Shown here: piece by piece, positions 1 to 64,000 of the stretch
Position numbering within the stretch: the stretch's first letter is position 1
Layout of the letters: each line of letters opens with the position of its first letter
DNA from: Gammaproteobacteria bacterium
GTDB taxonomy: Bacteria > Pseudomonadota > Gammaproteobacteria > Eutrophobiales > Eutrophobiaceae
Length of the DNA: 64,000 bases
Assembly (NCBI GenBank): GCA_004297165.1
Contig: SCUJ01000006.1
Coordinates: 62,001-126,000, forward strand
Reading direction: 5' to 3'
Notes under the pieces: model-generated
What the model saw: the letters and a program-made list of their open reading frames with translations, nothing else
What the model was told of the DNA's origin: nothing
Database searches by the model: none
Program-made: the position numbers and the translations under genes

Positions 1-81
1 GCGAAATGTCTCTCCAGCGCGGTCCAGGCTGTGGCCCTGGCGGAGTTTGGCGGCATGGTTTTCATGCCCGGATTTTCGCAT
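1..81 (-). CDS. possible 5' end of an unidentified gene cut by the window edge
   Basis: A reading frame opens with ATG at 81 on the minus strand, just downstream of the CBS-domain gene, and stays open for 27 codons to the window edge. It begins MRKSGHENHAAKLRQG. There is no convincing ribosome binding site, so it is either the next gene of the same leftward operon or a chance frame. No family can be assigned from so short a piece. Confidence 0.25.
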   Translation of the reverse strand, partial: MRKSGHENHAAKLRQGHSLDRAGETFR

Positions 82-90
82 ACCGGCGCC

Positions 91-522
91 TCAGCCGGCG
101 ATATAATTTTCCAGTTGCTCGATGATGAATTCCTTGTCCGTGATGATGCTGCGGATCACGTTCATGATGGAGATCACCCCCACGACCCGACCCTCGGACA
201 TCACCGGCAGGTGACGAATGTTATTGACGGACATCAGATTCAGACATTCGTTGATATCCGCGTCCGGCGTCACATGAATGACGTTCCGCGACATAATCTC
301 GCTGACCTTGGTGGTCTTTGAGGAACGGTCCATCAGGATTACCTTCCGCGTGTAGTCGCGCTCGGAAAGGATCCCCACAAGTTGCCCGCCCGACATCACC
401 AGCAGGGCGCCGATTTCGTGTGTGGCCATGAGGGAGATGGCCTCATAAACGGTGTTATCCGGTGCGATGGAATGAATGATGTGCGGTTCGGGGCCAAGCA
501 AGTGACGTACATAAGTACTCAT
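91..522 (-). CDS. two-CBS-domain protein
   Basis: A 143-residue protein made almost wholly of two tandem CBS domains (about residues 14-68 and 73-128), with the typical patterns GALLVMSGGQLVGILSERD and RHLPVMSEGRVVGVIS. CBS pairs form a Bateman module that binds adenosine nucleotides and usually senses energy charge. No catalytic domain is attached, so this is probably a stand-alone cytoplasmic sensor or regulator. I start it at ATG 522 because GGAGGAGA lies just upstream; a longer frame to 588 lacks that support. It is divergent from the kinase gene at 737, with about 214 bases between them that must hold both promoters. The target is unknown. Confidence 0.85.
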   Translation of the reverse strand: MSTYVRHLLGPEPHIIHSIAPDNTVYEAISLMATHEIGALLVMSGGQLVGILSERDYTRKVILMDRSSKTTKVSEIMSRNVIHVTPDADINECLNLMSVNNIRHLPVMSEGRVVGVISIMNVIRSIITDKEFIIEQLENYIAG

Positions 523-736
523 GAAATGTCTCCTCCGTCGGCGCCACACAGGATTTATCGTGTGTATGGAGAAGTTTGGCACGCGCAACGCCGGATCTCA
601 AATCCGGTCCGCAGGCGGCGGTGGAATCCTGTGCAAACTATGCCAATTCCAGTACCATAACCTGGAAATATCCGGAATCCATGTCTGCGGGTCACCTGCC
701 CGATGGCAGTTGGACTCACACACTGAGCGGCAATTG

Positions 737-2029
737 ATGACAGAAGAAATCCCTCAACACCTGGGAAAATACGAGGTCAAGGACGAAATCAGCCGCGGCA
801 GCATGGGCACTGTCTATCTCGGTCATGACCCTTACATCGATCGTCCGGTTGCCATCAAGGTGGCGCATGCGGAATCCCTGAACAACGAAGAAACCGGTGA
901 CCGCTACCGGAAGATGTTCTTCAACGAGGCGCATACCGCCGGCAAGCTGACCCATCCCAACATCATCAGTATTTATGACGCGGGCGTGGACAATGACATC
1001 TGCTACATCATCATGGAGTACATATCGGGTGGCGATACCCTCAAAACCTACACCCGGCCGGATAATCTCCTGCCGATCAACAAGGTGGTGGAAATCATCT
1101 TCAAATGCGCCAAGGCCCTGGATTACGCCCATCGCGAAGGGGTGGTGCACCGGGACATCAAACCCTCGAATATCCTGGTGGCAGAGGACAAGAACGTAAA
1201 GATCGGCGACTTCAGCATTGCCCATCTCCACAAGCAGGATCATACCGAGACCCGCCCTTCCGGGATCATGGGATCGCCCAAATACATGTCCCCGGAGCAA
1301 TTGACCGAGGATTATGTCACCAACCGTTCCGACCTCTTTTCGTTGGGCGTGTTGATGTACGAGTTGCTGACCGGCAAGCATCCGTTTCCAGCGGAAAATT
1401 TTTCCAGGCTGGTGAACATGATCCTTAACGAGGAGCCGGTCCCCATGCACGAGATCCGCGCGGATGTGCCGGAAGTACTGGAGGAAATCGTGCGCAAGGC
1501 CATAAGGAAGATACCGGATGAGCGCTATCAGATGGGACTGGATCTCGCCACCGATTTGAGCCGCGCCTTCGAAATGCTGGAGGGACCCCAGGAAGATATC
1601 TCCGTGCAGGAGAAGTTCAACGCAGTAAAACGGCTGGAATTTTTCAAGGGCTTCCCGGATGCTGAGATCTGGGAGATCATCCGCGCAAGCACCTGGCAGG
1701 AATATGCAACAGGCGAAAACATCATCGTGGAAGGGGATCTCGACGATTGTTTCTACATCCTCGCCACAGGCAAGGTCGGCGTATCGAAGAACGGCAAGAC
1801 CATCAGGGAACTCGAGAGTGGCGACTGTTTCGGCGAGATGGGGTATCTGGCCAAGACCAAGCGGACCGCCAGCATCGTCGCCGAGGCCAAGACCTCCCTG
1901 CTCAAGGTGAATTCGACGGTAATCTCGCAGGTTTCCCTGAACTGTCAGGTCCGTTTTCTCAAGGTATTTCTGCGGACCTTGATTTACCGTCTATCGGCGA
2001 CGACTGAAATACTGTCGCAGGATGTGTGA
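737..2029 (+). CDS. Ser/Thr protein kinase fused to a C-terminal cyclic-nucleotide-binding domain
   Basis: A 430-residue soluble protein. Residues 12-275 are a Hanks-type kinase with VAIK (K41), HRDIKPSN (D140, N145), a metal-binding D158 and SPEQ. Two signatures are altered: the glycine loop reads SRGSMG, losing its first glycine, and the DFG motif reads DFS. Residues about 303-400 are a cNMP-binding fold with FGEMGYLAKTKRTAS as phosphate-binding cassette, keeping the key Glu and Arg. No transmembrane or PASTA segment is visible, so regulation is probably by the intracellular ligand. Start ATG 737 is chosen because the kinase fold begins right after it; the RBS is weak. The same type of cNMP cassette recurs in the RND transporter at 33629. 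Substrates cannot be inferred from the context. Confidence 0.88.
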   Translation: MTEEIPQHLGKYEVKDEISRGSMGTVYLGHDPYIDRPVAIKVAHAESLNNEETGDRYRKMFFNEAHTAGKLTHPNIISIYDAGVDNDICYIIMEYISGGDTLKTYTRPDNLLPINKVVEIIFKCAKALDYAHREGVVHRDIKPSNILVAEDKNVKIGDFSIAHLHKQDHTETRPSGIMGSPKYMSPEQLTEDYVTNRSDLFSLGVLMYELLTGKHPFPAENFSRLVNMILNEEPVPMHEIRADVPEVLEEIVRKAIRKIPDERYQMGLDLATDLSRAFEMLEGPQEDISVQEKFNAVKRLEFFKGFPDAEIWEIIRASTWQEYATGENIIVEGDLDDCFYILATGKVGVSKNGKTIRELESGDCFGEMGYLAKTKRTASIVAEAKTSLLKVNSTVISQVSLNCQVRFLKVFLRTLIYRLSATTEILSQDV

Positions 2030-2099
2030 TTAGGGTTTAGGGATTAGGGTATAGATCAAATATACCTACACCCTACACCCTATTCCCTATCACCAATAC
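2030..2099. repeat. heptanucleotide repeat arrays in inverted orientation between convergent genes
   Basis: The whole gap between the kinase stop and the receptor stop consists of 7-bp units. The left arm reads TTAGGGT, TTAGGGA, TTAGGGT. After a short AT-rich spacer the right arm is in the opposite sense (ACACCCT, ACACCCT, ATTCCCT). The arms can pair into a long imperfect hairpin that could end transcription from both sides, though there is no T run. Units of the same style occur at 47383-47410. Confidence 0.8.
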
Positions 2100-4814
2100 C
2101 TAGAACGAATATCCTACCTCCACGCCCCAGGTCCTCGGCGTCCCCAGCACGCAACGCTGCATACCACCCAAAGTGACTGGATCCACGAGGCCCAGCGTGG
2201 TGCCGATCGGCTGATTGAATATAGTCTGGCAGTAGCCTTCATCCGTGGCATTCTTCAAGGAAAACGCGATCTCCCATTTCTCGTCCTGACTGCGGACCCC
2301 CGCGTGGAAGCCGAGCAGACTGTATCCCTCCTGCAGCGATTGGGCGTTCTGGTTGGTCTCCGCCCCGATGTTCTGTTCGCTGATATGACTGAATTCGCCG
2401 CGGGTGAACCATGACCAGGTAAAGTTGGGTATGGCGTCGCTCCATTCCGCCATCAGGGAGACATGCCATTCCGGCGAGAAATGATTGCGTCGGCCGCCAA
2501 GATCCTGCCCTGGAGGAATTGACCCGGCCGCGGTCGTGGCAATTATGTAGGGCAGGGCCGTGGCATTGGGGAAGGAGAGGAATTCCGAATCCAGCCAACT
2601 CAGCCCGAACACGGAATAGAGTTGGGGCAGGGGACGGGCCTGAATATCCAGTTCGAAACCCTGCTGGCGCAGTTCGCCTGCGTTCTGAACGATGAAGCTG
2701 ACGCCGTCGAACTGGCGATCCTGGAAATCGTCGATGTCGGTGCGGAACAGGGTCAGGTTGGCGACCATGCGATCGTCGAACAAGGTGCTTTTGACGCCGA
2801 GTTCGTAGTTGTCGACGGTTTCCGAAAGGAAGGTCCGGGGGATTGCCCGGTTGGCGCCGTCGGAGTTGAAACCGCCGGACTTGTAGCCGGTGGAATACGT
2901 GCCGAAGGCCATGATTTCGTCCGTAAGGTAATAACTGATGTTCCCCATCCACGTCAGTTCGTTATCCTCGAATAGTAGGCTCGGGAATGACTCGTTGATC
3001 CGGAGATTGACCGAGTAGGCCTTGCCGATCGTGCTGAAAGTAGAACCCGCCGGGGCATCCAGGATGAGATTATTCAAGGTCTGGGTGAAGCTGCCGTCTT
3101 TTTCATCATCGGTCCAACGCAGGCCGCCGGTCAGGCGCAGACGGTCATTGACATGGTAGGTCACCTGTCCGAACAGCGCGAAACTCTGCATGCCCTGACT
3201 GAAATCGCCGTCGATGGCCTTCGGCTGGGCGCCTGTTTTGCAGTCGGTGACGGCGGCGTTGGCGATGCCGTTGGCCGCTGCAGCCTTTTGGGCGGTCGTC
3301 AGGGCCGCCGCCGCTGCGGGGATGGTTGCTAGCAGAGTCGGCGCCGCGGCGGAGGGAATGCCGAGCGACACCAGTTGTGCTGGGGATGTGATCAAGCCGC
3401 GGAGAATGCCGCCGACGATAGTCTGGGCGAGGGTGCCGGCGCTGGCGGCAGGCATGCCAGTCAGTGACACGATGGTAGGCGTGATCCCGGCTGCAACCGC
3501 GACAACAGACGCGGAACCGGTGCGGATGGCCCCGGCGCCAACCATATTACCGATAGCCGGGCTGCAGAAATCCGCGCCTAGATTAAAATTCTGATCGATG
3601 CTGTAGTCTTCGTCATAGTAGTAAGCCCCGGCGACATATTCGAAGCGGCCGCCGGTGGGGGAAAGGATCTGGAACTCCTGGGATATCGTCTGGGTATCGT
3701 ACCCGGTTCGCCGGTTCAACAGGTCCGCCGGGAGGCGCAGGGCGGATTCGAAGGTGTCATTTTCCCAGTCCCTGATCGAAGTGATGGAACGCACTGTGTG
3801 TTCCCCGACATTCAGGTTGATCTCGGCGGAGAAACCCATCTGCCTATCATCTGCCAGGTCTCTATGGTCCTGATTGATCGTGTAATCAAAGGTATCGGCG
3901 CCGTCCGGAGTCGGTCCACCGGGTGAGAAGGTGTAGGTGGGCGATGGTGTTGTCGGCAGCGGCGGATTCAGAATGGTTGATAGGGTGGGCAGGTACGTCG
4001 GCAACAAGGAATCGGTCTTCACCTCGATGGTGCCGCCGCCGTTGTCCACCGAGGAATAATCCGCCGTCAGGGTGATGTCGAGATTCTCGGTGGGGGTGAT
4101 GAAAAGCTTGCCGCGCAGGCTTAAATCACGCCATTCACCGACATCATCTGCGCTTTGACCCGTGGTGAAGGTATTTTCCCCGTAGCCATCGCGGTCGGAA
4201 TAGCTGAAGGAGAGACGGCCGGAGGTGTTCTCTAAAAGACCGCCGCTAATGGCCCCGGACACCCGCATCTGATCGAAATCGCCGTAGCTCACGCGCAGAT
4301 TGCCTTCCATCTCCTCGGTGGGCATGGCGGTGCGGATGTTGAGCATGCCCATGGAGGCGTTCCGGCCGAACAGTGTGCCTTGCGGTCCGCGCAACACCTC
4401 GACCATCTCCAGATCAGTTAGGCTGCCAACCACCGAGCCGGCGCGAGGGTAATACACTCCGTCAATGAAGACTGCGACGCTGGGTTCGATGGCGGCGTCG
4501 CCTACAGAGCCCACGCCGCGCATGATGATGCGGTTATTCGCCACCTGGCTGGAATGGCTCAGCGTCAGATTGGGTGTAAAAAGGCTGAGGTCCTGCAGGG
4601 TGTGAAGGTTGGAATCCTCCATGAATTCGCCGTTGAAGGTGGTGATGGAGATGGGTACGTCCTGGATATCCTCGGGCCGCTTTTGCGCAGTCACCAGGAT
4701 CTCCTCGATCTTGCCTTCGTCAGTCTGAGCGAATAACGGCGGCGCCAGCCAGGCGGGTAATGACATCGCGATCAGGATCTTGAGACAACTACCTGAATGA
4801 TATGACTTGGACAT
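2100..4814 (-). CDS. TonB-dependent outer-membrane receptor with an alanine-rich cysteine-bounded insertion
   Basis: A 904-residue receptor of iron-siderophore/FecA-like type. It has a signal peptide (about residues 1-29, ending PPLFAQ), a TonB-box-like EEILVTAQKR (37-46), a plug domain with RGPQGTLFGRNASMG (142-156), then a beta-barrel ending in phenylalanine (GVEVGYSF). A GGGGGAGAG ribosome binding site precedes ATG 4814. Between two barrel strands lies a segment from C417 to C525 of about 107 residues, rich in Ala, Gly and Thr; it should form an extracellular loop closed by a disulfide. The gene stands alone, with no TonB/ExbB, Fur gene or ligand-processing neighbour, so the ligand cannot be named. 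The 266 bases upstream, shared with the divergent stress-protein gene, show no clear promoter to me. Confidence 0.9.
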   Translation of the reverse strand: MSKSYHSGSCLKILIAMSLPAWLAPPLFAQTDEGKIEEILVTAQKRPEDIQDVPISITTFNGEFMEDSNLHTLQDLSLFTPNLTLSHSSQVANNRIIMRGVGSVGDAAIEPSVAVFIDGVYYPRAGSVVGSLTDLEMVEVLRGPQGTLFGRNASMGMLNIRTAMPTEEMEGNLRVSYGDFDQMRVSGAISGGLLENTSGRLSFSYSDRDGYGENTFTTGQSADDVGEWRDLSLRGKLFITPTENLDITLTADYSSVDNGGGTIEVKTDSLLPTYLPTLSTILNPPLPTTPSPTYTFSPGGPTPDGADTFDYTINQDHRDLADDRQMGFSAEINLNVGEHTVRSITSIRDWENDTFESALRLPADLLNRRTGYDTQTISQEFQILSPTGGRFEYVAGAYYYDEDYSIDQNFNLGADFCSPAIGNMVGAGAIRTGSASVVAVAAGITPTIVSLTGMPAASAGTLAQTIVGGILRGLITSPAQLVSLGIPSAAAPTLLATIPAAAAALTTAQKAAAANGIANAAVTDCKTGAQPKAIDGDFSQGMQSFALFGQVTYHVNDRLRLTGGLRWTDDEKDGSFTQTLNNLILDAPAGSTFSTIGKAYSVNLRINESFPSLLFEDNELTWMGNISYYLTDEIMAFGTYSTGYKSGGFNSDGANRAIPRTFLSETVDNYELGVKSTLFDDRMVANLTLFRTDIDDFQDRQFDGVSFIVQNAGELRQQGFELDIQARPLPQLYSVFGLSWLDSEFLSFPNATALPYIIATTAAGSIPPGQDLGGRRNHFSPEWHVSLMAEWSDAIPNFTWSWFTRGEFSHISEQNIGAETNQNAQSLQEGYSLLGFHAGVRSQDEKWEIAFSLKNATDEGYCQTIFNQPIGTTLGLVDPVTLGGMQRCVLGTPRTWGVEVGYSF

Positions 4815-5080
4815 TTACTCTCCCCCGTCCGGCGTGCATTTGGCACATGGACATTAATTATAAATTCTACCCATTTACAATTGGGTGTTTTGCTGCTCGC
4901 CCCCCAATTCAAGCATATTTACGTCCTGCAAGAAAGACCCCGGCAGGTATTATTATGGCTGGAATGAGTTCCGGTCCGATAATGCAACGGATGAGATATC
5001 CTGAAACTGGCAACGGGGTATGGCATCCACTATGCTTTCAACAGTAACCGGATACCCCATAATAATAGAGGAGATTTTCC

Positions 5081-5515
5081 ATGGCGAACTATAAAAACAT
5101 ACTGGTGGCGGTGGACTATACCGAAGAGGCGCACAAGGTGCTGGCAAAGGCCAAGGCCATGGCGGCCGGTACCGGGGCTAAGATTACGCTGCTGCATGTC
5201 GTGGAGACCGTGCCGGTGGTTGGCGGTCCGGAGTCCTTTTCTTACGTGGATCTATACGTGGATCAACCGGACGTCATCGATCGCGCACTGTCTGATATGA
5301 AGACCCTGGCGGCGGCAATAGGGGTCAATATTGACAATTTCCTGGTGCTGACCGGCGTACCCAAGCATGAAATCACCTCCTGCGCAGATGAACAGGGCGT
5401 CGATCTCATTGTCCTCGGGTCACATGGCCGTCACGGCATCCGGTTGATACTCGGTTCCACCGCAGCAGGCGTGTTGCACCACGCCAAGTGCGATGTCCTC
5501 GCCGTGCGTGTGTAA
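5081..5515 (+). CDS. universal stress protein, UspA family
   Basis: A 144-residue single-domain Usp. The N-terminus NILVAVDYTEEAHK gives the first strand with the nucleotide-contacting Asp. Near the C-terminus GSHGRHGIRLILGSTAAGV fits the ATP-binding GxxG-x9-GS/T pattern, so this is probably an ATP-binding type of Usp. ATG 5081 has a good GAGGAGA site. Monocistronic: the preceding gene is divergent and the next is convergent, with a hairpin between. Role in stress survival is inferred from the family only. Confidence 0.93.
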   Translation: MANYKNILVAVDYTEEAHKVLAKAKAMAAGTGAKITLLHVVETVPVVGGPESFSYVDLYVDQPDVIDRALSDMKTLAAAIGVNIDNFLVLTGVPKHEITSCADEQGVDLIVLGSHGRHGIRLILGSTAAGVLHHAKCDVLAVRV

Positions 5516-5526
5516 AGGGGAAGGGT

Positions 5527-5554
5527 GGGGATGAGGGTGTGATCCCTCATCCCC
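5527..5554. terminator. perfect 11-bp hairpin between convergent genes
   Basis: GGGGATGAGGG at 5527-5537 pairs perfectly with CCCTCATCCCC at 5544-5554 around a six-base loop. It sits between the stop of the stress protein and the stop of the porin, so it could terminate both. There is no T tract, so rho-independent action is uncertain. The stem sequence resembles the dispersed repeat at 38893-38990. Confidence 0.55.
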
Positions 5555-5562
5555 GCAGGGTA

Positions 5563-6930
5563 CTAATAAACGAACTGCACCCAGGCCCAGAACTTGTCGA
5601 CATCCAGGGCCGTGGCGCCGACATTCGGCAGATCCGGATCGGCGTCATAAGTGGCGTACTTCAGTCCAACGGTGAAATTCTTGTTCAATGCCTTCGTGGC
5701 CTGCGCATCGAATTCCGTTCCATAGTCATAATCCAGGCGGTCGGACGAGAAATCGTGGTAGCTTAGGCTTAGATTGACGCCTTTGAACACGGCGCCGCCG
5801 GTCACGTAGATATCTTGCAAGCCGTTCACCGGCGTGGTCAGGAAGCGGTCGGCCCAACCCTGATAGACATGGAGAGTGGCTAACGGGGTATTAAAACTCG
5901 CGGCGCCATTACCGGTGAGCAATTCATAATCGAATTTGATGGTAAAGGAATCCACACCATGCCCGGGGACGAAGGCAGCCCCGATTTCTCCCAGAAAATA
6001 ATATTCATCGAAGTTCAGGGGATTATCGGCGTAGTCATCCTGCCGGGCATATTCCAGGGCATAGATGATCTTCGCATTGGGCGCGGCCGACATGGCGGTG
6101 TTGCCGCTAAACCGGACGCCGAAGGTTGAACTGGACGTCGCAGGGCTGTTGTCGAAATCCAGGAGATAGGTGTAACCCTCCAGCACGCCATACGGCAGAC
6201 CCTTGTACTCGATATTCAGGAAGTGCGAGTTGCTGTCGAAATTCGCCCGCACCCGGTTGACGGCCTCGTCGGTGAAGATCCGGTTGACGTTCCATGAGTA
6301 GGCATAACTGAATGTGGTATTCGCCAGCGAGGTGTTGACCAGCGTGAAGGCATCGTGGTTCTGCCAGTTCTGGCGCCAGAGGACGGTGCCGATGAAGCGG
6401 TGATTGGGCGCCTCGCGATAGGTGACGATCTGACGGCCGACCTTCATGGTGGTGTTGGCGAACCCGGTGAAGCCCAGATAAGCCTCCAGGAGATCGGTCT
6501 CTTCCGGATCGGCGACAAGGGGGTATTGCGCGCGCACCGGATTGCGGCCGGTCCCGTCGTCGAAGTCGTCGAGGCCGACCTCCCGCACATCCTGCACCTG
6601 CAAGCGGGTGAAGAAGTCGTGGAACTTGCCGGTGGTGAGGCCTGCCGTGGTGCGCAAGGTCGATGCATTGGCATCTTTTGCGAAACCGTCATCGTCCACC
6701 GACTCGAAGCGATAACGCAGGTTCAGGTCGAATTTGGTCTCGTTGAGGGACTTGATCAGATCGGATGTGGGCGCCTCGGCATTCTGTGCGCTTGCGCGAT
6801 AGAGAGGCAACAATGCCAGGGTCGTGAGCAAGAGGAGCAAGGCGGCAATCCTGACGCCGGTTTTATCGAGTATCACACCGATTCGGCTCGCGGGAAAAGA
6901 CAGAACGGAATGAGGCGTTCTTATGCTCAT
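5563..6930 (-). CDS. outer-membrane porin of the alginate-export-like family
   Basis: A 455-residue exported protein. It has a long N-region, a hydrophobic core at about residues 28-43 and likely cleavage after RASA (residue 48). The mature part has alternating beta-strand sequence throughout and ends KFWAWVQFVY with the C-terminal aromatic of outer-membrane barrels. Segments such as LRYRFESVDDDGFAKDA, TLRTTAGLTTG and LEAYLGFTGF resemble the alginate-export/Opr-like porins of Gammaproteobacteria, most of which have no proven substrate. ATG 6930 is chosen because AAGGAG lies upstream; an earlier in-frame start at 7008 would put 26 more residues before the signal peptide. It stands alone and is divergent from pgpA. 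Confidence 0.8.
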   Translation of the reverse strand: MSIRTPHSVLSFPASRIGVILDKTGVRIAALLLLLTTLALLPLYRASAQNAEAPTSDLIKSLNETKFDLNLRYRFESVDDDGFAKDANASTLRTTAGLTTGKFHDFFTRLQVQDVREVGLDDFDDGTGRNPVRAQYPLVADPEETDLLEAYLGFTGFANTTMKVGRQIVTYREAPNHRFIGTVLWRQNWQNHDAFTLVNTSLANTTFSYAYSWNVNRIFTDEAVNRVRANFDSNSHFLNIEYKGLPYGVLEGYTYLLDFDNSPATSSSTFGVRFSGNTAMSAAPNAKIIYALEYARQDDYADNPLNFDEYYFLGEIGAAFVPGHGVDSFTIKFDYELLTGNGAASFNTPLATLHVYQGWADRFLTTPVNGLQDIYVTGGAVFKGVNLSLSYHDFSSDRLDYDYGTEFDAQATKALNKNFTVGLKYATYDADPDLPNVGATALDVDKFWAWVQFVY

Positions 6931-7110
6931 GTTTTGGCTCCTTGGGTAATAAATGTTAAGTTGTTGTTCAAGTTCGTATTCACGAGTATAAGAGCGGGCA
7001 TTCGCCAAGGCTTGATCCGGGTCAATCCCGGCTGGATTACGAATGAACAGTCAGTTTTTTTACACGAAACAATTACCGTGACACTGGCGATACATAAACC
7101 GGATTTCAGA

Positions 7111-7563
7111 ATGTTGCGACACCCCGCTCATTGTCTCTCGCTTGGCTTCGGCAGCGGCCTTTCGCCCGTGGCGCCCGGCACCTGCGGCACGCTCGTCGGC
7201 ATACCGCTGTATCTGATGCTGAGGGATCTGCATCTCCCTTATTACCTGGCGGTGATCGGAGGCTTTTTCCTGCTCGGCGTCTATATTTGCGGAAAAACAT
7301 CCATAACACTTGGCAGAGCGGATCCTGGTGCAATCGTCTGGGACGAGATCGTCGGCTATCTGTGCGCCATGGTCCAGGCCCCGCGCGGGTGGGTCTGGAT
7401 AGTTGTCGGTTTTGTGCTGTTTCGGCTCTTCGATATCCTGAAGCCCTGGCCGATAGGCTGGCTGGATCAGCGTATCAAAGGAGGTTTGGGGATCATGCTG
7501 GATGACGTGATGGCCGCCGTTTTCAGTCTGATTTGTTTGCAACTAATTTCCTATATATTATGA
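7111..7563 (+). CDS. pgpA: phosphatidylglycerophosphatase A
   Basis: A 150-residue inner-membrane protein that dephosphorylates phosphatidylglycerol phosphate in phospholipid synthesis. Family blocks are intact: GFGSGLSPVAPGTCGTL near the N-terminus, DPGAIVWDEIVG, FRLFDILKPWPI, and GGLGIMLDDVMAA with the paired aspartates. Three to four hydrophobic segments follow. Start is uncertain: ATG 7111 places the glycine motif about 11 residues in, and an in-frame GTG at 7078 would add 11 residues; neither has a clear ribosome binding site. The thiL/nusB neighbours often found with pgpA are absent here. Confidence 0.9.
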   Translation: MLRHPAHCLSLGFGSGLSPVAPGTCGTLVGIPLYLMLRDLHLPYYLAVIGGFFLLGVYICGKTSITLGRADPGAIVWDEIVGYLCAMVQAPRGWVWIVVGFVLFRLFDILKPWPIGWLDQRIKGGLGIMLDDVMAAVFSLICLQLISYIL

Positions 7564-7606
7564 AGTTATATACAATCGTTATAAGTCACGTTAAGAAAAT
7601 GCCCCC

Positions 7607-8227
7607 ATGCTGAAGGTGATAATCACGCGAATGGCGCCGATCCTGATCTGTTGGCTGGGTGTGTGTATTGTCGCGCACGCGGACATATACAAATATGTGG
7701 ACAAGCATGGCCGGGTCCTGCTCACGGACAAGCCGACCAACGACAAATACAAACGTCTGGTGCGGACCTGGAAGGGATGGGTGGAACAGACCAGCCGGAT
7801 CGCCACCGAGGATTTTTACCGGAATCGCACGCGTTACGCGCCCGCCATCAATCGGTATGCCGATATGCACCAACTTCCGCAGGCCCTGCTGCATGCCGTG
7901 ATTACGGCGGAATCCGCCTACGACCCCGAGGCGATCTCGCGCACCGGCGCAATCGGGTTGATGCAACTGATGCCTGGCACGGCGCGGCGTTATGGCGTGG
8001 CCAACCGCCGCAATCCCGAAGACAATATCTCGGGGGGGGCGCGCTATCTGGTCGATTTACTGAAGATGTTCAACAACAACCTGCAACTCGCGCTTGCGGC
8101 CTATAACGCCGGGGAAAACGCGGTGAAGGAATACGGCAACAAGATCCCGCCGTACAAGGAGACCCAGAACTACGTGCGCAAGGTGCTGGAGTATTATAAC
8201 CAGTACAAGAAGCAAATCCCTTCCTAA
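7607..8227 (+). CDS. DUF4124 and lytic transglycosylase (SLT) domain protein
   Basis: A 206-residue exported enzyme that should cleave peptidoglycan glycan strands. After a signal peptide (about 1-25, ending IVAHA) comes a short DUF4124-type stretch DIYKYVDKHGRVLLTDKP. The SLT (MltE/Slt70-like) domain follows with the catalytic Glu in VITAESAYDPEAIS, then GAIGLMQLMPGTA, LALAAYNAGENAV and YVRKVL, all family hallmarks. The stop codon TAA at 8225-8227 forms part of the CTAA target duplication of an inserted inverted-repeat element. Confidence 0.93.
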   Translation: MLKVIITRMAPILICWLGVCIVAHADIYKYVDKHGRVLLTDKPTNDKYKRLVRTWKGWVEQTSRIATEDFYRNRTRYAPAINRYADMHQLPQALLHAVITAESAYDPEAISRTGAIGLMQLMPGTARRYGVANRRNPEDNISGGARYLVDLLKMFNNNLQLALAAYNAGENAVKEYGNKIPPYKETQNYVRKVLEYYNQYKKQIPS

Positions 8228-8337
8228 GGAACCTCTGAATAAGTCCGTTCGCATTGAGCCTGTCGAAATGCGCACTCGTAAAATCAAGGGCTTCGACAAG
8301 CTCAGCCCGAACGGTGGGTAGTTATTCAGTAGTTTCC
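8228..8337. mobile_element. MITE-like element, copy A, with CTAA target duplication
   Basis: A 110-bp element with terminal inverted repeats: left GGAACCTCTGAATAAGT, right the imperfect complement ending AGTAGTTTCC. It is flanked by CTAA at 8224-8227 and again at 8338-8341. Near-identical to copy B at 56198-56306 throughout, including the internal inverted motif around TTCGACAAGCTCAGCCCGAA. It fills the space between two convergent stop codons. A 4-bp YTAR-type duplication is typical of IS5-family transposition; no transposase is encoded. Confidence 0.85.
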
Positions 8338-8341
8338 CTAA

Positions 8342-10021
8342 TTATTCGTCCGTCACGCATCCCTCCGAGGCCGATTTTACTGTCTTGATGTATTTGTAAA
8401 GGGCGCCCCGGTTTGCCTTGTAGGGCGGCATGATCCAGACGCCGCTCCTGGCAGTGAGTTCCGCATCGGACAGCGCCACGTCGATGGTGTTGGCCACGGC
8501 ATCGATGGTGATGCGATCCCCGTCCCTGACCAGGGCGATGGGCCCGCCTTCCTGGGCCTCGGGCACGACATGCCCGATGATGAAGCCGTGCGAACCGCCG
8601 GAGAAGCGGCCGTCGGTGATCATTGCAACATCCTCGCCGAGACCGGCCCCCATGATGGCCGAGGTCGGCGTCAACATCTCCGGCATACCGGGTCCGCCCT
8701 TGGGCCCCTCGTAGCGGATCACCACCACATCGCCTTTTTGGATCCGTTTCTGTTCCAGCGCGGCCAGCATCAACTCTTCGGAATCGAAGACCCGGGCCGG
8801 ACCTGAGAACTTGAGACCCTCCTTGCCGGTGATCTTGGCCACTGCCCCGCCGGGGGCGAAGTTGCCCTTGAGGATGCGGATATGCCCGTTCGCCTTGATC
8901 GGGTCCTCCAGCGAATGAATCACCTCCTGATCGGAACCGATGGGTTTTATATCAGCCAGGTTTTCCCTGATGGTCCGGCCGGTGACAGTAATGCAATCGC
9001 CATCGAGCAGCCCATGATTGAGGAGATATTTCATGACCGCCGGGATCCCGCCGATGTTGTGCAGGTCCTCCATCACGTATTTGCCGCTTGGTTTCAGATC
9101 CGCAAGCACGGGCGTCCGATCGCTGACGACCTGAAAATCCTCGATGCCGAGCGCGACGCCGGCGGCGCGCGCCATGGCGATGAGATGCAGGACGGCGTTG
9201 GTCGAGCCGCCGAGGATGGTGACCAGCACCATGGCGTTCTCGAATGCGGCCCTGGTCATGATGTCCCTGGGTTTGAGGTCCAGCTCCAGTAGACGCTTGA
9301 TGGCGGCGCCGGCGCCGAAACATTCCTCCATTTTCTTCGGGTCCACGGCCGGCGTGGAGGAACTGGCGGGGAGGGACATCCCCAGCGCCTCGATGGCGGA
9401 GGCCATGGTGTTCGCCGTGTACATCCCGCCGCAGGCCCCGGGGCCGGGGATGGACTTGCGGACGATCTCCTCGCGCTCCGCGTCCGAGATGCGGCCGGCG
9501 ATGAATTCGCCGTAACTCTGGAAGGCGGAGATGATGTCGATCTTGACCCCGTTGCGATAACCCGGCTTGATGGTGCCGCCATAGATCATCAGCCCCGGCC
9601 GGTTCAACCGGGCCATGGCGATGATGCAGCCAGGCATGTTCTTGTCACAACCGGGCAGCGAGATGTTGGCGTCGTACCATTGCGCGCCCATCATGGTCTC
9701 GATGGAATCGGCGATGAGGTCGCGGGATTGCAGCGAGTAACTCATGCCATCCGTGCCCATGGAGATCCCGTCGCTGACTCCGATGGTGTTAAACCGCATG
9801 CCGATCAACCCGGCGGCCTCCACCCCTTCCTTGACCTTGGCGCCGAGGCTCAGCAGATGCATGTTGCAGGTATTGCCCTCATACCAGATGCTGGAAATGC
9901 CGACCTGCGGCTTGTCCATATCCTTGCGGGTGAGCCCCGTGCCGTAAAGCATGGCCTGGGAAGCGCCCTGGGATTTGGGTTGCGTGATCCGCGCGCTGTA
10001 ACGGTTGATTGATTCGCTCAT
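8342..10021 (-). CDS. ilvD: dihydroxy-acid dehydratase
   Basis: A 559-residue enzyme that dehydrates 2,3-dihydroxy-3-methylbutanoate and the methylpentanoate homologue, the third common step of branched-chain amino-acid synthesis. The Fe-S ligand cysteines are seen at C52 (EGNTCNMHL), C125 ([10 protein letters not shown]) and C197 ([17 protein letters not shown]). The C-terminal substrate region [20 protein letters not shown] is intact. Start ATG 10021 ([10 protein letters not shown]) matches usual family length; an upstream in-frame ATG at 10072 would overlap the promoter region facing argE. Other ilv genes are not in the window. Confidence 0.97.
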
Positions 10022-10122
10022 AATGTGGCTGGTCCGATGGCAGTGAACATGAAAAGGGTCGATAGGATACAATAGCGGCCGGCAAGTTCACAGGTTGCAC
10101 AGGCGAAGGAGGAAGGTTGTCG

Positions 10123-11286
10123 GTGAGCGCGATACCGGTCGGCATGCCCGGATTCATGGAGTGTTTTCGTGAGCTGATCGCCCTGCCGACGATCAGCAGC
10201 GTCGATCCGCGTCTGGATATGGGCAATGGGCGATTGGTCGAGCGTCTCGGCGAGTGGTTCGAAGCCCTGGGTTTCACCGTCGCCATCAGCCCGGTGGAGA
10301 GCGATCCGGACAAGTTCAATCTGGTGGCCCGGCGCGGCCCGGGCGATCAGGGACTCGCCCTGTCCGGACATACTGACACCGTGCCGGTGACGGCATCCGA
10401 ATGGAAATCGGACCCATTTCGGCTGACCGAGCGGGACAACCGCTTGTACGGGCTTGGCGCCACGGACATGAAGTGTTTTTTTCCGCTGGTCATCGAGGCC
10501 GTGCGGGGGATGGATCTGAACCGGCTGCAACAACCGCTCAGCATCGTCGCCACCTGCGCTGAGGAGAGCACGATGTCGGGCGCTCGGGCGCTCGCGAGCG
10601 CGGGCGGGATTCCAGCGCGTTATGCCGTAATCGGGGAACCGACGGGCATGAGGCCTGTGCGCATGCACAAGGGCGTGATGATGGAGACCATCCGCCTGGT
10701 GGGCCGCTCCGGGCATGCCTCGGATCCGGGGTTGGGGTTGAGCGCCCTCGATGGCATGCGGCTGGTGTTGAACCGGCTGACGCGCTGGCGCGAAGAGCTC
10801 AAGAAGCGGTGGAACGATATCGCGTTTCATGTGCCAGCGCCGACCCTGAACTTCGGGTGCATCCATGGCGGCGACAACCCCAACCGGATCTGCGGCGACT
10901 GCGATCTCAGCATCGATCTCCGGCTCCTGCCGGGGATGGGGATCGAAGAATTGCGCGCCGAGATCCGCCGGGAAGCCATGGAGGCGGTGGATGAAACAGG
11001 ATTGACGGTGGAATTTCACCCGGTCTTCCCCGGTCTGCCGGCCTTGCATACCGATCCCGATTCCAGGATTGTCAGGTTGGGAGAGGAGCTGTCCGGACGG
11101 GCAGCAGGATCCGCCGATTTCGGGACCGAGGCCCCGTTCTTCGACAGCTTGGGCATGGAGACGTTGATCCTCGGACCGGGGGATATCGCCGAGGCGCACC
11201 GGGCGAATGAATTTCTGGCCATGGACAGGATCGATCCGATGATCGGGATATTGCGAAAGATGATTGACAGACTTTGCATGAGGTAA
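10123..11286 (+). CDS. argE: acetylornithine deacetylase
   Basis: A 387-residue M20-family metalloenzyme releasing ornithine from N-acetylornithine. Metal ligands appear in order: SGHTDTVPV (H83, D85), GATDMKCFF, and the catalytic pair in ATCAEESTM; GEPTGMRP is the substrate-side motif and the lid domain is present. Start is a choice between TTG 10117, GTG 10123 and ATG 10144. I prefer GTG because AAGGAGG at 10106-10112 is about ten bases away. The following argA begins only 7 bases after the stop, so the two are one transcription unit linking the first and fifth steps of the linear arginine route. DapE-like paralogy was considered, but the argA neighbour favours ArgE. Confidence 0.92.
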   Translation: MSAIPVGMPGFMECFRELIALPTISSVDPRLDMGNGRLVERLGEWFEALGFTVAISPVESDPDKFNLVARRGPGDQGLALSGHTDTVPVTASEWKSDPFRLTERDNRLYGLGATDMKCFFPLVIEAVRGMDLNRLQQPLSIVATCAEESTMSGARALASAGGIPARYAVIGEPTGMRPVRMHKGVMMETIRLVGRSGHASDPGLGLSALDGMRLVLNRLTRWREELKKRWNDIAFHVPAPTLNFGCIHGGDNPNRICGDCDLSIDLRLLPGMGIEELRAEIRREAMEAVDETGLTVEFHPVFPGLPALHTDPDSRIVRLGEELSGRAAGSADFGTEAPFFDSLGMETLILGPGDIAEAHRANEFLAMDRIDPMIGILRKMIDRLCMR

Positions 11287-11293
11287 GCAACCG

Positions 11294-12613
11294 ATGAATG
11301 CTGAGGCAACTCCATTCGCTGATTGGTTCCGGTCCACGACGCCTTATATCCGGGGGCATCGGGGCAGGACCTTCGTTATTCATTTCGACGATGCGGCGGT
11401 GCTGGGCGAAAACTTCACCGCCCTGGTGCACGATCTGGCCCTGCTCAACAGCATAGGCATCCGTCTGGTGCTGGCCTACGGATCGCGGCATTGCATTGAG
11501 GATCGCCTGCGGGAGAGCCGGGTGAATCAGAGTTACCACAAGGGTCTGCGGGTGACGTCCCCCGAGGCCATGGAATGCGTCAAGGAGGCAGTGGGATTGC
11601 TCGGGATCGAGATCGCCGCGCGCCTGTCGATGGGGCTCGGCAACACGCCCATGTCCAATTCGCGCTTGCGGGTGGCGACCGGTAATTTCATCACCGCCAA
11701 ACCGCTGGGCGTGATCGATGGCATCGACTACCAATATACCGGCGAGATCCGGCGCATCGATGTCGAAGCCATCAAGGACAGACTGAATCATCACGAGATC
11801 GTCCTCGTGCCGCCGCTGGGCTATTCCATCACCGGGGAGATCTTCAATCTGGGGGCCAGCGAACTCGCGGCGCGACTGGCCATCAGTCTCCAGGCCGACA
11901 AGCTGATTTACCTCCTGGAAGCGGAGGGGATGAACGACGGTCAGGGCCGGCTGATCCGCGAACTGACCTGGCAGGATGCCGAGTCGGCGCTCTGGTCCGC
12001 GGGCGCCGGTCCCGACAACGAAACATATCGTTATTTCCGCGCCGCCATCGAGGCCGCGCGCCAGGGCGTCGAACGGGTGCATCTGGTCGATTGGCGGCTG
12101 GATGGGGCATTGTTGGGCGAATTGTTCACCCGTGACGGCGCGGGGACCATGATTAGCAGCATGCCCTACGACAGCGTCCGCAAGGCGACGGTGGATGATA
12201 TCGCCGGTCTGCTCGAATTGATCAAGCCCCTGGAGCGGGAAGGCATCCTGGTGGAGCGGTCCAGGGAAAAACTGGAATTGGAGATCGATCACTTCACGGT
12301 GCTGGAGCGGGACGGAACGGCGATTGGTTGCGTCGCCCTCTATCCATTTCCGGGCAGACCGGACGCCGAAGTGGCCTGTCTCGCCGTACGCCCCGATTAC
12401 CGTCGCGGCGGTCGGGGCGATCAGTTGCTGAAGCAGGCGGAGGGCGAGGCCGCGGCGGCGGGCATCAACCGCCTTTTCATTCTCACCACGCATGCCGAGC
12501 ACTGGTTTCTGGAGCGCGGTTTTACTCCCGCCAGTCTCGACGACCTGCCGGTCGAACGCAAGGCGCTATACAACTATCAGCGTAATTCGAAGGTTCTGGT
12601 CAAACGCATCTAA
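11294..12613 (+). CDS. argA: amino-acid N-acetyltransferase (N-acetylglutamate synthase)
   Basis: A 439-residue protein of classical ArgA length. The N-terminal amino-acid-kinase-like domain (about 1-285) carries the arginine-sensing fold (LVLAYGSRHCIEDRLRES; LVPPLGYSITGEIFNL). The C-terminal GNAT domain (about 295-439) has the acetyl-CoA loop CLAVRPDYRRGGRGDQLL. It makes N-acetylglutamate, the committed step of arginine synthesis, and is normally feedback-inhibited by arginine. ATG 11294 has an AGGTAAG site and sits 7 bases after argE. Its TAA stop at 12611-12613 is part of a CTAA at which a MITE-like element is inserted. Confidence 0.95.
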   Translation: MNAEATPFADWFRSTTPYIRGHRGRTFVIHFDDAAVLGENFTALVHDLALLNSIGIRLVLAYGSRHCIEDRLRESRVNQSYHKGLRVTSPEAMECVKEAVGLLGIEIAARLSMGLGNTPMSNSRLRVATGNFITAKPLGVIDGIDYQYTGEIRRIDVEAIKDRLNHHEIVLVPPLGYSITGEIFNLGASELAARLAISLQADKLIYLLEAEGMNDGQGRLIRELTWQDAESALWSAGAGPDNETYRYFRAAIEAARQGVERVHLVDWRLDGALLGELFTRDGAGTMISSMPYDSVRKATVDDIAGLLELIKPLEREGILVERSREKLELEIDHFTVLERDGTAIGCVALYPFPGRPDAEVACLAVRPDYRRGGRGDQLLKQAEGEAAAAGINRLFILTTHAEHWFLERGFTPASLDDLPVERKALYNYQRNSKVLVKRI

Positions 12614-12745
12614 GGAAAGTCTGAACAAGTGCCAAACTTAATTGGTCGTCTTTCCGGCGAAGGCCGGAATCCAGTCAAAAAAATGGTCTACTGGATGCCG
12701 GGTCAAACCCTGCAAGACGGGATAGACACTTATACAGAGTGTTCA
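12614..12745. mobile_element. MITE-like element, copy C (degenerate right end)
   Basis: Begins GGAAAGTCTGAACAAGTGCC directly after CTAA (12610-12613) and ends with ACTTATACAGAGTGTTC, a decayed match to the inverted terminus. The interior matches copy D at 36452 and differs from copies A and B. It has two small stems, TTCCGGCG/CCGGAA and GCCGGGTC/ACCCTGC. No right-hand CTAA is preserved. It lies between argA and nhaD. Confidence 0.65.
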
Positions 12746-12772
12746 TTTATTTGATCTGTAAGGAGTTCCGGA

Positions 12773-14056
12773 ATGCTCGCCGTACTTGTCGTTATTTTCC
12801 TGGTCACCTATGTGGCGATCGTTCTGGAACATCCGATCGGGATCAATAAATCCGCGTCCGCGCTGGTGGGCGGCGGGCTGCTCTGGACCATCTATGCGGT
12901 AGCCACGGCCGACTCGCCAATAGTGAGCGGGCAGCTCAATGAATCACTGCTGACAACAGCCCAGATTGTATTTTTTCTGATAGGCGCCATGACTGTTGTT
13001 GAGGTGGTTGACGCCCACAATGGTTTCGAGGTCATCACCAAGCGCGTCCGGACGGCAAAGCTCTCCTCGCTCATCTGGCTGGTGGGTTTTGTCACATTCT
13101 TCCTGAGCGCCATACTCGACAATCTGACGACTACCATCGTCATGCTATCCCTGATGCGAAAACTACTTGCCAGGCATGAGGATCGACTTTACTTCGCCGG
13201 CGTCATCGTGATTGCGGCCAATTCGGGTGGGGCTTGGTCGCCGATAGGCGATGTGACAACCACCATGCTGTGGATTGGCGGTCAGATCACGGCCCTGGCC
13301 ATTATCCAGTCAGTGATCCTGCCTTCCCTGGTCAGCATGCTCGTGCCGTTGGGCATCACCGCCTATGTTTTACGCGGTCGCGATGTCGTAGCCGCTCCGC
13401 GGGTCGAGAGCGATCACGGTTTGCACACCACGGAATTTGAGCGCAACCTGATGTTCTTCCTGGGTCTTGGCATTCTGGCGGCGGTACCGGTATTCAAGAC
13501 GGTCACCGATCTGCCGCCATTTATGGGCATCCTGTTCGGGTTGGGTATCCTGTGGCTGGCGGGAGACCTGGTGCATCGCAACAAGGAAGCCGAAGACAAG
13601 CAGCACCTCACGCTAGCCCACGCCCTCAGCCGGATCGACATGAGTTCCATAGTATTTTTTATCGGCATCCTGCTCGCGGTGGCGACGCTGGAACATACGC
13701 ATATCCTCTCGGGTCTGGCCGATGGGTTAAATCAGATCGTTGGCAGGGAGGATGTCATGGTGCTCGCCATCGGCATCATCAGCGCCGTGGTGGACAACGT
13801 ACCGTTGGTGGCGGCGGCGATGGGGATGTATGACCTTACCCAATTCCCGCCAGGGCACTTCTTCTGGGAGTTCCTGGCTTACTGCGCAGGCACGGGGGGA
13901 TCCATTCTCGTCATGGGGTCGGCTGCAGGCGTGGCCGCGATGGGGTTGGAAAAAATAGATTTCTTCTGGTATCTCAGGAAAATCTCGGGACTTGCGTTAA
14001 TCGGCTATTTCGCCGGCGCCGGCGTTTTTCTTCTCCAACACCAGTTGTTTCGATGA
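12773..14056 (+). CDS. nhaD: sodium:proton antiporter, NhaD type
   Basis: A 427-residue integral membrane protein with about 12 hydrophobic segments. NhaD-family landmarks include FFLIGAMTVVEVVDAHNGF, DNLTTTIVMLSL, ANSGGAWSPIGDVTTTMLW, SAVVDNVPLVAAAMGMY and AYCAGTGGSILVMGSAAGVA. NhaD exchanges cytoplasmic Na+ (and Li+) for protons and is common in halotolerant or alkaliphilic Gammaproteobacteria. A clear AAGGAG precedes ATG 12773. It lies immediately upstream of the trehalose genes on the same strand, so salt export and compatible-solute synthesis may be expressed under related conditions; that link is inference. Confidence 0.93.
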   Translation: MLAVLVVIFLVTYVAIVLEHPIGINKSASALVGGGLLWTIYAVATADSPIVSGQLNESLLTTAQIVFFLIGAMTVVEVVDAHNGFEVITKRVRTAKLSSLIWLVGFVTFFLSAILDNLTTTIVMLSLMRKLLARHEDRLYFAGVIVIAANSGGAWSPIGDVTTTMLWIGGQITALAIIQSVILPSLVSMLVPLGITAYVLRGRDVVAAPRVESDHGLHTTEFERNLMFFLGLGILAAVPVFKTVTDLPPFMGILFGLGILWLAGDLVHRNKEAEDKQHLTLAHALSRIDMSSIVFFIGILLAVATLEHTHILSGLADGLNQIVGREDVMVLAIGIISAVVDNVPLVAAAMGMYDLTQFPPGHFFWEFLAYCAGTGGSILVMGSAAGVAAMGLEKIDFFWYLRKISGLALIGYFAGAGVFLLQHQLFR

Positions 14057-14079
14057 GCGGAATTCGAGAGGGGCGTGTC

Positions 14080-14085
14080 TATAAT
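14080..14085 (+). promoter_or_regulatory. candidate -10 box upstream of the trehalose operon
   Basis: TATAAT at 14080-14085 matches the consensus -10 hexamer 30 bases before the otsA start. No good -35 is found at 16-18 bp, so an extended or activator-dependent promoter would be needed. Offered as a candidate only. Confidence 0.3.
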
Positions 14086-14115
14086 GTATAAACCACCCCA
14101 ATAAGTAAGTTCACC

Positions 14116-16347
<2,232 letters not shown>

Positions 16348-16349
16348 TC

Positions 16350-17087
16350 ATGAGGCGTAAGCGCCCGCCGCCGGAACCGTCGACCGAGTGGGGTTTTTTT
16401 CTCGATGTCGACGGTACCCTCGTGGAGATAGCTGATTCGCCCGCAACCGTATACGTCGATCGCCGCTTGCTTGAATTGATTGGACAATTGTTCCGCGCCA
16501 GTTCCGGTGCGGTTGCCCTGATCAGCGGCCGTTCCCTGAGTAATCTTGACAAACTGCTCAGCCTGTCCCTACCCATGGCCGGTCAGCACGGGCTGGAACG
16601 ACGCGATGCTGCCGGCCGCCTGTGGCTTCACGCCGCTCCACCGGTGTCCAAGTATTCCATAAGGGATGCGCTCGGTCCGGTGCTGGCCCGCCATCCCGGC
16701 TTGGTGCTGGAAGACAAGGGTTTGACGCTGGCGTTGCATTACCGGCAGTCGCCGCATCTTGCGGGCTATGCGCATCGCTTGATGCGCCGGCTCGTCATGT
16801 CTGACGAGCGGGGCCTCGAATTGCAGCAGGGGAAGCGGGTTGTGGAGATTAAACCGGCGGGAATCGACAAGGGCACTGCGATTGCGGAATATATGGATGA
16901 ACCGCCCTTTCTGGACCGCTGCCCTGTCTTCATCGGGGATGATCGCAATGACGAGCATGGATTTGCACTTGTCAACAAGCGTGCCGGAGTCTCGATCAAA
17001 GTTGGTAAAGGCAGGACTTGCGCCCGCTACCGTCTGGCGAATGTGACGGCCGTCCGCGATTGGCTGGCGGCCGCCTTGAAAGGATGA
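16350..17087 (+). CDS. otsB: trehalose-6-phosphate phosphatase
   Basis: A 245-residue HAD-superfamily phosphatase completing trehalose synthesis. The nucleophile motif is FFLDVDGTLVEIAD (D19, D21), motif II is ALISGRS, KPAGIDKGTA carries the Lys, and FIGDDRNDEHGF is motif IV. AGQHGLERRD is the typical OtsB cap-entry segment. ATG 16350 lies 2 bases after the otsA stop; an in-frame GTG at 16344 would overlap it. The C-terminus overlaps the next frame, so translation is probably coupled across all three genes. Confidence 0.94.
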   Translation: MRRKRPPPEPSTEWGFFLDVDGTLVEIADSPATVYVDRRLLELIGQLFRASSGAVALISGRSLSNLDKLLSLSLPMAGQHGLERRDAAGRLWLHAAPPVSKYSIRDALGPVLARHPGLVLEDKGLTLALHYRQSPHLAGYAHRLMRRLVMSDERGLELQQGKRVVEIKPAGIDKGTAIAEYMDEPPFLDRCPVFIGDDRNDEHGFALVNKRAGVSIKVGKGRTCARYRLANVTAVRDWLAAALKG

Positions 17088-17089
17088 AA

Positions 17090-18868
17090 ATGCAGAACCT
17101 GGATCTGGCATTGATCGGCAATTGTTCCGTGGGCGCTCTCATCGACGCACAGGCGCGCCTCGTGTGGGGTTGTTTCCCCCGCTTTGACGGCGACCCGGTA
17201 TTCTGCTCGCTTCTCAATCCCGTGGCCGATCAAGGTTATTTCGCCATCGAGCTTGCGGATTGCGAGCGGACAGAGCAGCAATATATGGAGAACACGGCCA
17301 TCCTTGTAACCCGATTATATGACTCCAGCGGAGGAGCTGTGGAAATCACCGATTTCACGCCCCGCTTCGATCAATTCGGACGGACGTTCAGACCGATGAT
17401 GATTGTACGCCGCCTCCGGCGGCTGACAGGCAGTCCGCGCCTGACCTTGCGCCTGCGTCCCGCCTTCGATTACGGCGCCGGGACGCCCGAAGTAACCTGG
17501 GGTAGCAATCATATCCGCTATGTAACGTCCGGCCTCGTGTTGCGACTGACGACCGACGTCTCCTTGGCTGCAATCCTCAGGGAAGCGACCTTCTTCCTGG
17601 AAGACACGGCAACCCTGCTGCTGGGTGCCGACGAAACGATCCATGAAGCCGCGGGCGAGGTGGGTCGGCATTTTCTCGAAGCGACCACGCGTTACTGGCA
17701 GGAGTGGGCGCGCAATCTGGCCATCCCGTTCGAGTGGCAGGAGGCGGTAATCCGCGCGGCCATAACGCTGAAACTGAACGCCTACGAAGACACCGGCGCC
17801 ATCATCGCCGCCATGACCACGTCGATTCCGGAAGCCGCGGGCAGCGGCCGCAACTGGGACTACCGCTATTGCTGGCTGCGTGACGGGTATTTCGTGGTAA
17901 ACGCCCTTAACCGTCTGGGTGCGACGCACATGATGGAGCGTCACCTGGCCTACATCATCAACATCGCTGCAAATTCCGGCGGAGGTCCGTTACAGCCCGT
18001 ATATGGCATCGATGGTCGGGCAGATCTTGGCGAAGGCGAAAAACACTCGCTCGCCGGTTACCGGGGGATGGGGCCGGTGCGGGTAGGCAATCTGGCCCAC
18101 CGTCAGGTCCAGCATGATGTTTACGGTTCCGCCATTCTCGCCGCCACCCATGTTTTTTTCGATCAGCGCTTGACGCGGCGCGGTGACGAGGCTTTGTTCA
18201 AAAAACTCGAACCAATAGGCCAGCAGGCCAGACTCTGCTATGACCAGCCGGATGCCGGACTTTGGGAACTGCGTGGGAGCGCCCGGATACATACGTTTTC
18301 CGCCGTTATGTGCTGGGCAGCCTGTGACCGCCTTGCGCGAATCGCCCGGCAGTTGGGTTTGCTGGAACGTGCCACGTATTGGAATGATCAGGCCGCTCTC
18401 ATGCGTCATACGATCGGCAGTCGCGCGTGGAATGACCGCCGCGGTTGTTTTGTCGCGACCTTCGAGGGAGAGACGGTGGATGCAAGTCTCCTGCTGTTGG
18501 TGGAAATTGGTTTTCTTGATGCCGCCGATCCACGTTTTGCAGCGACGGTCGGAGTAATTGAGAAGGACTTGCGGAAAGGCGATTTCATTTTTCGTTACCT
18601 GGAGAAGGACGATTTTGGCGAGCCGGAGAATGCGTTCCTCGTTTGCACTTTCTGGTATGTTAATGCCCTGGTGGCGCTGGATCGGCGTCAGGAGGCGCGG
18701 GATTTATTTGATCGATTGCTGGCCTGCCGCAACCGCCACGGGCTGCTGGCGGAACACATCGACCCGCGTAGCGGCGAACAGTGGGGGAACTTCGTGCAGA
18801 CCTACAGCATGGTGGGTCTGATTAACGCGGCGATGCGTTTATCGATACGATGGGACCAGGCGTTTTGA
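17090..18868 (+). CDS. glycoside hydrolase family 15 protein (glucoamylase/trehalase-like)
   Basis: A 592-residue cytoplasmic GH15 enzyme with no signal peptide. The N-terminal beta domain starts MQNLDLALIGNCSVGALID, then the (alpha/alpha)6 barrel has NWDYRYCWLRDGYF, LWELRGSARIHTFSAVMCW (general-acid region) and LAEHIDPRSGEQWGNFVQTY (catalytic-base Glu). GH15 members in otsA/otsB clusters are commonly read as trehalases or glucan hydrolases; here it could turn over trehalose or control its level. ATG 17090 is preferred over ATG 17084 because AAAGGA is correctly spaced. Its TGA abuts the clpA stop of the opposite strand, forming TGATCA. Confidence 0.92.
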   Translation: MQNLDLALIGNCSVGALIDAQARLVWGCFPRFDGDPVFCSLLNPVADQGYFAIELADCERTEQQYMENTAILVTRLYDSSGGAVEITDFTPRFDQFGRTFRPMMIVRRLRRLTGSPRLTLRLRPAFDYGAGTPEVTWGSNHIRYVTSGLVLRLTTDVSLAAILREATFFLEDTATLLLGADETIHEAAGEVGRHFLEATTRYWQEWARNLAIPFEWQEAVIRAAITLKLNAYEDTGAIIAAMTTSIPEAAGSGRNWDYRYCWLRDGYFVVNALNRLGATHMMERHLAYIINIAANSGGGPLQPVYGIDGRADLGEGEKHSLAGYRGMGPVRVGNLAHRQVQHDVYGSAILAATHVFFDQRLTRRGDEALFKKLEPIGQQARLCYDQPDAGLWELRGSARIHTFSAVMCWAACDRLARIARQLGLLERATYWNDQAALMRHTIGSRAWNDRRGCFVATFEGETVDASLLLLVEIGFLDAADPRFAATVGVIEKDLRKGDFIFRYLEKDDFGEPENAFLVCTFWYVNALVALDRRQEARDLFDRLLACRNRHGLLAEHIDPRSGEQWGNFVQTYSMVGLINAAMRLSIRWDQAF

Positions 18869-21139
18869 TCAAGGCTCCGTCGCGGTCTCCCGCTCCAGGA
18901 TCTCGATGTCGATGTCATCGCCGGCCAGGCCGACGATGAAATGCCCGCCATGCACCAGCTTGCCGAAGAGCAACTCCTCGGCCAGGGGCTTTTTGATCTT
19001 TTCCTGAATCAGGCGGGCCATGGGCCGCGCGCCCATGATCTTGTCGTAACCGTGCTCCGCGAGCCAGCGCCGGGCGTCTTCGTCCACGTCCATCGTAACC
19101 TTCTTGTCGTCGAGCTGGGTCTGCAATTCCACCAGGAACTTGTCGACCACGTTCAGGATGGTGTCGCGTTCCAGGGGCTCGAACTCGATGATGGCGTCGA
19201 GTCGGTTCCTAAATTCCGGGCTGAAGGCGCGCTTGATCTCCTCCATCGCGTCATGGCTGTGATCCTGCGCGGTGAAGCCCATCGAACTGCGGCTGATCCG
19301 TTCCGCGCCGGCGTTGGTCGTCATGATGATGATCACATTCCGGAAATCGCTCTTGCGGCCGTTGGTGTCGGTGAGGGTCCCGTGATCCATCACCTGGAGC
19401 AGGAGGTTGAAGACATCGGGATGCGCCTTCTCCATCTCATCGAGGAGCAGGACCGCGTGCGGATGCTTGTTGACGGCGTCGGTGAGCAGCCCGCCCTGAT
19501 CGAAGCCCACATAACCCGGAGGCGCGCCGATGAGGCGCGAGACCGTATGCCGCTCCATGTATTCGGACATGTCGAAGCGGACGAGTTCGATGCCCATGAT
19601 GTTCGCCAGTTGCCGGCTGACCTCGGTCTTGCCGACGCCGGTCGGGCCGGCGAAGAGGAAGGAACCGATCGGAGTCTGGGGATTGCCGAGACCGGATCGG
19701 GAGGTCTTGATGGCGGTGGTCAACGTCGAAATGGCCTTGTCCTGACCGAACACCACCATCTTCAGGTTCCGCTCCAGATTCTTCATCACATCCTTGTCGG
19801 TGGAGGTGACGGTCTTCGGCGGGATGCGGGCGATCTTGGCGACGATGTTCTCGATATCCGTCACGCCGATGGTTTTTTTCCGCTTGGACGGCGGCAAAAG
19901 CATCTGGGAGGCCCCGGCCTCGTCGATGATGTCGATCGCCTTGTCCGGCAGGTGGCGGTCGGTGAGGTAGCGATCGGTCAACTCGACCGCAGAGCGCAGC
20001 GCCTGATTCGTGTATTTGACGTGATGATGATCCTCGAAGCGGGATTTCAGCCCGTGCAGGATCTTGACGGCCTCTTCGATGGAGGGTTCGGCGATGTCGA
20101 TCTTCTGGAAGCGCCGGGCGAGGGCGCGATCCTTCTCGAAGATGCCGCGGAATTCCTGATAGGTGGTGGATCCGATGCATTTGATATCGCCGGAGGCCAG
20201 CACCGGTTTGATGATGTTGGAGGCATCCATGACGCCGCCGGATGCGGCCCCGGCGCCGATGATGGTATGGATCTCGTCGATGAAAAGGATCGAACCAGGC
20301 GCTTTTTTCAACTGGGCGATCACCGCCTTGAGGCGTTTCTCGAAATCGCCGCGGTATTTCGTGCCCGCCAGCAAGGCGCCCATGTCCAACGCGTAGATGA
20401 CGCTGTCCAATAACACCTCGGGCACTTCCTCATCGACGATCATCTTGGCGAGCCCTTCGGCGATGGCGGTTTTTCCGACCCCAGCCTCGCCGACGTAGAG
20501 CGGGTTGTTCTTCCGGCGCCGGCAGAGGATCTGAATCGTCCGTTGCACCTCATCCTCGCGCCCGATCAGCGGGTCAATCTTGCCCAGGCGGGCCATCTCG
20601 TTGAGGTTGCTGGCATATGCCTCGAGGGGATTCTGGCCACCGCCCTCGAGGTGGGTTTCGTCCTCGGTCGCGGCGCCGGGGGCGCTGTTGCCCTGGTTGG
20701 CCTCGGGGACCTTGGAGATGCCGTGCGAGATGTAGTTGACCACGTCCAGCCGGGCGATGTTCTGGCGGGTGAGAAAATAGGCGGCGTGCGACTCCCGTTC
20801 CCCGAATATCGCCACGAGCACGTTGGCCCCGGTAACCTCCTTCTTACCGGAGGATTGCACCTGAAACACCGCCCGCTGCAGGACGCGTTGGAAGCCCAGG
20901 GTGGGTTGTGTGTCACGTTCATCGTCGTCCCCGAGCAGGGGCGAATGCTCGTCGATGAAGCGGGTGAGTTCGTCGTGGAGGAGGTTGAGGTCCGCGCCAC
21001 AGGCCCGCAAGACCCTGGCGGCGGAGGAGTTGTCCAGCAAGGCCAGCAAGAGATGCTCCACCGTCATGAACTCGTGACGTTTCTCACGGGTCTTGCGCAA
21101 GGCATCGTTGAGCGTCTGTTCGAGTTCTTTATCCAGCAT
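18869..21139 (-). CDS. clpA: ATP-dependent Clp protease ATP-binding subunit ClpA
   Basis: A 756-residue AAA+ unfoldase. It has a Clp N-domain (about 1-140, starting MLDKELEQTLNDALRKTREK), a first AAA+ module with Walker A GEAGVGKTAIAEGLA and Walker B SILFIDEIHTIIGAG, and a second with GPTGVGKTEVSRQLA and AVLLLDEMEKAHPD. It feeds substrates to ClpP, which is not in the window. GAGAGG precedes ATG 21139. clpS lies 12 bases upstream on the same strand, the normal clpS-clpA pair. Confidence 0.97.
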   Translation of the reverse strand: MLDKELEQTLNDALRKTREKRHEFMTVEHLLLALLDNSSAARVLRACGADLNLLHDELTRFIDEHSPLLGDDDERDTQPTLGFQRVLQRAVFQVQSSGKKEVTGANVLVAIFGERESHAAYFLTRQNIARLDVVNYISHGISKVPEANQGNSAPGAATEDETHLEGGGQNPLEAYASNLNEMARLGKIDPLIGREDEVQRTIQILCRRRKNNPLYVGEAGVGKTAIAEGLAKMIVDEEVPEVLLDSVIYALDMGALLAGTKYRGDFEKRLKAVIAQLKKAPGSILFIDEIHTIIGAGAASGGVMDASNIIKPVLASGDIKCIGSTTYQEFRGIFEKDRALARRFQKIDIAEPSIEEAVKILHGLKSRFEDHHHVKYTNQALRSAVELTDRYLTDRHLPDKAIDIIDEAGASQMLLPPSKRKKTIGVTDIENIVAKIARIPPKTVTSTDKDVMKNLERNLKMVVFGQDKAISTLTTAIKTSRSGLGNPQTPIGSFLFAGPTGVGKTEVSRQLANIMGIELVRFDMSEYMERHTVSRLIGAPPGYVGFDQGGLLTDAVNKHPHAVLLLDEMEKAHPDVFNLLLQVMDHGTLTDTNGRKSDFRNVIIIMTTNAGAERISRSSMGFTAQDHSHDAMEEIKRAFSPEFRNRLDAIIEFEPLERDTILNVVDKFLVELQTQLDDKKVTMDVDEDARRWLAEHGYDKIMGARPMARLIQEKIKKPLAEELLFGKLVHGGHFIVGLAGDDIDIEILERETATEP

Positions 21140-21151
21140 CGTCTGAACCTC

Positions 21152-21472
21152 TCAGGCTTTTTCCATGGTGCATAACAGGGGGTGATTGTTTTCCCTCGAA
21201 TAGTCGTTCACCTGGGTTACTTTGGTCTCCGCTATATCGTAGGTATAGATTCCGCATACCCCTTTGCCCTTGGTATGAACCTCCAGCATGATCCGGGTGG
21301 CCGTTTCGCGGGTCATCGTGAAGAACGCCTCAAGAATGTGCACTACAAACTCCATGGGAGTGTAGTCGTCATTCAGGAGTATAACCTTGAACAACGGCGG
21401 CCGTTTCAGCTTGGGCTGGGCCTCTTTCAGGGCCAGGCCGTAATCGCTTTGTTTTTCCGTCTCCTTGCTCAT
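21152..21472 (-). CDS. clpS: ClpS adaptor of the ClpAP protease
   Basis: A 106-residue adaptor that delivers N-degron substrates to ClpA. The unstructured N-terminal arm (about 1-22) is followed by the core [20 protein letters not shown], where NDD is the N-end pocket motif, and by [19 protein letters not shown]. Start ATG 21472 gives a length close to E. coli ClpS; the ribosome binding site is weak. It precedes clpA by 12 bases. The roughly 200-base gap to the divergent Nudix gene must carry its promoter. Confidence 0.97.
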
Positions 21473-21674
21473 GCATCACATCGACAAGTATGGTCGTATT
21501 ACTGATTAATATTACATCATATAGCGGCATTCAGCGATGTAAAGTACACGCACGACCGCATCGGGACAGCGCTTTTCACGGCGCATGTCATTATCGCGAA
21601 TGACGACTATAATCGAAATAATTTATCCGCCCGGATTATCCGGTTATTCGACAACCCCAGTGACGTAATCCTCC

Positions 21675-22331
21675 ATGGAAAAACAGGATCAAGAGGCCGG
21701 CTTCCGGAAGTTATTTTTCAACCGTATCGCGGGTTTGACCAGTCGTGTTCCTTATGAATTCCCTCCCGAGTTGATTCCCCGCGGTCACCGGACCGCGGCG
21801 GTCCTGTTGATGTTCTGGCCGGAGGGGTCGGACGCGGTGGAAATGCTGTTCACCCGCCGAACCGAAACGGTCTCCAGTCATCGAGGTCAGGTCTCCTTCC
21901 CCGGCGGCGGCGTGCACGAGAACGAAGACCCCGCTGCGGCCGCCCTGCGGGAAACCCATGAAGAACTCGGTATTATTCCCGATCATATAGCGATCATGGG
22001 CCGTCTGGATGACGCCTGGAGCCGGCACGGCCATCATGTGATTCCCTATGTGGGGTGGCTGGAGCGCCGACCGGCGGTGATCCCCGATCCCAGGGAAGTG
22101 GCGGAGGTCATCTATGCGGATGTGGAGACGCTGCTGCGACCCGAATGCGACCGCAAACACCGCGTGGAGGTGAACGGCGAATGGCATACCACCCAGGCCT
22201 TCGCCTGGGAAGGCGGTTATGTCTGGGGTTTGACCGCCGATCTGTTGCTCGAGTTGTTCCTTTGGGTGAGGGGTAATCCATCCAACCGCGGGCCGCTGCG
22301 ACAAACGCGCATGGAACATTCGGGCGTGTAA
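21675..22331 (+). CDS. Nudix hydrolase, CoA pyrophosphatase-like
   Basis: A 218-residue enzyme. The signature LFTRRTETVSSHRGQVSFPGG is the CoA-specific (UPF0035) block, directly followed by a Nudix box in which G-x5-E-x7-RETHEELGI fits, with Thr in place of the usual aliphatic residue. Expected to hydrolyse CoA and its oxidised or acyl forms to 4'-phosphopantetheine and ADP. No Shine-Dalgarno is evident before ATG 21675; a TATAAT at 21608 could be its -10. It is convergent with dapE, and the two stops fall in a small hairpin (GGCGTGTAAG/CTTACGCC) that may serve both. Confidence 0.9.
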   Translation: MEKQDQEAGFRKLFFNRIAGLTSRVPYEFPPELIPRGHRTAAVLLMFWPEGSDAVEMLFTRRTETVSSHRGQVSFPGGGVHENEDPAAAALRETHEELGIIPDHIAIMGRLDDAWSRHGHHVIPYVGWLERRPAVIPDPREVAEVIYADVETLLRPECDRKHRVEVNGEWHTTQAFAWEGGYVWGLTADLLLELFLWVRGNPSNRGPLRQTRMEHSGV

Positions 22332-22339
22332 GGGAAGGC

Positions 22340-23470
22340 TTACGCCTCCCGGGTCAATAGATCCGTGATTATGCCTGTGTAGATCCGGGAGAGCGCATCG
22401 AGATCCGCGCAATCGACGCATTCATTGACTTTATGGATCGTGGCGTTCAAGGGGCCGAGTTCAATGACCTCGGCGCCAGTCGGGGCGACAAAGCGGCCGT
22501 CGGAGGTGCCGCCATCGGTCGAGAGATCGGCCTTGATACCGGTCGCCAGCAACACCTGCTTTTGCACGGCTTCCAGCAAGTCGCCCGATTGGGTCAGGAA
22601 CGGCAGGCCCGATGATCGCCATTCGAGGTGGTACTCGAGTTTGTGATGGTCGAGTATGGCCGTTGTCTCGCGTTTGAGGACGTCTTCCGTGACCTCGGTT
22701 GAATAGCGGTAATTGAACAACACCGTCAGACTTCCCGGGATGACATTATCCGCCCCAGTCCCGCCATGAATATTGGAGATCTGGAAACTGGTCGGGGGGT
22801 AGTATTGGTTCCCACGATCCCAAACCCTGGCGCGCAATTCCATGAGCGCCGGCAAGGCTTCGTGGATGGGATTACGGGCCTTGGTCGGATGGGCCACGTG
22901 CCCTTGTATGCCGCGTACATGCAGGGTGGCGTTCAGGGATCCGCGCCGACCGACCTTGATGACATCTCCCAGGCGTTCCCGGCTGGAGGGTTCGCCGACC
23001 AGACACCATTTGATCCGGACGCCATCCCGATCCAGTCTTTCCATCACCTTGCGGGTCCCGTGGATGGCTTCGCCTTCCTCGTCGCTGGTCAACAAGATGG
23101 CCAGCGTCCCAAGATGCCGGGGATATTGCTCCACGAATCTTTCCATGGCGGTGACCATCGCAGCGACGCTGCCCTTCATGTCCGCCGCGCCGCGGCCGAA
23201 GAGATGACCGTCACGAATCACCGGTACAAATGGATCGCTTGCCCAGGCGGTTCGCTCTCCAGCGGGCACGACATCGGTGTGGCCGAGCATGGCCAGCACG
23301 GGTTGAACCCGGCCGTGGACGGCCCAAAGGTTACTGACATTTCCGGAATCAGGACGGGTCACGGTGAATCCGCAGCCTTCGAGGCGACGGGCGATGATGT
23401 CCTGACAACCGCCATCTTCCGGAGTCACGGAGGGGCAGGCGACGAGTTGCTGGGCGAGCGCGATGGTCAT
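22340..23470 (-). CDS. dapE: succinyl-diaminopimelate desuccinylase
   Basis: A 376-residue M20 zinc enzyme of the lysine/diaminopimelate pathway, aligning end to end with E. coli DapE. Landmarks: LGHTDVVPAGE, FGRGAADMKGSVAAMV, LLTSDEEGEAIHGT, CLVGEPSS, GRRGSLNATLHVRGIQGHVA, TGADNVIPG and GGTSDGRFVAPTGAEVIELG. The start must be ATG 23470 because the domain begins there; no Shine-Dalgarno is seen on this strand. It diverges from the protease gene with only 22 bases between the two starts, so the promoters must overlap coding sequence. Confidence 0.96.
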   Translation of the reverse strand: MTIALAQQLVACPSVTPEDGGCQDIIARRLEGCGFTVTRPDSGNVSNLWAVHGRVQPVLAMLGHTDVVPAGERTAWASDPFVPVIRDGHLFGRGAADMKGSVAAMVTAMERFVEQYPRHLGTLAILLTSDEEGEAIHGTRKVMERLDRDGVRIKWCLVGEPSSRERLGDVIKVGRRGSLNATLHVRGIQGHVAHPTKARNPIHEALPALMELRARVWDRGNQYYPPTSFQISNIHGGTGADNVIPGSLTVLFNYRYSTEVTEDVLKRETTAILDHHKLEYHLEWRSSGLPFLTQSGDLLEAVQKQVLLATGIKADLSTDGGTSDGRFVAPTGAEVIELGPLNATIHKVNECVDCADLDALSRIYTGIITDLLTREA

Positions 23471-23492
23471 GGGGGAGGTATTATACAGAAGA

Positions 23493-24011
23493 ATGAGAGA
23501 TCGACCTGACCAGGACAATCGCCGTGAACAACGCGCCATGCTCGGCTGGCGTGAATGGGTGGCGTTGCCTGAACTCGGGATCGCCGCCATCAAGGCCAAG
23601 GTGGATACCGGCGCGCGCACCTCGGCGCTGCATTGTTTCGACGTGGCCGAATTCATGGAAGACCGCCGCAGGATGGTCCGCTTCAGTCTGCATCCGCTGC
23701 AGAACCGGAAGGACATCGCCATCCATTGCCGGATGCCGTTGCTCGATCGGCGGTTGGTCAAGGACTCCGGCGGTCACAGCGAGGAGCGCTATGTCATCAC
23801 CACGCCGATCATGGTGGGCGAACTTCGCTACCAGACGGAGATCACCCTGACCAATCGCGAGGACATGCAGTTTCGGATGTTGCTGGGGAGAACGGCGCTC
23901 AACGCCGCGGGTTTTCACGTCAACCCCGGGGCGTCCTATCTGACCGGGCGCGAACTAATCCGGGCCTATCTGAAAAGCGGGCGGGTACGGCAGGCCCTGG
24001 CGCGCAAGTAA
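23493..24011 (+). CDS. putative ATP-dependent zinc protease (RimK-associated, retropepsin-like)
   Basis: A 172-residue protein of the family usually annotated as ATP-dependent zinc protease and often encoded beside RimK. Core motif LGWREWVALPELGIAAIKAK continues into VDTGARTSALHC, an aspartyl-protease-like DTG, and the C-terminal GRTALNAAGFHVNPGASYL is also conserved. No rimK lies nearby. ATG 23493 is chosen as the first Met outside the dapE coding sequence; the family core begins at residue 17, so ATG 23538 is possible. Actual protease activity is not established by sequence. Confidence 0.82.
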   Translation: MRDRPDQDNRREQRAMLGWREWVALPELGIAAIKAKVDTGARTSALHCFDVAEFMEDRRRMVRFSLHPLQNRKDIAIHCRMPLLDRRLVKDSGGHSEERYVITTPIMVGELRYQTEITLTNREDMQFRMLLGRTALNAAGFHVNPGASYLTGRELIRAYLKSGRVRQALARK

Positions 24012-24039
24012 GCTGAATCCTACCCGGATCCGTCCGGCA

Positions 24040-24276
24040 TCAAAAATCCGGATCGGTATCCAGATCGTAGATCTCGTCCTGAAGTATCTTGTTCAACTCG
24101 CGCATTTCCCGCAGTTGCTCTATCTTGCGCCAGGCCGAGCGGTTCTGCACAGCCGCTGCCTTGGCTGCTTCTTCCGCCAGTGTTTCATCATCCACGAACT
24201 CCAACTCTTTTTCCTCTTCTTCTACGAAATCCTCTTCCAGATCTTCATCGACAGAGATGTTTTCCCGTGCTTTCAT
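24040..24276 (-). CDS. small acidic protein, PA3496-like
   Basis: A 78-residue protein with a strongly acidic N-terminal half (runs of Asp and Glu at about 10-35) and a basic-amphipathic C-terminal helix ending RKIEQLREMRELNKILQDE. That arrangement resembles the PA3496 family of Gammaproteobacteria, sometimes called putative envelope integrity proteins, though no function is proven. AGAGG is well placed before ATG 24276. It ends 29 bases from the opposing protease gene stop and precedes nothing obvious. Confidence 0.65.
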   Translation of the reverse strand: MKARENISVDEDLEEDFVEEEEKELEFVDDETLAEEAAKAAAVQNRSAWRKIEQLREMRELNKILQDEIYDLDTDPDF

Positions 24277-24344
24277 TGGACCTCTACTCGTGTACCCGTT
24301 AATTCTTAATCAAGCTCACCCCGTTAAAGTCTACTAATCCCAAC

Positions 24345-25166
24345 TCATGGATTCAAGGTGCTCCCGAAAATGGCGATGACTTCCTCGACCTTGCCCCGCG
24401 AGGCATGGTCGGGTCCGATCGAACGCCGCACGCGCAGGGTCTCGATCCGGGCGCCCAGGCTCTTGTAGAGTTTCCGGATCGCCGGGGTGTTGTGATTGGA
24501 GATGATTACCTGAATGCCGCGGCCGGCGATCGTGCGCGCCCGTTCCGCCAGGCGCTCCTGGTCCGGCCAGGCAAAACCGCCGGCATGATATGCGGTGAAA
24601 TTCGCGGTCGCGCTGAGCGGGTCATAGGGCGGGTCGCAGTAAACCACGTCCCCTTCCACCACGAGATCCAGACATTGCTGATAATCGGCCCGCAGAAACT
24701 CGGCGCGGACGGATTTCTGCTGGAAGTGGCGCAACTCCCGTTCCGGGAAGTAGGGTTTGGCATACCGGCCGAACGGCGTGTTGAAGAGACGTTTGCTGTT
24801 GTATCGGATCAGGCCGTTGTAGCAATGGCGATTGAGATAGAGAAAGATCGCCGCCCGGCGGCGTGGATTGCGCGAGGCGTTGAATTCATCGCGCAACCGG
24901 TAATAGACATCGGCGGCGTTGTTTTCCGGCTGGAAGAATCTACGGCAGTAACGAATGAAGGATTCGCCTTCAGCGGTCAGCAGAGAGAAGAGACTTATCA
25001 GGTCCGGGTTGCTGTCCGCCAGCAGATAACGATCGAACGCCGCGTTGGTGAATATGGCCCCGGAACCGGTGAAGGGTTCGACCAGGCGCTTTCCCGGTTC
25101 CATCTTCGAGCAGATCAAGGCGCTGAGCCGGTGTTTGCCCCCGGGCCATTTCAGGAATGGTTTCAA
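24345..25166 (-). CDS. dam: DNA adenine methylase, Dam family (D12 class)
   Basis: A 273-residue N6-adenine methyltransferase, probably GATC-specific by homology. FLKWPGGK at the N-terminus is the SAM-contacting motif, PFTGSGAIFTN is motif I, and VVYCDPPYDPL is catalytic motif IV. The only usable start is TTG at 25166, because the FLKWPGGK motif begins at residue 4 and a stop lies four codons upstream; no Shine-Dalgarno is visible. That upstream stop is the yciI stop, so dam is in the same frame as yciI and 9 bases behind it, which suggests translational coupling. No cognate restriction gene is nearby, so it looks like a solitary regulatory or repair methylase. Confidence 0.93.
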   Translation of the reverse strand: MKPFLKWPGGKHRLSALICSKMEPGKRLVEPFTGSGAIFTNAAFDRYLLADSNPDLISLFSLLTAEGESFIRYCRRFFQPENNAADVYYRLRDEFNASRNPRRRAAIFLYLNRHCYNGLIRYNSKRLFNTPFGRYAKPYFPERELRHFQQKSVRAEFLRADYQQCLDLVVEGDVVYCDPPYDPLSATANFTAYHAGGFAWPDQERLAERARTIAGRGIQVIISNHNTPAIRKLYKSLGARIETLRVRRSIGPDHASRGKVEEVIAIFGSTLNP

Positions 25167-25175
25167 GAAAATCGA

Positions 25176-25475
25176 TCAGGGGAGGGTCTGCCGGAACGGC
25201 CTGACCGTCACCTGGCGATAGACGCCCGCCTTCAGGAACGGCTCTTCGGCGGCCCAGGCTTCGGCCTCCGCGAGACTCGAAAACTCGGCGATGATGAGAC
25301 TGCCGCTGAAGCCGGCGGGACCCGGATCGGGATTGTCGATGGCCGGGAACGGTCCGGCGAGGAGGAGACGTCCTTCCTCCTGCAGGGACTTCAAACGGGC
25401 AAGATGCGCCGGCCGGTGCGCGGTCCTGCCGTCCAGACTATTTTCGACATCCTCGCAGATAAAGGCATAGTACAT
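25176..25475 (-). CDS. yciI: YciI family protein
   Basis: A 99-residue protein of the YciI family (dimeric alpha/beta fold related to ferredoxin-like folds). It shows MYYAFICEDVENS, the His-Asp region RTAHRPAHLARLKSLQ, and LLLAGPFPAIDNPDPGPAGF with GSLIIAEFSSLAEAEAWAAE. Enzymatic role is unknown in most members. It begins 2 bases after the yciB stop and is followed in frame by dam, so yciB-yciI-dam is a single leftward unit. Confidence 0.92.
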   Translation of the reverse strand: MYYAFICEDVENSLDGRTAHRPAHLARLKSLQEEGRLLLAGPFPAIDNPDPGPAGFSGSLIIAEFSSLAEAEAWAAEEPFLKAGVYRQVTVRPFRQTLP

Positions 25476-25477
25476 AT

Positions 25478-26038
25478 TTATTTCCCGTTGTTTTCCGGCT
25501 GGATCATGTAACGCGACAGATACAGGACCAGTCCCAGTATGTAGACAAAATTGATCGCCAGGATCCCGAACACCTTGAACATCGCCCAGGTCTCGGTTGG
25601 AAAGTTATAGGCCACATACAGATTCACGAGGCCGAGCAGCGAAAAGAACCCGACCAGGCTGAGGTTGGCGCGCCTCCAGACAGCGGGTGGCGCGGCAAAG
25701 AGGTGGCCCATGATCCGCGCGCAGATATTCTTCACGCCGATGAATTCGCTGCCGAGGCAAATGGCGGCGAAGACCCAGAAGACCAGGGTCGGTTTCCATT
25801 TGATGAAACGCTCGTCATGCAGCAGCAGGGTGGCTGAGCCAAGCGCGAGCACAATGATGAAGATGATCAGATATTGTTTTTCCAGACGCCGGCTGACCAG
25901 AGAGGCGATAACGACTTGTAGAAAAGAGGTGATTATGAGAACTTTGGTCGCCAGATAGATCCCTTCCTGGCGCGTTTCCGGTAGATAAAGGGCCACGAGA
26001 AAGGCCAGCGCCGGAAAAAAGTCGAAGAGAAATTTCAT
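25478..26038 (-). CDS. yciB: inner-membrane septation protein A homologue (YciB/IspZ)
   Basis: A 186-residue inner-membrane protein with about five hydrophobic segments, matching YciB: MKFLFDFFPALAFLVALYL at the N-terminus, LHDERFIKWKPTLVFWVFA in the middle, and WRRANLSLVGFFSLLGLVNL with NFPTETWAMFKVFG near the end. The family affects cell-envelope synthesis and division. ATG 26038 is the family start; an earlier in-frame start at 26161 would run into the divergent YciO gene. Followed closely by yciI, as in many Gammaproteobacteria. Confidence 0.94.
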   Translation of the reverse strand: MKFLFDFFPALAFLVALYLPETRQEGIYLATKVLIITSFLQVVIASLVSRRLEKQYLIIFIIVLALGSATLLLHDERFIKWKPTLVFWVFAAICLGSEFIGVKNICARIMGHLFAAPPAVWRRANLSLVGFFSLLGLVNLYVAYNFPTETWAMFKVFGILAINFVYILGLVLYLSRYMIQPENNGK

Positions 26039-26091
26039 CGCTCGAATAATAACCCGGTTCCTGAACCAGCCGAAATGATTTGTATAATTCC

Positions 26092-26709
26092 ATGGCCAGA
26101 TTGTTAGCCCTCCATCCGGTAACGCCACAAGAGCGCCTGCTCGGACAGATTGTCGCGACACTGCGCGAGGGCGGTATTATCGTGTTGCCGACGGATTCGA
26201 GTTATGCCCTGGCCTGTCTTACGGGCCAGCGTGACGCGGTCGAGCGGATCATCCGGATCCGTCATCTGGATCCACGCCACAATCTGACCATCCTGTGCCG
26301 GGATCTGTCCGACATCAGCACCTATGCCCGGATGGACAACGCCGCCTACCGGCTCATCAAACGCCTGACGCCCGGACCCTATACCTTTCTCCTCAAGGCG
26401 ACGAAGGATGTCCCGCGTCGATTGCAGCACCCGCAGAAAAAGACCATCGGTTTGCGGGTGCCGGCCGATAAACGCGCCCTGGCCGTGCTGGAGATGTTGC
26501 GCGAACCCTTGCTCAGCACCAGCCTGATCCTTCCCGGCGAGACGCTGCCCGAAACCGACCCCGGCGAGATAGATCACAAAATCGGCAAACTGGTGGATCT
26601 GATCGTCGATGGCGAGGCCGGCGGGCTGGAGCCGACGACCGTGCTCGATCTCACCACGGGCGTTCCCCTGATAGTCAGGCAGGGGCGGGGCGATACCTCG
26701 ATGATTTAA
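26092..26709 (+). CDS. Sua5/YciO/YrdC-family protein (YciO type)
   Basis: A 205-residue protein with the YrdC fold: GGIIVLPTDSSYALAC, RIIRIRHLDPRHNLTILC, and RLTPGPYTFLLKATKDVPRR followed by KKTIGLRVPAD. Related enzymes make threonylcarbamoyl-AMP for tRNA t6A37; YciO-type members are paralogues whose activity is less certain, and the position before trpS-scpA-scpB fits YciO. ATG 26092 is preferred over TTG 26080. No clear Shine-Dalgarno. It diverges from yciB across about 53 bases. Confidence 0.88.
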   Translation: MARLLALHPVTPQERLLGQIVATLREGGIIVLPTDSSYALACLTGQRDAVERIIRIRHLDPRHNLTILCRDLSDISTYARMDNAAYRLIKRLTPGPYTFLLKATKDVPRRLQHPQKKTIGLRVPADKRALAVLEMLREPLLSTSLILPGETLPETDPGEIDHKIGKLVDLIVDGEAGGLEPTTVLDLTTGVPLIVRQGRGDTSMI

Positions 26710-26737
26710 GGGGTTCGAGCCCGGCAGAAAAAAGTCC

Positions 26738-26765
26738 CTTTAACGATGGACTGTCATTGTATAAT
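26738..26765 (+). promoter_or_regulatory. candidate promoter for trpS
   Basis: CTTTAA (26738-26743) and a consensus TATAAT (26760-26765) are 16 bases apart, ending 35 bases before the trpS start. The -35 match is weak. Confidence 0.4.
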
Positions 26766-26800
26766 CCCCGCCCTGTCACGACCTCTCACAGGAGTAAAAC

Positions 26801-28012
26801 TTGGCCGCAATGACATCGCAACGCGTGCTTTCGGGCATGCGGCCGACGGGACAACTGCATCTGGGGCATTACCATGGGGTGCTGAAAAACTGGCTGAAGC
26901 TGCAGAACGAATACGAGTGTTATTTCTTCGTGGCGGACTGGCATGCCCTGACCACGGAATACGAAGACCCGCAGGCCATCGCCGGTTATGTCTGGGATAA
27001 CGTCATCGACTGGCTGGCGGTGGGCATCAATCCGGGTTCGGCCCGTCTGTTCATCCAGTCCCGCATCCCGGAACACGCCGAACTGCATCTCCTGTTGTCC
27101 ATGTGCACGCCGCTGAGCTGGCTCGAGCGCGTGCCGACCTACAAGGATCAGCAGGAGAAACTCAAAAACCGGGACCTTACCACCTACGGGTTTCTGGGAT
27201 ACCCCCTGCTCCAGTCCGCGGACATCATGATCTACAAGGCTGGATTCGTGCCGGTCGGCGAGGACCAGGTCGCCCATGTCGAACTGACGCGGGAGGTCGC
27301 CCGGCGTTTCAATCATCTCTACGGTAAAGAACCCGGCTTCGAGGACAAGGTGCTCGCGGCCGCCATAAAGATGGGCAAGAAGAACAACCGTCTCTACCAT
27401 GATCTGCGCCGCGACTATCAGGAACAGGGGGACGCCGGGGCGCTGGAGAAGGCCCGCGCCATGGTGGAGAATCAGCAGAACATCAGCATCGGCGATCGGG
27501 AGCGTTTGATCGGTTATCTGGAAGGGGGAGGCAAGATGATCTTTCCCGAGCCGCAGGCCCTGCTCACCGCGGCGGCGAAGATGCCGGGGTTGGACGGACA
27601 GAAGATGTCCAAATCCTACGGCAATACGATCTCGTTGCGGGAGACCCCGGCCGCGGTGTCCGAGAAGATCCGCACCATGCCGACGGACCCGGCCAGGGTC
27701 CGGCGCAATGACCCCGGCCATCCGGACAAATGCCCGGTCTGGAGCCTGCACGCGGTGTACGCAGACGAGGATCAGAAGAAATGGGTCCGGGAGGGCTGCA
27801 CCAGCGCCGGGATCGGGTGTCTGGACTGCAAGCAGCCGGTGATCGACGCCATCCTCAAGGAGCTTGCGCCGATCCGCAAACGGGCGAAGGAATACATGGC
27901 CGATCCGGAAACCGTCCGGGGCATTATCGCCGAGGGGTGCGAATCCGCGCGGGATGTGGCCCGCGAGACCCTCGAGGAAGTGCGCGCGGCTATTGGTCTC
28001 GGCTATCGATGA
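26801..28012 (+). CDS. trpS: tryptophanyl-tRNA synthetase with four-cysteine motif
   Basis: A 403-residue class I synthetase charging tRNA-Trp, longer than the E. coli enzyme. HIGH-like TGQLHLGHYHG and KMSKS in GQKMSKSYGN are intact. C311, C333, C340 and C343 form C-x21-C-x6-C-x2-C, nearly the C-x22-C-x6-C-x2-C arrangement that holds a [4Fe-4S] cluster in Thermotoga TrpRS. Start TTG 26801 has AGGAGT five bases away; ATG 26810 would leave the site 14 bases off. The stop overlaps the scpA start as ATGA. Confidence 0.95.
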   Translation: MAAMTSQRVLSGMRPTGQLHLGHYHGVLKNWLKLQNEYECYFFVADWHALTTEYEDPQAIAGYVWDNVIDWLAVGINPGSARLFIQSRIPEHAELHLLLSMCTPLSWLERVPTYKDQQEKLKNRDLTTYGFLGYPLLQSADIMIYKAGFVPVGEDQVAHVELTREVARRFNHLYGKEPGFEDKVLAAAIKMGKKNNRLYHDLRRDYQEQGDAGALEKARAMVENQQNISIGDRERLIGYLEGGGKMIFPEPQALLTAAAKMPGLDGQKMSKSYGNTISLRETPAAVSEKIRTMPTDPARVRRNDPGHPDKCPVWSLHAVYADEDQKKWVREGCTSAGIGCLDCKQPVIDAILKELAPIRKRAKEYMADPETVRGIIAEGCESARDVARETLEEVRAAIGLGYR

Positions 28013-28809
28013 CCGCCGACGCCCCGGCCCGCGTCCAGGAGGAGATGCCCTTCGCCATCGTGCAGGGCGCCCCCTTGACGGAGATCCCCAAGGATCTCTA
28101 CATCCCCCCCGATGCCCTCGAGGTCATCCTCGAGGCCTTCGAAGGTCCGCTCGATCTTCTGTTGTATCTCATCAAGCGACAGAACATCGACATCCTGGAT
28201 ATACCGATCGCCCGGATCACGGAACAGTACATGAGGTATATCGAGCTCATGGATGTCTTGCAACTGGAGCTGGCAGGGGATTATCTGTTGATGGCCGCGG
28301 TGCTCGCGGAGATCAAGTCCCGCATGCTGTTGCCGCGTCCGGAAAATCCCGACGAAGAAGAGGACCCGCGGGCCGAATTGATCCGCCGGCTCCAGGAATA
28401 CGAGCGCTACAAACAGGCCGCCGAGGACCTGGATGCCTTGCCCCGTTATGGCCGGGATGTCTTTGCCGCGATCATCGAATTCCCCTTCAAGACATCCACC
28501 CAGAAACCGCCGGATGTCCCCCTGGAGGCCCTGCTGCGCGTCTTTGCCGAGGTCATGGAGCGGGCCGAGAAGTACGGACACCATCATGTGCGGAGGGAGG
28601 CCCTGTCGGTGCGCGAGCGCATGACCCTCATCCTCGGCCGGATCTCCGCGGAGGAATTCACCGATTTCAAGGATCTGTTCACCCCGGAAGAAGGCCGCGC
28701 CGGAGTCATCGTGGCGCTGCTCGCGGTCCTTGAACTCATCAAGGAGGCGCTGATTCAACTGGTGCAGAACGAGATCAACGGACCCATCTATGTAAAGGCG
28801 GCGGCATGA
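28009..28809 (+). CDS. scpA: segregation and condensation protein A
   Basis: A 266-residue kleisin-type subunit that works with Smc and ScpB in chromosome organisation. The N-terminal core EAFEGPLDLLLYLIKRQNIDI is diagnostic; LAGDYLLMAAVLAEIKSRMLLPRPE follows, and a winged-helix C-terminus begins at about residue 185. ATG 28009 overlaps the trpS stop by 4 bases (ATGA) and the gene overlaps scpB by 4, so trpS-scpA-scpB-rluB are translationally coupled. No smc gene is in the window. Confidence 0.95.
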   Translation: MTADAPARVQEEMPFAIVQGAPLTEIPKDLYIPPDALEVILEAFEGPLDLLLYLIKRQNIDILDIPIARITEQYMRYIELMDVLQLELAGDYLLMAAVLAEIKSRMLLPRPENPDEEEDPRAELIRRLQEYERYKQAAEDLDALPRYGRDVFAAIIEFPFKTSTQKPPDVPLEALLRVFAEVMERAEKYGHHHVRREALSVRERMTLILGRISAEEFTDFKDLFTPEEGRAGVIVALLAVLELIKEALIQLVQNEINGPIYVKAAA

Positions 28810-29474
28810 ACCCGGAACAACTCAAATTAATCATCGAGGCCGTGTTGATGGCCTCGGACAGCCCGCTCAATCTCGATTACCTGGAATCGCTGTTCGGCAA
28901 GGATGCGGAAAGACCCGATCGCGCCCTCATTCGCGAGTGCCTCGCCGCGCTCCAGGAAGACTACGCGGGACGGGCCGTGGAGCTGCGGGAGCTGGCCAGC
29001 GGTTACCGGTTCCAGGTGCGTGAGGATTACGCCGCATGGGTCAACCGGCTCTTCGAAGAACGCCCGCAACGCTATTCCCGCGCCCTTCTCGAGACGCTCG
29101 CGATCGTCGCCTACCGGCAGCCCATCACCCGCAACGAGATCGAGGATATTCGCGGGGTCAGCGTTAGTTCCAATATCGTCAAGACCCTCCAGGAACGCGG
29201 CTGGGTAAGGGTCGTGGGTCATCGGGATGTGCCGGGCAAGCCGGAGTTGCTGGCCACCACCCGCGAATTTCTCGATTATTTCAATCTCAGAAAATTGTCC
29301 GATCTCCCGAGTCTCGAGGCGATCAAGGATTACGATCAGATCAATCCTGACCTGTTCGAAGTCCTGCCGGCGGGCGAGGCTGCCACCGGCCAGACGCCGA
29401 ATAATAGCGTCGTGGAAGAGGGCCGGGGCGTGCACGTGGACAAGGTCATACCCTTTACGCCTCCCGATGCGTGA
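28806..29474 (+). CDS. scpB: segregation and condensation protein B
   Basis: A 222-residue protein with the two winged-helix domains of ScpB: IEAVLMASDSPLNLDYLESL, LRELASGYRFQVREDY, then LLETLAIVAYRQPITRNEIE, IRGVSVSSNIVKTLQERGWV and RDVPGKPELLATTREFLDYF. Forms the ScpAB complex with the preceding gene. ATG 28806 overlaps scpA by 4 bases and the C-terminus overlaps rluB by 8. The last 25 residues are a low-conservation tail. Confidence 0.95.
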   Translation: MNPEQLKLIIEAVLMASDSPLNLDYLESLFGKDAERPDRALIRECLAALQEDYAGRAVELRELASGYRFQVREDYAAWVNRLFEERPQRYSRALLETLAIVAYRQPITRNEIEDIRGVSVSSNIVKTLQERGWVRVVGHRDVPGKPELLATTREFLDYFNLRKLSDLPSLEAIKDYDQINPDLFEVLPAGEAATGQTPNNSVVEEGRGVHVDKVIPFTPPDA

Positions 29475-30408
29475 TCGCGCGGCGGCGAAGCGGGCACGGC
29501 CGCAAATACCCGCAAGTCCCGCCGGAGAACGCCTGCATAAGGTCCTGGCGCGCGCGGGTCTCGCCTCCCGGCGCGAGATCGAGTCCTGGATCGAGGCGGG
29601 GCGGGTCAGGCTGAACGGCAAACCCGCCGGACTCGGTGACCGCGCAAGCGCCTCAGACCGCATCGAGGTCGATGGCGAACTCGTGGATCTGCGCGCCGTC
29701 ACGCCCCTTAAAACACGGGTGCTGGTCTATTACAAGGAGGCCGGCGAGGTCTGCACCCGCAAGGACCCGGAAGGGCGGCCAACCATCTTCGCGAAACTTC
29801 CCAGGATCCGACGGGGACAATGGGTCGCGATCGGACGTCTCGATCTGAATACGACCGGTCTGATCCTGTTCACGACCAACGGCGAACTCGCCCACCGTCT
29901 TATGCACCCCTCCCGGGAGATCGAGCGCGAATACTCGGTGCGGGTCATCGGTCAGGCGACTCCGGCCCAGATCCAGAACCTGCTTCGGGGCGTGGAGCTG
30001 GCGGACGGTCCGGCGGCCTTCAATGCCGTCCGCGAGATCGGGGGCACGGGGATCAACCGGTGGTATTCCGTGGTCCTCAAGGAAGGCCGCAATCGCGAGG
30101 TGCGGCGACTCTGGGAATCCCAGGGGCTTACCGTCAGCCGCCTGATCCGGACCCGTTACGGTCCTTGCAGCCTGTTGCGCTGGCGGCACCCTGGTCAGTT
30201 CTGGGATCTGGAGCTGAAGGAATTTGCCGAACTGATGGTCGCGGCGGGGCTGCACGCCGAAGCATCAAAACCCAGGGGACGGATCTCGCGACCCAAATCC
30301 GCGACCGGAGGACGGACCCACCGATCCAAGCCCGCAACCAGAGAACGGACCGGGCGCGGGAAGACTGACCGCGCCAGGCGGAGGCCCGGATCCGATCGGG
30401 ATGAGTGA
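29467..30408 (+). CDS. rluB: 23S rRNA pseudouridine synthase, RluB type
   Basis: A 313-residue RsuA/RluB-family enzyme modifying 23S rRNA. An N-terminal S4 RNA-binding domain (GERLHKVLARAGLASRREIE, about 21-80) precedes the catalytic domain with GRLDLNTTGLILFTTNG (catalytic Asp) and LKEGRNREVRRLWESQGL. The last 45 residues are a Lys/Arg/Thr/Gly-rich basic tail, usual for RluB. The gene overlaps scpB by 8 bases and the endonuclease-like gene by 8. RluB rather than RsuA is favoured by the scpAB context. Confidence 0.94.
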   Translation: MRDRAAAKRARPQIPASPAGERLHKVLARAGLASRREIESWIEAGRVRLNGKPAGLGDRASASDRIEVDGELVDLRAVTPLKTRVLVYYKEAGEVCTRKDPEGRPTIFAKLPRIRRGQWVAIGRLDLNTTGLILFTTNGELAHRLMHPSREIEREYSVRVIGQATPAQIQNLLRGVELADGPAAFNAVREIGGTGINRWYSVVLKEGRNREVRRLWESQGLTVSRLIRTRYGPCSLLRWRHPGQFWDLELKEFAELMVAAGLHAEASKPRGRISRPKSATGGRTHRSKPATRERTGRGKTDRARRRPGSDRDE

Positions 30409-31045
30409 CAGCAGTCTGCTGGTCTTGTACCGGCGCCTCCATGCGGCCTATGGCCCGCAGGAGTGGTGGCCCGCAGAGACCCCGTTCGAGGTCATGGTCG
30501 GCGCGGTGCTGACCCAGAACACGGCCTGGCCGAATGTCGCCAAGGCCATCCAGGCTCTGCGCGAGGCCAGGATGCTCGACCCGGATCGGATCATGGAGGT
30601 GGAAGAGACCGAACTCGCCCTGATAATCAAGCCCTCCGGCTATTTCAACGTCAAGAGCCGCAGACTCAAAGCTCTTTGTCACTGGCTGCAATCCGGCGGC
30701 GGCATTTCCGGGCACTCGGACAAGACCACGCCGGAACTGCGGACCTCCCTGCTCGCGGTGCATGGCATCGGACCCGAGACGGCGGACGACATCCTGCTCT
30801 ACGCCTTCGAACGCCCGGTATTCGTGATCGATGCTTATACCCGCCGTCTCCTGCTCACGCTGATGCTGATAAACGGCAACGAAACCTATGCTGATTTGCA
30901 GCAATTGTTCATGGCCGCCCTGCCGGAGGATGTCGCCTTATATAATGAATACCATGCCCTGATCGTCAGGCACGCGAAGGAACGCTGCGCGGCAACCCAC
31001 GAATGCCGGCACTGCCGCGTGGAGGCGCCGCTCGAATCGGGTTAA
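30401..31045 (+). CDS. endonuclease III-related HhH-GPD DNA glycosylase
   Basis: A 214-residue base-excision-repair protein. It has VLTQNTAWPNVAK near the N-terminus, the hairpin LLAVHGIGPETADDILLYAF, and the catalytic Asp in FVIDAYTRRLL. Where E. coli Nth has the lyase lysine (GVGRKTA), this protein has Glu (GIGPETA), so it is probably a monofunctional glycosylase, possibly of the 3-methyladenine MagIII kind. The C-terminal cysteine cluster is CAATHECRHC, three cysteines with x5 and x2 spacing, not the four of classical Nth, so the Fe-S cluster may be absent or completed elsewhere. Overlaps rluB by 8 bases. Confidence 0.85.
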   Translation: MSDSSLLVLYRRLHAAYGPQEWWPAETPFEVMVGAVLTQNTAWPNVAKAIQALREARMLDPDRIMEVEETELALIIKPSGYFNVKSRRLKALCHWLQSGGGISGHSDKTTPELRTSLLAVHGIGPETADDILLYAFERPVFVIDAYTRRLLLTLMLINGNETYADLQQLFMAALPEDVALYNEYHALIVRHAKERCAATHECRHCRVEAPLESG

Positions 31046-31064
31046 ATGCCAGGATCCAGAATGT

Positions 31065-31138
31065 GATCTCGCCAAGCCGCTAAGACGCCAAGAACTATAA
31101 ATTGGTTTTCTTGGCGGGCTTCGCGTCTTGGCAAGATC
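31065..31138. repeat. imperfect 30-bp inverted repeat (dispersed-repeat type)
   Basis: Two arms of about 30 bp starting GATCTCGCCAAG and ending CTTGGCAAGATC, separated by about a dozen bases, can fold into a long stem with a few mismatches. It lies in the 232-base gap between the glycosylase gene and tpiA. It may act as a terminator or be a REP-like sequence; no other copy was seen in this window. Confidence 0.6.
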
Positions 31139-31277
31139 CCCGCGAACGCCTGCCAGGAATCGCATTGTTCGGTTCCAGCTTGATGCGGATACGCTGAACC
31201 TGCCTTTATCGTTTTTACTTTTCCGGCATTTGTTGTAAGCTTTGCGCCCTTTCCGGCAAGCTTGATACGGGAGCAGC

Positions 31278-32036
31278 ATGACAAGACGACAGCCGCTGGT
31301 GGCCGCCAACTGGAAGATGAACGGCGCCCTGCAAACCGTACGGCCGCTCATCGCGGGTGTGCTCGCGGGAGTGGCGGACGGCATCCCGGCGGAAGTCGCA
31401 ATCTGTCCGCCCTTTGTCTATCTGCCTGAGGTGGGTCGCGCGTTGCAGGGCTCGCGTGTGGCGCTCGGCGCGCAGAACGTCTCGGAACACGCCGCGGGCG
31501 CCCATACCGGCGAGATTGCGGCGGCGATGCTCATGGATCTTGGCTGCAAGTATGTCATCGTCGGTCACTCGGAGCGGCGTCATATCTATGGCGAGACCAA
31601 TGTCATAGTGGCCGGGAAATTCGTCAGCGCCAGCCGGGCCGGGCTGATCCCGATCTTGTGTGTGGGCGAGGAATTGTCCGATCGGGAGGCGGGACAGACG
31701 GAGGAAGTCGTCGCGAACCAGCTCGATGCCGTGATTCAGGCGGCTGGAATCGGAAGTTTCGCCGCCGCCGTGGTCGCCTACGAGCCGGTTTGGGCGATAG
31801 GCACGGGCAAGGTCGCCACGCCCGATCAGGCCCAGCAGGTGCATGCCTTCATCCGCCTGCGACTGGCCCGGCACGATACGGGGATAGCGGATCGCCTGCG
31901 CATCCTTTACGGCGGCAGCGTCAAGGCGGGAAATGCGAAAGAACTGTTTGCTATGGCAGACATCGATGGTGGCCTGATCGGCGGGGCCTCGCTTCAGGCC
32001 GAGGAATTTATAGGTATCTGCCGCGCGGCGGAGTAA
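31278..32036 (+). CDS. tpiA: triose-phosphate isomerase
   Basis: A 252-residue (beta/alpha)8 enzyme interconverting dihydroxyacetone phosphate and glyceraldehyde 3-phosphate. Active-site residues are visible: NWKMNG (Lys), KYVIVGHSERR (His), VAYEPVWAIGTGK (Glu and the flexible loop), and ILYGGSVKAGN for phosphate binding. GGGAGC precedes ATG 31278. It begins the common gammaproteobacterial run tpiA-secG-tRNA-Leu-nuo; the secG start follows the stop by 8 bases. Confidence 0.97.
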   Translation: MTRRQPLVAANWKMNGALQTVRPLIAGVLAGVADGIPAEVAICPPFVYLPEVGRALQGSRVALGAQNVSEHAAGAHTGEIAAAMLMDLGCKYVIVGHSERRHIYGETNVIVAGKFVSASRAGLIPILCVGEELSDREAGQTEEVVANQLDAVIQAAGIGSFAAAVVAYEPVWAIGTGKVATPDQAQQVHAFIRLRLARHDTGIADRLRILYGGSVKAGNAKELFAMADIDGGLIGGASLQAEEFIGICRAAE

Positions 32037-32044
32037 TAAACACA

Positions 32045-32503
32045 ATGCAAGCATTACAGACAATATTATTCGTACTGCAAATCCTGGTATCGATCTCGCT
32101 GATCGGATTTATCCTGATACAGCATGGCAAGGGCGCCGACGCCGGCGCGGCCTTCGGGAGCGGCGCTTCCTCGACCGTATTCGGTGCGCGGGGATCGGGC
32201 AATTTCCTGACCAAGGCAACCACAGTCCTGGCGGCGTTATTCCTGACCAACAGCCTGGCTTTGGGCTATCTGGCGACGCAGCGGGTGAAAGCGGAGACCG
32301 GCGCGCTGCAGCAACAGACGGATTCGGTGATTCTTCAGGGGCAGGGTGAAACGCCCGCGACCCCGGTCGGGAACGAGGCAGCGCCGGAAACCACCGAAAC
32401 CGCCACGCAGGAAGAAACCGTAATGCCGCCGGAGACGCAGGATACACTGACCGCACCGGCAACCCCGACCGAGTCGGATGTGCCGGCGGTCCCGCAAGAG
32501 TAA
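32045..32503 (+). CDS. secG: protein translocase subunit SecG with extended tail
   Basis: A 152-residue inner-membrane subunit of SecYEG. Two transmembrane helices (about 3-24 and 54-75) flank the conserved loop LIQHGKGADAGAAFGSGAS, which continues into TVFGARGS. From about residue 85 there is a Pro/Ala/Thr/Glu-rich tail of about 68 residues, typical of longer proteobacterial SecG and of no known function. It ends 37 bases before the tRNA-Leu gene. Confidence 0.94.
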   Translation: MQALQTILFVLQILVSISLIGFILIQHGKGADAGAAFGSGASSTVFGARGSGNFLTKATTVLAALFLTNSLALGYLATQRVKAETGALQQQTDSVILQGQGETPATPVGNEAAPETTETATQEETVMPPETQDTLTAPATPTESDVPAVPQE

Positions 32504-32540
32504 GCTATTCAGTAATCGCGCCGGCGCAATACCGGCCCAC

Positions 32541-32625
32541 GCCGATGTGGTGAAATTGGTAGACACGCCATCTTGAGGGGGTGGTGGGGTAACCCGTGAC
32601 GGTTCGAGTCCGTCCATCGGCACCA
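32541..32625 (+). tRNA. tRNA-Leu (anticodon GAG)
   Basis: A complete 85-base class II tRNA with encoded CCA. Acceptor stem GCCGATG pairs with CATCGGC; the anticodon stem CCATC/GGTGG encloses loop TTGAGGG, giving GAG for Leu CUY codons. A long variable arm and the T-loop GGTTCGAGTCC follow. Its place after secG and before the nuo locus is conserved in Gammaproteobacteria. Confidence 0.97.
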
Positions 32626-32797
32626 ATTCAATTTCTACAGACCTTTAAGCCTTTTTCTCTAGCTTTGACAATGCCTCCGGCGCTAGGCAATAATGCCATC
32701 GGGTGATGTTTTTTGCAGAGACCTTGCCGCCAATCGCGCGGCGCCCGACAGGCGCCGGTGTGTGGTCTGTTAAAATCTATCTTTCGGGGAGATGGCG

Positions 32798-33607
32798 ATG
32801 ATAAGTAGTAAAAAGGCATTGCAGTGGGTGGCAATCCTTGGTCTGGCATCCATGACTGCGATCGCGCAAGCCGCGGATCCGGCCAGCATGAGCGTGGCGG
32901 ACATCAGCACTTGCATGCGCGCCAATGTGGTCGATCGCGGTTCGCTGCGGGATTTTCAGATTGCATCCACGGACCGCGAGGGCAAGACCAACACCATCAA
33001 GGTGAAGGTATTTTGGAAACCCGCCAAGGACAGCCCCGACGAGCGCATCACCTTGCAGGTTGTCGAACCCGAAACGCTCGCCGGCACCTCCTATCTGCTG
33101 GTCACCGATGGCCAGGCGGACACATTGTATCTTTATCTTCCGGCTCTGCAGCGGGTTCAGCCGGTGGCCAGCAACGAATTGTCCCAGAAACTCTGGGGCA
33201 GCGATTTCACCCTCGCCGATGTCAAGCAGGTGCAGGGTCTGCTGCTCGATGGCGAAGCCAAGCGGCTGGCCGATGTTGTAGTCGCCAATCGCCCCGCCTA
33301 CCTGATCGAGACGACCACCAATCTTGAACAAACCGGTTACCGAAAGGTGCTGACTTATGTGGATCAGGAGAGCTGTACCCTGACCAAGACTGAACTGTTC
33401 TCGGACGGGGAGACGCCGCACAAGATCCTGGAGGCCGATATATCGACGTTGCTTAAGGTCGATCCTTACTGGCTCATGCTCGGTTACCGGATGACAGACC
33501 ATCGTACCGGAACGCACACGGACCTGAAATTGAGCGATATCTACATCCTCGAACGGCTGCCGGAAACGCTGTTTACGCCGGACGGGTTCTACACCAAGCA
33601 GGAATAG
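32798..33607 (+). CDS. outer-membrane lipoprotein-sorting (LolA-like) periplasmic protein
   Basis: A 269-residue exported protein with signal peptide (about 1-25, cleavage after AIAQA). The mature sequence has the LolA/LolB-like beta fold of the family annotated outer membrane lipoprotein-sorting protein: DFQIASTDREGKTNTIKVKV, PETLAGTSYLLVTDG, LYLYLPALQRVQPVASNE, GSDFTLADVKQ and a closing KLSDIYILERLPETLFTPDG. Such proteins are encoded beside RND/MMPL exporters and may carry lipid cargo; here the RND gene starts 21 bases later. ATG 32798 is chosen over ATG 32792 for spacing from GGGGAG. True lipoprotein sorting (LolA) is not implied. Confidence 0.85.
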   Translation: MISSKKALQWVAILGLASMTAIAQAADPASMSVADISTCMRANVVDRGSLRDFQIASTDREGKTNTIKVKVFWKPAKDSPDERITLQVVEPETLAGTSYLLVTDGQADTLYLYLPALQRVQPVASNELSQKLWGSDFTLADVKQVQGLLLDGEAKRLADVVVANRPAYLIETTTNLEQTGYRKVLTYVDQESCTLTKTELFSDGETPHKILEADISTLLKVDPYWLMLGYRMTDHRTGTHTDLKLSDIYILERLPETLFTPDGFYTKQE

Positions 33608-33628
33608 GCCGCCCCCAGGGCATTCACA

Positions 33629-36433
33629 ATGCCTAATCGCGTGCAGTTGTGGGTCACCCGGCACGCATCCTGGTTGTTGCTGCTCACGGCAGCCCTCACC
33701 CTGTTGGCTCTGGCGCAATTGATTGATTTCCGCACCGGCGACCTGCGGCTTGCAATCGATCCGTCTCTGGATGCCGTCTCCACTCAATCGCCCGCCGAGC
33801 GTGAATACTCCGATCTGATCCGGCGCCGCTTCGGCAACCGCGAACCCATCATGGTGGTCATGCGCGCGGACGCTGTGTTCACTACTACAATCCTCACACG
33901 CCTCGACCGTCTCTCGCGCGCGCTGGCCGAGCAGGACGGCGTGGAATCGGTGAGTTCTCTGACCGCAACCGCCCTCCCGTATGTGGATCAGGGGACGCTC
34001 AAGCATCTTCGTGTGACGCCTGAGGCATTGATGGAGGATCAGGCTCTACCTGATCTTTTACGCGAGGTGGCGAGCGCTAACCCGCTGGTGAGCGGGCAAC
34101 TGGTCTCGGCGGACGGCCGCGCCGCGGTGATCCTGGTATACCCTGCTACCCGGAGCGATCTCGAGATGCTGCGCACCGATCTCGCGGGGCGCATCCTGCG
34201 CGTCGCGGATGCCGAGCGCGCCGCGGGGGTCGATATACTCGTGACCGGATCGCCGGTGATCCGCAGCGCGATCAGCGATACCGTGACCCGGCAGTTGCGC
34301 CGGGTTGTACTGGTGATTATCGGGGTGATCACCGTGCTGCTCGCGCTGGCGTTCCGGTCCTTGCGCGGCGTGTTGCTGCCGCTGGCGACAATCACGATAG
34401 CCCTCATCTGGATCCTGGCAACGCTCAGTTTTCTGGGCCGGCCCATCAATCTCATCACCGCGCTCGTCCCGCCGTTTCTGGTGACCATGGGACTCGCCTA
34501 CTGCGCCCATGTCCTGGCGGAGTATGAACATCTGCTGCGCAGCAAAACCCATCCGGATCAGCGCGCGCGCATCGCCGAGTTGCTGCGGGAGGTATCCGTG
34601 CCGGTGACGATAACCGGACTGACGACGATAGCCGGGTTGCTGGCCTTGCTGCTGAACGAGCAGCGTTCCATGATCGAGTTCGCCTGGTCATCCGCGCTGG
34701 GCACGGGCTACCTGATGTTACTCACGCTTGCCTTCGTGCCCGCCTTGCTGTGTTACATGCAGCCTGGCAAAACGCAACGGCCGTTGCCGGGAAGCGCGTT
34801 GTTCGAGAATGGCGGAATGCGGCTCAGCCGCTTCGATCGACAGCGCCGGCCCATCATCCTGTGGTGTGCGGCGGGGGCATTCGGTCTGTCCTTGCTGCTG
34901 GCGGCGCAGATCGAGATTGGCGAGGTCTATGTCGGGATTTTCGCCCCGGATACGCGGGTGCGGGCGGATTACGAGGCGGCAAACCTTGCGATAGGCGGGG
35001 TCAATCCGCTCGATATCTCCATCGAGGGCGGATCCGCCGATGCGTTCACGGATCCCAGGATCCTGAGGGCCCTGGAACGCTTGCAGTACTGGCTCAAGGT
35101 TCAGCCCGAGGTTGGCGCCGTCACCAGCATTGTCGATCATGTCGATCTGCTGAATCGCGATATCGCTGGCAACCCGGCTGGCGGGATTCCGGATTCCCGT
35201 GACGTCATCAGGCAGCTTTTATTCGTGGGCAGGACCGATTTATTGCAGGGCGTGGTGAATTCGGATTGGTCGGCCACGCTGATCCACACCCGCCTCACGG
35301 TCGATGATACAACCCGGATCGGACTCCTGCTGGATCGCCTGCGCACGGAGCTTGCCCAACTGCCGCCCGGGCTGGAGGCGCGATTGACCGGGGGTTCGGT
35401 GGTCATGACCGAATCGGTGCGCACGGCGACCTCCGGTCAGTTGCAGAGCGTGGCCCTCGCTCTATTGCTCATATATCTCTGTCTGTCCATACAATTCATG
35501 TCGCCCCGGATTGGGCTCCTGGCGACGCTGCCCACCGCCTTGCAGACGGCGATCTATTTCGGAATGCTGGGGTTGTTGGGCGTCTCGCTCAACCCAACCT
35601 CGGTGTTGGTGGAATGCCTGGTTCTGGGCCTTGCCATCGATGACACGATTCATTATCTCGCTCGCTTCGCCGGCGCCGCCCGACGCTCGGGATCGGAAAC
35701 CGCGGCGGCCGAGATCGCCCTGCTCGCGGTGCTGCGTCCGGTAACGCTCACCAAGACGATACTGGCGCTCGGTTTTCTCACCATGGTGACGGGCGAATTG
35801 CAGAACCAGGCGCAGTTCGGCTGGCTGGCGGCCTTGACGCTCTTCTCCGCCTGGCTCGTGGATATCTTCGTTACGCCGGCCTTCATGAGCGGTCTGCGGA
35901 TCGTCACCCTGTGGGATACGCTGCGGCTCAACCTTGGCGACCGGGTGCAGGAGACCATTCCGTTGTTCTCCGGCCTGACCAACCGCCAGGCCCGAGTCTT
36001 CGCGCTCATGGCCAACCTGCATACTTTGCCCGCCGACAAGCGCCTGATAACCGAGGGTGATGAAGCGGGCAGCATCTATGTGGTGGTGGATGGGGAGTTG
36101 TCGGTCTTTACGGGATTGGGAGAGGACAAAGTCGTTCTGAAGAAAATGCAGCGTGGCGATGTCGTGGGTGAACTTGGCTATTTCGGACAGCGCCGGACGG
36201 CCAATGTCGACACCCTCTCCCAAACCCGCCTGCTACGTTTCGATGATGCCGATCGGGAGCGGATCTGCGTGGCCTATCCGGCGATTGCCGCGCGGGTGTT
36301 TCTGAACTTGAACAAGCTGCAAGCGCAACGTCAGTCAGAATTGAGCCAGACAAATCCCGGCCGGCGAGGTCGAAGGCTTGCGGATCTCATCGCCGAGGGC
36401 GGTCCGGCGTCATTCGATTCGACGTTGCATTAA
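33629..36433 (+). CDS. RND/MMPL-family transporter with C-terminal cyclic-nucleotide-binding domain
   Basis: A 934-residue inner-membrane protein. Two RND halves, each with one leading helix, a large periplasmic domain and five clustered helices (about 225-380 and 610-770). The second carries LVLGLAIDDTIHYLARFAG with paired aspartates for proton coupling. The family is related to lipid and hopanoid exporters rather than multidrug AcrB. After about residue 785 is a soluble cytoplasmic cNMP-binding fold: LITEGDEAGSIYVVVDGELS and GDVVGELGYFGQRRTANV, with the cassette Glu and Arg kept. Such a tail on an RND pump is unusual and suggests ligand-gated transport. It forms a pair with the LolA-like gene. 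ATG 33629 follows that gene by 21 bases. Confidence 0.88.
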   Translation: MPNRVQLWVTRHASWLLLLTAALTLLALAQLIDFRTGDLRLAIDPSLDAVSTQSPAEREYSDLIRRRFGNREPIMVVMRADAVFTTTILTRLDRLSRALAEQDGVESVSSLTATALPYVDQGTLKHLRVTPEALMEDQALPDLLREVASANPLVSGQLVSADGRAAVILVYPATRSDLEMLRTDLAGRILRVADAERAAGVDILVTGSPVIRSAISDTVTRQLRRVVLVIIGVITVLLALAFRSLRGVLLPLATITIALIWILATLSFLGRPINLITALVPPFLVTMGLAYCAHVLAEYEHLLRSKTHPDQRARIAELLREVSVPVTITGLTTIAGLLALLLNEQRSMIEFAWSSALGTGYLMLLTLAFVPALLCYMQPGKTQRPLPGSALFENGGMRLSRFDRQRRPIILWCAAGAFGLSLLLAAQIEIGEVYVGIFAPDTRVRADYEAANLAIGGVNPLDISIEGGSADAFTDPRILRALERLQYWLKVQPEVGAVTSIVDHVDLLNRDIAGNPAGGIPDSRDVIRQLLFVGRTDLLQGVVNSDWSATLIHTRLTVDDTTRIGLLLDRLRTELAQLPPGLEARLTGGSVVMTESVRTATSGQLQSVALALLLIYLCLSIQFMSPRIGLLATLPTALQTAIYFGMLGLLGVSLNPTSVLVECLVLGLAIDDTIHYLARFAGAARRSGSETAAAEIALLAVLRPVTLTKTILALGFLTMVTGELQNQAQFGWLAALTLFSAWLVDIFVTPAFMSGLRIVTLWDTLRLNLGDRVQETIPLFSGLTNRQARVFALMANLHTLPADKRLITEGDEAGSIYVVVDGELSVFTGLGEDKVVLKKMQRGDVVGELGYFGQRRTANVDTLSQTRLLRFDDADRERICVAYPAIAARVFLNLNKLQAQRQSELSQTNPGRRGRRLADLIAEGGPASFDSTLH

Positions 36434-36451
36434 TCGTATGCCCGAATCCTG

Positions 36452-36582
36452 GGAAGCTCTGAATAAGTGCCAGACTCCATTGGTCGTCTTTCCGGCGCAG
36501 GCCGGAATCCAGTCAAAACAATGGTCTAGTGAATGCCGGGTCAAGCCCGGCAAGACGGGATGGATACTTTTGCAGAGGTTCC
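36452..36582. mobile_element. MITE-like element, copy D
   Basis: A 131-bp element starting GGAAGCTCTGAATAAGTGCC and ending ACTTTTGCAGAGGTTCC, an imperfect inverted terminus, followed by CTAA at 36583-36586. The left flank is CCTG, so the duplication is not preserved on that side. The interior is nearly the same as copy C. It lies just after the RND gene and before the GH3 gene. Confidence 0.7.
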
Positions 36583-36609
36583 CTAAATCCGATCCAGAGA
36601 CATCGACAC

Positions 36610-38820
36610 ATGCAAAAAAAATTTCTGGTCGTCATGGCTGGTGTGGCGCTGGCCGCTACCGCCTGGATTGAGGTCCTGGCTGCCGATCGACCCTGGCTGG
36701 ACAAGAACCTGCCCGTTGCGGAGCGGGCCCGTCTGCTGGAGGAGGCGATGACGGACGCCGAGCGCTTTCAGTTGTTGCACGGCATCATGCCGCTCAACCT
36801 GCCGCGGCCCGGCCGGGAACCCATCAAGTTGCCGGAAGACGCCGTGGCCGGCGCGGGCTATATTCCCGGCATCCCGCGGCTGGGCATCCCGTCGCTGCGC
36901 GAGACCGATGCGAGCCTCGGCGTCACCAATCCATTTGGGGCTAGGCCGGGGGATGAGGCAACGGCCCTGCCGGCCGGACTTGCGCTCGGTTCCACCTACA
37001 ATCCGGATCTCGCCTACGAGGCCGGGGCCCTCATTGGCCGCGAGGCCCGGGTCCGGGGCTTCAATGTCCTGCTTGGCGGCGGCATAAACCTCGCACGCGA
37101 CCCGCGTAACGGCCGGAATTTCGAATATCTCTCCGAAGACCCCTGGCTCGCCGGAACCCTGGCCGCGGCGGCGGTGCGCGGCGCCCAGGATCAGCATGTC
37201 ATCTCCACCCTCAAGCATTATTCCCTGAACGATCAGGAAACCAACCGCATGACGCTCGACGCCGTGATCGACGATGCCGAACACCGCGAGTCGGATCTGC
37301 TCGCCTTCCAGATCGCCATCGAAGGCGCGCAGCCCGGTTCGATCATGTGCGCGTACAACAAGGTCAACGGCGAGCCTGCCTGCGGCAACCGGCATCTGCT
37401 GACCGAAGTCCTGAAAGGCGACTGGGACTATGACGGCTGGGTGATGTCCGACTGGGGCGCGGTCGATCACTGGAACTTCGCGCTTGTGGGGCTCGATCAG
37501 CAGTCCGGGGCGCAACTCGACCCCGAGGTCTGGTTCGCCGGACCCTTGCAACGCGCGGTCGCGGAAGGACAGGTTCCTCTGGAAAGGATCTCCGACATGG
37601 TGCAGCGCATCCTGCGCGGGATGATCCGGGTCGGACTGCTCGATGCCGGCGACGCCAGACCTGCCGTCGATTACGAGGCCCATGCCGCGACGGCCCTGCA
37701 GGTGGCGCGTGAGGGGATCGTCCTGCTCAAGAACGAGAGCAATTTGCTGCCGCTGGGATCGAAGCTGCGGCGTATCGCGCTCATCGGCGGACATGCCGAT
37801 ATCGGGGTCCTCTCGGGAGGCGGTTCCTCCCAGGTTGTGCCGCGTGGCGGGGCGGCGACGACCCTCCCCATCGGCGGCGATGGCGGTTTCGCCATGTTTC
37901 GCCGGGCGCTGTATCACCCCTCGTCGCCACAAGCCGCCATACGGGCGCTGGCGCCGAATGCCGAAGTGATCTTCGAACCCGGCGATCACCCAGCGAACGC
38001 CGCCGCACTGGCGAGGACGGCGGATGTGGCGATCGTCTTCGCCACCCGTCACGAACTCGAGGGCTACGATATCCCGGACCTCAACCTCCCCAACGGTCAG
38101 GATCAGTTGATCGAGGCCGTGGCGGCGGCCAACCCGATGACGATCGTGGTGCTCGAAACCGGCAATCCGGTGGCGATGCCCTGGCTCCCGAAGGTGAAAG
38201 CTGTGCTCGCCGCCTGGTATCCCGGACAAAAGGGCGGCGAGGCCATTGCCGGCATACTCTTCGGCCAGACCAACCCCTCGGGCCGGCTGACCATGACCTT
38301 TCCGATGGACGCGGCGCAGGGCTTGCGTCCGGAACTCCCAGGGTTTGGCCAGACCGGGGATGCGCCGGTCACCATCAACTATACGGAAGGATCGGAGGTG
38401 GGCTATCGCTGGTTTCTCCGCGAGGAGATAAAACCCTTGTTTCCGTTCGGTCATGGACTCAGCTATACCACCTTCGATTACTCGGGTTTGAGCGGCGCGG
38501 GTGGAGATACGGCCACGATCAGCGTTACGGTAAGGAACACGGGCGACCGCGCGGGGGCCGAGGTCGTGCAGTTTTATTTGACCGGGACGGCGGGGATTCC
38601 CCGGAATCGCCTGCTGGCTTACCGGAAGGTCATGCTGCAACCGGGAGAGAGGCGCAAGATTGAACTCTCCGCCGATCCGCGCCTGTTGGCGGAATTCGAA
38701 CAAGCCTGCCGCTGCTGGAGGATCGCTGGCGGCGATTACGCACTCGCCATCTCCCGGTCGGCGGGCGATCCCATTCTTGCCACGCAGGTCCGGATCGATC
38801 CGCGACAATTGCCGCCCTGA
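36610..38820 (+). CDS. secreted glycoside hydrolase family 3 beta-glucosidase-like protein
   Basis: A 736-residue exported enzyme with signal peptide (about 1-24, cleavage near EVLA). GH3 N-terminal barrel: GIPRLGIPSLRETDASLG, RDPRNGRNFEYLSEDPWL, STLKHYSLNDQE, and the nucleophile D281 in GWVMSDWGAV. The GH3 C-terminal domain follows (IVLLKNESNLLPLG; AAWYPGQKGGEAIAGILFG), then a fibronectin type III-like domain (PLFPFGHGLSYTTFDYSGL). Linkage is not predictable: beta-glucosidase and beta-xylosidase are both possible. ATG 36610 lacks a strong ribosome binding site. It lies between a MITE-like element and the nuo operon, a position not usual for this locus. Confidence 0.92.
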   Translation: MQKKFLVVMAGVALAATAWIEVLAADRPWLDKNLPVAERARLLEEAMTDAERFQLLHGIMPLNLPRPGREPIKLPEDAVAGAGYIPGIPRLGIPSLRETDASLGVTNPFGARPGDEATALPAGLALGSTYNPDLAYEAGALIGREARVRGFNVLLGGGINLARDPRNGRNFEYLSEDPWLAGTLAAAAVRGAQDQHVISTLKHYSLNDQETNRMTLDAVIDDAEHRESDLLAFQIAIEGAQPGSIMCAYNKVNGEPACGNRHLLTEVLKGDWDYDGWVMSDWGAVDHWNFALVGLDQQSGAQLDPEVWFAGPLQRAVAEGQVPLERISDMVQRILRGMIRVGLLDAGDARPAVDYEAHAATALQVAREGIVLLKNESNLLPLGSKLRRIALIGGHADIGVLSGGGSSQVVPRGGAATTLPIGGDGGFAMFRRALYHPSSPQAAIRALAPNAEVIFEPGDHPANAAALARTADVAIVFATRHELEGYDIPDLNLPNGQDQLIEAVAAANPMTIVVLETGNPVAMPWLPKVKAVLAAWYPGQKGGEAIAGILFGQTNPSGRLTMTFPMDAAQGLRPELPGFGQTGDAPVTINYTEGSEVGYRWFLREEIKPLFPFGHGLSYTTFDYSGLSGAGGDTATISVTVRNTGDRAGAEVVQFYLTGTAGIPRNRLLAYRKVMLQPGERRKIELSADPRLLAEFEQACRCWRIAGGDYALAISRSAGDPILATQVRIDPRQLPP

Positions 38821-39167
38821 TCGCGCGACATCACTTTTTCGAACGGTGAATCAGTGTGTTCGGCGGATAGAAATGATCTTTTCCACCGCACACCCCTCCC
38901 ACCCGGGAGAGGGGTAGGGGGTGAGGGAAAAGCGGTATCTCAGAGATCTCATTTTCCTCATCCCCGGCCCTTCTCCCGGAGGGCGAAGGGAGTTGTCCAG
39001 TCGGCTTTCAGCCGACATAAAGATGAACACAGAGCCTTACAGGGGGGAGTGTAGTTCAGGTTTTTTCCCGGAAAGAAATCTTGTGGCGGCATCACGCATA
39101 GTCGGTATAATTCGCACATCCTGAAACCTGAACGAACCTTTCATCCGCCGGATCAGATTCAACCCGC
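38821..39167. other. 347-base gap before nuoA: inverted dispersed repeat, small hairpin, promoter
   Basis: No gene is supported. 38893-38928 and 38955-38990 are inverted copies of one C-rich motif (CCTCAYCCCC with TCTCCCGG) that can form a long hairpin, probably ending GH3 transcription. A second perfect stem GTCGGCT/AGCCGAC lies at 39000-39016. The distal part holds the candidate nuo promoter. Confidence 0.6.
39081..39111 (+). promoter_or_regulatory. candidate promoter of the nuo operon
   Basis: TTGTGG at 39081-39086 and a consensus TATAAT at 39106-39111 are separated by 19 bases, 57 bases ahead of the nuoA start. The spacer is slightly long; the -10 match is perfect. Confidence 0.45.
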
Positions 39168-39524
39168 ATGCTCGAGAATTATCTGCCAATCCTGCTGTTT
39201 CTGATCGTGGGCTTCGGTCTCGGCATCGTCCTCTTCGTTCTGGGTTATTTCATCGGTCCCAACCGGCCGAACCCAATCAAGGGTTCCCCCTACGAATGCG
39301 GTTTCGAGGCGTTCGAGGACGCCCGCATGAAGTTCGACGTGCGCTATTACCTGGTCGCCATACTATTCATCCTCTTCGACCTGGAGATCGCCTTTCTCTT
39401 TCCCTGGGCGGTCGCGTTGGACGGGATCGGGCTGGCGGGTTTCTGGGCGATGATGTTCTTCCTCGCCGTCCTGGTGGCCGGGTTCATCTACGAATGGCGC
39501 AAGGGCGCGCTGGATTGGGAGTGA
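39168..39524 (+). CDS. nuoA: NADH-quinone oxidoreductase subunit A
   Basis: A 118-residue membrane subunit with three transmembrane helices. Conserved loop [22 protein letters not shown] between helices 1 and 2 carries the Cys of subunit ND3 at the quinone site. First gene of the 14-gene complex I operon; nuoB starts 4 bases after the stop. ATG 39168 is the only start giving the family N-terminus. Confidence 0.97.
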
Positions 39525-39528
39525 GCCG

Positions 39529-40032
39529 ATGACCGCAATGACCGCGAATCCCCCCGAAATTATCACGGATCACCGGAATTTCATGGTGACCTCCGTGGAC
39601 AATCTGGTGAACTGGGCGCGCACCGGTTCGCTCTGGCCGGTGACCTTCGGTCTTGCCTGCTGCGCGATCGAGATGATGCATACCGGCGCCGCTCGCTACG
39701 ATTTGGATCGCTTCGGCATCATGTTCCGGCCAAGCCCCAGGCAGGCCGATGTCATGATCGTGGCCGGCACGCTCACCAACAAGATGGCCCCGGCGCTGCG
39801 CAAGGTCTATGACCAGATGGCGGAGCCGAAGTGGGTGATCTCCATGGGGTCCTGCGCCAACGGCGGCGGTTATTATCATTACTCCTATTCGGTCGTGCGC
39901 GGCTGCGATCGCATCATCCCCGTGGATATTTATGTCCCCGGCTGCCCGCCGACGCCCGAGGCGCTGTTGTACGGGATCATCCAGTTGCAGAACAAGATCA
40001 AGAGGACCGGCAAGAACTGTTTTGCCCGCTGA
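39529..40032 (+). CDS. nuoB: NADH-quinone oxidoreductase subunit B
   Basis: A 167-residue peripheral subunit holding the terminal [4Fe-4S] cluster N2, which donates to quinone. Ligands are in [11 protein letters not shown] (adjacent cysteines), [17 protein letters not shown] and [14 protein letters not shown]. The N-terminal residues before about 15 are variable. It contacts NuoC and NuoD in the connecting part of the complex. Confidence 0.98.
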
Positions 40033-40043
40033 TCGATCCCCTC

Positions 40044-40697
40044 ATGAATCAAACCAACGAACACCTGCTGGAACGGCTGCGCGAGCGCTTCAACGGCCTG
40101 TTGATCGAGGCGCGACTGAACACCGGCCAGATCACCCTCGAATTATTGCCCGAGAACCTGATCGAGGTGTGCCGTGCCCTCCGTGACGAGCCTGAATTCA
40201 ACTTTGCGCAACTCTCGGATGTCTGCGGCGTCGATTATATGCACTACGGTCAGGCCGACTGGGAGACGAGGGACACGACCAGCACCGGCTTCAGCCGCGG
40301 GGTCGACCAGGGCGTCTACGCGAAAACAGTGCGTTCTTTCCCCGCCCGTTTCGCCTCCGTTTATCATTTGCTTTCGCTCGCCCACAATTGCCGGTTGCGG
40401 GTGCGCTGCTTCCTGCCGTCGGACCCGCCGCAGGTCAGCTCCGTGACGGATCTCTGGCCATCCGCGAACTGGTTCGAGCGGGAGGCCTTCGATCTCTTCG
40501 GCATCCTGTTCGAAGGGCATCCCGATCTGCGGCGGATCCTCACGGATTACGGTTTCATCGGCCATCCGTTCCGCAAGGATTTCCCGTTGGAAGGCAATGT
40601 GGAGGTCCGTTACGACCCCGATCAGAAGCGGGTGATTTATCAACCCGTGACCATCGAGAACCGCGTCCTGGGCCCGAGGGTGATCCGCGATGCCTGA
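40044..40697 (+). CDS. nuoC: NADH-quinone oxidoreductase subunit C
   Basis: A 217-residue peripheral subunit (30-kDa subunit type). [20 protein letters not shown] followed by [20 protein letters not shown] is the family signature. NuoC is separate from NuoD here, unlike the fused NuoCD of enteric bacteria. ATG 40044 ([12 protein letters not shown]) is 11 bases after nuoB. The gene overlaps nuoD by 8 bases. Confidence 0.96.
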
Positions 40698-41943
40698 AAT
40701 TCGGAACATGACCGTAAATTTCGGGCCCCAACACCCGGCGGCCCATGGGGTGCTGCGGCTCGTGCTCGAAATGGACGGCGAGGTCATCGTGCGCGCCGAC
40801 CCGCACATCGGCCTGCTGCATCGCGGCACGGAGAAACTGGCCGAGAGCAAACCTTTCAACCAGAGCATCGGTTATCTGGATCGTACGGATTACATCTCGA
40901 TGATGTGCAACGAGCATGCCTATGTGCTCGCGATCGAGAAACTGCTAGGCATCGCCCCGCCAAAGCGGGCGCAATATATAAGAGTGATGTTCGCGGAGAT
41001 CACCCGTATCCTGAATCATGCCTTCTGGCTCGCGGCGCATGCGCTGGACTGCGGGGCGATGACCGTATTTCTTTATGCCTTCCGCGAGCGCGAGGACCTG
41101 CTGGATTGTTACGAGGCTGTCTCGGGCACGCGCATGCATGCCACCTATTTCCGGCCCGGCGGGGTTTACCGGGATCTGCCCGAGCGCATGCCCCAGTACC
41201 AGGCCTCGCGCTGGCTGAGCGAGAAGGACGCCGCCGCCCGCAATGCGGATCGCCAGGGCTCGCTGCTCGATTTCATCGAGGCCTTCACCCAAAGATTCCC
41301 GGCCTACATCGACGAGTACGAAACCCTCCTCACCGACAACCGCATCTGGAAGCAACGCACGGTCGGCATCGGCGTGGTCTCCCCGGAACGCGCCATCGCG
41401 CTCGGCTTCACCGGCTGCATGTTGCGCGGTTCCGGTGTGGAATGGGACCTGCGCAAGAAGCAGCCCTATGAGGTCTATCCCGAACTTGATTTCGACATCC
41501 CCGTCGGCAAGGAAGGGGACTGCTACGACCGCTACCTCGTGCATATCGAGGAGTTGCGGCAGTCCAACCGGATCATCAAGCAGTGCGTGGACTGGCTCCG
41601 CGCCAATCCTGGGCCGGTGATGATCGACGATCACAAATTCAGCCCGCCGCAACGGGAAAAGATGAAGGGCGACATGGAATCCCTCATCCACCACTTCAAG
41701 CTGTTCACCGAGGGTTATTGCGTGCCGGAGGGCGAGGTCTATGTCCCGATCGAGCACCCCAAGGGTGAGTTCGGCGTCTATCTGATCTCCGACGGGGCCA
41801 ACAAGCCCTATCGCATCAAGATCCGTTCGTCCGCCTTCACGCATCTGTCCGGGATCAACGACCTCGTGGAGGGGCACATGCTGGCGGATGTGGTCGCGGT
41901 GCTCAGCACGCTGGATATCGTCTTCGGCGAGGTGGACCGCTGA
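40690..41943 (+). CDS. nuoD: NADH-quinone oxidoreductase subunit D
   Basis: A 417-residue subunit (49-kDa type) that forms the quinone cavity with NuoB. Features are [20 protein letters not shown] at the N-terminus, [31 protein letters not shown] and the C-terminal [19 protein letters not shown]. Overlaps nuoC by 8 bases, and its TGA shares a base with the nuoE ATG. Confidence 0.98.
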
Positions 41944-42440
41944 TGTCCGGGAACAACGGTCAGATCCTGGACGCGCACACTGTCGCGGAGATCGAGCACT
42001 GGCTCGGCAAATATCCGCCGGAGCAGCGGCAATCCGCCGTGCTCGCGGCCCTGCGCGCCGCCCAGCACCAGAATCACGGGTATCTGACGGTCGAGGTCAT
42101 GGATGCCGTGGCGGAATATCTGGGCATGCCCAGGATCGCCGTCTACGAGGTGGCGACCTTTTATTCCATGTTCGAGACCAAACCGGCGGGGCGGCACAGC
42201 ATCTCGGTCTGCACGAACATCTCCTGCATGCTGAACGGGGCCGATGACCTCGTCGCCTACATCGAAGGCAAACTCGGGATCAAGACCGGCGAGAGCACGT
42301 CCGACGGACGCATCCATCTCAAGCGCGAGGAGGAATGCCTCGCGGCCTGCTGCGGCGGACCGATGCTGATGGTGGACCACGTCTATCACGAAAACCTGAC
42401 CAAGGCCAAGATTGATCGGATCCTGGAGCAACTGGACTGA
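41943..42440 (+). CDS. nuoE: NADH-quinone oxidoreductase subunit E
   Basis: A 165-residue subunit (24-kDa type) of the NADH-dehydrogenase module with one [2Fe-2S] cluster, N1a. Ligands are seen in SVCTNISC and [10 protein letters not shown]. The N-terminal helical region includes [14 protein letters not shown]. One-base overlaps (TGATG) with both neighbours indicate translational coupling. Confidence 0.97.
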
Positions 42441-43750
42441 TGAGCGGGATAAAACAAAATCAGGTCTGCTTCACCACGCTCCAGTTTGATGAACCCTGGA
42501 CCCTGGAGAATTACCGCAAGATCGGCGGCTACGAGGCCTGGAAGAAGATCCTCACGGAGCGGATCCCGCCCGAGAAGATCATCGAGGAGGTCAAGGCCTC
42601 CGGTCTGCGCGGCCGCGGCGGCGCGGGATTCCCGGCGGGCCTGAAATGGAGTTTCATGTCCTCGCCCAACATCAAGGGACAGAAGTACGTGGTCTGCAAT
42701 TCCGACGAGAGCGAACCGGGGACCTGCAAGGATCGCGACATCCTGCGCTTCAACCCGCACGCGACCGTAGAGGGCATGGCCATCGCCTGCTACGCCATGG
42801 GCGCCACCGTCGGTTACAACTACCTGCGCGGTGAATTCATGGATGAACCCTTCCTGCGGTTCGACAACGCCCTGCGCGAGGCCTATGCCGCCGGGTGTCT
42901 CGGCCGGAACGTGCTGGGTTCGGATTTCTCCGTCGATATCCATGCCTCGCTCGGCGCGGGGGCCTACATCTGTGGCGAGGAGACCGCGCTGCTGGAGTCG
43001 CTGGAAGGCAAGAAGGGGCAGCCCCGTTACAAGCCACCCTTTCCGGCGGCCTACGGGCTCTACGGCCGGCCGACCACGATCAACAACACCGAGACCTACA
43101 GCTCGGTGCCGGCCATCCTGCGCAACGGGGCCAAATGGTTCATGGATCTCGGCGTGGAGAACAGCGGCGGCATGAAAATATTCTCCATGAGCGGCCACCT
43201 GAACCGTCCCGGCAATTTCGAGATCCCCATGGGCACCCCGTTCCGGGAACTGCTCAAGCTGGCCGGCGGCGTGCGGGACGGGCACAGGCTGAAGGCGGTG
43301 ATCCCCGGCGGTTCCTCGGTGCCCGTGGTCCCCGGCGAGGCCATGCTGGAGGCCAACATGGATTACGATTCCATCAAGAAGGCCGGCTCCATGCTGGGCT
43401 CGGGCGCCGTGGTGGTGATGGACGAGACCACCTGCATGGTGAAGATGCTGCACCGGATCACCCGGTTTTATTTTTCGGAGTCCTGCGGCCAGTGCACCCC
43501 GTGCCGCGAAGGCACCGGCTGGATGCACCGGATCGTCAACCGGATCATGACCGGACAGGGCAGACACGAAGATCTCGACAAGCTGGTGGATATCTCCAAA
43601 CGGATTGAGGGGCGGACCATCTGCGCGCTCGGCGATGCCGCCGCCTGGCCGGTGCAGGGCATGCTGCGGCATTACCGGCATGAATTCGAATACATGATCG
43701 ATCATGGCGGTAAAAGTTTGATCGAAGGTGAAGGAAGTAAAGCGGCGTGA
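42440..43750 (+). CDS. nuoF: NADH-quinone oxidoreductase subunit F
   Basis: A 436-residue subunit (51-kDa type) binding NADH, FMN and cluster N3. [15 protein letters not shown] is the NADH/FMN glycine loop, [16 protein letters not shown] lies at the flavin site, [19 protein letters not shown] follows, and the [4Fe-4S] motif is [16 protein letters not shown]. After it the usual tight gene packing is broken by about 135 bases of heptamer repeats before nuoG. Confidence 0.98.
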
Positions 43751-43885
43751 TTAGACATTTGTCATTGGTCATTAGTCATTTGTTAAAAACACAACTGACA
43801 ACGGACAACGGACAACTGACAACGGACAACGGACAACTGACAACGGACAACGGACAACTGACAAGTGACAAGTGACAAGTGACCA
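43751..43885. repeat. heptanucleotide repeat arrays between nuoF and nuoG
   Basis: The entire nuoF-nuoG gap is built of 7-bp units. The left arm (43751-43784) has TCATTTG, TCATTGG, TCATTAG, TCATTTG. After AAAAAC the right arm runs in the opposite sense: three perfect 21-bp blocks of ACAACTG-ACAACGG-ACAACGG (43791-43853), then ACAACTG and three ACAAGTG, then ACCAATG, ACAGATG. The last units contain the nuoG start codon. The outer parts of the two arms are complementary. Confidence 0.92.
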
Positions 43886-46267
43886 ATGACAGATGACGGC
43901 ATAACAATCGAGGTGAACGGCAAGTCTCTGCCCGCGCGCAAGGGTCAGATGCTGATCGAGGTCACCGATGCCAACGGCATTTATGTGCCGCGCTTCTGTT
44001 ATCACAAGAAACTGACCGTGGCCGCCAACTGCCGGATGTGCCTGGTCGAGGTGGAGAAGGCGCCGAAACCCGTGCCGGCCTGCGCCACCCCGGTCATGAA
44101 CGGCATGAAGGTCTTCACCCGCAGCCCGCTCGCCGTGGAGGCGCAGAAGTCCGTCATGGAGTTTCTGCTCATCAATCATCCCCTCGATTGCCCCATCTGC
44201 GATCAGGGTGGGGAATGCGAATTGCAGGATCTGGCCATGGGTTACGGTCGCGATGTCTCCCGTTACCAGGAACGCAAGCGCGTCGTGGGGGATCGGGACA
44301 TCGGGCCGCTGGTCCAGACCGAGATGACCCGCTGCATCCATTGCACCCGCTGCGTGCGCTTCGGCGAGGAGATCGCCGGCCTGCGCGAGCTCGGGGCCAC
44401 GGGCCGGGGCGAACACACCCTGATCGGCACCTATGTCGAAAAGGCGATGGAATCGGAACTCTCCGGCAATGTCATCGACCTCTGTCCGGTGGGCGCGCTC
44501 ACCTCGAAGCCCTTCCGCTTTTCAGCCCGGACTTGGGAGATGCGTCAGATGTCAGGGATTGCCCCGCATGACGGCATCGGCTCGAATCTGCATTTTCATG
44601 TGAAGGGGCAGACTGTGAAACGCGTGGTCCCGGCCGAGAACGAGAGCATCAACGAGGTCTGGCTCTCCGATCGGGATCGGTTCAGTTATGAAGGGCTCTA
44701 CAGCGACGACCGTCTTTCGACCCCCATGGTCAAGCAGGGCGAAGAGTGGCGGGAGGTGGACTGGATGACGGCCTTCGAGGTGATCAAGGACCGCCTCGGG
44801 CTCATCCTGAACGCGGGTGGCCCCGAACGCATCGGCGCGCTGGCCGCGCCCACCTCGACCACGGAAGAATTGTACCTCTTGCAGAAACTCATGCGCGGCC
44901 TGGGTTCGAACAACATCGACCATCGTCTGCGGCAGACGGATTTCGGCGACGATACGGAGGCCCCGATATTTCCCTGGCTCGGTCAATCCATCGTCGAACT
45001 GGAACAGCTTGATGCCGCTTTGCTGATAGGGGGCAATGTACGCAAGCAGCAACCCCTGTTGAACCATCGACTGCGCAAGGCGGCCGGCAAGGGCGCGGCG
45101 ATCATGGCGGTGAATCCCGTCGATTACGAATTCAATTACCCGCTCGCCGCACGGATCGTCGCCGGTCCGGGACAGATCCCCGCCGCATTGGCCGGGATCG
45201 TCCAGGCCCTGCTGGAGGCGGGCAGGACCCTGCCCGATCCCTCCGCTGCCGCATTGTTGAACGGGATACAGGCCGACGCGAACCACCGGGCCATCGCTGA
45301 CCGGTTGCTCAAAGCCGGCAAAGCCGCGGTCCTGCTGGGCGATCTGGCCATGAACCTGCCGGGACTTCCGGCGGTGCGTTATCTGTCGGGGATTATTGCC
45401 GCGATGACCGGGGCCAGGTTCGGATATGCGGGAACGGCCGCGAACGGCAGCGGGGCCTGGCTTGCCGGGGCCGTGCCGCACCGGCTGCCGGGAGGCCAAC
45501 CTTCGCCGCATGCGGGACTGAACGCCCGCGCGATGCTGGAGCGGCGGCTCTCCGCCTACGTACTGCTGAATGTCGAACCGGAATTTGATTGTCATGACCC
45601 GGTCGGCGCCCGTAACGCCCTCGGTGGCGCACAATGCGTCATCGCCATTACGGCATACCGGACGTCGGCGATGAATTTTTATGCCGATGTCCTCCTGCCG
45701 GCCGCCATCTACGCCGAGAATGAAGGCAGTTTCATCAACGTGGAGGGCAGGGAACAACGCTTCGGCGCCGCAGTGCGGCCTCAGGGCGAGGCCCGTCCGG
45801 CCTGGAAGATCCTGCGTGTGCTCGGCGAGAGTTTTTGTCCCGGCGCATTCAACCTGGACGATATCGAAGCGGTGCATGCCGCGATCCATGCGGATATGCA
45901 AGGGATCGAACCGCGGAATCTCGACGCCTGGCTGCGGCCGGACAGTCTGCCGTGGGTGAACGGCGCGCTGCAACGCCTGACGGAGGTGCCAATCTATTCA
46001 GGCGACCCCCTGGTGCGCCGCGCCCGGTCGCTGCAACGTACGCATGACGCGGGCGACGGTATGGCACATATCGCGCCGGGTGATGCCGGCCGGCAGGGCA
46101 TCACGAATGGCGATCGGATTTTGCTGAAGCAGGGCGGAGAGACCGCGGAGTTGCCCGCAGTGATTGACGCTCGGCTGCCCGAGGGCACGCTCCTGTTGCA
46201 GGCCGGCAATCCGGCGTGTTTCGGGCTCGGACCGGAAACGGGAGAGATCGAGATCGGGCGCGCCTGA
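43886..46267 (+). CDS. nuoG: NADH-quinone oxidoreductase subunit G
   Basis: A 793-residue subunit (75-kDa type). The N-terminal ferredoxin part holds [2Fe-2S] N1b ([20 protein letters not shown]), then a His/Cys cluster site in [20 protein letters not shown] and a four-Cys site beginning [19 protein letters not shown]. The remainder is a molybdopterin-oxidoreductase-like fold that binds no cofactor in complex I. The ATG at 43886 lies inside a heptamer unit (ACCAATG) and no Shine-Dalgarno is visible. The translated N-terminus [12 protein letters not shown] matches the family, so this start is probably real. Confidence 0.95.
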
Positions 46268-46280
46268 CGGAAACGAGACC

Positions 46281-47369
46281 ATGTTCGAATTCATCAGACA
46301 ACAATTATGGACACCCCTGATTAACTTCATGGTGCCGGAGGCCTACCAGGGCTATGCCCTGCTTACCCTGGATGCCCTTACCAAGGTGATTGTGGTACTG
46401 GTGTGCGTGCTGACGGCGTTCGCCTATACCACATACGCCGAGCGCCGCATCATCGGTCTGATCCAGTTGCGCCTCGGTCCGAACCGGGTGGGTTTCTTCG
46501 GCTTCCACACTTTCGGTCTCGCGCAACCTCTTGCCGATGGCGTGAAGGCGATCTTCAAGGAAATCATCATCCCGACCGGCGCCAACAAAACCTTGTTCAT
46601 CATCGCGCCCGTCCTTTCGCTCGGTCCCGCGCTCGCGGCCTGGGCGGTGATCCCCTTCAGCGAGGGCATGGTGCTGGCCGACATCAACGCCGGCCTGCTG
46701 TACGTGATCGCGCTGACCTCGCTTGCGGTCTACGGCATCATCATCGCGGGCTGGGCCTCGAATTCCAAATACGCCTTCCTGGGGGCAATGCGATCCGCGG
46801 CGCAGATCGTCGCCTACGAGATCGCCATGGGCTTCGCCCTGGTGGGGGTTCTGGTGGCGTCTGGCAGTCTCAACCTGGGGGATATCGTACGGGCCCAGTC
46901 CGGCAGCGTGCTTAACTGGTTCTGGCTGCCGCTCCTGCCGCTGTTCCTGGTGTATTACATCTCCGGTGTCGCCGAGACTAATCGCGCGCCGTTCGATGTG
47001 GTGGAAGGGGAGACCGAGATCGTGGCGGGTTATCAGGTGGAATACAGCGGCATGCACTTCGCCATATTCTTCATGGCCGAGTACGCCAACATGATCCTGG
47101 TCTCGACGCTGACCGCCATCATGTTCTGGGGCGGCTGGCTGTCGCCGTTTCAGGGCGTGCCGGTGCTGGGCGAGCCGCACATCCTCTGGCTCCTGGCGAA
47201 GGCAGCCTTCTTTCTTTATCTGTTTCTTTGGATCCGGGCGACCTTTCCGCGGTATCGTTACGATCAGATCATGCGGCTCGGCTGGAAGGTGTTCATACCG
47301 ATCACCATCGTCTGGATCGTGGTCGTCGCCGGGCTGGTTGTGAGCCATATACCACCGTGGTTCAATTGA
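46281..47369 (+). CDS. nuoH: NADH-quinone oxidoreductase subunit H
   Basis: A 362-residue membrane subunit (ND1 type) with eight or more helices, joining the membrane arm to the quinone site. Conserved [55 protein letters not shown] and [18 protein letters not shown] are present. ATG 46281 ([10 protein letters not shown]) lies 13 bases after nuoG. It is followed by a 28-base heptamer array that ends on the nuoI start. Confidence 0.97.
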
Positions 47370-47382
47370 TCAATGCACTACA

Positions 47383-47410
47383 CCCTATTACCTATTACCT
47401 ATAACCTATG
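47383..47410. repeat. four tandem heptamers ending in the nuoI start codon
   Basis: CCCTATT, ACCTATT, ACCTATA, ACCTATG occupy 47383-47410 without interruption. The final ATG is the first in-frame start of nuoI. The array fills the site where a Shine-Dalgarno sequence would be expected. The units match the right arm at 2030-2099 in style. Confidence 0.85.
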
Positions 47411-47902
47411 GTGATGCAAGCGATCCGAAATTATCTCAAGAGCCTCTTTCTCCTGGAGATGCTCAAGGGTCTGCTGCTGACCAACCGTTACCTGTTCAAG
47501 CGCAAGATCACCGTTCAGTATCCGGAGGAGAAGACCCCTCAGTCGAACCGCTTCCGGGGACTGCACGCCCTGCGCCGCTACCCCAACGGCGAGGAACGCT
47601 GCATCGCCTGCAAACTGTGCGAGGCGGTGTGTCCCGCGGTCGCGATCACCATTGAATCGGAAATGCGGGCGGATGGTTCCCGCCGCACGACCCGTTACGA
47701 CATCGATCTGGCGAAGTGTATCTATTGCGGCTTTTGCGAGGAATCCTGCCCGGTGGACTCCATCGTCATGACCCGGATCTTCGAGTACCACGGGGAAAAG
47801 AAAGAGGACCTGATCATGACCAAGCAACGACTGCTGGAGGTTGGCGATCGCAATGAGGCGCAGATCGCCGCCGATAGGGCGCAGGACGCCAGGTACAGGT
47901 AA
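47408..47902 (+). CDS. nuoI: NADH-quinone oxidoreductase subunit I
   Basis: A 164-residue subunit with two [4Fe-4S] clusters (N6a, N6b): [12 protein letters not shown] and [12 protein letters not shown], plus [16 protein letters not shown]. Three starts are adjacent (ATG 47408, GTG 47411, ATG 47414). Homologues begin at about the third, so [10 protein letters not shown] is possible. No ordinary ribosome binding site exists because the upstream bases are a heptamer array. Confidence 0.95.
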
Positions 47903-47910
47903 AGGACGCC

Positions 47911-48510
47911 ATGATCGAGCAGACACTTTTTTATATTGCCGCGGCCGTGCTGGTCTTCGCCGCCAGCGCGGTGATCACCGTGCGCAATCCCGTGGTCGCC
48001 GCGCTGACCCTGGTGTTGTGCTTCTTCTGCAACGCAGCCATCTGGCTGTTGCTGGAGGCCGAATTCCTCGCCATCGTGCTGGTGCTTGTCTACGTCGGCG
48101 CGGTGATGGTGCTGTTCCTGTTCGTGGTGATGATGCTGGACATCAATATCGCCGAACTGCGCAAGGGTTTTTCCGGATTTCTCCCCATCGGCGTGACGGT
48201 CGCACTGATAATGGTCATCAGCATGGTGCTCGTGCTGGCCTCCGGGTATTTCGCGGGACCGGAGTACGTGCCGCTCAAGCACGCGGCGGAATACAGCAAC
48301 ACACGTGAACTCGGCCTGCTGTTGTACTCGGAATATCTCTATCCCTTCGAGATCGCCGGGGCGATCCTGCTGGTGGCGATCGTCGCCGCCATTGCCCTCA
48401 CCCACAGGCGTGCCAAAAACAACAAATCCCCGGCCCCCGGGACCCAGGTGGCCGTCAAGCGGGAGGACCGCATCCGGCTGGTCAAGATGAAGACGGAGCA
48501 ACAATCATGA
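47911..48510 (+). CDS. nuoJ: NADH-quinone oxidoreductase subunit J
   Basis: A 199-residue membrane subunit (ND6 type) with five helices; [20 protein letters not shown] and [17 protein letters not shown] are characteristic. The C-terminal 40 residues are basic and cytoplasmic ([16 protein letters not shown]). AAGGA precedes ATG 47911, and the stop overlaps nuoK by 4 bases. Confidence 0.96.
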
Positions 48511-48812
48511 TCGCCCTCCAGCAAGTCCTGGTCCTCGGCGCCATCCTGTTCTGCATCAGCGTGGCGGGGATCTTCATCAACCGCAAGAATGTTCTGATCC
48601 TGCTGATGTGCATCGAACTGATGCTGCTGTCGGTGAACCTGAATTTCATCGCCTTCTCGCATTTCCTGGGCAACATCCACGGCCAGGTCTTCGTGTTCTT
48701 CATCCTGACGGTCGCGGCCGCCGAGTCTGCCATTGGGCTCGCGATCCTGGTGGTGCTGTTCCGCAACCGCGGGACCATCAATGTCACCGAACTGGATTCG
48801 ATGAAGGGCTGA
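48507..48812 (+). CDS. nuoK: NADH-quinone oxidoreductase subunit K
   Basis: A 101-residue membrane subunit (ND4L type) with three helices. The two intramembrane glutamates of the proton path lie in [18 protein letters not shown] and in [23 protein letters not shown] 48507 overlaps the nuoJ stop by 4 bases; nuoL follows 2 bases after the stop. Confidence 0.97.
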
Positions 48813-48814
48813 CC

Positions 48815-50785
48815 ATGAGCGATACCATCTATCTTGCCATCGTGCTCGCGCCGCTCATCGGCGCGGTAATCGCCGGGCTATTTGGCCGGGTCATCGGCAG
48901 GAGCGGGGCGCACTGGGTCACCATTGCCGGGGTCGGGATCGCCGCCATACTCTCGCTCGTCGTCTACAAGCACGTGGTCTTTGACGGCGCTGCTGTCCAT
49001 AACGCGGCGCTTTACACCTGGCTCAAGACCGGCGGTTTGTCCATCGAGGTGGGCTTCCTGATCGATCGCCTGTCCGCCACGATGATGGTCGTGGTGACCT
49101 TCGTCTCCTGGATGATCCATATCTACACCATCGGTTACATGCACGATGACCCCGGCTACCAGCGGTTCTTCAGCTACATGTCGCTGTTCACCTTCGCCAT
49201 GCTGATGCTGGTGATGTCGAACAACTTCATGCAACTGTTCTTCGGCTGGGAGGGCGTCGGCCTCGTCTCCTACCTGCTCATCGGTTTCTGGTTCAAACGG
49301 GAGACCGCGATCTTCGCGAACCTCAAGGCCTTCCTCGTGAACCGGGTGGGTGATTTCGGCTTCCTGCTCGGCATTGCCGCGATCCTGATGTACTTCCACT
49401 CGCTTGACTACGCGACAGTCTTCGCGATGGCGCCGGGACTCGCCGCCACGACGATCGAGATTTTCGAGGGCAGGGAATGGCTGCTCATGAGCTTCATCTG
49501 CATCTGTCTCTTCATCGGGGCGATGGGCAAGTCCGCGCAGGTCCCGTTGCACGTCTGGCTGCCGGATTCGATGGAAGGCCCGACGCCCATCTCGGCCCTG
49601 ATCCACGCGGCCACGATGGTCACCGCCGGGATCTTCATGGTCGCACGCATGTCGCCGCTCTATGAGTTATCGGAGACGGCCTTGAGCATGGTCCTGATCG
49701 TCGGGGCCATCACCGCCTTCTTCATGGGCCTGGTCGGCCTGGTGCAGAACGACATCAAGCGCGTGGTCGCCTATTCCACGCTCTCGCAACTCGGTTACAT
49801 GACGGTGGCCCTCGGGGCCTCGGCCTACGCGGCCGCGATCTTCCATCTCGTCACGCACGCCTTTTTCAAGGCGTTGCTCTTCCTCGGCGCCGGTTCGGTG
49901 ATCATCGCCATGCACCATGAGCAGGACATGCGCAGGATGGGCGGACTGTCCCGTTACCTGCCGGTGACCTGGATCACCTGCCTCGTTGGCTCGCTTGCCC
50001 TGATCGGTTTTCCGGGCACGGCCGGATTCTTCTCCAAGGACGCCATCATCGAGGCGGTGCACGAGTCGCAGCGCTTCGGCTCGGGGTTTGCCTACGTCGC
50101 GGTCCTGGCGGGCGTGTTCGTCACCGCGCTCTATTCCTTCCGGCTGTTCTTCCTGACCTTCCATGGCGCGCCGCGAATGGATCATCACACCCGCGAACAC
50201 CTGCACGAGTCGCCGAAGGTGGTCACTGTTCCGCTGACGGTACTGGCGATCCCCTCCGCCGTGCTCGGCTGGTTCCTGGCCGGTCCCATGCTCTATCAGG
50301 GTTATTTCCAGGACGCCATCCACGTCGCGCATGAGAACGATGTCCTGGGCGAGATGGCGGAAGGCTATCACGGGACCTGGCAATTCCTGCTGCATGCCTT
50401 CGGCGCGCCGGTGATCTACATCGCCTTTGCCGGTGTCCTGACGGCCTGGCTGTTGTATCTCAAATATCCCCACGTGCCGGCGCAACTCGCCGAACGTTTC
50501 GATTTTCTCTACCGCATCCTGGTGAACAAATACGGCTTCGACAGCGCCTATCAGAAACTCTTTGCGGAGGGCGCCCGCCGGATCGGGGAGGGCCTGTGGC
50601 GGGCCGGCGATATCACGATCATCGACGACATCTGCGTCAACGGCAGCGGCCACGTAGTGCGCTGGTGCGCGGGTCTGCTGCGGCGGCTGCAATCGGGTTT
50701 TCTCTATGACTATGCCTTTGCCATGATCATCGGCCTGCTCCTGTTGCTGGGTTATTTCCTGCCCTGGGCCAGTCTGCTGGGATAG
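48815..50785 (+). CDS. nuoL: NADH-quinone oxidoreductase subunit L
   Basis: A 656-residue proton-pumping membrane subunit (ND5 type), the most distal in the arm, with about 15 helices and the long lateral helix at its C-terminus. Family blocks: FFGWEGVGLVSYLLIGFW, GKSAQVPLHVWLPDSMEGPT, HAATMVTAGIFMVARM, and VQNDIKRVVAYSTLSQLGYM with key Lys. AAGGG precedes ATG 48815. The gap to nuoM contains three heptamer units. Confidence 0.97.
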   Translation: MSDTIYLAIVLAPLIGAVIAGLFGRVIGRSGAHWVTIAGVGIAAILSLVVYKHVVFDGAAVHNAALYTWLKTGGLSIEVGFLIDRLSATMMVVVTFVSWMIHIYTIGYMHDDPGYQRFFSYMSLFTFAMLMLVMSNNFMQLFFGWEGVGLVSYLLIGFWFKRETAIFANLKAFLVNRVGDFGFLLGIAAILMYFHSLDYATVFAMAPGLAATTIEIFEGREWLLMSFICICLFIGAMGKSAQVPLHVWLPDSMEGPTPISALIHAATMVTAGIFMVARMSPLYELSETALSMVLIVGAITAFFMGLVGLVQNDIKRVVAYSTLSQLGYMTVALGASAYAAAIFHLVTHAFFKALLFLGAGSVIIAMHHEQDMRRMGGLSRYLPVTWITCLVGSLALIGFPGTAGFFSKDAIIEAVHESQRFGSGFAYVAVLAGVFVTALYSFRLFFLTFHGAPRMDHHTREHLHESPKVVTVPLTVLAIPSAVLGWFLAGPMLYQGYFQDAIHVAHENDVLGEMAEGYHGTWQFLLHAFGAPVIYIAFAGVLTAWLLYLKYPHVPAQLAERFDFLYRILVNKYGFDSAYQKLFAEGARRIGEGLWRAGDITIIDDICVNGSGHVVRWCAGLLRRLQSGFLYDYAFAMIIGLLLLLGYFLPWASLLG

Positions 50786-50815
50786 AGACGCGGATCGCCG
50801 CCAATCACGCTACGA

Positions 50816-50836
50816 ATGACAAATAACAAGTGACAA
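50816..50836. repeat. three heptamer units immediately upstream of nuoM
   Basis: ATGACAA, ATAACAA, GTGACAA fill 50816-50836 and end one base before the nuoM ATG. The units share the ACAAGTGACA core of the nuoF-nuoG array. No Shine-Dalgarno sequence is seen between the array and the start. Confidence 0.7.
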
Positions 50837-50837
50837 C

Positions 50838-52355
50838 ATGCTAGAGAATCTGCCCCTACTCAGCCTGATCATCTGGGCCCCCATACTCGGCGGCGTCTGG
50901 GTGTTGTACGCCGGGGATCGGCAGGAACTGTCGGTGAAGTATTTCTCGCTGGCCGTCGCCATCCTGACGTTCCTGCTCTCCGTATTGCTCATGGCGGGAT
51001 TCGACAACAGCCTCTGGAACATGCAGTTCAGCGAGAAGTTCGCCTGGATCGAGGCCTTCGACATCAATTATCACCTTGGCATCGACGGTATCTCGCTGCC
51101 GCTGATCGTGTTGACCACCTTCACCACCATCCTCGTTATCATCGCGGGCTGGGAGGTGATCGAGCATCGCATCTCGCAGTATCTTGCGGCCTTCCTCATC
51201 CTTGAGGGCTGCATGATCGGGGCCTTCGCCGCGCTGGACGCCATCCTCTTCTATGTCTTCTGGGAGGCGATGCTGATCCCGATGTTCCTCATCATCGGGG
51301 TATGGGGCGGACCGCGGCGCGTTTACGCCACGATCAAGTTCTTCCTCTACACCTTTCTTGGCTCGGTGTTCATGCTGGTCGCCCTGCTGTACCTCTACAG
51401 CGAGGGCGGCAGCTTCGCGATCCTGGACATGCATCAGCTCCCGCTCAACCTGACCGAGCAGAAGCTGATCTTCCTCGCCTTTCTCGCGGCCTTTGCGGTC
51501 AAGGTGCCGATGTGGCCGGTGCATACCTGGCTGCCGGACGCGCACGTCGAGGCACCGACCGGCGGCTCCGTGATCCTCGCGGCCATCCTGCTGAAGATGG
51601 GCGGCTACGGACTGCTCCGCTTCAGCCTGCCGATCGCACCGGACGCGAGCCAGGCCTTCGACGGACTTATGATCACACTCTCCCTGATCGCGATTGTCTA
51701 CATCGGTTTCGTCGCGCTCGTGCAGCAGGACATGAAAAAGCTGATCGCCTATTCCTCCATCTCCCACATGGGTTTCGTCACCCTGGGCCTGTTCATCGGC
51801 TTTCGCATCCTCGCGGCGACCGGTTCCAGCGAGGGGGCGATCATGGGGCTTGAAGGCGGTATGATGCAGATGATCTCCCACGGCTTCATCTCGGGCGCGC
51901 TGTTCCTGTGCGTCGGGGTGATGTACGACCGCATGCACAGCCGCATGATCAAGGACTACGGCGGCGTGGCGAACACCATGCCGGCCTTCGCCGCCTTCAT
52001 GATGCTCTTCGCCATGGCCAACTCCGGCCTGCCGGGGACCTCGGGCTTCGTCGGCGAGTTCATGGTGATCCTGAGCAGCTTCCAGGCCTCGTTCTGGATC
52101 GCGTTGCTGGCCGCGACCATCCTGATCCTCGGCGCCGCCTACACCTTGTGGATGTACAAGCGGGTCATCTTCGGCGATATTGCGAACGAGCACGTGGCCG
52201 AGTTGCAGGACATCTCCTCGCGGGAAGGTTTGATCCTCGGGGCCCTCGCCATCGCGGTGCTCCTGTTCGGCATCTGGCCCGCGCCCATCTTCGAGATGAT
52301 GCAGCCGACCCTGCAACACCTCTTCGAGCACGTCATACAGACCAAGGCGGGATAG
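50838..52355 (+). CDS. nuoM: NADH-quinone oxidoreductase subunit M
   Basis: A 505-residue antiporter-like membrane subunit (ND4 type) with about 14 helices. FYVFWEAMLIPMFLIIGVWG carries the channel Glu. VKVPMWPVHTWLPDAHVEAP, VQQDMKKLIAYSSISHMGF and SGLPGTSGFVGEFMV are conserved. ATG 50838 lies one base after a heptamer array, which replaces the usual ribosome binding site. nuoN starts 2 bases after the stop. Confidence 0.97.
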   Translation: MLENLPLLSLIIWAPILGGVWVLYAGDRQELSVKYFSLAVAILTFLLSVLLMAGFDNSLWNMQFSEKFAWIEAFDINYHLGIDGISLPLIVLTTFTTILVIIAGWEVIEHRISQYLAAFLILEGCMIGAFAALDAILFYVFWEAMLIPMFLIIGVWGGPRRVYATIKFFLYTFLGSVFMLVALLYLYSEGGSFAILDMHQLPLNLTEQKLIFLAFLAAFAVKVPMWPVHTWLPDAHVEAPTGGSVILAAILLKMGGYGLLRFSLPIAPDASQAFDGLMITLSLIAIVYIGFVALVQQDMKKLIAYSSISHMGFVTLGLFIGFRILAATGSSEGAIMGLEGGMMQMISHGFISGALFLCVGVMYDRMHSRMIKDYGGVANTMPAFAAFMMLFAMANSGLPGTSGFVGEFMVILSSFQASFWIALLAATILILGAAYTLWMYKRVIFGDIANEHVAELQDISSREGLILGALAIAVLLFGIWPAPIFEMMQPTLQHLFEHVIQTKAG

Positions 52356-52357
52356 CG

Positions 52358-53794
52358 ATGGCACTGAGCGCGGAACTTTATTACCTGATCCCGGAAATCA
52401 TCCTGCTTTCCGGCGCCTGTCTTGTCCTCGTGCTGGATGCCGTTCTCGGCAAGGAGCAGTGGTCGTTCACCTATACCCTGACGCAACTCCTCCTGCTCGC
52501 GACCGCGGGGGCCATACTCTTTGTCGATCCGGGGCAGGCGGTTACCGTGCTCGGCGGGAATTTCATCCTGGATCCTCTGGGCGTGCTGCTCAAGGTCAGC
52601 ATCTGTCTGGTCGCCCTGCCGGTGTTCTTCTACGGGCACGATTACAATCTGGAACATGGCCTGCACAAGGGCGAGTATTACATCCTCGGCCTGTTCGCGA
52701 TCCTCGGGATGCTGGTGATGGCCTCCGCCGGCACGTTGCTGACCGTATATCTCGGCCTGGAACTGCTTTCGTTGTCCCTCTATGCCATGGTGGCCATGAA
52801 CCGCGATTCCCGGATGGCCTCCGAGGCGGCCATGAAATATTTCGTCCTGGGCGCGCTCGCCTCGGGCATGCTGCTCTACGGGATCTCCATGCTCTATGGC
52901 GCGACCGGCACGCTGCAACTGGCAGGGCTGGCGAATGCCATCGCGGGTCAGACGGACAACACCCTCATCCTGACCTTCGGCCTGATCTTCGTCATCGTGG
53001 GCATCGCCTTCAAGCTCGGCGCCGTGCCGTTTCACATGTGGGTCCCCGATGTGTACGAGGGTGCGCCGACCTCGGTCACGCTCTTCATCAGCAGTGTGCC
53101 GAAGATAGCCGCCTTCGCCATGGCGATGCGCGTGCTGGTGGACGGCATGCAGCCGCTGGCCGGGGACTGGCAGGGGATGCTGATCATCCTCTCCGTGCTT
53201 TCCATGATCGCCGGCAACGTCATCGCTATCGCCCAGACCAACATCAAGCGGATGTTCGCCTATTCGACCATCTCGCACGTCGGTTTCCTGCTGCTCGGGA
53301 TCATTGCCGCCAGGCCCGCGGGTTACGCGGCGGCGATGTTCTACGTGCTGGTGTATTCCCTGATGAGCATGGGCGGCTTCGCCATGGTCATCCTGCTCGG
53401 GCGCAAGGGCAAGGAGGCGGATCTGCTGGAGGACTTCAAGGGTCTCTCCGAGCGGAGCCCCTGGTTCGCCTTCGTCATGCTGATCCTGATGTTTTCCATG
53501 GCGGGCGTGCCGCCCTTCCTCGGCTTCTGGGCCAAATGGTTCGTGATCATGGAGGTCATCCGGGCCGGGTTCCCGATGCTCGCGGGCATCGCCGTGTTCT
53601 TCTCCGTCATCGGCGCCTATTACTACATCCGCATCATCAAGCTCATGTATTTCGACAAGCCACTCGAGATGAAGGCGATCAAATCCTCCAGACAGATGCG
53701 GACGGTGCTGAGCCTCAATGCCCTGAGTCTCCTCATCCTTGGCCTCTGGCCACCGCTCCTGATGGCGCTGTGCCTTAAGGCCATCGGTCTCTAA
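52358..53794 (+). CDS. nuoN: NADH-quinone oxidoreductase subunit N
   Basis: A 478-residue antiporter-like membrane subunit (ND2 type) with about 14 helices; last gene of the operon. VYLGLELLSLSLYAMVAMNR carries the channel Glu, followed by FKLGAVPFHMWVPDVYEGAP, QTNIKRMFAYSTISHVGFLL and SMAGVPPFLGFWAKWFV. ATG 52358 is 2 bases after nuoM. Confidence 0.97.
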   Translation: MALSAELYYLIPEIILLSGACLVLVLDAVLGKEQWSFTYTLTQLLLLATAGAILFVDPGQAVTVLGGNFILDPLGVLLKVSICLVALPVFFYGHDYNLEHGLHKGEYYILGLFAILGMLVMASAGTLLTVYLGLELLSLSLYAMVAMNRDSRMASEAAMKYFVLGALASGMLLYGISMLYGATGTLQLAGLANAIAGQTDNTLILTFGLIFVIVGIAFKLGAVPFHMWVPDVYEGAPTSVTLFISSVPKIAAFAMAMRVLVDGMQPLAGDWQGMLIILSVLSMIAGNVIAIAQTNIKRMFAYSTISHVGFLLLGIIAARPAGYAAAMFYVLVYSLMSMGGFAMVILLGRKGKEADLLEDFKGLSERSPWFAFVMLILMFSMAGVPPFLGFWAKWFVIMEVIRAGFPMLAGIAVFFSVIGAYYYIRIIKLMYFDKPLEMKAIKSSRQMRTVLSLNALSLLILGLWPPLLMALCLKAIGL

Positions 53795-54135
53795 GCCTTA
53801 AGCAACTTCTTTTAATATCTTCCCCGTCATTCCGGCGGGGCTCGTGTAGGTTGGTGGTGAGTGAAACGAACCCCAACATATTCATCCTGTCCCCGTATCG
53901 TTAACCGGGAACGAGTCAACTTCAATCAGGGCATATAAAAACCATACCCACAGGAGTAGGATCCCCCAGCATCACGAATGTATGGTGTCCTGCAGATATT
54001 GGATGGAGGGGATGTCCATGTATAACTACTTGTCGAATGATGGAAGGAAAAGCAGATGCGATACCCAATCCCATATCCGCTTTTACGACAAATGGCTCTT
54101 TAGCATCTAGTTAGGCACCATAAAGGAGATTTCAA
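53795..54135. other. 341-base gap after the nuo operon; no gene seen
   Basis: No reading frame is supported. CCCCGTCATTCCGGCGGGG at about 53823-53841 could form a short stem and is also a fragment of a common dispersed repeat. From about 53930 base composition becomes AT-richer, marking the edge of the accessory patch. AAGGAG at 54123-54128 is the ribosome binding site of the next gene. Confidence 0.6.
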
Positions 54136-54873
54136 TTGCTTGTGGAAGAACTAAAGAATCTTAAAAAAACAATAATTGAATCATTTCGCGAAGCTATGGA
54201 ATTCAAGGCTTTTACTGATCTTTCTTACTTGTTTGCCACTAACTTTGTACAAATTCCAGGAAGCAAAATAAGAATTGTATTGGGCCACTCTCAATATGGT
54301 GGAGCAGTTGGGTTATCTGACCAAGAAGTAACATCTGCAGATTTGCCAAATCATTTTTCCACCGCGAAAAATAATTATTTTTTCTCTCTTATCCACCAGC
54401 AGCAAGTTTCTTTGTTTGAAAGTCTATTTTTTGACGTAATTAGAATTTTGTTATCAGATAGACCAGAGAGGCTTTCCAAGAAAAAACAGATCGACTATGA
54501 GTCAATCTTTTCATCTGACACCAAAGAAGAAATCATATGGAAGCTCATAGATCGTGAGCTTAATGAAATAAAATACAAAAATGTCGTTGAATGGTTTGAT
54601 TATTTGAACAAGATGGTTACTCTTCCAGAAATCGATTCTCAGGATATAGAAAAAATATCTGAAGCTAAAGCTGCAAGAGACATACTTGTGCACAACTCTG
54701 GAATCATTAACCAGATATACATAAATAAATCTGGTGGTTCAGCTCGATTTACGATTGGTCAAAAAATTGATGTGTCCGGTGATTATACGAGGGATATTTG
54801 GCAACTTTTCGTCGAGTTATTGGTGACAATAGTCGATTCAATTATTCGTAAATGTGAGCAAGAATCTACTTAA
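54136..54873 (+). CDS. AT-rich orphan gene with HEPN-like R-x4-H motif
   Basis: A 245-residue soluble protein of unknown function. Base composition is far more AT-rich than all neighbours, and AAA, ATT and TTT codons are frequent, pointing to recent transfer. The TTG start at 54136 is supported by AAGGAG seven bases upstream. The C-terminal third has EAKAARDILVHNSGIINQI, an R-x4-H motif followed by Asn in a helical context, as in HEPN RNase domains (RiboL-PSP or MAE_28990 kinds). The N-terminal half, about residues 1-130, is predicted helical and unassigned. No partner gene (MNT, SWACOS or other antitoxin) is adjacent. A defence or stress-RNase role is a hypothesis only. Confidence 0.7.
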   Translation: MLVEELKNLKKTIIESFREAMEFKAFTDLSYLFATNFVQIPGSKIRIVLGHSQYGGAVGLSDQEVTSADLPNHFSTAKNNYFFSLIHQQQVSLFESLFFDVIRILLSDRPERLSKKKQIDYESIFSSDTKEEIIWKLIDRELNEIKYKNVVEWFDYLNKMVTLPEIDSQDIEKISEAKAARDILVHNSGIINQIYINKSGGSARFTIGQKIDVSGDYTRDIWQLFVELLVTIVDSIIRKCEQEST

Positions 54874-54942
54874 GTAGAAAATTGGACAGATTTATTTTTC
54901 GGCATATAAATTCCGCCCCCTTTTTTCATACATCATTATGCG

Positions 54943-55016
54943 GGAGAGTTAGGTCTTCCTAAATCACCACAAGCCGGAGTCGACAGCGCGGCTACCACCA
55001 CCGGCCGATCGGCGGG
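54943..55016 (-). pseudogene. decayed duplicate of the MFS transporter 3' end
   Basis: GGAGAGTTAGGTCTTCCTAA through GGCCGATCGGCGGG aligns with 56879-56949, the last codons and stop region of the MFS gene, with substitutions and small indels. It shows that part of the locus was once duplicated or that an MFS-like gene stood here and was mostly deleted. Confidence 0.65.
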
Positions 55017-55019
55017 TAA

Positions 55020-55074
55020 CCGGGGACTGACCATGGTATTTTTTTATGTGTAATATATTTTGCGTAAAAGGAAA
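55020..55074. repeat. dispersed repeat, copy 1
   Basis: CCGGGGACTGACCATGGTATT and the following 34 bases match 56034-56088 at most positions. In copy 2 the ends CAGACCA and TGGTCTG are inverted, a hairpin that has decayed here. Similar GGGGACAGACCA sequences are familiar REP-type motifs. Confidence 0.65.
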
Positions 55075-55180
55075 TCCAGTCTATCCCTGAGGTAAGGTAT
55101 CGCTGAGCCCCCGCATGCGCGAGGGCGACGATGGTTTTCCTTCGTCATCCCCACGAATGTGAGAATCCAGTGTTGTTTGT

Positions 55181-55942
55181 CTAGCCTGCTGTGAGATTGG
55201 CCTTGGCTGCCTGATGCATCCAGGCTGCGAGACCGGGGCAGTTTTTATCGATGTTGCGCACATAGCGCTCGTCTCTGGCTACCCATTCCGTTCCCTTCAC
55301 GTGGAGTTCCTTCGGACAGTCGTAGAACCACTTGTCGGACAACAGGCGCTGGGCTTCAATGGCGGCAATTGCGGCTGGCGCATCCGGCCTGGTACCGGCC
55401 GCGAACACTTTCTCCAGTTGCCCGAACACCTGTGCCATTTCCTGTTTCATGCGCTCCATGTCGGCCCTGGTGTACTTACTCCAGCGCGCGGCGGACTGCT
55501 TCCAGGCATCGGTGTTGCCCCAGCGTTCCTGCGCTTCATCCTGGTATTCCTGTTTCATGTCGGGGAAGACTTCGAACATTTCTTTCGTACTCATCGTATT
55601 TTTCTCCTGACCACTCGGGTCGATGCCGGCTATGGTATGCTCAAGCAGATCCAGCACGGCGCCGAGTTCCTGCGCCTTGCGACGGATCAGTTCGCGTTGC
55701 TGCAACAGCGCAGCGTGCCGATCAAAACCGGGAGCGGTCATCAGTCGCTTGATTTCCTCGAGCGGAAATTCCAGCGTACGGTAGAACAGGATCTGCTGCA
55801 GGCGCTGTAGATCGCCGTGCGCATACAAGCGATACCCGGCCTCGCTGCGACCCGAAGGCGCCAACAGGCCGATCTCGTCGTAATGCCGCAACAGGCGGAT
55901 GCTGACCTTGGCCAGGGTGGCCACTTCACCAATCTGGTACAT
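55181..55942 (-). CDS. MerR-family regulator with TipAS-type ligand-binding domain
   Basis: A 253-residue transcription factor. Residues 1-70 are the MerR winged helix (MYQIGEVATLAKVSIRLLRH, then YDEIGLLAPSGRSEAGYRLY), followed by a dimerisation helix to about 125. The C-terminal half has the TipAS fold pattern: MKQEYQDEAQERWGNTDAWK, WSKYTRADMERMKQEMAQVF, LLSDKWFYDCPKELHVKG, YVRNIDKNCPGLAAWMHQA. TipA-type regulators bind peptide antibiotics or other hydrophobic ligands and activate efflux. ATG 55942 with GGAGCAAG is chosen; an upstream frame to 56005 lacks a site. The MFS gene nearby on the same strand is a plausible but unproven target. Confidence 0.92.
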   Translation of the reverse strand: MYQIGEVATLAKVSIRLLRHYDEIGLLAPSGRSEAGYRLYAHGDLQRLQQILFYRTLEFPLEEIKRLMTAPGFDRHAALLQQRELIRRKAQELGAVLDLLEHTIAGIDPSGQEKNTMSTKEMFEVFPDMKQEYQDEAQERWGNTDAWKQSAARWSKYTRADMERMKQEMAQVFGQLEKVFAAGTRPDAPAAIAAIEAQRLLSDKWFYDCPKELHVKGTEWVARDERYVRNIDKNCPGLAAWMHQAAKANLTAG

Positions 55943-56033
55943 GAATCTTGCTCCGGTTTGTTCTGGCGTTACGCATGTTAGGGCCTCACGCAACGGGAGA
56001 GTCAATCATTATAAAGCCGATAGCGGCAAACAA

Positions 56034-56088
56034 CCGGGGACAGACCACGGTATTTTTACGATGTAATATGGTCTGCGCAAAAGGAATT
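56034..56088. repeat. dispersed repeat, copy 2, with inverted CAGACCA ends
   Basis: CCGGGGACAGACCACGGTATT and what follows match copy 1 at 55020-55074. CAGACCA (56041-56047) and TGGTCTG (56068-56074) form an inverted pair. Its right edge abuts the antitoxin relic at 56089. Confidence 0.65.
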
Positions 56089-56142
56089 GTATTGAAGGTC
56101 GCGAAGACGCTTCGGCTAAAGCTGCACACGGAGGCTGAATAG
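56089..56142 (+). pseudogene. 3' relic of a HI1420-type antitoxin gene
   Basis: The last 17 codons before a TAG read VLKVAKTLRLKLHTEAE, nearly the same as the end of the intact antitoxin at 58407 (VLKVAKALGVKLHAEAA). Nothing upstream continues the gene; a dispersed repeat lies there instead. It is therefore a truncated third copy of this antitoxin family. Confidence 0.75.
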
Positions 56143-56197
56143 GTTAAAGGAACTTCACCAACGGCGACAGTTTCCACGGCATACCGAAAACATCTAA

Positions 56198-56306
56198 GGA
56201 AACTCTGAATAAGTCCGTTCGCATTGAGCCTGTCGAAATGCGCACTCGTAAAATCAAGGGCTTCGACAAGCTCAGCCCGAACGGTGAGTACTTATTCAGA
56301 GTTTCC
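56198..56306. mobile_element. MITE-like element, copy B, perfect ends and CTAA duplication
   Basis: A 109-bp element with perfect 17-bp terminal inverted repeats (GGAAACTCTGAATAAGT) and CTAA on both sides (56194-56197, 56307-56310). Nearly identical to copy A at 8228 over its whole length, so both moved recently. No coding capacity. A related IS5-family transposase elsewhere in the genome would be the expected mover. Confidence 0.88.
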
Positions 56307-56330
56307 CTAAATACAGGCGGTAAATAATGC

Positions 56331-56359
56331 TTGCCACATCGTATCCGTACGGATACGAT
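56331..56359 (+). promoter_or_regulatory. promoter with overlapping palindromic operator of a toxin-antitoxin locus
   Basis: TTGCCA (56331-56336), 17-base spacer and TACGAT (56354-56359) form a good sigma-70 promoter just before the toxin relic. A perfect 22-bp palindrome centred on GTAC (56338-56359, arms ATCGTATCC and GGATACGAT) covers the spacer and the -10, as expected for antitoxin autorepression. Confidence 0.7.
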
Positions 56360-56367
56360 AACGCTAT

Positions 56368-56538
56368 ATGTACACAGTGCTTCGTTCAAAGGAATTTGAC
56401 GAATGGCTATCTGATCTCAAGGACAGAATTGGCAAGGCCCGTATTCTTGCCCGATTGATCTCGGTAGAGCACGGAAACTTTGGAGATACTCATTCTGTTG
56501 GTGATGGCGTCGAAAGAACTTCGAATTCATTCTGGTGA
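56368..56538 (+). pseudogene. truncated, frameshifted HI1419-type (RelE/ParE superfamily) toxin gene
   Basis: The first 48 codons encode a normal killer-protein N-terminus (MYTVLRSKEFDEWLSDLKDR and GNFGDTHSVGDGV). The frame then ends ERTSNSFW-stop at 56538. Shifting one base restores the expected ELRIH, but that frame also stops at 56543-56545, just before the antitoxin. Intact relatives are about 100 residues, so the C-terminal catalytic half is missing. The toxin is presumably inactive while promoter, operator and antitoxin remain. Confidence 0.8.
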
Positions 56539-56548
56539 GGTGTGAGCA

Positions 56549-56845
56549 ATGGCCAAGTTTGCAAAATTTGATGCGGCGGATTATCTCGATAACGAAGAGA
56601 CTATCGCCGAATTTCTTACAGCCGCGCTTGAAGATGAAAATCCTGAAGTATTTCTTGCCGCGATTGCCGCGGCCGCAAAAGCCAGAGGCATGACCGCCAT
56701 CGCCAATAGCACAGGACTTGGGCGAGAGAGCCTGTATAAAGCGTTGGCGCCAGGAGCGAAACCCCGTTACGACACAATCCTTAAAGTCCTGCATGGTTTG
56801 GGAATTAAGCTGACAGTCAATGTACGAGAGCACACTGAAGCGTAG
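56549..56845 (+). CDS. HI1420-type addiction-module antitoxin (HTH)
   Basis: A 98-residue protein. The N-terminal toxin-binding part is FDAADYLDNEETIAEFLTAA; the HTH part is ARGMTAIANSTGLGRESLYK, and KPRYDTILKVLHGLGIKLTV follows. This matches the downstream antidote family named after HI1420, normally paired with an upstream killer protein. It starts 3 bases after the shifted frame of the toxin relic stops. Because the toxin is broken, it may act as a solitary repressor of its own promoter or as an anti-toxin against related modules. Confidence 0.88.
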   Translation: MAKFAKFDAADYLDNEETIAEFLTAALEDENPEVFLAAIAAAAKARGMTAIANSTGLGRESLYKALAPGAKPRYDTILKVLHGLGIKLTVNVREHTEA

Positions 56846-56871
56846 GTATTCCATCATGATGATGGGTTTTG

Positions 56872-58164
56872 CTATGCAGGAGAGTTGGGTCTGCCTAAAT
56901 CATCGCGGACCGGCGCCGGCGCGGCTGCCTCCACCGGCCGATCGGCGGGCGCTGTCCAGAAGCGCGGCCGTACCGGCAGGAGCAGGAGAGCGGCGACCAA
57001 GGACAAAACGCAGGCGGCGATAAATCCGGCGGTGTAACTGCCGAAGAGATCGTGGGCCGCACCCAACATGGGCGGACCGAAGGCCATCCCCAGTTGCAGG
57101 AAGGCCGCCATGATGCCCATGTTGAGCCCCAGGTTCTCCCGGCCATAATAATGCTTGGTCAACACGGGAACCTCCACGATCAGCCCGCCATGCACGATCC
57201 CGCGCACCACCATGAAGAGAAACATGCTGGTGACGCCGGCCACCGGGAAGGCCAGCAGGACCGAGATCGCCAGCAGCAGATAAGTCAACATGATGCCGCG
57301 GATGGAATAGCGATCATAAAACCAGCCGAAGATCACCTTGGCCGCCACGCCGATCCCGGCCAGCATGCTGGTAGCCCAGGCGACGGTGGTGATATCGAGG
57401 CCCTTGTCCACCTGCAGAAACAGCACCTGGTTCTGCAGCATCCCCATATCGACGGCGCCGATCAGAAATACACCGCTGGCCATCATCCAGAAAGCCCGAT
57501 CCGTGCACAACCCGTGGAAGTGCCGCCACAGGCCGGAGGTCCGGCCGCCGGCGGACGCCATCGCGCTACCGGATGAAGCGGCCATCCGACCCCGGAATAA
57601 CAACAACCAGCCGGGGATGGCGACCAGCCAGATGCCCGCGCTCAACAAGGCCATTGTGGCCCGCCAGCCCCACTGTTCGATCATGGGCACCACCAGGATC
57701 GGAGTAACTACTCCCGCGAGGCTCGTGCCCGCCAGCACGATGCCCACGGCGGTACCCTGCCCCCGTTCGAACAGCGTGGAGACGATGACCTTCATGCAGA
57801 CCGTGATCCCGGATGCCGAAACCCCCAGGACGATTCCGGCGAAGTAATAGACGCCCAGATTGGTGGCGAACAGGAAACCCAGCATGGCGAGTCCACCCAG
57901 CACGGCAGCCCAGGTCACCATGGCGCGGGGGTTGAAGACATCGATCAGGCGGCCCATGACCAGGCCGGTGATGGCGCCAGTCAGATATTTGAAGGAAGCC
58001 AGCAAGGTTACCTGGGCACGGCTCCAGCCATATTCCTCGGAGGCGCCGGAGTAGATGAAGGGCATGGAGTAGGTGGGTATGCCAAAGGTAAAAAAGATCA
58101 GGATCAGGGCGATGACCAGCATCATCCAGTTGGCACGGAATTCACGGGCGAACTCAGAGGACAT
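56872..58164 (-). CDS. MFS transporter
   Basis: A 430-residue inner-membrane carrier with 12 predicted helices in two halves and a central loop at about 195-215. The first half has FFTFGIPTYSMPFIYSGASE and the cytoplasmic loop GRLIDVFNPR. The second half has GWFYDRYSIRGIMLTYLLLA and FGPPMLGAAHDLFGSYTAGF. It resembles the monocarboxylate/oxalate-formate-like MFS group, but the substrate is unknown. GAGGAACC precedes ATG 58164. It is flanked on each side by a toxin-antitoxin remnant and shares its strand with the TipAS regulator. Confidence 0.92.
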   Translation of the reverse strand: MSSEFAREFRANWMMLVIALILIFFTFGIPTYSMPFIYSGASEEYGWSRAQVTLLASFKYLTGAITGLVMGRLIDVFNPRAMVTWAAVLGGLAMLGFLFATNLGVYYFAGIVLGVSASGITVCMKVIVSTLFERGQGTAVGIVLAGTSLAGVVTPILVVPMIEQWGWRATMALLSAGIWLVAIPGWLLLFRGRMAASSGSAMASAGGRTSGLWRHFHGLCTDRAFWMMASGVFLIGAVDMGMLQNQVLFLQVDKGLDITTVAWATSMLAGIGVAAKVIFGWFYDRYSIRGIMLTYLLLAISVLLAFPVAGVTSMFLFMVVRGIVHGGLIVEVPVLTKHYYGRENLGLNMGIMAAFLQLGMAFGPPMLGAAHDLFGSYTAGFIAACVLSLVAALLLLPVRPRFWTAPADRPVEAAAPAPVRDDLGRPNSPA

Positions 58165-58259
58165 GGGGATGGTTCCTCAATGATCAGGAAGCGATCAGGT
58201 TTATCTTGGCATACTACCAGCAAGCATGGCTCAGGTCTTGCGATGCCGTACTAACGCTA

Positions 58260-58287
58260 TTGACATCTGTAGCTCAAGGGCTACACT
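58260..58287 (+). promoter_or_regulatory. promoter with inverted-repeat operator of a second toxin-antitoxin locus
   Basis: TTGACA (58260-58265), a 16-base spacer and TACACT (58282-58287) form a strong promoter 6 bases before the toxin relic ATG. An inverted repeat TGTAGC (58268-58273) and GCTACA (58280-58285) overlaps the spacer and -10, a typical autorepression operator. Confidence 0.75.
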
Positions 58288-58293
58288 GCTGCC

Positions 58294-58376
58294 ATGCGAG
58301 TCATAGAGACGGAAATCTATCGCGAATGGATCAATGGGCTGAAGGATCGGGCCGGCAGGGCACGGATTCAGGTTCG
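58294..58376 (+). pseudogene. truncated HI1419-type toxin gene (N-terminal codons only)
   Basis: ATG 58294 opens MRVIETEIYREWINGLKDRA followed by GRARIQVRV, a clear killer-protein N-terminus. After about 27 codons homology stops, and the frame runs on out of register into the antitoxin. About three-quarters of the toxin is missing, apparently by deletion joining its 5' end to the antitoxin leader. Confidence 0.78.
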
Positions 58377-58406
58377 TGTCCCAGGAGTTTTGAGGAGTAG
58401 AAAAAG

Positions 58407-58724
58407 ATGCCAAAGACCATTCCCAAGAAAAAAACAAAGACCAAGACCATGCCGTATGACGTTGCCGCACAACTGCGTAGTCCGGAGGAAATGGCTGCCT
58501 ATTTGGATGCCTGGCTCGAAGAAGCCCCGGATGACGCGGCTGGGATCGCCAGGGCACTTGGTGACATTGCCCGCGCAAAGGGCATGACAATCGTTGCCAA
58601 GGAAGCTGGACTCAGTCGCGAAAGCCTGTATCGCGCCCTGAGCGCCGATGGGAATCCCAGTTTCGCCACAGTGTTGAAGGTTGCGAAGGCGCTTGGGGTC
58701 AAGCTGCACGCGGAGGCCGCGTAG
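58407..58724 (+). CDS. HI1420-type addiction-module antitoxin (HTH), second copy
   Basis: A 105-residue protein with a Lys/Thr-rich leader (PKTIPKKKTKTKT), then PYDVAAQLRSPEEMAAYLDA, and the HTH block ARAKGMTIVAKEAGLSRESL followed by YRALSADGNPSFATVLKVAK. GAGGAG precedes ATG 58407; an internal ATG at 58449 could be used. It belongs to the same family as the antitoxin at 56549 but is clearly diverged. The toxin partner upstream is reduced to a stub. Confidence 0.88.
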   Translation: MPKTIPKKKTKTKTMPYDVAAQLRSPEEMAAYLDAWLEEAPDDAAGIARALGDIARAKGMTIVAKEAGLSRESLYRALSADGNPSFATVLKVAKALGVKLHAEAA

Positions 58725-58812
58725 TTATTCCAACATGACGATGGTTTTCGCTACGCTTCACCCCTACGGTCACTTCAGCCACAGTAATACTGGTACATAG
58801 GATAAGACGACC

Positions 58813-59526
58813 ATGCCCCGTATTCCTCCCATCACGCTCCGTTATTTCGACTGCCGCGGCCGTGCGCAGCATCTGCGCTACTTCCTGCGATACAGAAACA
58901 TTCCGTTCACCGATGAACGTGTGCCCCTCAGCGCGGATTTCAGCGCCTGGATAAATCTCAAGCCGGATCGCTCAAAAACCGGATATTTTCAGAAGTTGCC
59001 GGTGCTGCATTGGGGTGAGGAGACGGTGGTCGAGACCAGCGTCATTCATCGGTGGCTGCACCAGCAGCTCGGTGACGAACAGCGGTTATCAGCGCGGGAT
59101 AATTTACGGCACGAGATGCTGGCCTCGAGTTGTTTCGGCGATCTGATGTCACCGGTTGGAACGTTAATCTGGTCCGAACTGGCTACCCCTGGCGCGGATC
59201 TCGCCAAAATCGCGCCTAAAACACTGGAACGCTTGCGCGGCCATCTGGCAATCCTGGAGCAGACCTTGACTGAATGGGGTTGGTGGGAACAATTTCAAAT
59301 GCGCGATCTGATGTTGACGGACTGTCTGTTGTGGGAGGAACTCAGTATCGCCTTACACACCTTCGGCGCGGGCCTGCAACTGGAGTCCTGCCCACGTCTA
59401 TATGAATTTCACCGTCGTTGCCCGGGGCAGCCGTTGTTCGCATCCATGCTGGCTGAACGCCCACGGCAGATCACCGGCCGGCCCGGCGAGGCCGAAGTCA
59501 TTCAACGCATCCAGGCGGCGATCTGA
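58813..59526 (+). CDS. glutathione S-transferase-like protein
   Basis: A 237-residue protein with a GST fold: thioredoxin-like N-terminal domain (about 7-90) with ITLRYFDCRGRAQHLRYFLR and KLPVLHWGEETVVETSVIH (cis-Pro and Glu-Thr/Ser glutathione motif), then an all-helical C-terminal domain. Likely soluble and dimeric; substrate unknown. The 3' end overlaps the psd gene on the other strand by 29 bases. Confidence 0.85.
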   Translation: MPRIPPITLRYFDCRGRAQHLRYFLRYRNIPFTDERVPLSADFSAWINLKPDRSKTGYFQKLPVLHWGEETVVETSVIHRWLHQQLGDEQRLSARDNLRHEMLASSCFGDLMSPVGTLIWSELATPGADLAKIAPKTLERLRGHLAILEQTLTEWGWWEQFQMRDLMLTDCLLWEELSIALHTFGAGLQLESCPRLYEFHRRCPGQPLFASMLAERPRQITGRPGEAEVIQRIQAAI

Positions 59527-60337
59527 CTATAAGCCCCAACCCCTGACCCATCCGCAGCGGCGATTCCTCGCGCATATCTCCATCCCACTCCATCCGGCCC
59601 GCGGGAAACAGCAGGATCACGGTGGAGCCCATGTTGAAACGCCCCATCTCCTGGCCTTTCTCCAGGGTGATCCCGGATCCAATATTTCCCCAGACGGTTT
59701 CCATGAATCCCACGAACAGGGCGCCGACCATGATCAGGGCCATCTCCCCGGCGGGTGTATCGAAGATGGCGATGAGGCGCTCGTTGCGCGTGAAGACGCC
59801 ATCCAGCGCGCGGACGGCATGCGCATTCACCGGATAGAGGCGGCCTGGAATGTAGACAGCCCGCTTGAGTGTACCCGCAAGCGGCATGTGGATGCGGTGA
59901 TAATTCCGGGGTGAAAGATAAAGCGTCGCAAAGTTGCCGTTCAGGTAGCGGTCCGCGAGCATGCGGTCGCCGCCCAGCAGGGCGGTTAAGGAATAGTCAT
60001 GCCCCTTCGCCTGAATGATCGATTCGCCATGGATGCGGCCAATCTGGCTGATCCGGCCGTCCACAGGGGAGCAAATAGATTGGGGACTACTCGCGATGGG
60101 ACGCGCGTCAGTACGCAGGGCGCGGGTGAAGAAGGCATTGAAGCTCTCGTAGCGCCGCGGGTCCGGTTGTTCCGCCTCGGTCAGGTCGATGTCATAGAGA
60201 CGCAGAAATCCGTCGATGAGCAGGTCTTTAAGTAACGTGGCGCGGCACTGAGTCAGGACGCGCACCAGGCGCGATAACAGGTGCTGGGGGAGACAGGCGA
60301 GCAAAGCCAGTCTCAGGCGATCCACGGCGTTACACAT
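59498..60337 (-). CDS. psd: phosphatidylserine decarboxylase
   Basis: A 279-residue pyruvoyl enzyme making phosphatidylethanolamine at the inner membrane. SFNAFFTRALRTDARPI and SPVDGRISQIG lie in the N-terminal part; LSPRNYHRIHMPLAGTL and VGALFVGFMETVW follow. The self-cleavage site reads NMGST rather than the common LGST, with the Gly-Ser pair kept. ATG 60337 shares one base with the PCuAC stop. The C-terminus overlaps the convergent GST gene. Confidence 0.95.
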   Translation of the reverse strand: MCNAVDRLRLALLACLPQHLLSRLVRVLTQCRATLLKDLLIDGFLRLYDIDLTEAEQPDPRRYESFNAFFTRALRTDARPIASSPQSICSPVDGRISQIGRIHGESIIQAKGHDYSLTALLGGDRMLADRYLNGNFATLYLSPRNYHRIHMPLAGTLKRAVYIPGRLYPVNAHAVRALDGVFTRNERLIAIFDTPAGEMALIMVGALFVGFMETVWGNIGSGITLEKGQEMGRFNMGSTVILLFPAGRMEWDGDMREESPLRMGQGLGLIVRSPPGCVE

Positions 60338-60822
60338 CAGTGGTGAGTGTGATGCGGGTCTGACGCAGGTTGATCGCCGATGGCCTCGACCTTTGCCGGT
60401 GCGGTGACCTCCATGCCATCGGCGAAGTGAAACACGAACTCGATCGTATCGCCGGTCCGGAACTCCCTCGCGGGGCTGAACAACATGAGGTGGAGGTCAC
60501 CCGGCTTGAACTCCACGCCGCCGCCGGCCGGGACCTTAATGGAGTCCTGTCGCTGCATGCTCGCCACGCCGTCCTTGATTACGGTGCGATGGAGTTCGAT
60601 TCCGCCAAAACTTGTCGAGGTGACCGAAGTGAGTTCGATCTCAGCGCTGCCGTGATTGTGCAGAGAGAAATAACCCGCCGTCGCTGTCGCGGCTGGCGGG
60701 GCCTCCTTGACCCGGAGGTTGCTGATCATGACAGTCTCCGCGGCGGCGCTCGCCTGGAACTGGCAGAGCAACAGGAAAATCGCCAGGACGGACGTGGTAA
60801 ATATTCTAGCGTTCATTTTCAC
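60337..60822 (-). CDS. periplasmic copper chaperone, PCuAC family
   Basis: A 161-residue exported protein with signal peptide (about 1-27, cleavage near ASAAA). The copper site H-x10-M-x21-H-x-M is seen as LHRTVIKDGVASM and GDLHLMLFSP. A His-rich end (DPHHTHH) may also bind metal. It delivers Cu(I) to the CuA centre of cytochrome oxidase together with SCO. GTG 60822 is chosen because AGGAG lies eight bases upstream. The gene overlaps the SCO gene by 17 bases. Confidence 0.92.
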   Translation of the reverse strand: MKMNARIFTTSVLAIFLLLCQFQASAAAETVMISNLRVKEAPPAATATAGYFSLHNHGSAEIELTSVTSTSFGGIELHRTVIKDGVASMQRQDSIKVPAGGGVEFKPGDLHLMLFSPAREFRTGDTIEFVFHFADGMEVTAPAKVEAIGDQPASDPHHTHH

Positions 60823-61438
60823 TTATGAAACTCCTGATGTTGGCGAGGCGCGAGAGCATGGCAGCGCTCGTGTGTGGCGGAGAGTAGATACTCAAGAGGC
60901 GGCCCTTCGGGTCGATGAGAAACACGGCAGCGGTATGGTCGACAAGATAACCGCCGGCCTTGTCCGTCTCGCCGCGCATGGATATTGCCCCAAGCCGCTG
61001 CGTCAGGTTCTGGATCTGCTCAACCGTGCCGCCGAGCCCGATGAAATCCGGATTGAAGTAGGCGAGATAGCCGGATAATTTTCCCAACGTGTCGCGTTCC
61101 GGGTCCACGGTCGCGAAGAGCACCTGGACATCCTCCGCCATGCCGGCTTGCGCCAACTGTTCATAGACCTGCTTGATAACGGAAAGGGTCAAAGGACAGA
61201 TATCCGGACAATGGGTGTAGCCGAAGAAGAGCAGGGACCATTTGCCTTGTAAGCTGCTCTCGGTAAAGGATGCGCCGTGTTGATCGAGGACGGCGAAGGG
61301 TTCGATCGTTATCGGATCCGGCCAGAGCAGACCCTCGATCCGAGTGCCTGGTTGGTTGCCGGCACGACCGCCGAGGTAAACACCCAGGCCCGTGGCAAGG
61401 GTGAGCAGGCAGACGATGATGATAAGCTTTGTATTCAC
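60806..61438 (-). CDS. SCO1/SenC family copper/thiol protein
   Basis: A 210-residue periplasmic protein tethered by an N-terminal helix (about 4-23). The thioredoxin-like domain has FFGYTHCPDICPLTLSVIK (C-x3-C) and the distal His in YLVDHTAAVFLID, the three copper ligands. Works with PCuAC in CuA assembly of cytochrome c oxidase. The GTG start at 61438 overlaps the yajQ stop (TAGTG). Confidence 0.94.
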   Translation of the reverse strand: MNTKLIIIVCLLTLATGLGVYLGGRAGNQPGTRIEGLLWPDPITIEPFAVLDQHGASFTESSLQGKWSLLFFGYTHCPDICPLTLSVIKQVYEQLAQAGMAEDVQVLFATVDPERDTLGKLSGYLAYFNPDFIGLGGTVEQIQNLTQRLGAISMRGETDKAGGYLVDHTAAVFLIDPKGRLLSIYSPPHTSAAMLSRLANIRSFISENER

Positions 61439-61920
61439 TAATCCCGGAAATTGACGTATTGCAGCGGCAGGCTGAGTTTCTGGCCTTTCAACAGGGCGAT
61501 GACCGCCTGCAAGTCATCCCGTTTCTTGCCGCTGACCCGCACCTGATCCCCCTGGATGCTGGTCTGAACCTTCTGTTTGCTGTCCTTGATAAGTTTAACG
61601 ATCTTGCGCGCGAGCTCGGCGTCGATTCCCTGTCGCGCCGTGATCGTCTGCCGCGCCTCGCGGCCGCTTTCCTGAAGTTCGCCGTATTCCAGGCAGCCGG
61701 TATCCACGCCGCGTTTCGATAATTTGGTGAGGAGGATATCCGTCATCTGCTTGATCTGAAATTCCGCCGGGGCGATCAGGGTGAGCACATTGTCGGCAGT
61801 CTCGACCCGCGAATCGGTGCCCTTGAAATCGAAGCGGTTATTGACCTCCCGGTTGGTCTGGTCCACGGCATTGGCCAGCTCGTGCATGTTGATCTCGGAA
61901 ACGACATCGAAGGATGGCAT
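61438..61920 (-). CDS. yajQ: YajQ family nucleotide-binding protein
   Basis: A 160-residue cytoplasmic protein: MPSFDVVSEINMHELANAVD, then NREVNNRFDFKGTDS, and a C-terminal block KKVQTSIQGDQVRVSGKKRD-type ending LPLQYVNFRD. YajQ proteins bind nucleotides, and some (Xanthomonas, Pseudomonas) bind cyclic di-GMP as transcriptional co-factors. GGAGCG precedes ATG 61920. It overlaps the SCO gene by one base, so both are cotranscribed. Confidence 0.96.
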   Translation of the reverse strand: MPSFDVVSEINMHELANAVDQTNREVNNRFDFKGTDSRVETADNVLTLIAPAEFQIKQMTDILLTKLSKRGVDTGCLEYGELQESGREARQTITARQGIDAELARKIVKLIKDSKQKVQTSIQGDQVRVSGKKRDDLQAVIALLKGQKLSLPLQYVNFRD

Positions 61921-62029
61921 TGGGCGCGCTCCTTAACAGCGTATATTTATGGAAGCAAAGGATAAGGGAAACAGCCGGTGATGAGAAGTGGATTTCCCTG
62001 CATCCCTTTAGGGTTCCACAGTGGCAGGG

Positions 62030-62350
62030 CTAATGCAGAATTTCCGTGTGTTGCCGCCCTTGCAGGAACAGGTTGGTGATATGGCTGCCGGTGAGGATGA
62101 CGTAACCCGGATAACGATCGGCGCCATTCTCGCTGATCTCGAAGCGGTATCGGCGGCAGAGGAGCGGCAGGCCATGCGACCCTTTACGGATGGACATGGA
62201 TTCCAGCACCACAGTCTCATCCAGGAACTGATAACCGGCATCCTGGCAGGCCGCGCGGCAGAATTGCAGCAATTTTTCCCGTGCGCGCAGGGCTTCTGCC
62301 CACCATCCGATGATCGCAACCAGTAATACAAGGTAAATCAGATAACTCAT
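62030..62350 (-). CDS. DUF3301 small membrane protein
   Basis: A 106-residue protein with one N-terminal helix (about 3-18, LIYLVLLVAIIGWW) and a conserved soluble part containing LCRRYRFEISENGADRYPG and YVILTGSHITNLFLQ, the DUF3301 pattern. Function unknown; widespread in Gammaproteobacteria. It starts 9 bases after the apbE stop. The 109-base gap before yajQ shows no gene. Confidence 0.88.
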   Translation of the reverse strand: MSYLIYLVLLVAIIGWWAEALRAREKLLQFCRAACQDAGYQFLDETVVLESMSIRKGSHGLPLLCRRYRFEISENGADRYPGYVILTGSHITNLFLQGRQHTEILH

Positions 62351-62359
62351 GACGGCGGG

Positions 62360-63397
62360 TCACTCGCCATTCCCGTCGGCGAGATGGGACGCAAACTCCG
62401 GGGTATATTTCTCGCTCAGGCCATTATCTGTTTCGATTACGAAATAGGCGGCGATCCCTGTCTGCGCAGCGACAGTCATGGCTTGGTCCGGACCCAGGAC
62501 CAGCAGGCCGGTGGCTAGGGCATCAGCCATGGCGCAGGTTTCATGCAGTATGGATACGGAATTGAGCGCATGCTCCGCCGGGCGTCCGGTGCGGGGATCA
62601 ATGATGTGGGCATAACGCTTCCCGTCGCGGATATAGAAATTGCGATAATCGCCGGAGGTCGCCATCCCGGAACGGTTGAGGCGGATGATCCTTTGCACCT
62701 TCCGGTCTCCGCTCTCCGGTTTTTCTATGCCGATGCGCCAGTCCGCGCCGCTGCTATTGTGCCCCGAGGCGCGGATCTCTCCGCCCACCTCGACCAGGTA
62801 ATTCTGGATATATATTGAGTCGAGATAATCCGCAACCTGGTCCACGGCATAGCCCTTGGCGATACCGGAGAGATCGAGATACAGGTCCGCGCGGTCTTTG
62901 CGGATGCTGTGCGTGACAGGATCCAGCGCCAGTTTTTCGATCCCCGTCCGCTCCAGCGCAAGCCTGATCTGGGTTTCATCCGGGACATCTTGCGGTACGG
63001 GGTCAGGCCCGAAACCCCAGAGATTCACCAGCGGTCCGACCGTAATATCGAAGGCCCCCTGCGTGATGCGGTTGGCCTCCACGGCGAGTTGTAAAACGGT
63101 AAACAATTCCGGGGATACCTCAATCCACTCCGTGGACGGATTGCGGTTCAGACGGGAAAGCTCGGACCCCGCCTGATAGGTGGACATGCGCCTGTCGACC
63201 TCGGTCAGGATTTGCGGGAGTCGTCGACCAAGCGTCGCGGCATCAATGCCTGTCTCTGGGGTGATTACTTTGATGTTGTAGGTCGTGCCCATGGTGATGC
63301 CGCCGAATTCGAGCGTGGGATCGGCGGGTGGATGGGTTCCGCAGGCGCAAAGCAACAGGCAGGCCAGCCTCAATACTAATGATTTACAAGTCAGCAA
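62360..63397 (-). CDS. apbE: FAD:protein FMN transferase (ApbE), lipoprotein
   Basis: A 345-residue exported protein. The hydrophobic N-terminus ends LLCACG, a plausible lipobox. ApbE domain: ITMGTTYNIKVI, RMSTYQAGSELSRLNR, GAFDITVGPLVNLWGFG, DLSGIAKGYAVDQVADYL, then YAHIIDPRTGRPAEH. It attaches FMN covalently to Thr in Nqr or Rnf subunits and other flavoproteins, none of which is in the window. The start is TTG 63397, with a second TTG nine codons later; neither is firm. Confidence 0.93.
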   Translation of the reverse strand: MLTCKSLVLRLACLLLCACGTHPPADPTLEFGGITMGTTYNIKVITPETGIDAATLGRRLPQILTEVDRRMSTYQAGSELSRLNRNPSTEWIEVSPELFTVLQLAVEANRITQGAFDITVGPLVNLWGFGPDPVPQDVPDETQIRLALERTGIEKLALDPVTHSIRKDRADLYLDLSGIAKGYAVDQVADYLDSIYIQNYLVEVGGEIRASGHNSSGADWRIGIEKPESGDRKVQRIIRLNRSGMATSGDYRNFYIRDGKRYAHIIDPRTGRPAEHALNSVSILHETCAMADALATGLLVLGPDQAMTVAAQTGIAAYFVIETDNGLSEKYTPEFASHLADGNGE

Positions 63398-63411
63398 CTT
63401 GAATATTCTCG

Positions 63412-64000
63412 TCAGTTAAATCGCAGGGTGAAGATGCAGCCCTTGCCAGGCGCCGTCTTGACCGAGAGCAATCCCTTGTTCACGTGCAGGATCTGTCTGG
63501 AGATGCTCAGCCCGATGCCGGAGCCGTTGCGTTTGGTGGTGAAAAAGGGGACAAAAATATTTTCTAGGTTGACGGGGTCGATGCCGGGACCATTGTCGAC
63601 CACTTGCAGCAGGACCTTGCCCTGCCGGTTTTGAAACGCGCGCAGTTGAATGTTTGGCTCCGCCGTTTCCGTCAACGCTTCCATGGCGTTCTTGATAAGA
63701 TTAATCAAGACCTGCTCGATCATTTGCTGGTCCGCCCTGATGGCCAGATTATCGACAGGACAGCTCATCTTGAAGCGAATCCGGTTTCGTTCCAGCTCCG
63801 GGAGCATGATCGTTTGCACTTGATCGAACAGATTCAATACATAGACCGTGGTGAATGCCGGGGCCGGCACGTTGATCAGATTGGTATAGGCCCGGACAAA
63901 ATTGACCAGTCCTTTGCTGCGGGACTCAATCGATTTGATACTGCGCATCAGGTCTTCGTATTGTTCGTTCGTGAGTTCGTTGATCGCCAGACGATTTTCA
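63412..64000 (-). CDS. sensor histidine kinase, C-terminal part (cut by window end)
   Basis: The frame is open to the window edge, so the N-terminal sensor and the H-box are outside. Visible are a dimerisation-helix end (RSKGLVNFVRAYTNL) and the full ATP-binding domain: N box NLIKNAMEAL, G1 VDNGPGI, F box FVPFFTTKR, G2 GSGIGLSISR. The layout resembles NtrY-like kinases. It lies 14 bases upstream of apbE on the same strand. The response regulator is not in the window. Confidence 0.92.
   Translation of the reverse strand, partial: ENRLAINELTNEQYEDLMRSIKSIESRSKGLVNFVRAYTNLINVPAPAFTTVYVLNLFDQVQTIMLPELERNRIRFKMSCPVDNLAIRADQQMIEQVLINLIKNAMEALTETAEPNIQLRAFQNRQGKVLLQVVDNGPGIDPVNLENIFVPFFTTKRNGSGIGLSISRQILHVNKGLLSVKTAPGKGCIFTLRFN

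Follow-up and report, generated by a model that had tools for sequence, protein, structure and literature searches.

Heptanucleotide arrays at junctions of a gammaproteobacterial nuo operon as possible local cases of a dispersed intergenic repeat

The window analyzed here, a 64,000-nt stretch of a gammaproteobacterial genome (G000), carries an operon for respiratory complex I in which tandem units of 7 bp lie between neighbouring genes, raising the question of whether these arrays are devices of particular gene starts or belong to something more general. A preliminary description had favoured the former, placing the arrays at the translation starts of nuoG, nuoI and nuoM. In the following, G001 denotes the sister species and other G-numbers further genomes compared.

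Arrays and start codons in the nuo operon

As had been described, most nuo junctions are tight: 10 of 13 measure between −8 and 13 nt, compared to 135 nt for nuoF-nuoG (FG), 38 nt for nuoH-nuoI (HI) and 52 nt for nuoL-nuoM (LM). The FG array consists of two facing arms, a feature absent from the preliminary description. The left arm (43750–43783, minus strand, lag-7 score 14.5) overlaps the final base of the nuoF stop codon and is built of GTCATTN words on the plus strand, corresponding to TGACNAN on the minus strand. The right arm (43791–43897, plus strand) begins with ACAACGG/ACAACTG followed by TGACAAG and TGACCAA units, and reached a score of 72.5 against a shuffle maximum of 13.5. The HI array (47384–47409, plus strand, score 16.5) consists of CCTATTA/CCTATAA units, and the short LM array (50812–50836, plus strand, score 8.0) of AATGACA, AATAACA, AGTGACA and a final AC. 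TRF agreed with the lag-7 arrays at the nuo junctions, including the right FG arm. Since resampling the window 100 times under a first-order Markov model gave a top lag-7 score of 13.5 (median maximum 8.5), the claim of three array-filled junctions held for FG and HI, whereas LM lies within chance by period alone. The LM words nevertheless match array words used across G000, G001 likewise possesses a 52-nt heptad-like LM spacer, and ACAAGTGACA is common to the FG and LM arrays, as had been noted. Elsewhere in the window, the convergent junction 2030–2090 is filled by facing CCTA-type arms, the left one (2030–2049, minus strand, score 10.5) with TTAGGGT/TTAGGGA and the right one (2065–2090, plus strand, score 14.0) with CCTACAC/CCTATTC units. 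An Rfam search of 39000–54500 yielded no match at the gathering score.

The nuoG ATG at 43886, to which most relatives align, is indeed contained in the right FG arm, and in G000 the last unit of an array often contains the start codon. The HI array had been reported to end in the nuoI ATG at 47408; however, the nuoI homologues of G003, G006 and G010 begin ATGCAAGC, which corresponds to the ATG at 47414. The true nuoI start is thus probably 47414, with the array stopping a few nucleotides upstream. By our own definition, a Shine-Dalgarno sequence was not found in the window at nuoG, nuoI or nuoM, in agreement with the preliminary description, nor at nuoA, nuoC, nuoH, nuoL or nuoN. Arrays as the reason for this absence were not supported, as Shine-Dalgarno sequences are mostly missing at these three genes across the family with or without arrays (present, by one definition, at nuoG in 3 of 21 genomes, at nuoI in 4 of 19 and at nuoM in 0 of 16).

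Distribution in the genome and among relatives

Searching G000 with two patterns yielded 87 and 68 matches, compared to 0 and 4 in the reversed controls, and led to 37 loci, each with at least three units, and 17 tandem word classes. The arrays thus recur throughout the genome. Based on our own gene caller, which was trained on G000 and is crude on relatives, 53 of 54 arms lie outside called genes; the score cut-offs are likewise our own. Of the 53 intergenic arms, 28 are directed at starts and 25 at stops, a nearly equal division that lends no support to the proposed special tie to translation starts. In forty of them the boundary they face lies no more than 30 bp away, and in nine the opposite boundary is this close. 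The arrays extend as far as start and stop codons, and arms also occur in convergent and divergent gene gaps. Inverted pairs were present at 13 of the 37 loci, all 13 two-arm loci showing the minus-plus order; 21 loci are single-arm entries and two carry same-strand arms. The word families TGACNAN and CCTANNC grade into each other in phase. In the ribosomal stretch of G000, no array scoring 11 or more was detected.

The same nuo junctions bear arrays in relatives. Period-7 arrays, mostly with other words, occupy CD, FG, HI or IJ in nine further genera of the family. The tree used here rests on eight Nuo proteins, several of them incomplete, and has some weak nodes. Across 57 NuoG loci (474 kb) only period 7 was enriched, with 27 arrays compared to 0–6 at other periods, apart from the harmonic 14 (13 arrays). 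Of the nuo junctions in 21 genomes, 26 reached a lag-7 score of at least 10, whereas no more than four did so at any of nine other lags. Species differ in copy number, the FG array comprising about 20 units in G000 and 2–4 in G001. Words at one nuo start vary between genera, and a conserved word was not found; in G013 and G014 the sole TGACNAN three-unit matches sit at the nuoG start. An AC-rich-outward polarity does not hold as a universal rule, failing for the CAAGNNA words of G005 and G020, and G044 is a weak candidate carrier of the G000 word, as its reversed control matched too (32 and 29).

Array density in the nuo, atp and ribosomal operons is two to four times that of sampled stretches, which were chosen by contig number or position rather than at random. 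For nuo, 27 clusters in 290 kb were counted compared to 18 in 848 kb sampled. Because the array-rich label (G002, G003, G005, G010, G011, G013, G014, G017 and G020) had been assigned after viewing the nuo operons, this test took in every relative with an operon stretch, 20 in all, and excluded G000. For atp and ribosomal operons together, 24 clusters in 223 kb were counted compared to 17 in 476 kb (p = 4 × 10−4); here the search for atpA and rpsC covered 12 genomes and ten stretches per operon were fetched, G000 being among each ten but uncounted.

Arm pairing and competing explanations

The predicted RNA fold of 43748–43920 is more stable than expected by chance (z = −5.46; 0 of 200 shuffles equally stable). 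Its stem of 29 pairs with one unpaired base joins 43756–43785 to 43866–43895 (both plus strand), and the 3′ half holds the nuoG AUG (43886–43888). Among junctions of 40–260 nt, the median z was −3.59 with arrays (n = 21) and −5.35 with two or more arms (n = 10), compared to −0.43 for array-free junctions (n = 37; p = 5.6 × 10−4). Strong folds were also observed at array-free junctions (G006 DE, z = −13.4; G011 GH, −8.1; G017 DE, −7.3). Of 44 neighbouring arm pairs, 36 are inverted, and arms pair better with their own partner than with swapped arms of the same genome (p = 2.5 × 10−5); the FG pair, tested by its inner 28 nt only, was no better than swaps (−0.56 compared to −0.57). The idea that facing arms act as a staple, folding out the spacer so that stop meets start, was rejected: the folded distance at 22 two-arm junctions was not below that of shuffles (median p = 0.315, compared to 0.55 at 113 array-free junctions; difference p = 0.08).

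Taken together, we favour, at roughly even confidence, the reading that the nuo arrays belong to an intergenic repeat with an exact 7-bp period which is spread through the genome and the family, forms hairpins, is born by slippage and has an effect on expression which we infer. Slippage in 7-nt steps would lengthen a spacer until coding sequence sets the limit, one arm might serve via the hairpin as template or match for the other, and word changes would propagate in phase along the array. In the operon mRNA, paired arms would form an intercistronic hairpin that may alter decay or initiation of the next gene. An effect on translation, as the preliminary description had suggested, is conceivable because the nuoG AUG can sit within the predicted stem. 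At nuoI and nuoM, by contrast, the arms are single and lack such a partner, and may have no effect.

A quite conceivable, though less probable, account is that slippage arrays are merely tolerated in permissive spacers, with inverted arms as a by-product of hairpin-templated copying that is never removed. Single arms, arms at stops and in convergent gaps, the missing conserved word and the negative folded-distance test all agree with such neutrality. So does SbcD, which scored above cut-off in 0 of 23 family genomes and whose absence may let hairpins persist; as array-rich and array-poor genomes are alike in this respect, SbcD loss is at most permissive and not the cause. Mismatch-repair loss was likewise rejected, MutS being above cut-off in G000 and all nine array-rich relatives. 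Neutral filling is opposed by the higher density in nuo, atp and ribosomal operons and by arms that remain matched per locus though words differ. It is unlikely that the units replace the Shine-Dalgarno sequence by binding ribosomal protein S1, a cold-shock or a Csr-type protein, as protein-bound units have been proposed to do for TAACTGA in Beggiatoaceae (PMC4679880, available part). The missing Shine-Dalgarno sequences at nuoG, nuoI and nuoM, start codons within last units and the TGACNAN matches of G013 and G014 would fit, but 25 of 53 arms point to stops, Shine-Dalgarno sequences are equally rare in array-free relatives, and genera use different words at the same start.

Dispersal by Y1/REP-associated transposases appears very unlikely. 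Y1_Tnp (PF01797) was above cut-off in all nine array-rich and 4 of 11 array-poor relatives, a partial correlation only; against it, G000 has a match solely below cut-off, G011 and G020 each have no match beyond a short IS200-like one, heptad arrays scoring 11 or more were present in only 3 of the 20 Y1-transposase stretches fetched, and words are locus-specific. A consistent transposase link was not found in G000 or in array-rich and array-poor relatives. Least probable of all, and hardly to be expected, is a phase-variable locus in which unit number toggles complex I subunits on and off; the FG difference between the sister species would suit it, but the arrays lie outside the coding frame except for first codons, and relatives have similar arrays next to atp and ribosomal genes, which are unlikely contingency genes.

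What is new here within the favoured reading of a dispersed hairpin-forming repeat is that junction and stem outlast changes of the word. We only tentatively, and with considerable doubt, propose that corresponding nuo, atp and ribosomal junctions retain a hairpin of 7-bp words across genera while the word of both arms is replaced entirely and together. If so, this would indicate selection on the stem rather than on the sequence, for example in setting subunit ratios, or active copying of arm from arm in 7-nt steps. This family has two word types grading into each other in one genome, and its homologous nuo junctions CD, FG, HI and IJ offer test sites at which word replacement, arm matching and operon effect are directly testable.

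Comparison with known repeats

Cyanobacterial STRR are heptanucleotide tandem arrays in spacers, and the G000 arrays resemble them by that description. REP/BIME hairpins of E. coli lie between cistrons and influence decay or initiation at the gene that follows, an effect that paired G000 arms may share. The G000 arrays would similarly form hairpins between genes of one operon but, unlike the enterobacterial elements, are variable tandem 7-bp words; a single palindromic unit with an accompanying RAYT was not found in G000, where PF01797 matched under cut-off only.

The arrays had been regarded as unexpected in a proteobacterium; however, heptad arrays have been published for Xanthomonas (PMC4692102) and Beggiatoaceae (PMC4679880), of which we cite the available parts throughout. 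In Xanthomonas and Nostoc, GGGAATC and GGGGA(C/T)T words are mostly intergenic near ORF ends, at many metabolic genes, with the G-rich strand being non-coding ahead of starts and coding downstream of stops; 70 inverted pairs occur in Xcc and 75 in Xac, and 83% of positions are kept between the two species (PMC4692102). G000 likewise shows dispersed tandem units, intergenic near ORF ends and with inverted pairs, and its CCTATTC, CCTATCC and CCTAACC words have that polarity. A single substitution separates GATTCCC and AATCCCC from the five most frequent G000 words, a closeness seen only on that strand and shared by 4.1% of random heptads; AGTCCCC differs by two, and other loci carry GGGGATA/GGGGTTA words. 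In contrast to those repeats, TGACNAN words grade into CCTA-type words, and the nuo words (TGACNAN, CCTATTA) are neither G-rich nor of the quadruplex-capable GGGNATC/GGGGAYT type (PMC4692102).

In marine Beggiatoaceae, TAACTGA units reach the start codon, mostly without Shine-Dalgarno sequences and at essential genes as well; some sets are split by related 7-mers, and they lie mostly ahead of starts, with one inverted repeat (PMC4679880). The G000 arms instead face starts and stops equally (28 and 25) and are often inverted, and TAACTGA, two substitutions from the commonest words, is not among the 17 word classes. Both hosts are Gammaproteobacteria. The available parts of PMC4692102 and PMC4679880 report no proven function and cite a polymerase-contact idea for the 7-bp step. 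Whereas Xanthomonas keeps positions between species (PMC4692102), in this family the recurrence of junctions extends across genera and comes with other words. The arrays in the complex I operon exemplify a repeat type that is known yet unexplained, rather than being a device specific to gene starts.

Heptad arrays at the nuo junctions of the window

The source genome (G000) comprises 3.53 Mb in 13 contigs, the window corresponding to G000:C13:62001-126000, and with our own gene caller the nuo operon was found to span 39168-53794. Ten of the 13 junctions are between -8 and 13 nt long, the longer ones being nuoF-nuoG (FG, 135 nt), nuoH-nuoI (HI, 38 nt) and nuoL-nuoM (LM, 52 nt). The preliminary description had placed tandem arrays of 7-bp units (heptads) at the three starts following these junctions. 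The FG array, which is made up of two facing arms, and the HI array scored above all 100 resampled windows at lag 7, whereas the LM array by itself lay within their range; nevertheless, the LM words fit. The HI array is likewise present, but does not appear to end in the start codon as had been described, since nuoI probably starts at 47414 because its homologues in G003, G006 and G010 start with ATGCAAGC.

The same description had noted missing Shine-Dalgarno sites at nuoG, nuoI and nuoM. Applying a four-of-seven definition, a site was detected before 24 of the 57 window genes. Across the family, sites are indeed rare at nuoG (3/21) and nuoI (4/19), and no Shine-Dalgarno four-mer was found upstream of nuoL (0/17) or nuoM (0/16) in the family operons examined. 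The arrays have not eliminated a site retained by relatives.

Arrays in the source genome

The units recur outside the operon. TGACNANTGACNANTGAC matched 39 times on the forward and 48 times on the reverse strand (reversed control, 0 and 0), and CCTANNNCCTANNNCCTA 48 and 20 times (4 and 0). Counting arms of at least three units, the window and the stretches fetched around pattern matches yielded 37 loci. Of these, 22 have a single arm and 2 carry more than one arm but all on the same strand; in the other 13 a minus arm lies to the left of a plus arm, and the opposite order occurs in none of the 37. One of 54 arms lies in a called gene. Of the remaining 53, 28 are directed at a start and 25 at a stop, and the proposed tie to translation starts was thus not borne out. 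The boundary pointed at is within 30 bp for 40 of these 53 arms and the opposite boundary for 9. Because CCTATCC passes via CCTATGA into CCAATGA with the phase kept inside some arrays (L085, L092, L095, L096), the two word types, TGACNAN and CCTANNC, look like one continuum.

One contig starts within a CCCTAAC array (G000:C12:1-45, L087), and heptad arrays may therefore break assemblies and be under-counted. At L094 (G000:C13 about 1183220-1183450), the two arms flank a sequence of about 110 nt whose ends, GGAAACTCTGAATAAGT...ACTTATTCAGAGTTTCC, are inverted and which resembles a small insertion element within the array. GGGCGATCACAAGGATCGCCC hairpin elements immediately adjoin arrays in L096 (5260-5503 and 13400-13680), and a similar hairpin, GGGCAACCACAAGGGATTGCCC, precedes nuoG in a Thiomargarita record (L106).

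Predicted hairpins and matching of arms

From the nuoF stop to nuoG codon 11 the predicted fold has a z of -5.46, with none of 200 shuffles as stable, and the predicted stem (43756-43785 with 43866-43895) contains the nuoG AUG; the FG spacer folded alone gave a z of -3.0. Median fold z was -3.59 for array junctions compared to -0.43 for array-free ones (p 5.6e-4), strong folding being observed in some array-free junctions as well. The array-free nuoD-nuoE junctions of L163 (G006) and L172 (G017) carry strong CACAGAG-type hairpins (z -13.4 and -7.3), so that other intercistronic hairpins exist in the nuo operon. A test for stems joining stop and start codons came out negative.

Among neighbouring arm pairs, 36 of 44 are inverted, and arms pair more strongly with their own partner than with arms of other loci in the same genome (p 2.5e-5). 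The FG pair alone showed no such advantage in the arm-swap test, which took the inner 28 nt only. Such matching can mean either that the stem is under selection or that one arm has been copied from its partner. SbcD above the family cut-off was found in none of the 23 family genomes (G000-G022) and in 1 of 36 genomes overall.

Distribution among relatives and known repeats

In 57 NuoG loci (474 kb), 27 arrays scoring 12 or more have period 7, with 0-6 at other periods apart from the harmonic 14 (13). Outside the nuo operon, samples from eleven relatives (479 kb) contained no array, and those from the nine array-rich relatives (426 kb) contained 22, forming 18 clusters. G000 was left out of the nuo density count because the operon had been chosen for its G000 arrays. 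The nuo stretches of 20 relatives (290 kb) hold 27 clusters, compared with 18 in the samples taken elsewhere in these genomes (848 kb); the stratified expectation for the nuo stretches is 9.1, and none of 200,000 simulations was as high. Density was also raised in atp (12 clusters in 94 kb versus 17 in 425 kb sampled, p 0.0015) and ribosomal operons (12 in 129 kb versus 17 in 416 kb, p 0.019). In G000 itself an array sits between atpA and the next gene, and the ribosomal stretch has no array scoring 11 or more.

When every junction present in the nuo stretches of G000 and 20 relatives was scored, 26 reached 10 at lag 7 (nine other lags gave at most 4 such junctions each): FG 8, CD 5, HI 5, IJ 4, JK 2, BC 1 and DE 1, with none at AB, EF, GH, KL, LM or MN. 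FG arrays are also present in G005 and G014, whose operon stretches are without nuoF. Ten relatives, belonging to nine other genera, thus have arrays at CD, FG, HI or IJ (G002, G003, G005, G010, G011, G013, G014, G016, G017, G020). The sister species G001 has short FG and HI versions and an LM spacer of equal length, G018 has a single weak AT-rich array at BC, and the nuo operons of G004, G006, G007, G012, G015, G019, G021 and G022 have none. The words of the relatives include CAAGCTA, ACAGACT, GTGATTA, GTAGGTG, CCTCGTT and CCACCAG; TGACNAN at nuoG is common to G003, G013 and G014. Three-unit TGACNAN matches were obtained in 6 of 58 genomes, one of them G000; those of G013 (two) and G014 (one) are at the nuoG start only. 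NuoG was found in 34 of 36 genomes searched. As array-bearing genera are scattered in the Nuo protein tree, the arrays are either old and frequently lost, or repeatedly gained. Record MGYR01000015.1 (RIFCSPLOWO2_02_FULL_56_15 Gammaproteobacteria MAG), with a NuoG 77% identical, has the same FG junction as G001; the other 27 named NuoG loci, several from Thiotrichaceae or Thiomargarita, are 41-65% identical in the best segment.

Any function of these arrays is unproven. Among literature titles and abstracts, in a search that left most subscription journals outside, none concerned a word-by-word replacement of heptad arrays at homologous junctions of operons. Repeats of the same kind are described in PMC4692102 for Xanthomonas and Nostoc and in PMC4679880 for Beggiatoaceae. 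The arrays are a real, non-random feature of the same kind as these known intergenic heptad repeats, and their comparative pattern at homologous junctions is new.
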